This document shows, piece by piece, positions 1-41,355 of a DNA stretch of 41,355 bases. This DNA is from Synechococcales cyanobacterium M55_K2018_004 (GTDB lineage Bacteria; Cyanobacteriota; Cyanobacteriia; Elainellales; Elainellaceae): the NCBI GenBank assembly GCA_015295905.1, contig DVEB01000152.1, forward strand, positions 1 to 41,355, in the 5' to 3' direction. The notes under the pieces are model-generated. The model was not told the origin of the DNA. It saw only the letters and a program-made list of their open reading frames with translations, and ran no database searches. Numbering within the stretch: the first letter of the stretch is position 1; each line of letters starts with the position of its first letter. The position numbers and the translations under genes were made by a program.

Positions 1-28
1 CAAAACCCGCTTAACCAGAACTGACGTT
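1..28 (-). repeat. Family A palindromic element, truncated by window start (A1)
   Basis: This is the terminal part of the family A repeat in reverse orientation. Its reverse complement starts AACGTCAGTTCTGGTTAAG, identical to the 5' terminus of the copy at 15402, and it is bounded by TA at 28-29. The hairpin part lies outside the window. Just downstream (about 30-55) is a stretch resembling the flank of the family D hairpin at 39294. Confidence 0.75.
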
Positions 29-83
29 ACTTTAACCAAGGATGTTTTGAGCCAGGTCTGATGTCCAAATCACGGCAATGGCC

Positions 84-191
84 TATAGCGCTACACGCAT
101 CCCATAGGTTAGGACAACACGTTTTGTGGGCCCCGCGCAGTGCGGGGGTTCCCACAAAACGCTGTTTATATCATGAGCGCGTAGCACCATA
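84..191 (+). repeat. Family B palindromic element (B1)
   Basis: This is a 104-bp element bounded by TA at 84-85 and 190-191. It begins TAGCGCTA and ends with the near-complement TAGCACCA. The interior holds a hairpin around CCCCGC/GCGGGG extended by GTTTTGTGGG/CCCACAAAAC. It shares the motifs CATAGGTTAGGACA and CATGAGCGCGTAG with the copy at 35921-36024. It lies upstream of the CHASE2 gene. Confidence 0.75.
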
Positions 192-249
192 GACCAGCGT
201 AGAGCCAAGTTGTAAGATGAAGTCCTACTGAAACTGAATCAGTAAACTG

Positions 250-1731
250 ATGGTTCTTCCCTGGCTGCAAAAAGTCCGCGCCCTTGCTGCAAACCCCAAA
301 CGGTTGCAGGCTGCCGTCCTGAGTTTTAGCGGTACGGTGGTGCTGACGACGGTGGCAGTAGGGGGGCTAATGGTGACTATTCGAGCCTTGGGAGCCTTTC
401 AGGAGGCCGAACTCAATGCCTACGATCGTCTGCTGCGACGGCGGGTCGACGAAGGCATGGATCAGCGCCTGCTGGTGGTAGGCATTACGGAGGAAGATAT
501 CCAGACGCGGAGTGAGTTTCCCATCCACGATGGCACCCTGGCAACGGCATTGACAAAACTGGATGCCATGCAACCGCGGGCAATCGGGTTAGATATCGCC
601 CGTGATATCCCCCAAGGTGACGGGCGCGAGGCCTTGCTGCAAATTTTGGCCAAGAGCGATCGCATCATTGCTGGGTGTAAATTGAGTTCGCGCAATGAGT
701 TTGGCGTTCCTGCTCCCGCAGTCGTTCCGCCAGAACGCATCGCCTTCACCGATCTACCACTAGATGCGAAAGGCATCATCCGCCGCTCGCTGCTTGTCTC
801 CACTCCCATGCCCAGCCGCATTCCGCCGCTGGAGTCGAGCCTCTGTAACGATCCCGCCCCCAATAACCTGGTGATGTCGCTCAGCTTGGCCCTGGCGCGA
901 CAATACTTGGCTGCTGAGGGAATTTTCCTGGAACCGACAGAATCGCATGAACTGAAGTTTGGGGAGGTGGTGCTGCGCCGTTTGGGCGATCGCTCCGGCG
1001 GTTATGCCAATACCGGCGCTATAGATTACCAAGTCATGCTGAACTACCGCACCACTCTGCAACCCGTCCGGGTGGTGTCCCTCGGCGATGTGCTGACCGA
1101 CAAGGTGGATGTGGCCTGGGTGCAAGATCGGATTGTGCTGGTGGGCTACACCGCAACAATGGCGAAGGATGTATTCTTCACCCCCTTTAGTGTGGGGGAT
1201 CAGGATGAACTCGCGATGCCGGGGGTTGTCATCCACGCCCAGGCCACCAGCCAGATCCTCAGCGCAGTGCTACAGGATCGTCCGCTGATCTGGTACTGGC
1301 CCTGGTTGATAGAAGCGCTGTGGATTGTCGGCTGGTCACTGGCAGGAGGACTGATTGCTTGGATGGTACGCAAACCCCTGTTGCTGCTGTTGGCTGAAGG
1401 GGTTGCCATATTGCTGCTATACGGAATTTCTGCGCTTGTGTTTGTCAGTGGCGGCTGGTTACCCCTAGTGCCTGCAGCCTATGGCCTGGTGATCAGCACC
1501 TTCAGTGTGGTGATTTTGGACCGGGCCAACCGCAGCGGCTACACCCAGGCCATCTACGAACAGATGAAGGAAAAGGTACAGGGAGCCATCAAGCCCCAGA
1601 TCCAGATCGACCAAGAGAAGCGCCAGCGAGAAGTGGCAGAAATTACCGAGACCGGGTACTTCCAGGATCTAGTCGCCCGTGCGAAGGAAATCCGCGAGAA
1701 GCGGGCAAAGGAAGTCTCGGATGCTTCCTAA
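250..1731 (+). CDS. CHASE2 domain membrane protein without output domain
   Basis: A 493-residue predicted membrane sensor. One membrane segment (about 22-47) is followed by an extracytoplasmic CHASE2 domain (about 50-340), recognisable by AELNAYDRLLRRR, RLLVVGITEEDI, the RAIGLDIARDI block and VVIHAQATSQIL. Three closely spaced membrane segments follow (about 347-373, 376-399, 402-422). The last 70 residues are a charged cytoplasmic tail (IKPQIQIDQEKRQREVAEI) with no kinase, cyclase or other enzymatic domain. CHASE2 is a predicted sensory domain of unknown ligand. A second CHASE2 protein, with GGDEF and EAL outputs, is encoded at 32148. The ATG at 250 is the first in frame with the membrane segment, but I see no strong ribosome binding site. 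Family A repeat A2 follows the stop within 5 bases. Family assignment is firm; the function is unknown. Confidence 0.88.
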   Translation: MVLPWLQKVRALAANPKRLQAAVLSFSGTVVLTTVAVGGLMVTIRALGAFQEAELNAYDRLLRRRVDEGMDQRLLVVGITEEDIQTRSEFPIHDGTLATALTKLDAMQPRAIGLDIARDIPQGDGREALLQILAKSDRIIAGCKLSSRNEFGVPAPAVVPPERIAFTDLPLDAKGIIRRSLLVSTPMPSRIPPLESSLCNDPAPNNLVMSLSLALARQYLAAEGIFLEPTESHELKFGEVVLRRLGDRSGGYANTGAIDYQVMLNYRTTLQPVRVVSLGDVLTDKVDVAWVQDRIVLVGYTATMAKDVFFTPFSVGDQDELAMPGVVIHAQATSQILSAVLQDRPLIWYWPWLIEALWIVGWSLAGGLIAWMVRKPLLLLLAEGVAILLLYGISALVFVSGGWLPLVPAAYGLVISTFSVVILDRANRSGYTQAIYEQMKEKVQGAIKPQIQIDQEKRQREVAEITETGYFQDLVARAKEIREKRAKEVSDAS

Positions 1732-1735
1732 CCTG

Positions 1736-1823
1736 AACGTCAGCTCTGGTTAAGCGGATTTTGGGCACCGCGCCGGGCGCGGTGCCGAAAAGCAGGGGTT
1801 TCAGCGTATCCGGAATTCCCGTT
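1736..1823 (+). repeat. Family A palindromic element, short single-hairpin form (A2)
   Basis: It starts AACGTCAGCTCTGGTTAAG and ends TATCCGGAATTCCCGTT, matching the two termini of other A copies. It has only the first hairpin (CACCGCGCC/GGGCGCGGTG, flanked by TTTTGGG and a diverged partner) and lacks the second. It lies between the convergent CHASE2 and transaldolase genes, so it could also end transcription. Its last two bases form part of the transaldolase stop codon. Confidence 0.8.
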
Positions 1824-3000
1824 AACCGACCTTCGCAAGTTGGAGAACGGCACCCAGGCCAGCTCCCATCTCATCGGGGGTGAGTTTGCCGTCTTTATTC
1901 GTATCCAACGCATCAAAGACGGCATCCGTGCCAAGCCACTCCTCGCGCGAAATGCACCCGTCGCCGTCCATGTCGTAAACGTGGAAGATGTCTGCAGCAG
2001 CGTGGCTGAGGGTTTCGTTGCTCTCCAGCCGTTTCAGACGGGTTGCCAACAGTTGCTCTAGGGTTTCTAGTGCTTTGGTAAAGCCCTTGATCCCTTCGTC
2101 TAGTTTTTCGTTCGACATCCGGTCTTCCTGGTGCATCTTGTCAAAGGTGGCCTTGTCCATGGGGATTTTCTCGATCGCCATGGATGCAGCCTTCGTGGGG
2201 TCGAGCTTGCGGGGGAGGTCGCCTTCTGTGGCTTGCAGTTCCGCTAGCAGGGCCGGAGAAATGGTCAGCAGGTCGCAGCCTGCCAGTTCGATAATCTCTC
2301 CAATGTTGCGGAAACTAGCACCCATCACCTCAGTCTGATAACCAAACTTTTTGTAGTAGTTGTAGATCCGGGTGACCGACTGCACGCCGGGGTCTTCTGC
2401 CCCCACGTAGTCCCGCCCTGTTTCTTTCTTGTACCAGTCAAGGATGCGACCAACGAAAGGCGAGATCAGCGTGACCCCTGCTTCGGCGCAGGCGATCGCC
2501 TGATGTAACCCAAACAACAACGTCAAGTTGCAGTGAATGCCTTCTTTTTCCAGGACTTCCGCTGCCCGGATGCCCTCCCAAGTGGAGGCAATCTTGATCA
2601 GGATGCGATCGCGCGAAATACCAGCCGCCTCATACTGGGCGATCAGCTCGCGTCCCTTCTCAATCGTGGCCTCGGTGTCGTAGGAGAGGCGAGCATCCAC
2701 CTCAGTAGAAACTCGTCCCGGCACAATCTCCAGGATACGCTTGCCAAAGGAAACCGCCAGCCGGTCGAAGGCCAATGATAGAACCTGGGCATCGGTTGCC
2801 CCCGCACCCGCATCTGCCTTGGCCTGCCGCAAAGTCTCATCAACAATTTCCTGATACTGGGGCATCTGAGCCGCCGCTGTAATCAGGGAAGGATTGGTAG
2901 TCGCATCACGTGGGGTAAATTTCTCGATCGCCTGAAGGTCGCCGGTATCTGCGACAACGACAGTCATTTCTCGGAGTTGTTCCAGCAGTTTTTTGGCCAT
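1822..3000 (-). CDS. tal: Transaldolase with C-terminal EF-hand pair
   Basis: This 392-residue cytosolic enzyme is predicted to transfer dihydroxyacetone units between sedoheptulose-7-phosphate and glyceraldehyde-3-phosphate, giving erythrose-4-phosphate and fructose-6-phosphate. The transaldolase barrel spans about 1-320, with [10 protein letters not shown] at about 31-40 and the Schiff-base lysine in [10 protein letters not shown] (K136). Usual single-domain enzymes have about 315 residues. The extra tail holds two EF-hand loops, [12 protein letters not shown] (about 343-354) and [12 protein letters not shown] (about 366-377), both with the usual acidic ligand positions. The fusion suggests calcium binding, but an effect on activity is inference; this tail is known in cyanobacterial transaldolases. 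The start [10 protein letters not shown] fits the family N-terminus. The stop codon overlaps the end of repeat A2. Transcription diverges from the DUF1517 gene at 3307. Confidence 0.95.
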
Positions 3001-3306
3001 GACTCACTCTCAGTGGTTGCACGTCTAAAGATCTAAAGAGTTGTTCCAAATGATCGAAAGAACCGACGGTAGCAGGGTGACCTTGCTCAATGCGGCGAAC
3101 TCAAGGCACAACTGACAGACAGGACAGCATTCAGTATCGATCCTAACGAAAATCCGCGGTGACCTCAGGACAATACCAAAAGCCTTAATCTATTGGCGTT
3201 GGGGATCACTACAACCGTGCATTCTGATTACTACAACCGTGCATTCTGAAAAGAATGTGGGTAACTTTGGGAAAGCCCATGCTCTCAAATTGAGGAGAAC
3301 ACCAAC
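3001..3306. promoter_or_regulatory. Divergent promoter region with a 20-bp tandem repeat
   Basis: This 306-bp spacer separates the divergent transaldolase and DUF1517 genes. It contains two exact copies of ACTACAACCGTGCATTCTGA at 3208-3227 and 3230-3249 (period 22 bp, about two helical turns), 60-100 bp before the DUF1517 start. The arrangement would suit a tandem operator or a recent duplication. A Shine-Dalgarno-like GAGGAG precedes the ATG at 3307 by about 8 bases. No small gene was seen. Confidence 0.5.
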
Positions 3307-4404
3307 ATGAGCCATCGACCACCCAAACTGCTGAACATAATGCTGGCGTTTGGCTCCATTGCTTTAGCATGGAACCTGTTCGTTGACACCTGCAGCAGAG
3401 GCGGGCAACTCCCGTGTACTCAGCCTGCCACCGCAACGGAACACCAGGGGAGGCTTGCCAGCGACCTACAACTGGCAAACGCAACAGGTGGGCGGGCACG
3501 GGGAGGCAGTTTCAGTCGCCCCAACGCACCGAGTGCCCCGCCTCCCAACTACCCCTCTGGCCCCAGCACCTTTCCCACCAGCCCAGATTACAATTACGGC
3601 CCGCGACGCTCCTATCCCCCCACTTACTATCCCTATCCCCGCACTGGCCCAGTCGTGGTTCCCGTCCCTGGCCCTGGCTACGTCCCGGCCCCCACAGTCA
3701 GCACGGGTCCCTCACTCGATATTGGGTTTATTTTCCTGTTACTAGTGCTTGGATTTGGGGTCCTCCCCACCATCCTGTCCTACCTGAAGTTGGGGCCTAC
3801 TAGGGCAGGGGGGGCTGGCTCTGGTGGCGAGTTAAGCAATGATGTGGTCACGGTGACACGCCTCCAAGTGGCATTGTTGGCGCAGGCACGACAGATCCAG
3901 ACTGACCTGACTAACCTGACGCTGCGGGTCAATACGGCGACTCAGGAGGGACTGACAGAGTTACTGCGGGAAACGGTGCTGGCCTTGCTGCGATCGCCCG
4001 AATCTTGGACTCACGCCCGCGTCAGTTCTCAGACGGTGCGCAGCCGCGAACAAGCGTCCCAACTGTTTGAGCAGCTTTCCATCGAAGAACGCAGTAAGTT
4101 TACGGCAGAAACCCTGGTGAATGTGGGCGGCAAAATTGACCGCCGCCATCGCCCTGCCACCCCTGACGACGCGCCCGCCTCCTACATTGTGGTGACGCTG
4201 CTGCTGGGCACTGCGGACGATCGTCCTCTGGTGGGAACAGTCAACTCCCCCCAAGAACTGCGGGCGGCTCTGCAACGCCTAGGCGCGGTGCCCTCTAACT
4301 ACCTACTGGTCTACGAGTTGCTTTGGTCGCCCCAGGATGAGACCGACAGCCTCAGTGAAGATGAACTCATTGCTGGATATCCTGACTTGGTGAGGATTGG
4401 CTAG
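3307..4404 (+). CDS. DUF1517 family membrane-anchored protein
   Basis: A 365-residue protein of the DUF1517 family, found in cyanobacteria and plastids. It has a hydrophobic N-terminal segment (about 9-26, signal or anchor), a long Pro/Tyr/Gly-rich region (about 70-135), a membrane segment (about 138-160, IGFIFLLLVLGFGVLPTIL) and a C-terminal domain. That domain carries the family blocks VVTVTRLQVALLAQARQIQ, LLRETVLALLRSPESW, FTAETLVNVGG and NYLLVYELLWSPQ. The ATG has a good GAGGAG ribosome site. The biochemical role is unknown. It may be co-transcribed with the flavin reductase-like gene, which begins about 30 bases downstream. Confidence 0.88.
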   Translation: MSHRPPKLLNIMLAFGSIALAWNLFVDTCSRGGQLPCTQPATATEHQGRLASDLQLANATGGRARGGSFSRPNAPSAPPPNYPSGPSTFPTSPDYNYGPRRSYPPTYYPYPRTGPVVVPVPGPGYVPAPTVSTGPSLDIGFIFLLLVLGFGVLPTILSYLKLGPTRAGGAGSGGELSNDVVTVTRLQVALLAQARQIQTDLTNLTLRVNTATQEGLTELLRETVLALLRSPESWTHARVSSQTVRSREQASQLFEQLSIEERSKFTAETLVNVGGKIDRRHRPATPDDAPASYIVVTLLLGTADDRPLVGTVNSPQELRAALQRLGAVPSNYLLVYELLWSPQDETDSLSEDELIAGYPDLVRIG

Positions 4405-4437
4405 GGCAAAAATCGGTCTACACTTGTGCATAGAGTC

Positions 4438-4938
4438 ATGCACAGAGGACAAATTACCTTGTTGGACGAACAGGCCAAGAAAACGATGCTGCTAAAAATT
4501 CCGCACGGACTTTACGTCTGCGGCGTGAAGCAGGGCGAAGAAGTCAACGGCTTTACAGCAAGCTGGGTGATGCAGGCATCGTTCCAGCCCCCCCTAGTGG
4601 TCAATTGTGTGAATACGAAATCTAGCTCCCACGCCATGATCAAGTCTAGTGGGGTGTTTGCCCTGAGTGTGCTGGAAGCGGGTCAGAAGGACATGGCCCA
4701 GAAATTTTTCAAGCCCCAGCGTCGCGTCGGAGATAAGTTTGACGATGTGGAGTTTTACCTAGGTGAAACAGGGTGTCCGATTATTTCAGACTCTCTAGGA
4801 TATCTGGAATGTCGCGTGGTGGGCAGTGTGGAGCAGGGCGACCACACGGTGTTTGTGGGAGAAGTGATCGCCGCTGGAGTTCACCGAGAAGGGGAGCCGC
4901 TCTTACTAGAAAGCACTGGCTGGCAGTATGGCGGCTAA
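4438..4938 (+). CDS. Flavin reductase-like domain protein
   Basis: About 166 residues forming one flavin reductase-like (FMN-binding split barrel) domain. Conserved features include NGFTASWVMQASFQPPLVVNC, with the phosphate-contact region around TASW, followed by SSSHAMIKSSGVFALSVL, AQKFF and GDHTVFVGEVIAAG. Small proteins of this type reduce flavins with NAD(P)H or bind FMN in electron transfer; the substrate here cannot be assigned. It lacks the rubredoxin or metallo-beta-lactamase domains of the larger cyanobacterial flavodiiron proteins, which also end in such a module. The start is uncertain: GTG at 4426, ATG at 4438, or TTG codons at 4459/4462 just before LDEQAKK. The tautomerase gene lies 77 bases downstream on the same strand. 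Confidence 0.85.
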   Translation: MHRGQITLLDEQAKKTMLLKIPHGLYVCGVKQGEEVNGFTASWVMQASFQPPLVVNCVNTKSSSHAMIKSSGVFALSVLEAGQKDMAQKFFKPQRRVGDKFDDVEFYLGETGCPIISDSLGYLECRVVGSVEQGDHTVFVGEVIAAGVHREGEPLLLESTGWQYGG

Positions 4939-5015
4939 AGGACATGAGGAATTATTGCCCAGGAATCTATCCATCCACTGCGGATTTTTGTTTTGCTGAT
5001 TTTGCTGACTGACCT

Positions 5016-5369
5016 ATGCCACTGATTAAGTTGCAAACCTCTATCCCCACACCCGATCAAGCGGATACTGAAGCCTTGCTCAAAAGCCTCTCTGCCAGTC
5101 TGGCAAAGCACACAGGCAAGCCAGAATCCTATGTGATGACGGCGCTAGAAGCCAATGTCCCCATGACCTTTGCGGGGACATTTGACCCGGTTTGCTATGT
5201 TGAGGTGAAAAGTGTGGGGGCCTTCAGTCCGCAGCAGACGAAGGCGATGAGCCGGGACTTTTGCGATCGCATTAGTGAAGCCCTCGGCATTCCTGGCAAC
5301 CGCATCTACATCGAATTCAACGACGCCAAGGGCTATTTGTGGGGCTGGAATGGTTCCACGTTTGGCTAA
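5016..5369 (+). CDS. MIF-like phenylpyruvate/dopachrome tautomerase-family protein
   Basis: A 117-residue protein of the macrophage migration inhibitory factor-like tautomerase family, about the usual 115-residue length. It starts [10 protein letters not shown], so removal of the initiator Met exposes the catalytic Pro-1. The family motifs CYVEVKSVG, the [18 protein letters not shown] helix and the end [23 protein letters not shown] are present. The family forms trimers and tautomerises phenylpyruvate in vitro; the physiological substrate in cyanobacteria is unknown. It lies in a plus-strand run, 77 bases after the flavin reductase-like gene and 23 bases before the preferred start of SelO. 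Confidence 0.93.
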
Positions 5370-5392
5370 CGCACACGTTACACTCCTCTTCC

Positions 5393-6844
5393 ATGCCAGC
5401 TTCTGAGTCTCCCCTAAAGGGCAATCCCTTCCTGCAACTTGACTACGAGCCAGCCTTTGAGTCCCTAGGGGGTGAGTACTACGACCCCGTAGCCGCCGCC
5501 GAATTTCCCCAGCACATCCTGCGCTTTCGCAACGACGACCTGCTGCCAAAGCTTAGGCTTGACCCGACGCAGGTGACAGACGAGCATTTCATCCAAGCCT
5601 TTGGCAAGTTTCAGGGGCGCTTCCCCTTTCTGGCGATGCGCTACCACGGCTATCAGTTCGAGCAGTATAACCCCGCCCTGGGCGATGGTCGAGGATTTTT
5701 GTATGGGCAGGTGCGGGGGGTCGATGGCGAGCTGTATGACTTTGGTACAAAGGGGTCGGGCACAACGCCCTATTCCCGTGGTGGCGATGGCCGGCTCACC
5801 CTGAAGGGCGGCGTGCGGGAAGTGTTGGCAGCAGAGATGCTGCACCGACTGGGGGTGCGAACCTCCCGTTGCCTCAGCTTGATTGAGACGGGGGAAGCCC
5901 TTTGGCGGGGCGATGAGCCGTCCCCCACGCGCTCCTCCGTGATGATTCGGATGCAGCGATCGCACATTCGCTTTGGCACCTTTGAGCGACTTCATGCCAT
6001 CCAACGACTTGACCTTGTGCCGCCGCTGCTGGATCACGTCATCCAGATTTACTATCCCCACCTGTGGCAGGTGGAAGACTCCTATGCCTGCTTTTATGCA
6101 GAACTGGTGCAACGGGTGGCGGAACTGGTGGCGCAGTGGATGTCGGTGGGGTTTTGCCATGCCGTGTTGAACACCGACAATATGTCCATCACTGGGGAAA
6201 GCTTCGACTACGGCCCCTACGCCTTCATCGATAAGTTCAATCCCCGCTTTACGGCGGCCTATTTTGACTACTTCGGGCGCTATGCCTACGCCAACCAGCC
6301 CGTCATGTGTAAGTGGAACCTGGAGATGCTCCAGATTCCCCTGCAAGGGGCGATCGCCACCGCAGAAATGGATGCGGCCCTAGGACAATTTGACCAACAC
6401 TACTGGGCTGCTTATTGCCAGCGAATGCTGCGAAAACTGGGCTTTGAGTCCCTCCCCTCTGACTTGGCGGACGCGCTTTTGCAGCAGACGATACATCTGT
6501 TGCAGACCACCCAGGTTGGCTACCATGACTTCTTTTACGAACTGCGGCAGTCCTTTGCTCCCAACTGGCGCGAGGAGGCTAGCCATATCCTGGCGAATGC
6601 GGTCCCTGCCGACGCCGATGCCCTGAACAGCTGCTTCCAGCAGTGGCGACAGGTCTATCACCGGGCGCTGAATGCACTGCCAGCAGAAGAGTGTGGGGCG
6701 ATCGCCAAACGCCTCGCCCAGCACAACCCCAGCACAGTCATTGTGCGACCTGAAATCGAAGCAATCTGGGAGCCAATTGTCGAAGCAGACAACTGGCAAC
6801 CGTTCTACGACCTGCTGAAGCGCATCTGGGCAGCGGTGGAGTAG
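5393..6844 (+). CDS. selO: Protein adenylyltransferase SelO (YdiU/UPF0061)
   Basis: About 483 residues, matching the usual length for SelO, a pseudokinase-fold enzyme that transfers AMP from ATP to Ser/Thr/Tyr of target proteins and is linked to redox homeostasis. Hallmarks are the N-terminal [20 protein letters not shown], the glycine-rich [19 protein letters not shown], the [20 protein letters not shown] block, [17 protein letters not shown], and the catalytic/metal region [20 protein letters not shown]. The longer reading starts with GTG at 5339 inside the tautomerase gene. I prefer the ATG at 5393, whose product begins [13 protein letters not shown], because it removes the overlap. The product ends WAAVE with no selenocysteine-like read-through context visible. 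Confidence 0.95.
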
Positions 6845-7057
6845 ACAGGTTAGCGCACGGGGCACCTCTGGCCTATCCCACCCCCCCCGGAACCTAATTT
6901 ACGGTTAAAGTAGTCTGATGCTTAGAATCGCGGCAGGCATTGCCTGATTCAACCCATGATTTTTTGAGGACACGTCTCGCTTGCACTCAAGAGATCCTGC
7001 GTGCAATCAGCAATGCCTCGCGGAATTATTGGGTTGGTTTGGGTTTCGTCAACGGTC

Positions 7058-8866
7058 ATGCAAATTCGTGTAGATAACGCCTTGAAGAATCTGTTGCAAC
7101 CGTGGGAAAAGTATCTCCAACGGGCATGGGTGTGGGTGGCTCTGGGGTTGGGCTTCAGTTGTGGACTAGCGTTCCTGTGGAACCTAGGCAACATTGGGCT
7201 AATCGACGAGACAGAACCCCTGTTTGCAGAGGCCGCCCGCCAAATGAAGGTAACAGGCGACTGGATTACCCCCTACTTCAACGAAACCACTCGCTTCGAC
7301 AAACCGCCGCTGGTCTACTGGCTGATGGCGATCGCCTATCAGACTATTGGCGTGAATGAGTGGGCCGTGCGGTTTCCCTCCGCCTTGGGAGCGATCGCTC
7401 TAGTCATTTTTGGCTACTTGACCCTCAAGCACTTTGGCTTCCCCAGTCCCAGTGCCCTCCCCGCCGCCGCTGCCCCTCTGCCAACCCAGACGCGCCAGCA
7501 ACTCTGGCTCTCTGCCCTGATTGGCAGTGCCATTCTTGCCTGGACGCCGCAAACGATTGTCTGGGCACGCACTGGCGTTTCTGACATGCTGTTGAGCGGC
7601 TGCATGGGGTCTGCCCTGTTTGCCTTCTTTTGGGGCTATGCCTCGCCTGCTGATTCACCGGCCAAAAAACGCTGGTACTGGGCGTTTTACCTGCTGATGG
7701 CACTGGCAGTCTTGACCAAAGGCCCAGTGGGCGTGGTGATCCCCGGTCTGACCGTCCTCCTGTTTACGGCTTACCTAGGCAACTGGCGGGAGGTGATCAA
7801 AGAAGCTTTTCCTGTCAAAGGCATGCTGCTGCTGCTGACCCTTACCGTTCCCTGGTATGTGCTGGTCTACTTGGCCAATGGCCAGGCGTTTATTGACTCT
7901 TTCTTTGGCTACCACAACTTTGAGCGCTTCACCCGCGTAGTCAACCGCCACTCGGCCCCCTGGTATTTCTATTTCATCGTGGTGCTGGTAGGGTTTATGC
8001 CCTACTCAGTCTATTTACCAGTGGCGATCGCCCGTCTGCGTTTCTGGCGACGGCATGATTGGCGACAACAGCCCCGCCCAACGCACCTGGGGCTGTTTGC
8101 CCTGGCATGGTTGATCACCATCTTTGGGTTCTTCACCGTTGCAGTCACCAAGCTCCCCAGCTATGTGTTGCCCCTCATGCCAGCCGCCGCCATTTTGGTC
8201 AGCCTGCTGTGGAGCGACCTTATGACCCGTCGCCAGTTCAGTCGCGGGGTGTGGGTCAGCAGCATCGTCAGCGTGGTGTTTCTAGCGGCGATCGCCCTTG
8301 CCCTCCCGTTCCTGCCCCAATTTCTGGGGCGCGATCCAGCCATGCCTGGGTTCCGCCCAGCCTTGCAGGATTCCGGCTTACTTCTGTGGGGATCGGCCAT
8401 CTGGTTGGGCGCAGCCCTGGTAGGCACCCTCCTGCTCTTGCGGCGTCGGCTCCACTGGCTCTGGGGTGTGCAACTGGTGGGGTTTGTACTGTTTTTTCTG
8501 TTAACAGCAATGCCGTTGATCCAGATGGTAGATGCCCAGCGGCAACTCCCACTGCGGCAACTGGCCGCGCTGGCCGCCGCTGCCCACCAACCGGGCGATC
8601 GCTTCGTGATGGTGGGCTTCAGCAAGCCTAGCCTGGTGTTCTACAGCCACCTGCCCATGACCTTCGTGCGGACGGTAGATGATGCGATCGCGTGGCTACA
8701 AACAACCAACAGCAGTAGCCCTCCCCCAGAGTCTTTGCTGTTGCTCAGCTACCCTGACCGACTGCGGCAGTTGGGCATCCCTGAAGCCGCATTGCAGACC
8801 TTAGGCAAGGCAGGAGCCTACGAGCTAGTGCGCGTGCAGCTCCCAGTGCAATTGGGCGTCGGTTAA
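7058..8866 (+). CDS. GT39/ArnT-like membrane glycosyltransferase
   Basis: About 602 residues and roughly a dozen hydrophobic segments: a polyprenyl-phosphate-sugar-dependent glycosyltransferase of the PMT/ArnT (GT39) type. The first extracytoplasmic loop has the family's acidic motif IDETEPLFAEAARQM (about 49-63), followed by GDWITPYFNETTRFDKPPLVYWL. Later come ARTGVSDMLL, KGPVGVVIPGL and the loop FFGYHNFERFTRVVNRHSAPWYFY. ArnT relatives move aminoarabinose to lipid A; the acceptor and sugar here are unknown, with envelope glycans or proteins as candidates. Start choice is uncertain (GTG 7001, ATG 7013 or ATG 7058). The TAA stop overlaps the stop codon of the convergent kinase gene, so both genes share the tetranucleotide TTAA at 8863-8866. 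Confidence 0.9.
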   Translation: MQIRVDNALKNLLQPWEKYLQRAWVWVALGLGFSCGLAFLWNLGNIGLIDETEPLFAEAARQMKVTGDWITPYFNETTRFDKPPLVYWLMAIAYQTIGVNEWAVRFPSALGAIALVIFGYLTLKHFGFPSPSALPAAAAPLPTQTRQQLWLSALIGSAILAWTPQTIVWARTGVSDMLLSGCMGSALFAFFWGYASPADSPAKKRWYWAFYLLMALAVLTKGPVGVVIPGLTVLLFTAYLGNWREVIKEAFPVKGMLLLLTLTVPWYVLVYLANGQAFIDSFFGYHNFERFTRVVNRHSAPWYFYFIVVLVGFMPYSVYLPVAIARLRFWRRHDWRQQPRPTHLGLFALAWLITIFGFFTVAVTKLPSYVLPLMPAAAILVSLLWSDLMTRRQFSRGVWVSSIVSVVFLAAIALALPFLPQFLGRDPAMPGFRPALQDSGLLLWGSAIWLGAALVGTLLLLRRRLHWLWGVQLVGFVLFFLLTAMPLIQMVDAQRQLPLRQLAALAAAAHQPGDRFVMVGFSKPSLVFYSHLPMTFVRTVDDAIAWLQTTNSSSPPPESLLLLSYPDRLRQLGIPEAALQTLGKAGAYELVRVQLPVQLGVG

Positions 8867-11523
8867 GCCAGCCCTGCCGCCACCTGGATCACCTCCAGCA
8901 GGGCAGAAATATCAGGTTGGTCAGAGCCGTCTGATGGCAGAAGCGGCGCCAGACAGGGATAAACACTGAGGCCCTTGACCTGGTTGGCAGCCTGCGTATT
9001 TTCCGGGGTCAGCGTCACAAAGGGCAGGGAAGCGAGCAGGGGATACTCTTTGAGAGGCTGGAGAGTGGCCACTGGGTCAGCCAGGATGCCATCTAGCAAA
9101 ACAACTTGCGGTTTCCAGACGCGCACCAGGAGTTCAGCCTGCTCCAAGTCATCGACCTGGAGCACCCGACAGGGATACGGCTGGAGCAAGTGGGGCAGGT
9201 CAATCGGGAGTCGATCGTTGCACCTCTGACTGACATCCTCTGGGGCAGCCTCCTCTAGGCGCAGATGCAAAATTGTCAGAATTGCAGGGTGCGGTAGTGG
9301 GTCGGGCGGGGAGGGGGCAAGCGGCTTCAGGAAGGGTGCTAGGACGTCTTTCAAGCCAAGGGGGGGCAACGGCAACAACACAAAGTCATCCGCCCCACTC
9401 GCCATCGCCCGGGCCTGTTCTGCACTGGTGCCTACCATCACAACCGGAATAGCTTGAGTCTCGCGATTTGCCTTCACCAAAGTCAGCACGTCCCAGCCCG
9501 ACAAGAGCGGCAGGTATGGACTCAAGAGCACAACTGCGGGGCGGAGGCGGCGAATTTTTTCGAGCGCCTCAGTGCCGGAACGAGCGATCGCAACCCGACA
9601 GCCCAGAGCTTCTAGTTGAGTCACTACCTCCTCCACCTGCTGGAGGTGACTCTCTACCACCAAGGCTAACCGCCGATCGGTTGACACAGAGGTGGTGCTA
9701 TCGCGCTTGCAGGCACGGCTGTCCTGCTGGCTTGCCGCCGGTACCGCTGGCAGCAGTAGCGTAAAGCGGCTACCTTTGCCTTCAACAGAGACAAAGGACA
9801 CATCCCCCCCCTGTAGCTGGGCCAACCGTTGGGTCAAGGCTAGTCCTAGACCGGTGCCCTCAAACCGGCGAGTCAAGGGATTTTCCAACTGCTGAAACTT
9901 CTGGAAGATGAGGTGTTGCTTTTCAGGCGCAATGCCAATCCCGGTATCCCACACAGTAAAGGCCAACCAGCTATCCCAAAGTTCCACATCCAGGCCAATC
10001 TTGCCCTCTGCTGGGGTGAACTTCAACGCATTCGAGAGCAAATTCGCCAGCATTTGCCGCAACCGCAGTTCGTCTGCAATGAAGGTTTCCAGTCCTGGTT
10101 GAATGGTCAGGCTAAAGGAAGCTTGGGCCACTTCAGACGAGGCAGCGACATCAGAGAGGGGGGAATCCTGGGTCTCAATCGGTTGGATCTGACGGGCCTG
10201 TTCGTAGGCTTGCAGACAGGCCTGTTCAATAGACACGGGAACAGGCATGAGTTCCAACTGATTGGCCTCAATGCGCGTCAGGTCAAGGATGTCATTGACA
10301 ATCATCATGAGCTGCCGCCCACTCTGATAGATCAGGCGGGCATAACGAGTTTGGCGCTCATTAAGCGGCCCCAACATCTGGTCTTTGAGCAAGCTAGAGA
10401 GTCCCAATACCGCAGTCAGGGGGGTTTTAAGTTCATGGCTGATGCAGGCCAGAAACTCGTCCTTAAAGCGATTGAGCTGGACTAGCTCAGCATTGCGCAT
10501 GGCTAGATCCTGCTTCAGTTGGTGTTGCTCGGTAATATCCTTGGCCACCACCAGCCAGAGGGGATAGAGTATGTCACCTGTCTGGAGCGGAACTTTGACA
10601 AACTCCCAGACCCTCGCTGGCCCCGTCTGACTCTCACAAGTGCAGATACAGGTGTTGTGATCGGCACCTGACTGACAGGCGGGTGCAATGGGAGGAGAGT
10701 CAAGCGTCAAAACTCCCCGCTCTGCAGGAGTAGACAGCAGGGTGAAGGGCGATCGCGCACCGACTAGAGACCAGGACAACCGCTCAGCGACAGGTCGTTC
10801 TAGCTCGCTATCAATCAGTGCAGCAGACTCGCGCAGGGTGGGGGATAGACCAGGGGAATCAGTTGATAGGTCGCCAATTTGCACTCGCCAAACGCTGTTC
10901 TGGAGCACTACCTGTCCTGTAGGAGTCTGCACCATCACAGGAATGGGTAGATGGTCGAGGAGTGCAGCCAGCACACTAGGATTGGCCAGGGGAAGAGACA
11001 TCAGCCCTTGAGCAGCAGAAACTTGATCAGGACAGGGGGGAGGATAGGGAGGGATCGCCTGAACCAGTAGGTTACTTGCGGGACATTGATCTGACGCCTT
11101 GAAACAGCACCATTCCAGCACTGCCCGATGCAGCAACCCTAAACAAGTACCAGCCGCATCCACAACTGCCCAGCGCTGAGTTGTCGTCTGCCGCAGTAAG
11201 GCCTCAGGTTCAATAGCATCTGCCAGAGAGAGCGTGGCCAGCCGCTCTAGCCAAACGGCTCCATCCTCTCCAGCCTGCAGAACAGGCTGGGCGAGCAGCG
11301 GGGTAACAGCCGGTTCCGTGGCAATTTGAGGACAGGCTAGCGTTTCCAGCACTTGAGCCAACAGGGGAGGCAGGGCAATCGCATAGGTGGGCTGTCCCTG
11401 GGGATCAAGCGCGATCGCCCACTCGCTTCGACACTTCGCAAGCTGGTTAAGCACCGTTTCTAGCGTGGCCGTTGCAGCCAGAACAGGAACGGGTTCCACC
11501 AGGTCAATCACGGAAATCTTCAT
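8863..11523 (-). CDS. Hybrid histidine kinase with degenerate receivers, divergent from kaiABC
   Basis: An 886-residue, apparently cytoplasmic protein. Residues 1-140 look like two CBS-type repeats. About 183-335 is a PAS-like domain with an inserted Cys-rich stretch (C283, C292, C294, C296 and H289). A HisKA domain follows with the phospho-accepting H363 in FLACISHELKTPLTAV. The ATPase domain has the N box NLLSNALKFTP (about 494-504), WDTGIGIA and the GTGLGLAL loop. Two receiver-like domains end the protein. In the first (about 618-733) the phospho-acceptor Asp is Ser668 (VVLLSPYLPLLSGW), the acidic pocket is VVESH and the conserved Lys is lost. The second (about 745-865) keeps Asp811 but has a poor pocket. 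Its 5' end faces kaiA across 757 bp, so a clock role is a reasonable inference but unproven. Confidence 0.9.
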   Translation of the reverse strand: MKISVIDLVEPVPVLAATATLETVLNQLAKCRSEWAIALDPQGQPTYAIALPPLLAQVLETLACPQIATEPAVTPLLAQPVLQAGEDGAVWLERLATLSLADAIEPEALLRQTTTQRWAVVDAAGTCLGLLHRAVLEWCCFKASDQCPASNLLVQAIPPYPPPCPDQVSAAQGLMSLPLANPSVLAALLDHLPIPVMVQTPTGQVVLQNSVWRVQIGDLSTDSPGLSPTLRESAALIDSELERPVAERLSWSLVGARSPFTLLSTPAERGVLTLDSPPIAPACQSGADHNTCICTCESQTGPARVWEFVKVPLQTGDILYPLWLVVAKDITEQHQLKQDLAMRNAELVQLNRFKDEFLACISHELKTPLTAVLGLSSLLKDQMLGPLNERQTRYARLIYQSGRQLMMIVNDILDLTRIEANQLELMPVPVSIEQACLQAYEQARQIQPIETQDSPLSDVAASSEVAQASFSLTIQPGLETFIADELRLRQMLANLLSNALKFTPAEGKIGLDVELWDSWLAFTVWDTGIGIAPEKQHLIFQKFQQLENPLTRRFEGTGLGLALTQRLAQLQGGDVSFVSVEGKGSRFTLLLPAVPAASQQDSRACKRDSTTSVSTDRRLALVVESHLQQVEEVVTQLEALGCRVAIARSGTEALEKIRRLRPAVVLLSPYLPLLSGWDVLTLVKANRETQAIPVVMVGTSAEQARAMASGADDFVLLPLPPLGLKDVLAPFLKPLAPSPPDPLPHPAILTILHLRLEEAAPEDVSQRCNDRLPIDLPHLLQPYPCRVLQVDDLEQAELLVRVWKPQVVLLDGILADPVATLQPLKEYPLLASLPFVTLTPENTQAANQVKGLSVYPCLAPLLPSDGSDQPDISALLEVIQVAAGLA

Positions 11524-12280
11524 GAATCCATAAAAACCTTAGGAGCAGCGACAGCACAGACCTCGAAGCCAGGAGAACCCAATCGTCAATTCAACTAGGA
11601 GAGTGAGTTAGCCGTCGTCAGTACCTGCTAGTCCGACCTTTGCTGGGGGTAAGATCTAGGCGTTGCCTATCTAGAAAATTCTCTCAGCTAGGACAGACGT
11701 GAGAACCAGTATGTAAATCATGTACCCATGATGTAGACCATGTACCCACCGCAAGATAGGCGAGGCGTTATTAGTAACGCATTGGGCAGCTCTCATGTGC
11801 CCGCAAGTTTCTCAGGACACTCGCAAGAGCTACTGTTGGATCCATGACTACAGTTGGACACATAAACTTATTATGACCTCAGAGCAGGGCGAACTTGCCC
11901 GTTTCGACGTAAAATGGGTGTTAATAATTTTTATGATTCATAACGTTTTGCATTAGGTTCAGGCTCATCTAAGGAATCAGGCCGCTCCAGAAGATGTCTT
12001 CTTCCTGGAACGGGGGCACGAAGCCACCTTCTTTGATTTTGGATTTTGTACCTCTGCGTCGTTCATTAATTCCTATCCCCAATTTCCACCTGATACATTT
12101 CCATCTGATACAGTGAATTACCTGATTAAGTGAATCGCTAACATGGATCAATATCTAGCCCTGAAAGGCGATCGCAGAGAAGCATTCGTCAAGAGCCAAT
12201 CATTTTGTATCCTCTGAAACCTAGTTTCGTTATTCTTCCCAATAGCCACGCCCAAACTTATCTTCTCAGGTGAGACTCAC
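11524..12280. promoter_or_regulatory. 757-bp divergent intergenic region between the hybrid kinase and kaiA
   Basis: No convincing gene is present. It must contain the promoters of both the kinase and kaiA. Features seen: two CATGTACCCA-type repeats near 11718-11750, a block at about 11738-11778 partly similar to 39197-39236 (shared GTACCCACCG), and a low-complexity TTTGATTTTGGATTTTG stretch near 12030. A short minus-strand reading frame at 11969-12151 is not convincing. No clear clock-output box can be assigned by eye. Confidence 0.4.
12268..12274 (+). promoter_or_regulatory. Ribosome binding site supporting the TTG start of kaiA
   Basis: AGGTGAG ends 6 bases before the TTG at 12281. There is no ATG or GTG in frame between the upstream stop at 12215 and this TTG, so the site decides the start. 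Confidence 0.6.
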
Positions 12281-13186
12281 TTGCTTTCCATCTGCGCGTT
12301 ACTATTCTCCGATAGCTTGGTTCAGCAACTGACTCAAAATCTCCAGAGTCAGAGTTCCTCTGGTTCAACCCCTACCTATCAACTCACCTGTTTCACCGAA
12401 CCACTGGAGTTCATCGAATTTATTGCCCGCGAGAAGCGCCAGGTTGATTGCTTACTAATTGAGGAAGATGCCAGCCTGCCCAACCTGCTGCGAGCTCTGC
12501 GCGATCGCTCTATTTTTCTTCCACTCGTGATTCTGAGTACAGCCCCTCACCCCCAGTCTATCTCCTTAGCGGTTCATCCCGGTGATTTGCTCAACTCGAC
12601 TGCTCCCCCCGTCTACCATACCGCCACACTCCAGGTATCCTCGGAAGACCTACAACAACTCCCCCAAATTGTAGACGAAGCCATTAGTAAATTTTTGCGG
12701 CTTTCTTCTGCAGCCCCTGCAGCGAACTCCACTGCCCCCGACGACTTGATGTCGCGGCTGTCTAACCACAGCTCTTTGATGTTGCAGCAACGTCGTCTGG
12801 CCGAAAAGCTGAAGGAACGCCTTGGATATCTGGGTGTTTATTACAAAAGGAACCCGGCTAATTTTCTTCGGCACATGTCCCAGTCCTCTCGACAGGAATT
12901 TTTGCAGCAGCTTAAGGAAGACTACCGCGACATCATCCTCAACTACTTCACCAACGACCCCACCCTGAACGAAAAGCTCGACAACTTTGTGAACCTTGCT
13001 TTTTTTGCCGATGTCTCCGTTGCCCAGATCGTTGAAATTCACATGGAACTGATCGACGAGTTCTCGAAACAACTCAAACTGGAGGGGCGAAACGACGAAA
13101 TCCTGCTAGACTACCGACTGACATTAATCGATGCGATCGCCCACCTGTGTGAGATGTACCGTCGCTCCATCCCCCGCGAATCATAA
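12281..13186 (+). CDS. kaiA: Circadian clock protein KaiA
   Basis: A 301-residue activator that stimulates KaiC autophosphorylation by binding its A-loops. The N-terminal pseudo-receiver (about 1-140) starts [17 protein letters not shown], like Synechococcus KaiA, and lacks a receiver-type phospho-Asp. The C-terminal four-helix dimerisation and KaiC-binding domain (about 165-301) is very well conserved: [32 protein letters not shown]-like [31 protein letters not shown] and the terminal RRSIPRES. Length is full (Synechococcus KaiA has 284 residues). Translation appears to start at TTG with an AGGTGAG site. kaiB follows after 29 bases, so kaiA probably reads into kaiBC, with extra kaiBC promoters possible inside. 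Confidence 0.98.
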
Positions 13187-13215
13187 ATCCGAGTCATCAA
13201 CAAAATCAGGCTATC

Positions 13216-13533
13216 ATGAGTCCCCTAAAAAAGACCTATATTCTCAAGCTTTATGTTGCGGGCAACACCCCCAACTCTGTGCGGGCACTCAAGACCCTCA
13301 ATCAGATCCTCGAAAAAGAATTTCAGGGAGTTTACGCCCTAAAGGTGATCGATGTCTTAAAAAACCCTCAACTCGCTGAAGAGGATAAAATTCTGGCAAC
13401 CCCCACCCTGGCCAAAATTCTCCCCCCGCCCGTGCGAAAAATTATTGGCGACCTGTCTGATCGCGAGAAAGTCTTAATTGGCCTAGACCTTTTGTATGAT
13501 GAACTGCGGGAAGATGAAGCTAACGACGAATAA
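13216..13533 (+). CDS. kaiB: Circadian clock protein KaiB
   Basis: A 105-residue thioredoxin-like, fold-switching clock protein. It binds phosphorylated KaiC at the CI ring, sequesters KaiA and recruits the output kinases SasA and CikA. The sequence is typical across its length: [40 protein letters not shown], and [20 protein letters not shown] with the ATPTL cis-proline region. [15 protein letters not shown] follows, then an acidic tail [11 protein letters not shown]. The N-terminal [13 protein letters not shown] matches the family, so the ATG at 13216 is firm. It lies 29 bases after kaiA and 111 bases before the GTG of kaiC. Confidence 0.98.
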
Positions 13534-13644
13534 TTTCCAGAGTTCTGCTCATCCCCTACGATTTTCCTGAACCGCTGGTTCTTAATCAATACACTCCTTA
13601 TAAATTGCGCTCAACCCTTTCACCTGGACGATTATAAAAGTACT

Positions 13645-15222
13645 GTGACACCGGCAATGACTTCACCCGAACAACCTGAACCGCAGCATGGATCAACCCC
13701 AAAGGGTGTGCAGAAAATCCGCACGATGATCGAGGGATTTGATGACATCAGCAACGGAGGTCTGCCTGTCGGTAGGACCACCTTGGTCAGCGGCACCTCT
13801 GGCACTGGCAAAACCCTCTTTGCAGTTCAGTTTCTCTATAACGGCATTACTCATTTTGACGAAGCAGGGGTGTTTGTCACCTTTGAAGAAGCCCCTGCCG
13901 ACATTATCAAAAACGCCCAGAGCTTTGGCTGGGACCTGCAAGCCTTGATTGACGAAGGCAAGCTCTTCATTCTCGATGCTTCCCCCGACCCCGATGGGCA
14001 GGAAATCGTCGGTAACTTCGACCTGTCTGCCCTGATTGAACGAATCCAGTATGCCATCCGCAAGTATCGCGCCAAGCGGGTTTCGATCGACTCAGTGACG
14101 GCCATCTTTCAACAGTATGATGCGGTCTCCGTGGTGCGGCGGGAGATCTTTCGCCTCGTGGCCCGGCTCAAGCAGGTGGGAGCAACCACCATCATGACCA
14201 CCGAGCGCATTGAGGAATACGGCCCAGTTGCCCGCTTTGGGGTGGAAGAATTTGTCTCCGACAACGTGGTCATCGTCCGTAACGTGCTGGAGGGCGAACG
14301 TCGCCGCCGCACAATGGAGATCCTCAAACTACGCGGCACCACCCACATGAAGGGAGAATACCCCTTCACTATCACCAACCAAGGAATTAACATCTTTCCA
14401 CTGGGGGCCATGCGCCTCACTCAGCGCTCTTCCAATGCTCGTGTCTCCTCTGGGGTGAAAACATTAGACGAGATGTGTGGCGGCGGTTTCTTCAAAGATT
14501 CGATCATCTTGGCTACGGGAGCCACTGGCACCGGCAAAACCCTGCTGGTCAGTATGTTTCTGCAAAATGCCTGTGTGAATGGGGAGCGGGCAATTTTGTT
14601 CGCCTATGAAGAGTCACGGGCACAGTTGTCGCGCAACGCCTATTCCTGGGGGATTGACTTTGAAGACCTGGAACAGAAGGGACTGCTGAAAATCATCTGC
14701 GCCTACCCAGAATCTGCTGGCCTGGAAGACCACCTGCAAATCATTAAGTCTGAAATTGCCGAGTTCAAACCCTCTCGCATTGCCATCGACTCTCTTTCGG
14801 CGCTGGCGCGAGGAGTGAGCAACAACGCCTTCCGTCAGTTTGTTATCGGAGTGACAGGCTATGCCAAGCAAGAGGAGATCACAGGCTTCTTCACGAACAC
14901 CACGGATCAGTTCATGGGGTCGCATTCCATTACGGACTCCCACATCTCGACGATCACCGACACCATTCTGATGTTGCAGTACGTCGAGATCCGGGGTGAG
15001 ATGTCACGGGCCATCAACGTCTTTAAGATGCGGGGTTCCTGGCACGACAAAGGGATTCGTGAATACAACATCAGCGAGCAGGGGCCAGAGATCAAAGACT
15101 CCTTCCGCAACTTCGAGCGCATTATCAGCGGTTCGCCCACTCGGGTTGCGGTGGATGAGAAGAGTGAACTCTCGCGAATTGTGCGCGGCTTCCAAGACCG
15201 TAACAGTGAAGAGGAAACTTAG
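13645..15222 (+). CDS. kaiC: Circadian clock ATPase/kinase KaiC
   Basis: A 525-residue central clock ATPase, autokinase and autophosphatase, with duplicated RecA-like CI and CII domains. The Walker A motifs are GTSGTGKT (about 50-57, CI) and GATGTGKT (CII). The CII phosphorylation region reads SITDSHISTITDT; its Ser-Thr pair is residues 435-436 here, equal to S431/T432 of Synechococcus KaiC, encoded at 14947-14952. T426 is also conserved. The catalytic glutamate pair in CI is in FVTFEEAP, and the A-loop and tail region (EKSELSRIVRGFQDR) is complete. The GTG start gives MTPAMTSPE, similar to MTSAEMTSP of Synechococcus; the ATG at 13657 is the alternative. It is the last gene of the kai cluster. 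The stop is followed at once by a perfect 32-bp palindrome. Confidence 0.99.
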   Translation: MTPAMTSPEQPEPQHGSTPKGVQKIRTMIEGFDDISNGGLPVGRTTLVSGTSGTGKTLFAVQFLYNGITHFDEAGVFVTFEEAPADIIKNAQSFGWDLQALIDEGKLFILDASPDPDGQEIVGNFDLSALIERIQYAIRKYRAKRVSIDSVTAIFQQYDAVSVVRREIFRLVARLKQVGATTIMTTERIEEYGPVARFGVEEFVSDNVVIVRNVLEGERRRRTMEILKLRGTTHMKGEYPFTITNQGINIFPLGAMRLTQRSSNARVSSGVKTLDEMCGGGFFKDSIILATGATGTGKTLLVSMFLQNACVNGERAILFAYEESRAQLSRNAYSWGIDFEDLEQKGLLKIICAYPESAGLEDHLQIIKSEIAEFKPSRIAIDSLSALARGVSNNAFRQFVIGVTGYAKQEEITGFFTNTTDQFMGSHSITDSHISTITDTILMLQYVEIRGEMSRAINVFKMRGSWHDKGIREYNISEQGPEIKDSFRNFERIISGSPTRVAVDEKSELSRIVRGFQDRNSEEET

Positions 15223-15253
15223 GCTAAGTAGCGACCATGGTCGCTACTTAGCC
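15222..15253 (+). terminator. Perfect 32-bp palindrome immediately after kaiC
   Basis: The two 16-base arms, GGCTAAGTAGCGACCA and its complement, meet with no loop at CCATGG (centre 15237/15238). The first base belongs to the kaiC stop TAG. There is no run of T after it, so it is not a textbook intrinsic terminator; it could terminate, protect the kaiBC mRNA 3' end or bind a dimeric protein. Confidence 0.45.
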
Positions 15254-15297
15254 TTGCCCACTCGATAGGAAGCACGCTACACCCTAAATTCACGTCA

Positions 15298-15388
15298 TAC
15301 CGACTCCGTCTGTGTTGTAGTGTAAAACGTGCGCTGCGCGCACGTTTTACACTACAACAAACCGACTCAATAACCGACGGAGTCGGTA
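15298..15388 (+). repeat. Family C palindromic element (C1)
   Basis: A 91-bp element bounded by TA on both sides, with perfect 11-bp terminal inverted repeats CCGACTCCGTC / GACGGAGTCGG. The interior 15313-15359 is a perfect hairpin of two 22-base arms around a TGC loop; the arm starts TGTTGTAGTGTAAAACG. A second copy lies at 31916-32019 with paired substitutions in the stem. It is located between kaiC and the convergent DUF3086 gene. Confidence 0.85.
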
Positions 15389-15401
15389 TCTAGTTCTGGT
15401 T

Positions 15402-15525
15402 AACGTCAGTTCTGGTTAAGCGGGTTTTGGGTCACCGCGCCGGGCGCGGTGACCCAAAACCCTTGCTGTTCCGTGCGCATCGCGCACGGAACAGCAAGGA
15501 TTTCAGCTTATCCCGAATTCACGTT
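15402..15525 (+). repeat. Family A palindromic element, full two-hairpin form (A3)
   Basis: The termini AACGTCAGTTCTGGTTAAG and CTTATCCCGAATTCACGTT are imperfect inverted repeats of each other. Between them, hairpin 1 (15422-15462) has 20-base arms around a single G, with the core CACCGCGCC/GGCGCGGTG. Hairpin 2 (15463-15497) has 16-base arms around ATC, with the core CCGTGCGC/GCGCACGG. The whole can fold as a three-way junction. TA precedes the 5' end. Confidence 0.85.
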
Positions 15526-15618
15526 GGTTAAGAAAGTTTTGGGGCACAAGTTTTGGGGCACCGCGCCGTGTCCAGTGCCCCAAAATCTTTGATTTTCCAC
15601 CTATTCCAAGTTTGCGTT
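15521..15618 (+). repeat. Diverged family A copy overlapping the end of A3 (A4)
   Basis: It begins in the ACGTTGGTTAAG that ends A3 and continues with a partly duplicated TTTTGGGGCAC and a decayed hairpin (CACCGCGCCGTG with partner CAGTGCCCCAAAA). It ends TTTGCGTT, a degenerate version of the A terminus. The second hairpin has decayed to TTTGATTTTCCAC. Confidence 0.5.
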
Positions 15619-15660
15619 AGTTCACGTCAATACAGACGCGTTAGTTCACGTCAATACAGA
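15614..15660 (+). repeat. Tandem 23-bp duplication at the DUF3086 stop codon
   Basis: Two identical 23-bp units (GCGTTAGTTCACGTCAATAC plus AGA) occur at 15614-15636 and 15638-15660, separated by one base. The second unit contains the stop codon (15651-15653) and the last codons of the DUF3086 gene. Confidence 0.8.
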
Positions 15661-16931
15661 ACTGGGTTGTTGGGATCGGGAGCAAAGGCTAGCCAGAGGG
15701 GAAACTGTAGGAGCGACAGGCTAATCACTTCCTCCGACTCGTCCACAATGATCAGGGGGAGTTGCTTTTGTTTCATCAGGCGATCGGCTCGTTGAGCCAG
15801 AGGTTCTGGTGCGTCGAACAGCATCACCCCCTGATCCGTACCAAAGTCACTGCGAGAGATCCCCAGGCAGTCCTGCAAGCCCCGCCGCCACTCGCCCAGC
15901 CGTTCGGGAGAGTCTGCCAGAATCAGTAGACGCAGACGATCGCCGTTCATTTCGTACAGCACTGAGGCGATCGCCGAGGCCACCAAAATATTTTGCAGGC
16001 GCGACCCCATCGTGCGGATTGCACCCCGTCCGCCCTGGGTAAAGAACCAGTTCGAGACCCGCTCAGCGTGAATAGGTTCAAAGGTGCGGCGCAGTTGCCA
16101 GGGGGGGCCGTAGTAGTCGGGCTGAGTACGATACTGGTCAAGCAGGCGGCGGATCTGTTTCGACTGCACCTCAAACGCATCTTCGGCAAACTTGGGTACA
16201 CCTGCTGTGGCTGGCCTTTCCGGTTCGCGACCAGGACCGGGGCGGCGGGCTTCCGGTGGGGGAGCCGTGGGCACCGAGAGCTTGATCTCTTCAGCAGCAG
16301 TCACCAGGTCTTGCAGACTACCCACCAAGTAGTCCTTAAACCCCTGGACTCGGATGGCCAAGTCTTGCGAAGTCCCGGCGAAAGTCTTCCGCATTTCGGC
16401 CTTAATGCGCTCCTGCCGTCGCTCTAGTTGTTCAACGGAGAGTTGCAGCGTCTGTCGGCGTTGCTCCAGTTCGTTGATGTTGCTTTCAATCAACTGGGTC
16501 ATCTTCGCCTGTAACTCCGAAAGCTGGTCGCGCATCAACCGATTTGCAGTGACCTGCAGGTCGGCAATCTCTCGCTCAAGCTGCTGTTTTTGCTGACGCA
16601 GGGAGGAAAGCTCATCCGTGGGTGCGGGTGTTGAAGGTTCGGATGGGCTGACTGTGGGACTGCTGGAGGTGGTCGCAGTCGGGCCGCCCAAGGACAGCGT
16701 GATGGGGATGCCTGTGCTGTCGGAAGCAGCGGGTTCGAGGGGGGTAGACAAAGGTTCGACCGAGGACGACCAAAAATCAGACGCGATCGCCTCTGAGGGA
16801 GCGGCTGTATCCGAGTCGCTATACAATACTTCGGTATTGTTGTCCACTACAAAGGGCGTTGCTTTGGGAGGCACCTCATCCCAAGGAGAAGGTTCCATTG
16901 GATCAGAATTTTGATGTTCGTCAGGATTCAT
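15651..16931 (-). CDS. DUF3086 domain-containing protein
   Basis: A 426-residue cyanobacterial protein of unknown function. Residues 1-105 are acidic, Ser/Thr/Pro-rich and probably disordered. Residues 107-182 form a predicted coiled coil (LRQQKQQLEREIADLQ, RRQERIKAEM). The rest is the DUF3086 domain, marked by QIRRLLDQYRTQPDYYG, PWQLRRTFEPIHAERVSNWF, GGRGAIRTMGSRLQNILVA, RLRLLILADSPERLGEWRRG and QFPLWLAFAPDP. No catalytic motif is evident to me and there are no membrane segments. The DUF3119 gene lies upstream on the same strand, 47 bases away, so the two probably form an operon. The 3' end lies inside a tandem repeat, so the last few residues may have been altered. Confidence 0.88.
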   Translation of the reverse strand: MNPDEHQNSDPMEPSPWDEVPPKATPFVVDNNTEVLYSDSDTAAPSEAIASDFWSSSVEPLSTPLEPAASDSTGIPITLSLGGPTATTSSSPTVSPSEPSTPAPTDELSSLRQQKQQLEREIADLQVTANRLMRDQLSELQAKMTQLIESNINELEQRRQTLQLSVEQLERRQERIKAEMRKTFAGTSQDLAIRVQGFKDYLVGSLQDLVTAAEEIKLSVPTAPPPEARRPGPGREPERPATAGVPKFAEDAFEVQSKQIRRLLDQYRTQPDYYGPPWQLRRTFEPIHAERVSNWFFTQGGRGAIRTMGSRLQNILVASAIASVLYEMNGDRLRLLILADSPERLGEWRRGLQDCLGISRSDFGTDQGVMLFDAPEPLAQRADRLMKQKQLPLIIVDESEEVISLSLLQFPLWLAFAPDPNNPVLY

Positions 16932-16978
16932 GGGAAAACAAACTGCTCAAACGGGGCAACAATATATCAAGCGCAATA

Positions 16979-17374
16979 TCAGGCGCGAACACGGGGGATT
17001 TTCGTCTCAAGGGCAGCCCGCAGCGTCTTCGGGTCAAACAGGATGGGCAGGAAGTGAATGCTCTTAACTTCTTTGAAGTAGAACAGAATAGGGATAGGAG
17101 ACCAGAAAATTTCCCAGTGCTGCCATTCACTGTAGGGAAACCGACGGATCAGGGTTTCTCCCCGGTAAATGTCGAGAGCTGATTCGGTGAAATACAATCG
17201 CAGCGTCACCGCCTGAAACAGCAGAAACAGACCAAACAGCCCCACAACCACACTCACCCAGGGTTGCACTAGCAGCAGAGGAATGGCACTTAACGCCAAT
17301 GCCAGGGGGATGGTGTAGCTTGGCATAAGCTGAATTGACTCGGTTGAGACCGGAGCAGAAGGCGATTGGGTCAC
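16979..17374 (-). CDS. DUF3119 family membrane protein
   Basis: A 131-residue small membrane protein of the cyanobacterial and plastid DUF3119 family. Two hydrophobic segments lie close together (about 22-38 and 40-58: IPLALALSAIPLLLV, WVSVVVGLFGLFLLFQAV). A PH-like soluble part follows with RLYFTESALDIYRGETLIRRF, PYSEWQHWEIFWSPIPILFYF and HFLPILFDPKTLRAAL. The start is GTG at 17374; an ATG at codon 17 (MPSYTIPLAL) is possible. It is first in an apparent two-gene operon with the DUF3086 gene, an arrangement I recall as common in cyanobacteria. Function unknown. Confidence 0.85.
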   Translation of the reverse strand: MTQSPSAPVSTESIQLMPSYTIPLALALSAIPLLLVQPWVSVVVGLFGLFLLFQAVTLRLYFTESALDIYRGETLIRRFPYSEWQHWEIFWSPIPILFYFKEVKSIHFLPILFDPKTLRAALETKIPRVRA

Positions 17375-17444
17375 CAGAATTGCCTCACAACAGCGTCCAA
17401 TGATTGAGATCTATGATTAAGATCTGATGATTAGGATCTATTGT

Positions 17445-17606
17445 AACGTCAGTTCGACAAGCGGTTTTTTCATCACCGAGGTGTCGCTCTTGATTTGAAA
17501 AACCACGGTTTGCAGGGTGGTGTGCATCATGCAACGTCACTGCAACAGCAGTGATTGAATTCATGGGAATTCATGATGCCGACTTTGTTTCTCCAGAATT
17601 CACGTT
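17445..17606 (+). repeat. Degenerate family A copy (A5)
   Basis: It starts AACGTCAGTTCGACAAGCGG after a TA and ends CCAGAATTCACGTT. The inner part has lost the typical GC-rich hairpins but keeps GGTTTTTTCA / TTTGAAAAACC complementarity. About 160 bp long, so it probably carries extra sequence. Confidence 0.5.
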
Positions 17607-17664
17607 GGTAGAGACGAAGGGTCTTGCCTTCTGAGGCCTGTCAAAAATCTTGTCACTAAGCAGC

Positions 17665-17756
17665 CAGACTGCCCAGGCGCAGGGGGACGAGTTGAGGGGA
17701 AACGAGGAACTGACGCAACTAGCCGTTCAGACTGCCCAGGCGCAGGGGGACGAGTT
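17665..17756 (-). repeat. 29-bp direct repeat, period 63 bp, at the 3' end of the ribbon-helix-helix gene
   Basis: Two exact 29-bp copies, at 17665-17693 and 17728-17756, start CAGACTGCCCAGGCGCAGGG. The second copy encodes the final ELVPLRLGSL of the gene at 17719-18081. The first, in the same frame, would encode LVPLRLGSLAA followed by a stop. A 63-bp segment (21 codons) was therefore probably duplicated, with a stop now lying between the copies. Confidence 0.75.
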
Positions 17757-18081
17757 CTCCAGTTGTGGTCAACCCCAGCAGCATGGTTTCCTTGGCGCGG
17801 ATCACGTCTCCCGTCAAGCGACACCTTTCTTCCTGTTGAGCGATCGCCCCAAAAGTGGCGCGGATCTGGTCGCGGGAGCAACGCAAGGCAGGACTGTCCG
17901 TCTTCTGATGCACATAGTTCCATAGCACCTCGCGGATAAGGGCCTGATAGCCCTGGTTTCCGGCTAATTCCTTCAACCGTTCTTTTAGTTCACGCTCTAA
18001 TCGAATGCTGGTGACTTCCATATCGGTGGTCGCGGTGCGATTGAGCATTTGCCTAACGTCCTCCTGAGCGAGAGATGCCAT
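17719..18081 (-). CDS. Ribbon-helix-helix-like DNA-binding protein
   Basis: A 120-residue protein. Residues about 18-55 (TDMEVTSIRLERELKERLKELAGNQGYQALIREVLWNYV) look like a ribbon-helix-helix unit: a short strand VTSIRLE followed by two helices, as in CopG/Arc-type repressors. The remaining 60 residues include a helix rich in Cys/Arg/Gln (LRCSRDQIRATFGAIAQQEE) and the tail RAKETMLLGLTTTGELVPLRLG. I take it to be a DNA-binding regulator, possibly acting on its own promoter; no toxin partner is visible beside it. The 3' end lies in a 29-bp direct repeat, which suggests the original C-terminus was LGSLAA rather than LGSLNG. The ATG at 18081 fits the conserved beginning MASLAQEDVRQML. Confidence 0.72.
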   Translation of the reverse strand: MASLAQEDVRQMLNRTATTDMEVTSIRLERELKERLKELAGNQGYQALIREVLWNYVHQKTDSPALRCSRDQIRATFGAIAQQEERCRLTGDVIRAKETMLLGLTTTGELVPLRLGSLNG

Positions 18082-18978
18082 AACTATCTAGACATGTTCG
18101 TAATACAAGTGTAGTATGTTAACAGCCGGATGAAAATCTTCTCAATCACTGGTTTTCTGCGAGGTCTCTCGATGTCACACCAATCTCTCCTCGTTTCAGT
18201 CGTTTCTCTGTGCGATCGCCTAGGTTCCTTCGTGCAACTGGCGGGAGTGATTGTCTTTGGCACATCGATGCAGCGGTGGTTGCGCTTTGTAGAGGCTCCT
18301 ATTGATTTTGCTCCCGTTGATTTGTTGGGTTCCGGCGCGTGGTCAGCACGTGAGCAAACGATTAGCAGCAAACATCATGGCAATGATTTAGGGCGCGACC
18401 CAGTACTAGGCCATTACCAACAGCGGCGCATGACTCGAATTCGAGCGATCCTGCGATCGCTGGATGCCATTTTTCCAGGTTAACCCTACGATCAGTCATT
18501 TAGTCTTGCCTGCCGACCACCCCCACCGCGCTAGGAATGATTTTCCTGGCTGGACTCAGGGGTGGATGGTTTGAGTTCAGCGTCGGCTGTATCTGACGCT
18601 CTGGTCAAGCGTTATCTTGCGCGGAACTTGGGCTATCTGGCATGGGGGCAATTCTGTCACATCTGCATCCCCACGCCACTCTCAACCTTTCGTCCCCTTT
18701 GAAACAGTGATTGAATTAGCCCAGAGTATTTAGCAGCGATCGCACAGCGATGGCTGACAACTTGTTCTCTTAGGACGACCGGTTCTCTTAGGGTTAATGA
18801 CTGAGCCAGTTTGTGGAATTGACCAGGGATGAATTGCAGCCAACGGTTGTCTTCAGTTGCCCCGAAGGCATCTGCAAAGCACAGTCGGTGACAGTCGCTG
18901 ACATAAGACCATGCATCACTCTTTATTTCGCTAACCAGACCTGGCGTGAATCCTTGAGATGCGAAGAAGGAAGCCCCC
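18082..18978. other. 897-bp region without a supported gene
   Basis: Open frames exist on both strands (for example + 18130-18483 and - 18657-18980), but none has a recognisable domain, a consistent codon pattern or a ribosome site. The area holds HIP1 octamers and a short duplication of GGTTCTCTTAGG near 18765-18795. It may be degraded coding sequence. It separates the ribbon-helix-helix gene from the alr0857-like gene and should contain both promoters. Confidence 0.4.
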
Positions 18979-19374
18979 ATGCTGAAATTGACCTATACCG
19001 AGACCGGGTTACAGTTGGAACCGTTATCAGTCACAGTGGAGGAATGGATCACGAGTCGCGTTGTCCTATCCGTCCGAGCAACCCACCCTCTGATGGTGGA
19101 AGCCGCTACTGCGTCGGTGCTACTGCCACTCGACCTGCCGAGCCTAGAGACATTGAAGACTGCCGCGGCGGCTGAGGCATTGGGCGCGATCGCCTTTTCA
19201 CAATGCGATGCCGAGTTCCTGGAGGTAACGTTGCGCGGCACTTGGCTCTCATCTCACCCTGAGCGCGAAGAGGGGGTTTTTGTCGTGACCCTGTCTCCTG
19301 CAACGGAAGCATTGCTCTATCAACTCTGGCGGGTCTGTCAGTTGCACGATCTAGGCAATGCACTTTCGCAGTAA
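18979..19374 (+). CDS. alr0857 family conserved cyanobacterial protein
   Basis: A 131-residue soluble protein matching what I remember of a cyanobacterial family named after Anabaena alr0857. It has the N-terminal MLKLTYTETGLQLEPL, a SVTVEEWITSRVVLSVRA block, the ATASVLLPLDLP segment and a C-terminal EVTLRGTWLSSHPEREEGVFVV motif followed by EALLYQLWRV. No catalytic motif, membrane segment or metal site is visible, and the function is unknown. The start at ATG 18979 agrees with the family N-terminus. The next gene, the xanthine dehydrogenase FAD subunit, is convergent, with repeat B3 between them. Confidence 0.75.
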   Translation: MLKLTYTETGLQLEPLSVTVEEWITSRVVLSVRATHPLMVEAATASVLLPLDLPSLETLKTAAAAEALGAIAFSQCDAEFLEVTLRGTWLSSHPEREEGVFVVTLSPATEALLYQLWRVCQLHDLGNALSQ

Positions 19375-19420
19375 GCCCCCAGCCTCAAACTGACGTAAAC
19401 TCAAGCAACCACCAGGGCAG

Positions 19421-19505
19421 AGATGTCAACAGTTTTTCGTGGGGAGCCCCGCTACGCGAGAGGTTCCACAAAAAACGGTTGACATCATGAGCGCGTAGGG
19501 CCATA
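19421..19505 (+). repeat. Family B palindromic element, 5' end eroded (B3)
   Basis: The 3' part, CATCATGAGCGCGTAGGGCC followed by ATA, is nearly identical to B1 and B2, ending in CCA then TA at 19504-19505. The hairpin arms are GTCAACAGTTTTTCGTGG and the roughly complementary CCACAAAAAACGGTTGAC. The stop codon and last codons of the xanthine dehydrogenase FAD-subunit gene lie inside it. Confidence 0.7.
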
Positions 19506-20309
19506 AAACGGCGCGAGCGATCGCCCTAACAACACTCGCGCCATTTCTCGCCGATACGTTGCACTTGCCTGGTCATCTTCAATGCAGTCTTCTAGTGGAA
19601 TTGCTGTGTTGAGGGCGATCGCCACCTCTTCCGCTGTGGGCATTCCAGCAAACGTCAACAATTTTGGTGCCGGACTCACCGCGCCAATTCCCACCCTCAC
19701 CTGCTGAGTCATGGGATTGTAAGCCGTCACCACAATGGCAAGTGCCAATCCTGCTGAGGCCACACAAATCCGCTGATAAGTCGTCTGCCACGTCAAAAAC
19801 TCCCTCGGAATTAAAACCCGCCTAACGACATCACCCGGTTGCAGGATGGTGCGTCTCGCTCCTGTCTGAAAGTCCACTGCCTCAATCCAGGCTGCTCCGC
19901 CAGGAGACAGCACCTCATACCGCGCCCCCAGCGCCATCATTACGGGTGCAAACGTCCCCGCAGGCAAGGCCAAACAAAGATTGCCAACCACTGTGGCAAC
20001 GTTTTGGACCTTGAAGGAGGCCAACGCGTGCACACCCCTACGCAGAGCAGCGATCGCTCCCCACTGCTCAGGAAACTCAGCCTCCACTAACCGACTCATC
20101 ACACAGGTTGCCCCAATGACCAGCCCTGCCTCAGTCACCGCCAATTCATCCCAACCTAATCGCTGCAAATCCACCAACGTTTTCACCTGCGGTTGGGGTT
20201 CCGTAAATAGCCACGTCCCCCCGGCCAACCAAGCCATACCCGGTTGCCAGGGAGGTAACTCATCCAGTCGAGTGGGCCGCAGCAGCGTTTCAACCGTATG
20301 CAAATCCAT
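19485..20309 (-). CDS. Xanthine dehydrogenase FAD-binding subunit
   Basis: About 274 residues in the fold of the molybdenum hydroxylase FAD subunit (XdhB/CoxM type), which passes electrons from the Fe-S clusters to NAD+ or another acceptor. Features: AWLAGGTWLFTEPQPQ (about 25-40, usual AGGTDL), LVDLQRLGWDELAV, the GATCVMSRL block, the flavin-contact loop QNVATVVGNLCLALPAG, and GARYEVLSPGG. The C-terminal CO dehydrogenase flavoprotein-like domain has RICVASAGLALAIVV and VRVGIGAVSPAPKLL. It supplies exactly the domain missing from the fused protein at 22496. An ATG at 20351 would add 14 residues; I prefer MDLHTVETLLRP at 20309. The last residues (GPTRS) and the stop lie in repeat B3, so the original C-terminus seems to have been replaced. 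It is last in the purine cluster. Confidence 0.88.
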   Translation of the reverse strand: MDLHTVETLLRPTRLDELPPWQPGMAWLAGGTWLFTEPQPQVKTLVDLQRLGWDELAVTEAGLVIGATCVMSRLVEAEFPEQWGAIAALRRGVHALASFKVQNVATVVGNLCLALPAGTFAPVMMALGARYEVLSPGGAAWIEAVDFQTGARRTILQPGDVVRRVLIPREFLTWQTTYQRICVASAGLALAIVVTAYNPMTQQVRVGIGAVSPAPKLLTFAGMPTAEEVAIALNTAIPLEDCIEDDQASATYRREMARVLLGRSLAPFYGPTRS

Positions 20310-20433
20310 AGGCGTAGCAGGGGAGAGAGACGGATAGGTGATGAGATGCAATCAGTGATGACATGATGGCAGGCAGCATTGATCACGATATTGATCACGA
20401 TGAAGCAATCAGTCACGATGCAGCAAGCAGCGA

Positions 20434-21756
20434 TCAACACTTGGCATCAGGAGCATACCGATTGCCCATAATATACGTCGCATGCACCGCCCGATCATCG
20501 CCCAGCATCATCAGGGTGAAGGCTTGTTCTGCGATCGCCGCTAACGTATCTGCGGGTTTTGCATTGCGGAAGGCCAACAACGGCGTGCAACGGGGGTCGA
20601 GCACCACAAAATCCGCCTCTTTTCCAGCCTCAAAATTGCCAATGTAATGATCTAGCCGGAGGGCCTGGGCACCTCCCAAGGTCGCTAGAAATAATGCTTG
20701 AAATGCAGACAATTTCTGCCGCCGCAACTTGCCAATCTTGTACGCCTCATTGCAGGTTTGCAACATCGAAAAACTGGTGCCTGCGCCCACATCGGTACCC
20801 AACCCCAGCTTGACTGGCCGCTCGACCGATTTTGCCTGCTCAATCCGAAACAGTCCACTGCCCAAGAATAAGTTTGAGGTTGGGCAAAAGGCGATCGCCG
20901 CCCCCGCCTGCGACAGTCGGGCGAATTCTTCATCGCTCAACTGCACCCCATGGGCAAACACTGAGCGATCGCCCACTAGTCCTGCTTGGTCATACACATC
21001 CAGATAATGCTTGCTCTCTGGAAACATCTCGGCAACCAGTCTCACTTCATCGACATTCTCGGCCAAGTGCGTATGTAAATGCACATCGGGAAACTCCTGT
21101 AACAGCTTTGCGGCCAGCTTCAACTGTTCTGGTGTAGAAGTCACGGCAAAACGAGGGGTCACCGCATAGCGCAAGCGTCCCCGTTGGTGCCATTTTTGAA
21201 TCAGGCGCTTACTGTCTGCATAGGAGGACTCAGCCGTATCGATCAAATGATCCGGCGCATGACGGTCCATCATCACTTTTCCGGCAATCATTCGTAAGTT
21301 CCGCCGTTCTGCTTCTTCAAAAAATGCCTCCGCCGCTTCGGGATAGACCGCCGTAAAGACCAGTGCGGTTGTCGTCCCATTCTTCAACAGTTCTTCCAGG
21401 AAAAAAGAGGCAACCCGCTGGGCATAATCTTTGTCTTTAAATTTTGCTTCTGTTGGAAAGGTATATTTGTGCAACCAAGCGAGTAATTGTTCGCCATAGG
21501 CCGCAATCATCTCCGTCTGAGGGAAGTGAATATGAGTATCAACAAATCCAGGCAGGATTAATTTACCAATGTATTCAGTAACCGGAATGTCAGGATATTG
21601 AGGATGTAATACTTCATAACTTCCCAAGGCTTGAATGATGCCTGCTTCTACAATCATCAAGCCATCCGGGAAATAACGAACACTGTTCACGTCTTCTTCG
21701 AAGAAGGGATCACCGACAAAATCGAGAAATGATCCACGAAATGCTTGTCGAGTCAT
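20434..21756 (-). CDS. guaD: Guanine deaminase
   Basis: A 440-residue amidohydrolase that hydrolyses guanine to xanthine and ammonia. The zinc motif is GFVDTHIHFPQTEM (about 66-79), with the guanine deaminase signature PQTEMIAAYGEQLL directly after it. Then come the LHTHLAEN histidines, SVFAHGVQLSDEE, FCPTSNLFLGSGLF and the GLGTDVGAG aspartate. Length is usual for GuaD (about 440). The ATG at 21756 overlaps the uraD stop as ATGA, which indicates translational coupling and settles the start; an upstream GTG-like start at 21786 would run into uraD. It feeds xanthine to the dehydrogenase encoded on either side. Confidence 0.96.
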   Translation of the reverse strand: MTRQAFRGSFLDFVGDPFFEEDVNSVRYFPDGLMIVEAGIIQALGSYEVLHPQYPDIPVTEYIGKLILPGFVDTHIHFPQTEMIAAYGEQLLAWLHKYTFPTEAKFKDKDYAQRVASFFLEELLKNGTTTALVFTAVYPEAAEAFFEEAERRNLRMIAGKVMMDRHAPDHLIDTAESSYADSKRLIQKWHQRGRLRYAVTPRFAVTSTPEQLKLAAKLLQEFPDVHLHTHLAENVDEVRLVAEMFPESKHYLDVYDQAGLVGDRSVFAHGVQLSDEEFARLSQAGAAIAFCPTSNLFLGSGLFRIEQAKSVERPVKLGLGTDVGAGTSFSMLQTCNEAYKIGKLRRQKLSAFQALFLATLGGAQALRLDHYIGNFEAGKEADFVVLDPRCTPLLAFRNAKPADTLAAIAEQAFTLMMLGDDRAVHATYIMGNRYAPDAKC

Positions 21757-22253
21757 GCGATCGCCCTCTCTTGTAAACGAAACCAAGCAATTTGATAAAT
21801 TTCCTCGAGTGCCTGCTGAAACTCTGCCTCTGGTGAATGATGCAACCGCTGTTCAAATGCTTGCAAAATCGAGTCCTTGGTGTGATTCCTCACGGCAATA
21901 ATAAACGGAAATCCAAATTTCTCCCGATACGCCCGGTTTAGTGCCAAAAATCGATTGTACTCCTCCGCCGATAACCGATCTAGCCCCGCTCCTGCCTGCT
22001 CCTTCACCGAGTCCTCCGCCATCTTGACCCGACTCCCCAAGTCAGGGTGGGCCAAGATTAAAGCCTGCTGCACCTGCCGATCGGCCCCCTGCACGATCGC
22101 CACCATCCGCTCATGCAACGTCTTGACATCTGGAAAAGGCCGCTGCTGCCAGACTTGTCGGGCGATCGCCGGAGTCTCCTCAAAAATTGACCCCAGCGCT
22201 GCTACGAATTCAGCCTCGTTCATCTGATTCAAGTCACTCAAGGAATAGGGCAT
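21753..22253 (-). CDS. uraD: OHCU decarboxylase
   Basis: A 166-residue enzyme (family length about 165-170) that decarboxylates 2-oxo-4-hydroxy-4-carboxy-5-ureidoimidazoline to S-allantoin, the last of three steps of urate breakdown. Motifs: MNEAEFVAALGSIFEETP, the catalytic histidine region AHPDLGSR, the EQAGAGLDRLSAEEYNRF helix, LNRAYREKFGFPFIIAVRN, and the C-terminal ALEEIYQIAWFRL. The frame stays open upstream through repeat A6, but that part is repeat sequence; the real start is ATG 22253 (MPYSLSDLNQMNEAEF). It overlaps guaD by four bases. The 242-bp gap to the upstream xanthine dehydrogenase gene is mostly repeat A6. Confidence 0.95.
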   Translation of the reverse strand: MPYSLSDLNQMNEAEFVAALGSIFEETPAIARQVWQQRPFPDVKTLHERMVAIVQGADRQVQQALILAHPDLGSRVKMAEDSVKEQAGAGLDRLSAEEYNRFLALNRAYREKFGFPFIIAVRNHTKDSILQAFEQRLHHSPEAEFQQALEEIYQIAWFRLQERAIA

Positions 22254-22269
22254 ATCAAGCAAATCAATC

Positions 22270-22392
22270 ACGTCAGTTCTGGTTAAGCGGGGTTTAGGGC
22301 ACCGCACCGGGCGCAGTGTCCCAAAACTCTTGCTGTTCCGTCTACAACACGCACGGAACAGCAAGAGTTTCAGCTTATCCGGAATTCACGTT
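22270..22392 (+). repeat. Family A palindromic element inside the purine cluster (A6)
   Basis: It starts ACGTCAGTTCTGGTTAAGCG and ends CTTATCCGGAATTCACGTT, followed by TA. Hairpin 1 is partly decayed (CACCGCACCGGGCGCAGTG). Hairpin 2 keeps its outer arms TTGCTGTTCCGT / ACGGAACAGCAA, but the centre is changed to CTACAACACGC. It lies between the fused xanthine dehydrogenase gene and uraD and could attenuate or process the operon mRNA. Confidence 0.8.
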
Positions 22393-22495
22393 AGATCGAT
22401 GAAGCAGGCGTGACGCGATCGCATCACACATCTTGTTTTGATCCAGCCTGACATGCGCTTGCACCATTGGGGCACAGCGGCTGTGAATAATCACG

Positions 22496-25429
22496 TCACG
22501 CATCATTTTCAAGATCCGCATTTTCAAGTCCGCGATTACATGCGCTTGAATCACTAGAATGACGCGATCGCAATGCGGCCCAAACCCGTTCTGGAGTCAT
22601 CGGCAACTGATAAAGCCGCACCCCTGTCGCATGAGCCACAGCATTGGCGATCGCTGGAGCCATCCCATTTACTGAAACCTCCCCCACCCCCTTTGCTCCC
22701 AACGGCCCGTAGGGATCCCCCCGCTCGACTAAAACGACCTCCACCTTGGGCATATCTTTAGCGAGTGGCAATCGATACGTGCGCGGCGTCGGGTTTAATG
22801 TCTGCCCCTGCTCGTTTAACCGCAGTTCCTCAGTTAGCGCATAGCCCAGCCCCATAGCCATGCCCCCGATGATCTGCCCTTCACAGATGCGCGGATTAAT
22901 CGCCTTACCAATATCTACAGCTTGCACCGCTTTCAACACTGAGACTTTTCCAGTTTCCAGATCCACTTCAACCTCTACCCCTTGTACTGCAAACGTCAGC
23001 GTTGAAGCATCGGCCGCATAGTGGCGTTCAACCTCAATCACGCCATTTTGCTGGTGTGCAAGCGTCTCTAATGTAATCAGCAAGGATGGATCGTTCTCAT
23101 GCTCAGAAACTTCATTCTTAGAAACAATGCAATCGCCCTGTAAGTCCATCTGCTCAACGGGAATGTTTACCATCTCTACAGCCCTGTTTAATAAGTGCGA
23201 TCGCAAATCCTGCGCCGCCAACAATACGGCCTGTCCCGTAATATACGTTGTTGCAGAGGCATAGGCTCCTGCATCAAATGGCGTCTCCTTTGTGTCCGCA
23301 GTGATGATATCAATTTGATCAATTGTGGTGTGTAAAACCTCTGCGGCAATCTGTCTCAGCGTCGTATCACTCCCTGTCCCCAGATCTACTGATCCAGTCC
23401 GCATCAAGTAACGTCCATTGGGCTGCAACGCTAGTCTGACTCGCGCTTCGTGGATCTTGGCCAACCCACTACCCTGCATCGCAACGGCAAAACCTATCCC
23501 CCGCCGCGTCTGTCCTACACTGTCCTGCCCTGTCCTGGACGGGGGCATTGCCGGTGTGTGCTGCAATCGCTGCTGGACTTGATCCAGAGCTTCCTGCAAG
23601 CCATAGCTGCCAATCAGGTGGAAGTGGTGGTCTGCCCCCAGCAAAAGCCCTGCTGAGGGTTGGATCAACTGCCGCCGTCGCAACTCCAAGGGGTCAAGCT
23701 GGAGGGCGATCGCCACCTCATCCATGAGGCACTCCATGGCAAAAAATCCCTGCGTTGCCCCATAGCCGCGAAATGCCCCTCCCGGCATCGTGTTAGTGTA
23801 GACTGACCGCCCCAAATAGCGCTGATTCTCGCAGCGATACAACCCCAGGGGCATACTGCCTGTGAGAAACACGACCTGCGTGCCATGGTTGCCGTAAGCG
23901 CCCGTATTCGCCGCCACAGCCATCTCCATTGCCGTTAGCGTTCCATCTCTTTTCACCCCCACCTTGAGGCGAATCTTGGCAGCGTGGCGGCTGTTGGTCG
24001 CCGTCATTTCTTCCCAGCGGGTAAACTGCCACTGCACCGGACGCCCCGTCTTCAGCGTTGCCAGCGCACACAAGTCTTCTGTCAGAATTTCCTGCTTATT
24101 GCCAAACCCGCCCCCCAAGTGCGTCTTAAACACCCGCACCTTTTCCTTGGGGAGATCAAACAACTGTGCCAACACCCGTTGGCAGTGAAACGGCACCTGC
24201 GTCGCCGAGCGCACCACAAGCGTCCCATCTGCCTCCAACCAACTCGTGCTGACGTGCGGCTCTAGATGAAAATGCTGCACCGCCGGGACTTGATAGATCC
24301 GTTCCAGCGTGAAATCGGCCTCTGCCCATCCCCGTTCCAGGTTTCCTTTCTCTAAGCGCACTTCTCCCGCAATATTGTGCTGAGCATCGTGGATCTGGAA
24401 TGAATCGGGTTCATCATGCAACAGGGGAAGGCGCGTAGATGAATCGGAGGATAGTTTTGTAGAGGCAGCATCTGGGGGAAAACCCAGGTCTACAGCGCGA
24501 TCGCCCATTGCTGCCAAGGGGTCTAAAACATGCGGTAGCACCTCATAGTCCACCTCAATCAACCCACAGGCTTGCTCGGCGATCGCTACCGAGTCTGCCA
24601 CCACCGCAGCCACGCGATCGCCCACAAACCGCACCTTGTTGTCTAGCAAATAGTGGTCATGGGGGTCGGGCACGGGTTCGCCATGCCCTGCTGTGGTGTA
24701 GGGAATGCGGGGAACGTCTGCGTGTGTCAAAACAACATGGACTCCTGGCAGAGTCTGCGCTTTTGTTGTATCAATCCGCCGGATTAGCGCATGGGCATGG
24801 GGCGATCGCAACACCTTCAAGTGCAGCGTCCCCGCTGGCACCCAGTCTGCCGTATAGATAGGCTGGCCAGTCACAATTGCTGGCCCATCTTGCTTAGGAA
24901 TGCTCCGCCCCACTTGGCAACCCGATTCAGCGAGACCAGGAGAGACTTCCGCCTGAAACCCAAAACCACCCGCCAAAATGCTTTCGGCGATCGCCTGATA
25001 CCCCGTACACCGACAAAGATTACCATCCATCCAGTTCCGAATGGCTGCGTCCGGGTCTTCAGCCTGCACCACCTCTGGGCGCTCCACCAGCTTCGTTGCA
25101 CTCATGATCATCCCTGGCGTGCAATAACCACACTGAAATCCCTGCTTCTCTAAAAAAGCCCGTTGCATCGGCGTTAGTGATGCTCCCTGCGCCAACCCCT
25201 CAATCGTCGTCACCGCCGTCCCCTCAGCCCGAAACGCCGGAAAAATGCAACTATGCACCGCCACATCATTCACCCAGACCGTACAACTGCCACAGTCTCC
25301 CGAATCACAGACCCGATGCACGCCCATGCATCCCTGCTGGTGCAACGCAGAAAGTAAGCTAGCGCCCACAGCACAGCAAATCTGCTGTTCCTGGCCATTC
25401 ACTTGAAAATGCAAAGTTTGCTCATTCAT
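22496..25429 (-). CDS. Xanthine dehydrogenase, fused [2Fe-2S] and molybdopterin subunits
   Basis: A 977-residue enzyme predicted to oxidise hypoxanthine/xanthine to urate. Residues 1-160 are the iron-sulfur subunit: plant-type cluster ligands C41, C46, C49 and C61 (CDSGDCGSC), then C100, C103, C139 and C141 for the second cluster (CGYCTPGMI, NLCRCTGYQAI). From about 175 comes the molybdenum subunit: GRSIPKQDGPAIVTGQPIY, VLRSPHAHALI, THLGGGFGNKQ, GAFRGYGATQ, and near the end GAKGVGEVSVNG with the catalytic Glu. No FAD domain lies between them; it is encoded separately at 19485. The upstream 30 codons are ignored in favour of MNEQTLHFQVNG at 25429. Substrate assignment rests on the guaD, hpxO, uraH and uraD neighbours. 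uraH ends 7 bases upstream. Confidence 0.93.
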   Translation of the reverse strand: MNEQTLHFQVNGQEQQICCAVGASLLSALHQQGCMGVHRVCDSGDCGSCTVWVNDVAVHSCIFPAFRAEGTAVTTIEGLAQGASLTPMQRAFLEKQGFQCGYCTPGMIMSATKLVERPEVVQAEDPDAAIRNWMDGNLCRCTGYQAIAESILAGGFGFQAEVSPGLAESGCQVGRSIPKQDGPAIVTGQPIYTADWVPAGTLHLKVLRSPHAHALIRRIDTTKAQTLPGVHVVLTHADVPRIPYTTAGHGEPVPDPHDHYLLDNKVRFVGDRVAAVVADSVAIAEQACGLIEVDYEVLPHVLDPLAAMGDRAVDLGFPPDAASTKLSSDSSTRLPLLHDEPDSFQIHDAQHNIAGEVRLEKGNLERGWAEADFTLERIYQVPAVQHFHLEPHVSTSWLEADGTLVVRSATQVPFHCQRVLAQLFDLPKEKVRVFKTHLGGGFGNKQEILTEDLCALATLKTGRPVQWQFTRWEEMTATNSRHAAKIRLKVGVKRDGTLTAMEMAVAANTGAYGNHGTQVVFLTGSMPLGLYRCENQRYLGRSVYTNTMPGGAFRGYGATQGFFAMECLMDEVAIALQLDPLELRRRQLIQPSAGLLLGADHHFHLIGSYGLQEALDQVQQRLQHTPAMPPSRTGQDSVGQTRRGIGFAVAMQGSGLAKIHEARVRLALQPNGRYLMRTGSVDLGTGSDTTLRQIAAEVLHTTIDQIDIITADTKETPFDAGAYASATTYITGQAVLLAAQDLRSHLLNRAVEMVNIPVEQMDLQGDCIVSKNEVSEHENDPSLLITLETLAHQQNGVIEVERHYAADASTLTFAVQGVEVEVDLETGKVSVLKAVQAVDIGKAINPRICEGQIIGGMAMGLGYALTEELRLNEQGQTLNPTPRTYRLPLAKDMPKVEVVLVERGDPYGPLGAKGVGEVSVNGMAPAIANAVAHATGVRLYQLPMTPERVWAALRSRHSSDSSACNRGLENADLENDA

Positions 25430-25436
25430 CACTGGA

Positions 25437-25796
25437 TTAGCTACCACGATAGGTACTGTAAGACCAAGGCGAGACCAACAAAGGGACATGATAGTGGGCC
25501 GAGGCATCTGCAATGCCAAATCGGATTGGAATCTGGTCTAGAAATAGGGGATTTGGCAGATCTTCCATCGTCTTCAAAAAGTAATCTCCTACATAAAATA
25601 TCAGCTCATAAATCTCAACTTGTAATTCAATCCCCGACAACAACGGTTCATCCGTCCGGCCATCCTCATTGGTATGTACAGCCTTCACTAACTTGCGTTC
25701 ACTCGCCCCTACTCCCACAATCCACAATTCAATCTGCATCCCCGCCGCTGGACATCCCCTCGCTGTATCCAAAACATGCGTTGTCAACCGTCCCAT
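25437..25796 (-). CDS. uraH: 5-hydroxyisourate hydrolase (transthyretin-like)
   Basis: A 119-residue transthyretin-related enzyme that hydrolyses 5-hydroxyisourate to OHCU. The N-terminal [17 protein letters not shown] carries the first catalytic His. [11 protein letters not shown] contains the conserved Arg. [21 protein letters not shown] supplies further histidines, and the protein ends with the diagnostic YRGS tetrapeptide. The start is ATG 25796 ([10 protein letters not shown]); the longer frame adds residues unrelated to the family. It is located between hpxO (180 bases upstream) and the fused xanthine dehydrogenase gene (7 bases downstream), so it is almost certainly co-transcribed with the latter. 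Confidence 0.96.
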
Positions 25797-25975
25797 CACC
25801 AGCAATCTCCACGCTAACAATAACGCTCAAACTCCCTTTGGAGTTTTAGAGTTTGGCTTTTCGAGTTTGGTTTGTCACGACTCAGCCAGCCCGCCCTACC
25901 GGAAGCAAGCTCCCCTCTAAATCGCTCCCAAATTTGGGAGAAGGACGTTGAATCCGCTCAAAATTTCTCGCCCAC

Positions 25976-27139
25976 CTACCGCAACGGTCCTCCCAAAATC
26001 GTCTTGGCGATCGCCCCCGTCACCTCCTCTGGCTGCTCACGCTGCAACTGCTCGTACCAAGCCTGCGTCACCCCGGGGTCTTTGCCGTGAATTTGCTCCG
26101 CCCGTTTGCGTGCCTTGGTCACGATTGCAGCAGTCCGCTCTTTGCGCTCTGCCTCATAGCGTTTCAGGGCATCCTCCACGCCCAAATTGGTTGAACGCAA
26201 GTAACGCATTAGCACTAGGCTGTCTTCCATGGCTTGACAGCCACCCTGCCCTAGGTCAGGACAGGTTGCATGGGCAGCATCGCCCAGCAGGGCTACCCGT
26301 CCCCGCACCATTTTGGGAATGGGACCCACGTCATGGATCAGCAGACGATTCGTTGTTTCGGGGTTCAGCCGTTGGATCAGATGCTGCACAGGATCTGCCC
26401 AGCCAGCAAAATGCTGCGTCAACTCAGCGCGAATATCGCCGGGAGCCACCGCTGCTACTTCCTTCGGCATCGGCACGTCAAAAAAGAAATAGAAGCGATC
26501 GCCCGCCACTGGCATCATTGAAGCGCGTTTGTAGTCTCCCACATAGATCATCCAGCAGTTGGCCGGCGCCAAATCCTCACTGATCGGCACCAACCCGTTC
26601 CAGTTGACATAGCCGCCATAGGCTGGCTCTACCCTCTCGCCTAAAACGTATTCTCGTAGTAGCGATCGCACCCCATCCGCCGCCACTAGCACATCCCCCG
26701 TTGCCCGATGGCCATCTTCAAAAATGGCCGTGACGCTCTGTCCATCCTCCTCCACGCCAATGCAGCGAGCATTGAGCCGCACCGGCCCTGGAAACGCCTC
26801 CAGCAACAACTGCTGGAGGTCTGTCCGCGCCACTGGATAGGGGCGTTGCCCCACTTGGTCAATCAATGGTTGCAGCGGAATATCGTTGTAAAGCGTTCCC
26901 GTTTTGCTGCGGTACTGCATCCGGTCCATGATGCCGCCGATCTTTGCCATGCGATCGCCCAGCCCCAGATAGTTCAGCACCTTCACCCCATTCGACCAGA
27001 GCGAAATACCCGCTCCGGCTGGACGTAACTCACTCACCCGGTCGTAGATTTCCACGGCATACCCCGCCTGCATCAGCGCAATCCCCGCTGTTAGTCCGCC
27101 AATGCCCGCTCCAATGACAACCACCTTCAGATGATTCAT
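25976..27139 (-). CDS. hpxO: FAD-dependent urate hydroxylase
   Basis: A 387-residue flavin monooxygenase of the HpxO/PHBH-like group, predicted to convert urate to 5-hydroxyisourate using NADH and O2, replacing uricase. The FAD motif VVVIGAGIGGLTAGIAL is at residues 5-21. The second nucleotide motif VLVAADGVRSLLREY and the flavin-binding GRVALLGDAAHATCPDLGQG follow in order. The YGGYVNWNGLV and FYFFFDVP blocks are typical of HpxO. The start MNHLKVVVIG at 27139 is chosen; the 34 extra upstream codons read low-complexity spacer. It is the first gene of the purine cluster. Its close relatives include other aromatic hydroxylases, but the uraH/uraD context makes urate the likely substrate. Confidence 0.92.
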   Translation of the reverse strand: MNHLKVVVIGAGIGGLTAGIALMQAGYAVEIYDRVSELRPAGAGISLWSNGVKVLNYLGLGDRMAKIGGIMDRMQYRSKTGTLYNDIPLQPLIDQVGQRPYPVARTDLQQLLLEAFPGPVRLNARCIGVEEDGQSVTAIFEDGHRATGDVLVAADGVRSLLREYVLGERVEPAYGGYVNWNGLVPISEDLAPANCWMIYVGDYKRASMMPVAGDRFYFFFDVPMPKEVAAVAPGDIRAELTQHFAGWADPVQHLIQRLNPETTNRLLIHDVGPIPKMVRGRVALLGDAAHATCPDLGQGGCQAMEDSLVLMRYLRSTNLGVEDALKRYEAERKERTAAIVTKARKRAEQIHGKDPGVTQAWYEQLQREQPEEVTGAIAKTILGGPLR

Positions 27140-27441
27140 GCCGATCGCCTCATACCCTTTTGGATTGCGGATTTGCGATTTTGGATTGTAGAAGCCTGAC
27201 GGTGTGATGCATGCAAGTGGCTGCCTCCCCCATCCTCTCAAAATTGGTATTCGCTTAGCTTGGTATCAACTTCAAGGGAGATCAAACCGACAGCGTGTCC
27301 CAAAACCGCCCTGACGCCTACTGTATTGAATCTCCGTCTCAACAAAATGTATCGCCTAGAACGGTTTCCATCAATCGTCTGCAAAGGTGGGAGGCAGTAG
27401 AGCGCGATCGCCCCTCTGATTCCCTCTGCCCAATGAATCAC

Positions 27442-27470
27442 AGAAAAAGCGCGCGTTGCGCGCTTTTTCT
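27442..27470 (-). terminator. Intrinsic terminator after the SH3-like gene
   Basis: Perfect 13-base arms, AGAAAAAGCGCGC and its complement, around a three-base loop, with T-rich tails on both strands (bidirectional). It lies 35 bases past the stop of the minus-strand SH3-like gene and insulates the hpxO promoter region (27140-27441) from it. The GCGCGC-GTT-GCGCGC core resembles the repeat hairpins elsewhere in the window. Confidence 0.7.
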
Positions 27471-27504
27471 CTTGGGTTTGGGATGGTTTCGCTCGACTGA
27501 GCGC

Positions 27505-28077
27505 CTAGGGGCAGGGGGTCAAATTCGAGCCAACCCCACCAGTCCCCGTTTCAGCCAGCCAGCCCGTCCGGCTCTGCGAGGTAATCCGCATCCAGACCCG
27601 TCCATCCGCAGTAGTCGTGCGTTGCGGTGGGCGACTGGCAAACACGCGATCGCCCCGGAACACGCTAAACAGATACGTCCCATAGGGAGCCGAACGCACC
27701 AACAACTCATCCGCCGTCACCTGGAAGCAGACATTGGCCGGAGGCTGTGGGTTACAGTTCGTTTTCAGTTGACTGGCATCAACCCAGCCCACCACAGGCC
27801 CTTGCAGTTGCACCAGTCCTAGCCCCACAACCCCCGTCAATGTGACGCGGCTGAAGGCAGGCACCTGTCCCACAGTACGGGTGCGGCTGGTATCAGCAAA
27901 CACGGTCAACTGTACCTCGGTGCCTCGACAGGTGCCCACATAGCTCGGACGCTCAAACACGGTGATATCTCCCGGTTGCTGGCTCAACGCAGGGGCAACA
28001 CTGCTGGTCAGGGCGAGGGCGATCGCTCCAAATACCCCAGCCCCAACACGCTCGACACTACGGATAAACGTCTGCAT
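27505..28077 (-). CDS. Secreted SH3-like domain protein
   Basis: A 190-residue protein with an N-terminal signal peptide (MQTFIRSVERVGAGVFGAIALALTSSVAPALSQ, split here as basic start, hydrophobic core and ALS-Q cleavage). Two bacterial SH3-like repeats follow: one around TVGQVPAFSRVTLTG...GWVDASQL and one around ELLVRSAPYG...GRVWMRITSQ...GWLAETG. Cys residues near positions 49, 102, 110 and 188 may form disulfides. Such proteins often bind peptidoglycan or act in the periplasm; the role is unknown. The ATG at 28077 has a GGGGAG ribosome site at good spacing. A strong terminator follows the gene. It is transcribed away from the MFS gene at 28282. Confidence 0.75.
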   Translation of the reverse strand: MQTFIRSVERVGAGVFGAIALALTSSVAPALSQQPGDITVFERPSYVGTCRGTEVQLTVFADTSRTRTVGQVPAFSRVTLTGVVGLGLVQLQGPVVGWVDASQLKTNCNPQPPANVCFQVTADELLVRSAPYGTYLFSVFRGDRVFASRPPQRTTTADGRVWMRITSQSRTGWLAETGTGGVGSNLTPCP

Positions 28078-28281
28078 TGAAACACTCCCCAAAGTCGATT
28101 AGATGTGCTATGGAAGATACCACGACCAACCCCGACTTCCCGTAGGAAAACACAAAATTTTTAGCGATTGATGAATCCTGCTTGCACTAAACACCCAACC
28201 GGAGGATAGGCATACTAATCAAATTGCAGGACAATATGGCCTACATTTTGACCTTTGCGCGATCGCCTGCCTCCATTCACC

Positions 28282-29484
28282 ATGACCTCCGAAACAAAAA
28301 ACGTCGCCCTCCTCCTCTGTTGTCAGGCCCTCTCCATGACCAGCCTCACGGTGCTCTTCACCGTTGCTGCGTTGGTTGGCAAGGATCTCGCCCCCGATCA
28401 ATCCCTAGCGACTCTCCCCCTTGCCTTTCTGCAACTAGCAGTGATGGCCGCCACCATTCCAGCCTCACTGCTGATGCGACGAGCCGGGCGGCGGATCGGT
28501 TTCAGCGTTGGTACGCTCATCGGCATGGTTGGGGCAGGGCTGGGGGCGATCGCCATCGTTGCCCAAAGCTTTCCCCTCTTCATCCTCGGCACCACGTTCC
28601 TGGGAGTCTTCAACGGCTTTTCTGGCTACTACCGCTTCGCCGCCGCCGATGCCGCCAGCGAAGCATTTCGCGCTCAGGCTATCTCCCTCGTCGTTGCTGG
28701 TGGAGTCGTCGCTGCCCTCCTTGGCCCAAGCTTAGCAAGCTGGTCCAAAGATTGGTTCAGCCCCTCCACGTTTGCTGGTTCGCTGCTTGCCATCATCGGC
28801 CTCCAGTGCCTCAACCTGTTGCTGTTGACCCAGGTAAATATCCCACCCCTGCCGGCTGAGGAGCGTCAGAAAAGTGGGCGATCGCTCCCCCGCATTGCCC
28901 AACACCCCATCTTCTTGGTTGCCGTCCTGGGCGGCATGATTGGCTATGGAGTGATGGTTTTTCTGATGACTGCCACTCCCCTTGCCATGGATGCTATCCC
29001 CCATCCCTTCCATCACACCGCCACCGTCATCCAGTGGCACGTCCTGGGCATGTTTGCCCCCTCCTTCGTCACTGGCGTTCTGATCACCCGCTTTGGCGTC
29101 CTCACCATCATCCTCACTGGCATTATCCTCAATCTTCTCTGCGCCACTATTAACCTCACTGGCACCAGCCTCCTCCACTTCCTGGTTGCCCTTGCCCTGC
29201 TCGGCGTTGGCTGGAACTTCATGTACGTCGGCTCCACCACCCTGCTCACCGAGGCTTACCACCCCGAAGAAAAAGCCAAGACCCAGGCCGCCAACGATTT
29301 TCTCATCGCAGGCTTCGTTGCCGCTGCCACCTTCCTCTCTGGCAGCCTGCTCAACCGCTATGGCTGGGCCACCCTCAACTGGTGCTCGCTCCCAATACTT
29401 TGCCTTGCCCTGTTCGCTGTCCTCTGGCTCCAGACCCAACGCCGAGCAATCGCCCCTCTGCCAACAGCCAAACCAACAAAATAA
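28282..29484 (+). CDS. MFS transporter, 12-helix type
   Basis: A 400-residue major facilitator protein with about 12 hydrophobic segments in two halves. The loop between helices 2 and 3 reads LLMRRAGRRIGFSVG, a form of the MFS signature GxxxDRxGRR. Helix 4 has GTTFLGVFNGFSGYYRFAAAD. The second half shows FVTGVLITRFGVLTIIL, the equivalent motif. The substrate cannot be read from the sequence. It lies beside the purine cluster but on the opposite strand, with the SH3-like gene between, so I do not infer a purine transporter. The preferred start is ATG 28282 (MTSETKNVALLL) rather than TTG at 28255. It converges with the dihydroorotase-like gene, leaving 18 bases between them. Confidence 0.88.
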   Translation: MTSETKNVALLLCCQALSMTSLTVLFTVAALVGKDLAPDQSLATLPLAFLQLAVMAATIPASLLMRRAGRRIGFSVGTLIGMVGAGLGAIAIVAQSFPLFILGTTFLGVFNGFSGYYRFAAADAASEAFRAQAISLVVAGGVVAALLGPSLASWSKDWFSPSTFAGSLLAIIGLQCLNLLLLTQVNIPPLPAEERQKSGRSLPRIAQHPIFLVAVLGGMIGYGVMVFLMTATPLAMDAIPHPFHHTATVIQWHVLGMFAPSFVTGVLITRFGVLTIILTGIILNLLCATINLTGTSLLHFLVALALLGVGWNFMYVGSTTLLTEAYHPEEKAKTQAANDFLIAGFVAAATFLSGSLLNRYGWATLNWCSLPILCLALFAVLWLQTQRRAIAPLPTAKPTK

Positions 29485-29502
29485 ACCCCCCACCTACCTC
29501 AC

Positions 29503-30771
29503 CTACCTTACCCAAACTCTCACCACCTTCCCTACCACCTCCTTCCCCAACCACGGCGTATTGTAGGAACGAGACTGCAAGGTCTGCGGCGTCACCGTCC
29601 AGACCTGATGCGGGTCGAACAATGTGAGTTCAGCCGTTTGACCAACCTCAATTCTAGGGGGCTCCTGCCCCAAACAGCGAGCCGGATTGGTGCTGAGCGA
29701 TCGCCACAGCACCTCAGCCGTCCACTCTCCTGAGGCCACAAACCGGTGCCATAGCAACGGCAGGACTAACTCTAGCCCGATCGCCCCCGGTGGTGCTTCT
29801 GCAAAGGCAACCGTCTTCTCTTCATAGGTATAGGGTCTGTGGTCAACGGCGATCGCATCAATCACCCCGTCCTGCACTGCCCTTGCCAGCGCTACCCGGT
29901 CTGCTGGGTTTCCCAACGGCGGCTCCAGGCGCAGGTTTGGGTCATATCCCTGCACTGCCCGCACATCCAGCAGCAGATGCATCCAGGTTGTGCTGGCTGT
30001 AATTGGCAGTCCCCGTGCTTTGGCCTGGGCAATCAGTTCCACACCACGGGCCGTCGAAATTCGCATCACATGCACTGGCGTCCCAATCGTTTCCACCAGT
30101 TCCAGCAGTGTAGACAGGGGAGCCGTTTCCGCCGCTGCCGCCACGCCCGGCAGGCCCAGCCGAACAGCCTCGACCCCCTCTCGGACGACCCCATTTCCCC
30201 GCAACTCCATATCACAGCACCAGAGGGCAATCGGCTTTCCCAACGGTTGGACGTATTCCAGCATTCGCCGTAGCAGAAGCCTACTGTTGATCGGTTTGTC
30301 ATCGGCAAATCCTAGAAACCCCGCCTCAGCCATTTCTCCTAACTCTGTCATCTGCTGTCCCTCAGCCCCCACTGTCAATGCCGCCCAGAGAAATATCGAT
30401 GATTTTTGGGCGATCGCCTGCGATTGCAGTTGAGCCCGAAACCACTCAAGGCTGGCTGGGTTATCATTCGCGGGGGCCGTGTCTGGCAGTAGTGCGAGCC
30501 GCGTGTAACCGCCACCCACTGCGGCATTTAGCAAGGTTTGCAGCGTCTCTCGGTGCTCGTAGCCCGGCTCTCCCGAGTGGCTATACAAGTCCACCAGACC
30601 GGGTCCCAAGATCATCGACGTACCATCCAACACCTCAGCTTGGGTGGGAAACTCTTGAATTTGAACATCAATCGTTTGGATTTGACCATCGACAATTAAC
30701 ACATCAACATTCCGCCCAATGGCTGAAATTGGGTCAATTAAGTGGACGTTTCTGAGAAGTTGGCTGATCAT
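29503..30771 (-). CDS. Dihydroorotase homologue lacking metal ligands
   Basis: A 422-residue amidohydrolase-fold protein that aligns with class I dihydroorotase (PyrC/PyrX). The canonical DxHxHxREPG is DLYSHSGEPG here: the first His is Tyr63 and the Arg is Gly67. Later ligand positions also differ (HVMRISTA instead of a His-Val-Ser-Thr strand; DHRPYTYEEK instead of DHAPHTxEEK). The protein is otherwise intact: GPGLVDLYSH, GFLGFADDKPI, APPGAIGLELVLPLL, the LSTNPARCLG block and a full C-terminal barrel closure. It is probably a non-catalytic partner, like the PyrC' subunit that supports aspartate transcarbamoylase, or performs a different reaction. It is unlikely to be the missing allantoinase of the purine cluster. 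The start ATG 30771 is clear. Confidence 0.85.
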   Translation of the reverse strand: MISQLLRNVHLIDPISAIGRNVDVLIVDGQIQTIDVQIQEFPTQAEVLDGTSMILGPGLVDLYSHSGEPGYEHRETLQTLLNAAVGGGYTRLALLPDTAPANDNPASLEWFRAQLQSQAIAQKSSIFLWAALTVGAEGQQMTELGEMAEAGFLGFADDKPINSRLLLRRMLEYVQPLGKPIALWCCDMELRGNGVVREGVEAVRLGLPGVAAAAETAPLSTLLELVETIGTPVHVMRISTARGVELIAQAKARGLPITASTTWMHLLLDVRAVQGYDPNLRLEPPLGNPADRVALARAVQDGVIDAIAVDHRPYTYEEKTVAFAEAPPGAIGLELVLPLLWHRFVASGEWTAEVLWRSLSTNPARCLGQEPPRIEVGQTAELTLFDPHQVWTVTPQTLQSRSYNTPWLGKEVVGKVVRVWVR

Positions 30772-31915
30772 GAAACTATAAGGATGAGCGAACGGAACAC
30801 TCCCCGGCGAAGCAGTGACTGTTGACTGATTCGGTGATTGTCCGACTCAACGGTTTTGCTTCTGACGGTTATTCTGTCTCGCATCATACCTGAGGGGTGT
30901 ATTGAAATCCTGCATTGCAGATTTTTTGAATTTCTGCCGAATTCAACATTCAATTGAAAGTCTGCAACCTAACGTTATTCAACTAAAGTCTCCCCATGCT
31001 TGTGAGGATCTGGCATCGAAAACAAATCTTCCATTGTTTGGGCAGGTCAGCACTTCCATTTCTCTGCCAAACCCAGAAAGGAGCGTTCGTTTCTTTGTCA
31101 CCTAATTTTTTCTCACACGCTGAAGTCAGACGGAGGCTTCCAGCAGTGACTAGCTAAGGGGGGAGGGGCGATCGCCCTCACACCTTGACTCACTGAGTTT
31201 GGCAGAATGAATGCCCACAGGGTGCTGTGCTGTTGACAACCATCATTCTGCCATCATCCCTGTTCCTGAACGTCTAATGACTTGATTTCCTGTGCAGCAC
31301 AGGCTGTCGGATTGGGAAATCACCCATGTTCCTGAACGTCTAATGACTAATCGCTAGTATCGCAAACACAAATTTTGCAATAGGGGGGCTGCACTTGCTG
31401 GCAAAGGTTTTCTCCCTTTAACCCTTACAAAATTTTTGTTTTGCTGTACTAGGCTGTTTGCCGAGCTAGTAGATCTCAATGAGTAGACTGGTTCTTTTCG
31501 GGCAGTTTTTTCAGGCAGTTCCTGTCTGGCTGCAAACTAATCTCCAGTTCTCACCTCTAGGTTGATGTACAAAAAATGCCTTTATCAAGTTACGGTGGCA
31601 TTCTTCTTCTGAATCGCGATGGATAGGTGTCCCTCAGGCTTACCAATTCACCTCAGGGGGATGCACTCGGCACAACCATTTTTGGGGAACAACGTGAGCA
31701 GCAACTGCGACTCTCTAAGTTGCTCCCTAAATTGCTGTGCCCTAGTGTTGCCCACTGACCGATCCTTTCCACCTTCGTCGAGATTTTTCTTCTCATCCGG
31801 ATTGCCCGCCCCCCTGAATGGAAGAATGCTTTATCGCTATCCAACCCGATTTTGAATTTTTCCATTGGGACTAGTGCCCTCCAGATCGTCACGACTTCTG
31901 TCCGTTCATGTCTGA
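30772..31915. other. 1.1-kb intergenic region with palindromes and direct repeats, no supported gene
   Basis: The reading frames here (for example + 30902-31105 and + 31619-31855) show no recognisable protein. Structured parts: an inverted repeat GGCAGAATGA / TCATTCTGCC at 31201-31252, and two identical 22-bp direct repeats at 31261-31282 and 31327-31348 around a hairpin. The promoters of the dihydroorotase-like gene must lie near 30772-30900. Confidence 0.4.
31261..31348. repeat. 22-bp direct repeats flanking a palindrome
   Basis: Identical copies of TGTTCCTGAACGTCTAATGA plus CT occur at 31261-31282 and 31327-31348. Between them, 31283-31322 begins TGATTTCC and ends GGAAATCA, and contains the palindrome CCTGTGCAGCACAGG. 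This could be a duplication with a hairpin insertion or the end of a decayed element. Confidence 0.7.
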
Positions 31916-32019
31916 TACAGAATCCGTCTGTAAAGTAGCAGTTTGTTGTGGTGTAAAGCGTGCGCTGCACGCACGTTTTACACCACAACAAACCGACTCA
32001 ATAACCGACGGAGTCGGTA
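31916..32019 (+). repeat. Family C palindromic element (C2)
   Basis: Bounded by TA on both sides. The 3' terminus (ACCGACTCAATAACCGACGG then AGTCGG) is identical to C1; the 5' terminus is slightly diverged (CAGAATCCGTC). The stem starts TTGTTGTGGTGTAAAGCG. At the position where C1 has an A-T pair, C2 has G-C on both arms, a compensated change. It lies about 130 bases before the CHASE2-GGDEF-EAL start. Confidence 0.85.
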
Positions 32020-32147
32020 TGAGATTGAGGCATTCCGCCCCTAGAAATTGGCATCTCAGGCTTTGTTGAAGCCCCCTTGGGTCTCCAGCAAGTCTCTGAA
32101 GCAGCCACAACAGATCTGTTAGGTACTTCTTGTTTATCCGCTGGGTT

Positions 32148-34688
32148 ATGCAGACTCCCCGCAATTCCAACACGGGTAGGGTGAATCAACTGGCAAGACG
32201 CATCCGTCGGTGCTTGACCATTGGCACCCGATCAATCCTCGTCGCTAGCCTTCTCACAACAGGCGTGTTGTCTGCGACGAAATTGGTAGGGCTGCTAGAA
32301 CCGATTGAACTCGCAGCGTTTGATCACTTGACTCGCCTACAAAAGGATATCGCACCTGACCCACGGATTCTGATCGTCGGCATGACCGAGGCCGATATCC
32401 AACATCATGGTTGGCCTCTCTCTGACCGCACCCTAGCTCAATTGCTGGCCAAGCTACAGCGTTATCAGCCCCGTGTTGTAGGGTTGGATCTTTATCGCAG
32501 CGCCTTGCGGCCTCCCGGAGAAACTGAACTGACTGCCCAACTCAAGGCGCAAAACCTGATCGCCATTATGAACGTGGGCAGTGACCCCAACCAAGGCGAG
32601 GTGCCTCCCCCCGCTGCCGTTCCCAGAGATCGGATTGGGTTTAATGATTTGGTAATCGACCCCGATGGTATTCTCCGTCGTAGCCTCCTCTACGTCCGAA
32701 ACCGCGATCATCCCTTCTACTCCTTTGCTCTACGAGTTTTGCTGCGATCTTTAAGCCTTCAAGACTCTCAACTTCAGGCTGGCGATCGCACCCTGAACAT
32801 CGGGTCACTCCAAGTCCCGGTGCTCAAGCCAGGGTCAGGGGGCTACCAGATGATTGATGCTAGCGGCTATCAAACCCTCTTGCGCTATCGGTCTCGCCAG
32901 ATCCCCTCCCGCTGGGTCTCCTTCAGTCAGGTCTTGAGCGATCGCATCGACCCAACTTGGGTGCGCGATCGCATCGTCCTGATCGGTACCATTGCCCCCA
33001 GCCTCAAAGACCAGTTTTACACCCCCTTCAGCGCCAGCCAGACCACAGAATTTACCATGTCGGGTGTGGTGATCCATGCTCAGATTGTTAGTCAACTCCT
33101 CGACCTAGCCGCAGGGCAGCCAGCCCTCTATCAATTCTGGCCACAGGCGGGGGAAGCCCTCTGGCTTTGGCTTTGGGCGCTGACCGCAGGCAGTCTGGCG
33201 TGGTCTCTCAAACGCCCTGTGTTCGTCTTTTGTGCCGGCGGCTTGCTGTTACTGGGGTTGAGCGGTATCGGCTGGTTCGCCATGTCCCGCCTGCTGTGGA
33301 TCCCCCTTGCGGAACCAATGGTTGGGGCAGTGATGGCGGGTGGCCTTGTGATTGCACAAAAGTCCCTCTACCGCAGCACTCACGACAGTCTAACGGAGTT
33401 ACCCGGACGGGAGATCTTTTTGCAGCAGGTGCAACGATCGCTCCAGACCAACCGTAGCAGTCCTGAGGCCCAACCTGTAGTTGTAGCCTTTCTCGATGTC
33501 GATCGGTTCAAGCTAATCAACCAGAGTATGGGGCATCGGGCAGGCGATCGCGCTCTGATCACCGTTTCGGAACGTCTGCGGCAGGTGACGCCTCGCTCTG
33601 TCCAACTGGCACGCGTGGGGGGAGACGAATTTGCCCTGCTGTTTCACCATCTCCCCTGGGAAACCATTGAGCAGATCCTCAACAACATTCAAACTGCCTT
33701 AGCAGAACCCTTTCATCTCAACAAACAACAGATCGCAATCACCGCCAGCTTAGGGATTGCCATCACCCAGGATCAGTGCAACCACAAGGCCGAAGACTTG
33801 ATGCGCGATGCCCACACGGCCATGTATCGTGCCAAAGCCCTCGGTCGATTTCGCTACGAGGTTTTCGCTGAGGGCATGCTCGATGAAGCCGTGAATCGCC
33901 TGCGCCTCGAAAACGACCTCCGTAATGCCTTAGACAAACATGAGCTAACTCTCTACTATCAGCCAATCGTTTCCTTAAAAACCAACCAAATTGTTGGTTT
34001 TGAAGCATTAGTCCGGTGGCGTCAGGACGCTACGTTCATTCCCCCCAGCGAGTTCATCCCCATCGCCGAAGAAACTGGACTGATCCTCACTCTAGGGCAG
34101 TGGATCTTGCAGGAAGCCTGCCTGCAGCTCAAAGCTTGGCAGCAGCAATTCCCCCACATTCCCCTCAAGATGAGCATTAATATCTCGAAACGACAGTTTG
34201 AACAGTCTGACCTTGTTCCTCAAATTGAGTCCATTTTGCGAGCAGTTGGCATAGCTGGCCAGTGCCTCCGGCTCGAAATCACCGAGAGCGATGTGATGGT
34301 TGATGTCAACATGGCGATCGCCCTCATGCTGCGGCTCAAAAACCTAGGTCTACAACTCAGCATCGATGATTTCGGCACAGGGTATTCTTCCCTCAGTTAC
34401 CTGCACCGCTTCCCCATTGACACACTCAAAGTTGACAAGTCCTTCGTTGGGCGCATGGAGCAAAGCAGCGAAGACTGGGAGATTGTACAGACTGTCATTG
34501 ATTTGGGGCATAAACTTGGGATGGAGGTGGTGGCCGAGGGCATTGAGACCTCAACCCAAATGAGTCTGCTGCAACAGCACAACTGCGATTATGGGCAGGG
34601 CTACCTTTTCTCCGTGCCTCTGTCCAGTCGAGAAGCAACTGCCTTACTAGAGAACTTAGAAGGCAGTCACGTACGGGGCACTGCTTAA
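32148..34688 (+). CDS. CHASE2-GGDEF-EAL cyclic-di-GMP signalling protein
   Basis: An 846-residue membrane sensor predicted to make or degrade cyclic-di-GMP. An N-terminal membrane segment (about 25-45) and a CHASE2 domain (about 50-335; AAFDHLTRLQKD, RILIVGMTEADIQ, RVVGLDLYRS, SGVVIHAQIVSQLLD) precede three membrane segments (about 345-420). The GGDEF domain has an intact RVGGDEF (491-495); the RxxD inhibitory site upstream is not seen (RSVQ). The EAL domain has EAL at 619-621 and the expected catalytic residues in NISKRQF, LRLEITESDVM, DDFGTGYSSLSYL, LKVDKSFV and VVAEGIET, so it is probably an active phosphodiesterase. ATG 32148 is preferred over TTG 32130. It shares sensory architecture with the CHASE2 protein at 250. 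Confidence 0.95.
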   Translation: MQTPRNSNTGRVNQLARRIRRCLTIGTRSILVASLLTTGVLSATKLVGLLEPIELAAFDHLTRLQKDIAPDPRILIVGMTEADIQHHGWPLSDRTLAQLLAKLQRYQPRVVGLDLYRSALRPPGETELTAQLKAQNLIAIMNVGSDPNQGEVPPPAAVPRDRIGFNDLVIDPDGILRRSLLYVRNRDHPFYSFALRVLLRSLSLQDSQLQAGDRTLNIGSLQVPVLKPGSGGYQMIDASGYQTLLRYRSRQIPSRWVSFSQVLSDRIDPTWVRDRIVLIGTIAPSLKDQFYTPFSASQTTEFTMSGVVIHAQIVSQLLDLAAGQPALYQFWPQAGEALWLWLWALTAGSLAWSLKRPVFVFCAGGLLLLGLSGIGWFAMSRLLWIPLAEPMVGAVMAGGLVIAQKSLYRSTHDSLTELPGREIFLQQVQRSLQTNRSSPEAQPVVVAFLDVDRFKLINQSMGHRAGDRALITVSERLRQVTPRSVQLARVGGDEFALLFHHLPWETIEQILNNIQTALAEPFHLNKQQIAITASLGIAITQDQCNHKAEDLMRDAHTAMYRAKALGRFRYEVFAEGMLDEAVNRLRLENDLRNALDKHELTLYYQPIVSLKTNQIVGFEALVRWRQDATFIPPSEFIPIAEETGLILTLGQWILQEACLQLKAWQQQFPHIPLKMSINISKRQFEQSDLVPQIESILRAVGIAGQCLRLEITESDVMVDVNMAIALMLRLKNLGLQLSIDDFGTGYSSLSYLHRFPIDTLKVDKSFVGRMEQSSEDWEIVQTVIDLGHKLGMEVVAEGIETSTQMSLLQQHNCDYGQGYLFSVPLSSREATALLENLEGSHVRGTA

Positions 34689-34704
34689 CCTAGATATGAT
34701 GCTT

Positions 34705-34739
34705 CGAGTGAGAGGCGCATAGAGTGCACCTCTCACTCG
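34705..34739 (+). repeat. Family D hairpin after the CHASE2-GGDEF-EAL gene (D2)
   Basis: Eleven perfect base pairs, CGAGTGAGAGG / CCTCTCACTCG, with a partly paired centre GCGCAT-AGA-GTGCAC. It differs from the hairpin at 39294-39342 by a paired G-C to A-T change. It starts 17 bases past the stop and could act as a terminator, though no T-tract follows. Confidence 0.6.
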
Positions 34740-34773
34740 CAACACCGTTAATTCGAAACACCACTAGTAGTTC

Positions 34774-34895
34774 ACGTGAATTCGGGATAAGCTGAAACCC
34801 TTGCTGTTCTGTGCGCGACGCGCACGGAACAGCAAAGGTTCTGAGGCACTGCGCCGTACGCCGTACCCCAAAACCTGCTTAGCCAGCCTAACGCT
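34774..34895 (-). repeat. Family A palindromic element, reverse orientation (A7)
   Basis: It starts ACGTGAATTCGGGATAAG (complement of the A 3' terminus), then hairpin 2 (TTGCTGTTCTGTGCGC-GAC-GCGCACGGAACAGCAA, shown in parts: one C-to-T change gives a G-T pair). A decayed hairpin 1 and CTTAGCCAGCCTAACG, the eroded 5' terminus, follow. Confidence 0.75.
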
Positions 34896-34940
34896 AAATT
34901 TACGCTAAATTTAAATTAGAGCATGAGGTTATCCGTAATC

Positions 34941-35318
34941 CTAGCCAATCACGCGGTGGTAGTCAGTAGAACATTGAGACGAAAGCGTTTGCCCACACTC
35001 ATCGCTGCCTGCTGGCCCTGGCATAATCCAGTGCGTTCCGCCACCCCGTCGCCGACCAGGAAATTCATCTCGATTATCATGCACCCTGCCAACTGTATCA
35101 GCTTGTGGCAGGTGAATTAGCACCAAAGTCAGAATTGAAACTAAGGCAAGTACAGCTTGCCCATAGGGGGATACAAGATATTGCAGAAGTGACGTTTTCA
35201 TGGTGACGCTAGCTTTGATTGACGCAAGCAAGGCAATCATCTGAGGCGGGGGCGTCCGATTGATGACATGACTCAGTGAGGACTGGAAGCCTTGGGCAGA
35301 TAGATGACGAGTAGACAT
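34941..35318 (-). CDS. Small membrane/secreted protein with DUF928-like motif, possibly truncated
   Basis: Reading from ATG 35318 gives 125 residues; this start has an AAGGGG ribosome site 5-6 bases upstream. A shorter start at 35201 (MKTSLLQYLV) would leave a basic end and a hydrophobic segment (AVLALVSILTLVLIHL) as signal or anchor. It is followed by RDEFPGRRRGGGTHW, which resembles the PGRRxGGGTR motif at the start of DUF928 proteins. No DUF928 body follows: the frame ends after about 30 more residues of unremarkable sequence. DUF928 genes often neighbour CHASE2 genes in cyanobacteria, which fits its place beside the CHASE2-GGDEF-EAL gene. I read it as a short relative or a remnant; confidence is low. 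Confidence 0.35.
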   Translation of the reverse strand: MSTRHLSAQGFQSSLSHVINRTPPPQMIALLASIKASVTMKTSLLQYLVSPYGQAVLALVSILTLVLIHLPQADTVGRVHDNRDEFPGRRRGGGTHWIMPGPAGSDECGQTLSSQCSTDYHRVIG

Positions 35319-35687
35319 GGCAACCCCTTTTGATCCGATAGATGCTGCCCACAGGTGACCTAAAGCACCTGCAAAACCCACGAAACCGAAAATTTTAAAA
35401 CTCTCTGCACCCTACTCTTGTGACAGGTCTATCTCACCCTTCTCGCTCGCCCTAAACGAGTCGAGATTGCTTCCAGAGCTTTGGGGGCTGTATGTTTCAT
35501 TTATGACACACTGAAATTCCCGACTGGAAGGAGTGGCAGCCAACTTCACAGAAGCCTTAACTCTCGGTAAGGTTTGCGTGTAGTGTAGTTGAGAAGTGTA
35601 TTTCAGTTCGCGAAAAAGTCCCCGAACAGCAACTTGAAGCGCAGTCATAATGCATCCGTAATTCCCCGTAGAAAACAGATGTATTAA
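35319..35687. other. Intergenic stretch with one unconvincing small frame
   Basis: A minus-strand frame from ATG 35648 to 35412 would encode 78 residues (MTALQVAVRGLFRELKYTS...). It has no recognised domain and no clear ribosome site. Nothing else was identified before the repeat cluster starting at 35688. Confidence 0.3.
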
Positions 35688-35811
35688 AACGTTAGTTCTG
35701 ATTAAAAGGGCTTTGGGGCACCGCGCCGCACACGGTGCCCCAAAGCCTTTGATGTTCCGTGCGCGTTGCGCACGGAACATCAAAGGCTTCAGCTTATCTG
35801 GAATTCACGTT
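35688..35811 (+). repeat. Family A palindromic element, full form (A8)
   Basis: Starts AACGTTAGTTCTGATTAA and ends CTTATCTGGAATTCACGTT, followed by TA. Hairpin 1 is GGCTTTGGGGCACCG.../...GGTGCCCCAAAGCC around the GCGCCG core. Hairpin 2 is TTTGATGTTCCGTGCGC and its complement around GTT. Both arms differ from A3 (TTGCTGTT becomes TTTGATGTT, with AACATCAAA on the other side) while staying paired. Confidence 0.85.
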
Positions 35812-35814
35812 ATT

Positions 35815-36040
35815 AACGTCAGTTCTGGTTAAGAGGATTTTGGGGGGCTGCGCCGCACGTACTCCCCCAAAAAGCTTGATTGGTCGTACGCAGTGCGCAC
35901 GACCAATCAAGAGCTTCAGATATAGCGCTATGGGCATAGGTTAGGACAGAGCTTTTTGCGGGAAACCTCGTGCAGTGGGGTTTCTCGCAAAAAGCGTTTT
36001 ACATCATGAGCGCGTAGCGCCATAATCTCAAATTCACGTT
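35815..36040 (+). repeat. Family A element interrupted by a family B element (A9)
   Basis: The 5' terminus AACGTCAGTTCTGGTTAAG starts at 35815 (TA at 35814-35815). Hairpin 1 is TTTTGGGGG / CCCCCAAAA. Hairpin 2 is CTTGATTGGTCGT / ACGACCAATCAAG around CGC-AGT-GCG. After TTCAGA at 35920 the element is interrupted by B2; its end, ATCTCAAATTCACGTT, resumes at 36025 and is followed by TA (36040-36041). Confidence 0.85.
35921..36024 (+). mobile_element. Family B element inserted in A9 with TA duplication (B2)
   Basis: A 100-bp element (35923-36022) flanked by TA at 35921-35922 and 36023-36024. Termini TAGCGCTA and TAGCGCCA are inverted repeats (7 of 8). The inner hairpin is GCTTTTTGCG / CGCAAAAAGC extended by GAAACC / GGTTTC. 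Removing the element and one TA leaves TTCAGATAATCTCAAATTCA then CGTT, the same length as the A consensus end. No coding capacity. Confidence 0.8.
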
Positions 36041-36043
36041 ACC

Positions 36044-37387
36044 TTAAAGCGCTCCGGCTGCTGTTTTGTCTAACACTCCTCCTAGGTGTGTCGTAATGTT
36101 GAGCGCCTGGATGATAGGCTTTGTGCCAGCTCCTTTGGGGTAATCAATCACACTCACAGCGCCATTCCCCTGCTTAAATACCCAGAACTGCTCCGGTCCA
36201 AACCCTGCTAGGTAACAAAGAATTGCTTTGTTGATGGCATCGTGAGCAACAACCAGGATCGTTGACGGGCGATCGCTTGGTGCCGAAGCCACAATCGCTT
36301 CCCAGGCGGCGATCGCCCGTTGCCACACCTGCTGTAGGTTTTCTCCTTCTGGCATTTGCACCGTTTCAGGCGACTGCTTCCAGGCGGCTAGTTCTGCGCC
36401 AAATTCCGCCGCAATTTCCTCTTCCAGCTTGCCTTCCCACAGGCCGTGGGCGATCTCTACCAGCCGCTCGTCCAGTTCCAGGGTCACATGAGGATGCGAT
36501 CGCAAAATAATTTCCGCAGTCTCCTTCGGACGTGCCATCGGACTGCTAACGGCACGGTCAATTCTAATCTCCCGCAGGAAAAACTCTGCTTTCTCCGCCT
36601 GCACCCGTCCCTGCTCATTCAACGGCACGTCAATCTGCCCTTGAAAGCGCTTTTCGCGGTTCCACTGGGTCTCACCGTGGCGCACCAGCAGCAGGCGAGG
36701 ACCGTTCATCTTCTCCGGCAGCTTGGGCAGCGGCAGGTTGATGGGAGCCGTCACGTTCATCGACTCGATCTGGACAGGATCACCCAGGGCTGCAGCAAAG
36801 TTGAGCACACTGATGCCACAGTTAGTCTGATAGATTGAGTGGTAACGCTCGGGGGATAGGCCAACGGCTGTGCTGATGAGGGCACGATTAATCCCACTGT
36901 GGGCCACCACCAGAATGGTTTTGCCCTCAGACTGAGGCAGAACCATCTTCCAGAACTCCCGCGCCTGGTCAAACAGGGCTAGCACTGGATAATACTCGAC
37001 TGAGCTGCCATCTGGCCTTAGCATCTGCATCTTGAGTTGGTGGGGGCGATCGCGCCACGCTAGGTAGTCTTCTGGAAACTGCCGCTCTACCTCATCAAAT
37101 GCCATCCCCTCCCACTGAACGAGATTGATTTCTTTCAGCAAATCCGTCGTTTGCAAGAGTTCTGGCTGTCCAACCGTTTTTAAGATAATATCCGCCGTTT
37201 CTCTAGCCCGTTGCAGGGGGCTGCTGTAGACCGCATCCAAGGGCAATCCCTGAAGCGCAAGCCCCACTAAACGAGCCGTTTCCCGTCCCTGATCGCTTAA
37301 GGTGGAATCGTCGCAGTGGCCTTGCACCCGACGCTGAAGGTTGTAGCCGCTGATGCCATGGCGCACCAGAATAACGCGAGTAGCCAG
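36044..37387 (-). CDS. Double-domain histidine phosphatase, apparent CTG start
   Basis: A 447-residue protein with two histidine phosphatase (phosphoglycerate mutase-like) domains. Domain 1 opens with TRVILVRHGISGYN and has SPLQRARETADIIL and VVAHSGINRALI. Domain 2 (about 232-425) opens with RLLLVRHGETQWNREKRFQG and has SPMARPKETAEIIL, LWEGKLEEEIAAEF and VVAHDAINKAIL. Both keep the RHG catalytic motif and the second His, so both may be active; the substrate is unknown. The first ATG/GTG in frame is GTG at 37366, within VRHG, which would destroy the first strand. Upstream, only a CTG at 37387 is available before the stop at 37412-37414. GGAGGA lies 7 bases before it and the product would start MATRVILVRHG. 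It diverges from the CPBP gene. Confidence 0.9.
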   Translation of the reverse strand: MATRVILVRHGISGYNLQRRVQGHCDDSTLSDQGRETARLVGLALQGLPLDAVYSSPLQRARETADIILKTVGQPELLQTTDLLKEINLVQWEGMAFDEVERQFPEDYLAWRDRPHQLKMQMLRPDGSSVEYYPVLALFDQAREFWKMVLPQSEGKTILVVAHSGINRALISTAVGLSPERYHSIYQTNCGISVLNFAAALGDPVQIESMNVTAPINLPLPKLPEKMNGPRLLLVRHGETQWNREKRFQGQIDVPLNEQGRVQAEKAEFFLREIRIDRAVSSPMARPKETAEIILRSHPHVTLELDERLVEIAHGLWEGKLEEEIAAEFGAELAAWKQSPETVQMPEGENLQQVWQRAIAAWEAIVASAPSDRPSTILVVAHDAINKAILCYLAGFGPEQFWVFKQGNGAVSVIDYPKGAGTKPIIQALNITTHLGGVLDKTAAGAL

Positions 37388-37394
37388 GGTCGTG

Positions 37395-37400
37395 TCCTCC
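37395..37400 (-). promoter_or_regulatory. Ribosome binding site for the CTG start
   Basis: On the minus strand, GGAGGA at 37400-37395 ends 7 bases before the CTG codon at 37387. It is the only strong Shine-Dalgarno sequence near the 5' end of the phosphatase gene, and no ATG, GTG or TTG lies in frame between it and the RHG motif except the GTG inside the motif itself. Confidence 0.6.
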
Positions 37401-37610
37401 GAAGTTCTGAGTCAGGAGCAGGGGGTTCAGAAATAGACCGCAAGGGTAACCAATCAACGCTAGGGGATTGATTTACATCTCGCAATCATTTTCAGACCAG
37501 ATGAATTTTACCTTTCTGAGGAGCCGTTCTCTTGAGAATTTCCGCTGCGATCGCCCATTCACAAGACGTTAGGATATTCCAAGACCTTTGCAGCAAGCAG
37601 GATTGTGCGG

Positions 37611-39170
37611 ATGACCATCAAACGGCTAATTCTGGGACTAATGACGTTGGCGATCGCCTTTCTTGTCGGTGGTTCCCTCCTCAAAAGTTTGGGCGAACCC
37701 CAGATCACAAATCGTTTAGAGCTATACCAGACCGATCTGCTGCTCCATGCCACCGAGCCGCAGCTATTGCCTGGTCAGCCAGATGAGTTCACCCAACTGC
37801 GCAAGTCCGTCTTGGGAGAAAATCCCCTCAAGTCTGCACTGGAGCAGTACCAGAAAGTCCGCAACACTGCCAGTAAAAACCTAGAGAAGCTAGAAACACA
37901 ACTAGATGCCCTTGGTCATGCTCCAGTCCCTTCCTCAACTCCCTCTGCCAACCAGACCACAGGCCAGGGATTGACGAAAGCTGCCACCACTCAGGCCACT
38001 CAACTTCAGAAAGTAATTGAGAAACAGCGATCGCTCATCCAACAACTAGACCTGCGGATCGGCATCCTGCAAGCCAAGTCGGGCAATAGTTCCGATGCCA
38101 AGGCTACTTGGCAAAACCTCACTCCTCCCCTTGATGCCATTGGTGAGGTGCTAACGGGCTTCTGGAGTGACCCGCCCCGAATTACCCCTGATGCAGAACC
38201 TCAGATTAATCGACATCTAGAAGGCTGGTTTCAGTATGTTGCTCTGGCTCAACTCTACGAACTCCAACAGCGTACCGATGCCCTCACGGCTTTGCAGGCA
38301 CAGGAACGGGCGATCGCCCAAAACACCCTGGTCAAACTAGCACTGATTGGCACTGTCCCCGTCATCGGCAGCCTTATCGGTGCGGGTCTGCTGATCTTTT
38401 TGTTCACGCAACGCCTAGTTAAAGGGCGGGACTCCATCCTGGCGACCAACGCTGACCTCGCCTGGAAAACGCCCTGGGACTGGGAGACGATTTTGCTGGT
38501 GTTGGTGATTGGTTTCTTTTTTACGGGGCAGGTGCTGGTTCCCCTGATTGTGAGCCTCCTTGGTCTGAGCTTCAGCACCTTTGCGACCCGGGGCCGCGCC
38601 ATCTACGCTCTCACCTACTACTTAATGATGGCAATTTTTACGCTGTCAATTCTGTATTTTTCCATTCGGAAATACATTCCTCTCCCAGAGGGCTGGTTCC
38701 AGTTCAAAGCCAACCTGCGCTGGCCTCTCTGGGGCATCGGCGGCTATCTAGCCGCCCTACCCCTGATGCTGGGCGTTTCTCTGATTAACCAACAAATTTG
38801 GCAGGGGCAGGGCGGCAGCAACCCTCTGCTGCAAATTGTCCTGGAGGAAGCTGACCCGATCGCCCTCGCTATCTTTTTCTTCACGGCTGCCGTCGCCGCT
38901 CCCGTCTTTGAAGAAACGCTGTTTCGCGGCTTCCTGCTGCCCTCCCTGACGCGCTATATGCCTGTGTGGGGGGCGATCGCTCTCAGCAGTTTCATCTTTG
39001 CCTTTGCCCACCTGAGCCTGTCGGAAGTCTTGCCGCTGACAGTACTAGGCTGTGTGCTGGGGATTGTATATACGCGATCGCGTAATCTGCTGGCTCCCAT
39101 GCTACTGCATAGCCTGTGGAACAGTATTACCATGCTGGGCTTATTTCTCTTGGGCAGTGCAGCAAGATAA
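37611..39170 (+). CDS. CPBP family intramembrane metalloprotease
   Basis: A 519-residue protein. An N-terminal membrane segment (about 4-22) is followed by an extracytoplasmic or lumenal region of about 220 residues with helical, coiled-coil-like stretches (KNLEKLETQLDAL, QLQKVIEKQRSLIQQLDLR). Eight or so membrane helices follow. The C-terminal CPBP (Abi, Rce1-like) domain has the metal motif EETLFR (434-439), FAFAHLSLSE with H467, and MLLHSLWNS with H500. These glutamates and histidines form the active site in this family, so it is probably a working protease or prenyl-protein-type endopeptidase; the substrate is unknown. Start: ATG 37611 or GTG 37605, two codons upstream. It diverges from the histidine phosphatase gene across about 220 bp. 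Confidence 0.92.
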   Translation: MTIKRLILGLMTLAIAFLVGGSLLKSLGEPQITNRLELYQTDLLLHATEPQLLPGQPDEFTQLRKSVLGENPLKSALEQYQKVRNTASKNLEKLETQLDALGHAPVPSSTPSANQTTGQGLTKAATTQATQLQKVIEKQRSLIQQLDLRIGILQAKSGNSSDAKATWQNLTPPLDAIGEVLTGFWSDPPRITPDAEPQINRHLEGWFQYVALAQLYELQQRTDALTALQAQERAIAQNTLVKLALIGTVPVIGSLIGAGLLIFLFTQRLVKGRDSILATNADLAWKTPWDWETILLVLVIGFFFTGQVLVPLIVSLLGLSFSTFATRGRAIYALTYYLMMAIFTLSILYFSIRKYIPLPEGWFQFKANLRWPLWGIGGYLAALPLMLGVSLINQQIWQGQGGSNPLLQIVLEEADPIALAIFFFTAAVAAPVFEETLFRGFLLPSLTRYMPVWGAIALSSFIFAFAHLSLSEVLPLTVLGCVLGIVYTRSRNLLAPMLLHSLWNSITMLGLFLLGSAAR

Positions 39171-39293
39171 GGACTTTGCGGTTATTGCAATTAAATCGTG
39201 TACCCACCGTAGGATGGACTAGGCAGTAGTCATAACACCTTGTGGAGATTTTTATTTTCTGATTGGATTGCGGGCATTACTGATTTAACCAAC

Positions 39294-39342
39294 GATTTTT
39301 TGAGTGAGGGGCGCACGGAGTGCGCCCCTCACTCAAAAAATC
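39294..39342 (+). repeat. Family D hairpin, perfect 23-bp stem (D1)
   Basis: Two 23-base arms starting GATTTTTTGAGTGAGGGGCG pair perfectly around GGA. The flanks TAACCAAC and GTTGGATTA extend the inverted repeat. In the plus direction the stem is preceded by T and ends in A, so on either strand it resembles a terminator. It lies 124 bases past the CPBP stop. D2 at 34705 is a variant. Confidence 0.75.
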
Positions 39343-39375
39343 ATAGTTGGATTAAGCAACGCCTATTTTCTGATT

Positions 39376-39414
39376 GCGCTGCGAATCGTGCTCTGCGAGC
39401 ACGATTCGCAGCGC
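39376..39414 (+). repeat. Perfect 18-bp hairpin with TGC loop upstream of crtO
   Basis: Arms GCGCTGCGAATCGTGCTC and the exact complement surround TGC. The loop and the GTGC/GCAC core are like family C. It begins 34 bases past D1 and ends 184 bases before the crtO ATG, so it may lie in the crtO leader RNA. Confidence 0.75.
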
Positions 39415-39598
39415 TGATTTTTGGTGTGGTTTAGTCCAAGATCAGGACTCTAGATCAATCTCATACCTCGACAGGAGCGCACCATGCTCCTGCCAACGCT
39501 TTACCTTCAGTAGCATTGCGTACTGTCGCAACCCATTTGATGCGAGCAGTGCAAGATCTGAGTGGATGAACCAAGAAAACCATTTGAGGACAGAGTGC

Positions 39599-41281
39599 AT
39601 GAATACCTACGATGTTGTCATCATCGGCGCGGGGCATAATGGGTTAGTTTGTGCCGCTTACCTCTTAAAAGCGGGTTACTCTGTTCTGCTGCTGGAAAAG
39701 CGATCGGTTCCTGGTGGTGCGGCAACCACGGAAGAGGTAATCCCTGACAAAGCACCGGGATTTAAGTTCAACCTCTGTGCCATCGACCATGAATTTATTC
39801 ACCTTGGCCCTGTTGTTGCAGAACTGGGACTGAGGCAATACGGTCTGGACTATCTGTTCTGCGACCCCACTGTGTTCTGCCCGCACCCCGACGGCAAAGT
39901 CTTTGTGGCCCACCGTTCTGTTGAAAAGACCTGTGCCGAGATTGCTCAGTACAGCGATCGCGATGCCCAGAAATACGCCGAATTCATTGCCTACTGGCAG
40001 CGGCTCACCCATGCGCTGCAACCTATGTTTAACGCACCACCAGGGGCCGTTTTCGAGATTTTACGGAATTACAACCGCTCGCAGATCCGCGATGCCCTCG
40101 CCATTGTGGGTGGGGTCAACAAAGCGCTGGACTGGGTTCGTACCATGATGACCAGCGCCGAAGAAAACATCGCCGAGTGGTTTGACTCCGAATTCATCAG
40201 AGCGCCCCTGGCGCGGCTAGCCTCCGAGTTTGGCGCCCCCCCTTCCCAAAAGACCTTAGCGATCGGCTCGATGATGCTCTCAATGCGCCATCACCCAGGC
40301 ATGGCGCGTCCCAAGGGCGGCACAGGCGCACTCACCCAAGCCCTGGTGAAACTAGTGACTAGCTTGGGGGGCGAGATCTTCACCGATCAGGCCGTTAAGC
40401 AGGTGCTAGTCGATGCGGGTCGTGCTGTCGGTGTGCAGGTGGCTGGGGGAAAGGAGTACCGGGCCCGTCGGGCTGTTATCTCTAACCTTGATGCAAAACG
40501 CTTGTTTTTGCAGTTGATGGACGCTGCCGATGTAGATGCTGCCGCCCCTCAACTGCGCAATCGCTTGGAACGCCGCATTGTCAACAACAACGAAACGATC
40601 CTCAAAATTGACTGTGCTCTCTCTGAGCCACTCCGTTTCACCCACCACAACCACCGGGACGACTACCTGATTGGTTCCATCCTGATTGCTGATTCTGTGC
40701 GTCATGTGGAAGCCGCCCATAATCAGATCACACTCGGTCGAATCCCCGACCAAGATCCATCTATGTATGCGGTCGTCCCCAGCGTCCTTGACCCCTCCTT
40801 GGCTCCAGACGGCAAGCACACCCTTTGGATCGAGTTCTTTGCCCCCTACCAGATCGCAGGCTTAGAAGGTACTGGACTCAATGGCACTGGCTGGACAGAT
40901 GACTTGAAACACAAAGTGGCCGACCGTGTCCTCGATAAACTAGCAGACTATGCCCCCAACCTGAAGCACAGTATTCTGGCGCGGCGGGTAGAAAGCCCTG
41001 CAGAACTGGGCGATCGCCTAGGATCCTACAAAGGTAACTACTATCACCTAGACATGACTCTCGACCAGATGATCTTTCTGCGTCCCCTCCCTGAACTGGC
41101 TAACTACAAAACTCCCATTCAGGGACTCTACCTGACAGGAGCAGGAACCCACCCTGGCGGCTCGATTTCTGGAATGCCTGGTCGCAATTGTGCCAGAGTT
41201 TTCCTCAATTCCCAGCGTTCCCTCCGTCATCGATTGATCGAGCTCCAGGAGAAGGTGCGATCGCTCTCGTCAGTTCACTAA
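39599..41281 (+). CDS. crtO: Beta-carotene ketolase CrtO
   Basis: A 560-residue FAD-dependent enzyme of the phytoene desaturase superfamily. It adds a keto group to a beta-ionone ring of beta-carotene to give echinenone. Residues 4-25 hold the dinucleotide motif DVVIIGAGHNGLVCAAYLL, followed by LEKRSVPGGAATTEEV. The body matches what I recall of Synechocystis CrtO (about 542 residues): CAIDHEFIHLGPV, YLFCDPTVFCPHPDG, the EWFDSEFIRAPLARL segment, ARPKGGTGALTQALVKL, HTLWIEFFAPYQIAGLEGTG, and the C-terminal FAD motif YLTGAGTHPGGSISGMPGRN. ATG 39599 is supported by GAGGAC upstream; the longer frame from 39374 includes hairpin sequence. Echinenone is a ligand of the orange carotenoid protein, so the gene may serve photoprotection. 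Membrane association is likely. Confidence 0.97.
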   Translation: MNTYDVVIIGAGHNGLVCAAYLLKAGYSVLLLEKRSVPGGAATTEEVIPDKAPGFKFNLCAIDHEFIHLGPVVAELGLRQYGLDYLFCDPTVFCPHPDGKVFVAHRSVEKTCAEIAQYSDRDAQKYAEFIAYWQRLTHALQPMFNAPPGAVFEILRNYNRSQIRDALAIVGGVNKALDWVRTMMTSAEENIAEWFDSEFIRAPLARLASEFGAPPSQKTLAIGSMMLSMRHHPGMARPKGGTGALTQALVKLVTSLGGEIFTDQAVKQVLVDAGRAVGVQVAGGKEYRARRAVISNLDAKRLFLQLMDAADVDAAAPQLRNRLERRIVNNNETILKIDCALSEPLRFTHHNHRDDYLIGSILIADSVRHVEAAHNQITLGRIPDQDPSMYAVVPSVLDPSLAPDGKHTLWIEFFAPYQIAGLEGTGLNGTGWTDDLKHKVADRVLDKLADYAPNLKHSILARRVESPAELGDRLGSYKGNYYHLDMTLDQMIFLRPLPELANYKTPIQGLYLTGAGTHPGGSISGMPGRNCARVFLNSQRSLRHRLIELQEKVRSLSSVH

Positions 41282-41315
41282 GTCGCTGCTATCACTCATG
41301 CGAGTAGCATGCAAG

Positions 41316-41355
41316 AATATCAGTTCAGGTTAAGCGAGTTTTGGGGCACCGCGCC
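41316..41355 (+). repeat. Family A palindromic element, truncated by window end (A10)
   Basis: Begins AATATCAGTTCAGGTTAAGC, close to the A 5' terminus, and continues GAGTTTTGGGGCACCGCGCC, the left arm of hairpin 1. It starts 35 bases after the crtO stop. Confidence 0.75.

Follow-up and report, generated by a model that had tools for sequence, protein, structure and literature searches.

A gene-free MITE whose inverted repeats closely resemble those of an IS982-family IS has been described in Cardinium cOegib, where it is ~240 bp long and is considered to derive from a parental IS (PMC9769881). The ends of IS982 elements themselves are published as starting with 5'-AC and as being accompanied by direct repeats of variable length (PMC7335449). 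REPINs are short, mobile, palindromic and intergenic elements tied to RAYT transposases (PMC3116915), and Nezha and other MITEs of cyanobacteria are cited in PMC10969869.

The repeat analysed here, 124 nt long in its reference copy, lies in a stretch of 41,355 nucleotides (the window) of the Synechococcales cyanobacterium M55_K2018_004, which we will call the host. Like the Cardinium element it carries no gene and has IS982-type inverted repeats, but it is shorter (124 nt, with further copies of 79–88 nt and other sizes), its interior is unlike that of an IS and consists of two palindromes, it is present in hundreds of copies, and no IS of this kind is found in the host assembly. With the IS982 family, which includes ISNsp1 of Nostoc (PMC7335449), it shares a similar terminal-repeat length, 5'-AC near the tip and direct repeats of variable length, although the host ends begin with AAC and the published ones with AC, and although the autonomous partners are ~1 kb long with a PF13612 transposase whereas the host repeat has no transposase. 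The resemblance to REPINs (short, mobile, palindromic and intergenic, with compensatory changes in the hairpins) is also clear; in contrast to them, the host element has inverted terminal repeats, target duplications of 4–6 bp and a DDE-family partner. With Nezha it shares the class of cyanobacterial MITEs.

A text search of the open literature, with ISfinder and subscription papers outside its scope, returned the Cardinium element as the sole IS982-derived MITE described and none from cyanobacteria. The earlier note on this DNA had been unable to say whether the family is described; Rfam at gathering thresholds gave no matches for the element, and neither did the plasmid and phage collections searched. 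The host element is therefore, apparently and provisionally, an undescribed variant of the IS982-type MITE, and a likely mover can now be named for an abundant cyanobacterial repeat. As a whole, we consider it very probable that this is an IS982-type MITE moved in trans, whose palindromes are kept by copying between arms at the DNA level.

The 124-nt element and its copies

The reference copy (15402–15525, + strand, recognised by profile search and fold) starts with AACGTCAGTTCTGGTTAAG and finishes with CTTATCCCGAATTCACGTT, its ends being imperfect inverted repeats of each other. The left terminal repeat AACGTCAGTTCTGGTTAAG (15402–15420, + strand) matches the transposase-3' end (GGGTTAAG type) of cyanobacterial IS982 elements, while the right one, read inward as AACGTGAATTCGGGATAAG (15507–15525, − strand), matches their transposase-5' end (GGGATAAG type). 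Between them, folding places hairpin 1 (15422–15462), with a 19-bp stem and the 3-nt loop CGG (CCG in other copies), and hairpin 2 (15463–15497), with a 16-bp stem and the 3-nt loop ATC (GTC or GAC in most copies), the stem of the latter being extendable through pairs formed with hairpin 1's 3' arm. The interior thus consists of two adjacent near-perfect palindromes, unlike the interior of an IS982 IS, and the element as a whole is short and, as a MITE should be, without coding capacity. A three-way junction is the minimum-energy fold both as RNA (−85.5 kcal/mol, z −11.8 against shuffled sequences) and with DNA parameters (z −11.75), with a terminal helix of 17 pairs in which 89% of cells are paired across 27 copies. 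The earlier note had read this arrangement, two hairpins bracketed by inverted termini and able to form a three-way junction, from the letters, and both folds bear it out; its count of about ten full, partial or degenerate copies in 41 kb is likewise upheld by profile search and reading.

Complete two-hairpin copies are found by profile search at 22269–22392 (+ strand) and at 35688–35811 (+ strand); flank reading shows that the second carries a 5-bp target-site duplication, ATTAA, and directly adjoins the next copy (35815–36040, + strand, from sequence reading), a two-hairpin element interrupted close to its right end by a different dispersed repeat (~35923–36023). A nearly complete two-hairpin copy lies on the − strand at 34774–34887 (profile search), and a shorter, one-hairpin version of 88 nt sits between two convergent ORFs at 1736–1823 (+ strand; profile search and reading). 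The reference copy is adjoined by a 5'-truncated relic that retains hairpin 1 (about 15521–15607, + strand; positions 15539–15598 match model positions 11–71, E 4e-7), whereas the element at 17445–17606 (+ strand, E 0.023) has only the terminal repeats in common and a different 162-nt interior. Two more copies are cut by the contig itself, at its start (1–28, − strand; end match and sequence reading) and at its end (41316–41355, + strand; end match and profile search). The 18-nt left end alone has seven matches in the window against 0.01 expected by chance.

This is the ordinary density for the host genome (5.01 Mb in 362 contigs). Within its 5.01 Mb the end motif AACSTSARTTCKGGWTAAG has 603 and 577 matches on the two strands (1180) at up to two mismatches, against 1 and 0 for the reversed motif, and at least 40 full-length copies are 92–100% identical to 15402–15525. 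A 381-kb sample not selected for copies contains 79 recognisable ones, 28 of them near full length, which occupy ~1.8% of the sequence at ~21 per 100 kb, a density that may be somewhat high since the sampled stretches begin at contig ends, where copies abound. All copy statistics cover 1.4 Mb of the 5.0-Mb genome together with whole-genome pattern counts, and the copies fall into size classes of 124 nt, 79–88 nt and others. Many host contigs start or end in or near the repeat (C73 and C92 at 20–38, C10 and C44 at 52–70, and the window at 1–28 and 41316–41355), so the repeat seems to break short-read assembly.

The placement of all copies at or between gene ends, as the earlier note had described it for the window, holds genome-wide: of 149 near-full-length copies, only 7 are fully contained in an ORF of at least 100 aa, where random placement predicts 103. 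Copies flanked by convergent genes outnumber those flanked by divergent ones (42 vs 23), while among all neighbouring pairs the two kinds are equally common (177:176). The most likely reason for gene avoidance and the relative convergent enrichment is that harmful insertions are selected against.

Several other features adjoin the copies. The window contains a kaiC-like gene at 13645–15222, in keeping with the host's place in the taxonomic family of the cyanobacterium Kaiparowitsia implicata, and two exact tandem copies of GCGTTAGTTCACGTCAATACAGA stand at 15614–15660, next to the MITE relic. A second family of dispersed repeats (CATAGGTTAGGACA...ATCATGAGCGCGTAGCGCCATA) is present at 103–199, 19442–19513 and 35923–36032, its copy near 35923–36023 being apparently inserted into the MITE copy that starts at 35815.

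Transposition and the IS982 connection

The 124-nt repeat is a MITE, as its terminal inverted repeats, target-site duplications, empty sites, copy number and avoidance of genes attest. A direct flank repeat of at least 4 bp accompanies 42 of 83 complete copies, compared with 1.8 when flanks are shuffled, and the target-site duplications measure 4–6 bp. When the host copy at L222:10040 is removed together with one duplication, its flanks align over ~105 nt, at up to 90% identity, with a different repeat that is present uninterrupted in more than 20 places; the flanks of L328:14852 (genome G003), emptied in the same way, match uninterrupted copies at 94–96%, and removal of the element at L014:1501 in the host, with one duplication, also restores a repeat found uninterrupted elsewhere.

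The ends point to the mover. In Kaiparowitsia implicata (G015), a cyanobacterium of the same taxonomic family as the host, inverted pairs of these ends, spaced exactly 981 bp, enclose a damaged transposase gene with a match to the Pfam domain DDE_Tnp_1_3 (PF13612) at 4e-59. This is the domain of IS982-type transposases. A 969-bp IS982 element with an intact 303-aa ORF and the target duplication agct is present in another relative, G021, and these two genomes provide the autonomous partners that carry the MITE ends. In a sample of 242 cyanobacterial genomes, 81 have relatives of the 303-aa transposase. At 25 of 30 inspected IS982 loci, from cyanobacteria of several families, both ends are within one mismatch of AACSTSARTTCKGGWTAAG, and almost without exception GGGATAAG is the end 5' of the transposase and GGGTTAAG the one 3' of it. 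The MITE ends show the same asymmetry, the left being of the GTTAAG type and the right of the GATAAG type.

It is on these matching ends that our proposal for movement is built: DDE transposases of the IS982 family would recognise the 18–19-nt ends of the MITE and move it in trans, duplicating 4–6 bp of target at each insertion. Neither the PF13612 profile nor tblastn detects an IS982 transposase in the host assembly (G000), and the mover is therefore inferred from other genomes. Multicopy IS can drop out of short-read draft assemblies, and an IS982 transposase was presumably once present in the host or has reached it. The PF01609 transposases of the host were considered as movers and rejected, as they are present in the genome but do not have the ends of the repeat. 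A subterminal CTGAAACCC is conserved in many of these MITEs and absent from the IS982 ends examined, so a closer autonomous partner may exist.

The same ends enclose different interiors elsewhere. Among the matches listed, the 26-nt end pattern occurs in Nostoc, Calothrix, Fischerella, Westiellopsis, Leptolyngbya, Lyngbya, Xenococcaceae and others, where the elements have other interiors, with lengths of 103, 114, 117, 124, 135 nt and more, and mostly lack the two hairpins; the two-hairpin form is clear in no more than three genera, all from the family of the host. The covariance-model search of cyanobacterial genomes that the earlier note had suggested agrees with this: across 242 genomes, full-scoring members (128–148 bits) came only from G000, G003 and G015 among the matches listed, while weaker matches in other genomes (about 35–52 bits) may reflect ends held in common or palindromes of a generic kind. 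One set of IS982-type ends thus ties together several unrelated-looking cyanobacterial repeat families.

Two such families are worth recording. A related family of 164–165 nt, with like ends and several different internal hairpins, is found in other genera of the host's family, in G021 (L074, L079, L084, L089) and G009 (L077, L082, L087, L092). In Nostoc, MITEs with the same ends (L131, L148, L152, L176, L178, L185, L192, L202) are exactly 124 nt long, equal to the host element, yet their interior is unrelated and without the two hairpins.

Covariation and loop inversion in the hairpins

The hairpin arms vary strongly while remaining paired. An alignment of 27 copies from three genera has 95% of its stem cells paired, and the number of cells changed on both sides is 113, whereas shuffles give 30.5 and slid partners no more than 14; the terminal repeats of the three genera show no clear covariation (6 vs 2.7 in shuffles). 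The host alone gives 298 double-changed Watson-Crick cells vs 79 in shuffles, or 177 vs 43 once the three commonest subfamily pairs are removed, with the terminal repeats at 16 vs 12. The earlier note's observation that arm sequences differ between copies and remain self-complementary is thereby confirmed, and the test of covariation it had proposed comes out positive in the host and across the three genera, measured against shuffles and slid partners as the null, not a phylogenetic one. Between nearest-neighbour copies, changes in both arms leave 49 Watson-Crick pairs and 2 unpaired positions, and 126 changes affect one arm. In the frame of the element, the hairpin stems of the host contain G-U and A-C in equal measure (240 and 244).

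The 3-nt loops invert. Fifteen Kaiparowitsia copies that are identical at all non-loop positions have the hairpin-1 loops GAC (9), GTC (5) and GTT (1), although these are draft genomes, in which an assembler using short words might in principle have turned the loops of such 35–41-nt palindromes the wrong way round. Two copies in G003, identical outside their loops, differ as GTT vs AAC, that is, at three bases at once, and point mutation would need three simultaneous changes to produce this. The comparison of identical copies is used here in place of a tree-based test of loop flipping, which we set aside: its contrast depended on the tested columns and mostly vanished once the tested column and its partner were excluded from the tree. 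Loop inversion and strand-symmetric covariation are thus both properties of these hairpins.

Homogenisation of arms together with inversion of the spacer is the footprint published for a polymerase that switches template between inverted repeats (PMC8604942, PMC8794818). We propose that the arms drift in sequence but stay complementary because a mutation arising in one of them would be copied into its partner as DNA, through template switching or arm-to-arm correction, which would also invert the 3-nt loops. By analogy with the published footprint, template switching may be the cause of both the inversion and the covariation, and from the equality of G-U and A-C in the element frame, the exact inversion of loops and that footprint together we infer that DNA arm copying maintains the palindromes. 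The stronger form of this proposal, in which continual template switching keeps the palindromes, loops flip so often that copies otherwise identical differ in loop orientation alone, and the MITE acts as a natural many-copy recorder of template switching with RNA-like covariation arising without selection on RNA, seems to us somewhat more probable than its opposite.

What else could keep the arms paired? Inserted copies might be under selection for a function as RNA, be it as a structured transcript, a terminator or a stabiliser of mRNA ends, and this would be in line with the strong covariation across three genera and with the very stable fold. It could also account for the enrichment between convergent genes, an enrichment that selection against promoter damage yields as well. 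However, an RNA kept on one strand should tolerate G-U over A-C, and their equality in the element frame speaks against it, as do the free inversion of the loops, the random orientation of copies relative to tandem genes (31 vs 33) and the lack of an Rfam family. A scan for terminator patterns found one site where 0.7 are expected, which is chance level, and a role as intrinsic terminator was rejected. Between tandem genes the transcribed strand does have more G-U than A-C (143 vs 105, p 0.019, one of several tests), and no excess of C>T parallels this outside the hairpins; the excess is a weak hint of a contribution of RNA to hairpin maintenance. On balance we regard RNA function as unlikely. 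The earlier note was right in recognising a dispersed family that preserves its structure, but the reading implied there, of structure kept as if for RNA, is less favoured than that of a MITE with DNA-level copying between arms.

Hairpins may instead be kept as an aid to transposition or replication, as single-strand or cruciform DNA, with only lineages of paired arms amplifying, comparable to REPINs, whose hairpins show compensatory changes (PMC3116915). The amplification of equal-length two-hairpin elements with different arm sequences in three genera would suit this idea, and such selection can operate together with template switching. On the other hand, these hairpins are missing from IS982 elements and from many MITEs that have the same ends, compensated changes are found also between nearest-neighbour copies and so extend beyond master lineages, and mobility alone does not predict loop inversion; we therefore hold it as a possible but clearly less favoured explanation. 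That the repeat is itself of the REP/REPIN kind, with a single-strand (HUH, RAYT) transposase as its mover, appears extremely improbable, for although it is palindromic, intergenic and of high copy number, its inverted terminal repeats, 4–6 bp target duplications and DDE-family partner with the same ends belong to another kind of element.

Copying between arms at the DNA level is thus the reading we prefer, and it has consequences beyond this genome. Compensatory covariation is standard evidence for functional RNA, and the MITE hairpins can serve as a warning control for RNA discovery by this route, as covariation need not mean RNA. They also offer a dense natural data set for measuring template switching in bacteria. 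A third repeat of the window, palindromic and 77 nt long, is present at 15313–15389 and 31944–32020 with 95% identity between the two copies, and among the positions that differ is a pair changed with compensation (GTAGTG/CACTAC to GTGGTG/CACCAC), so that homogenisation of arms may extend beyond the MITE.
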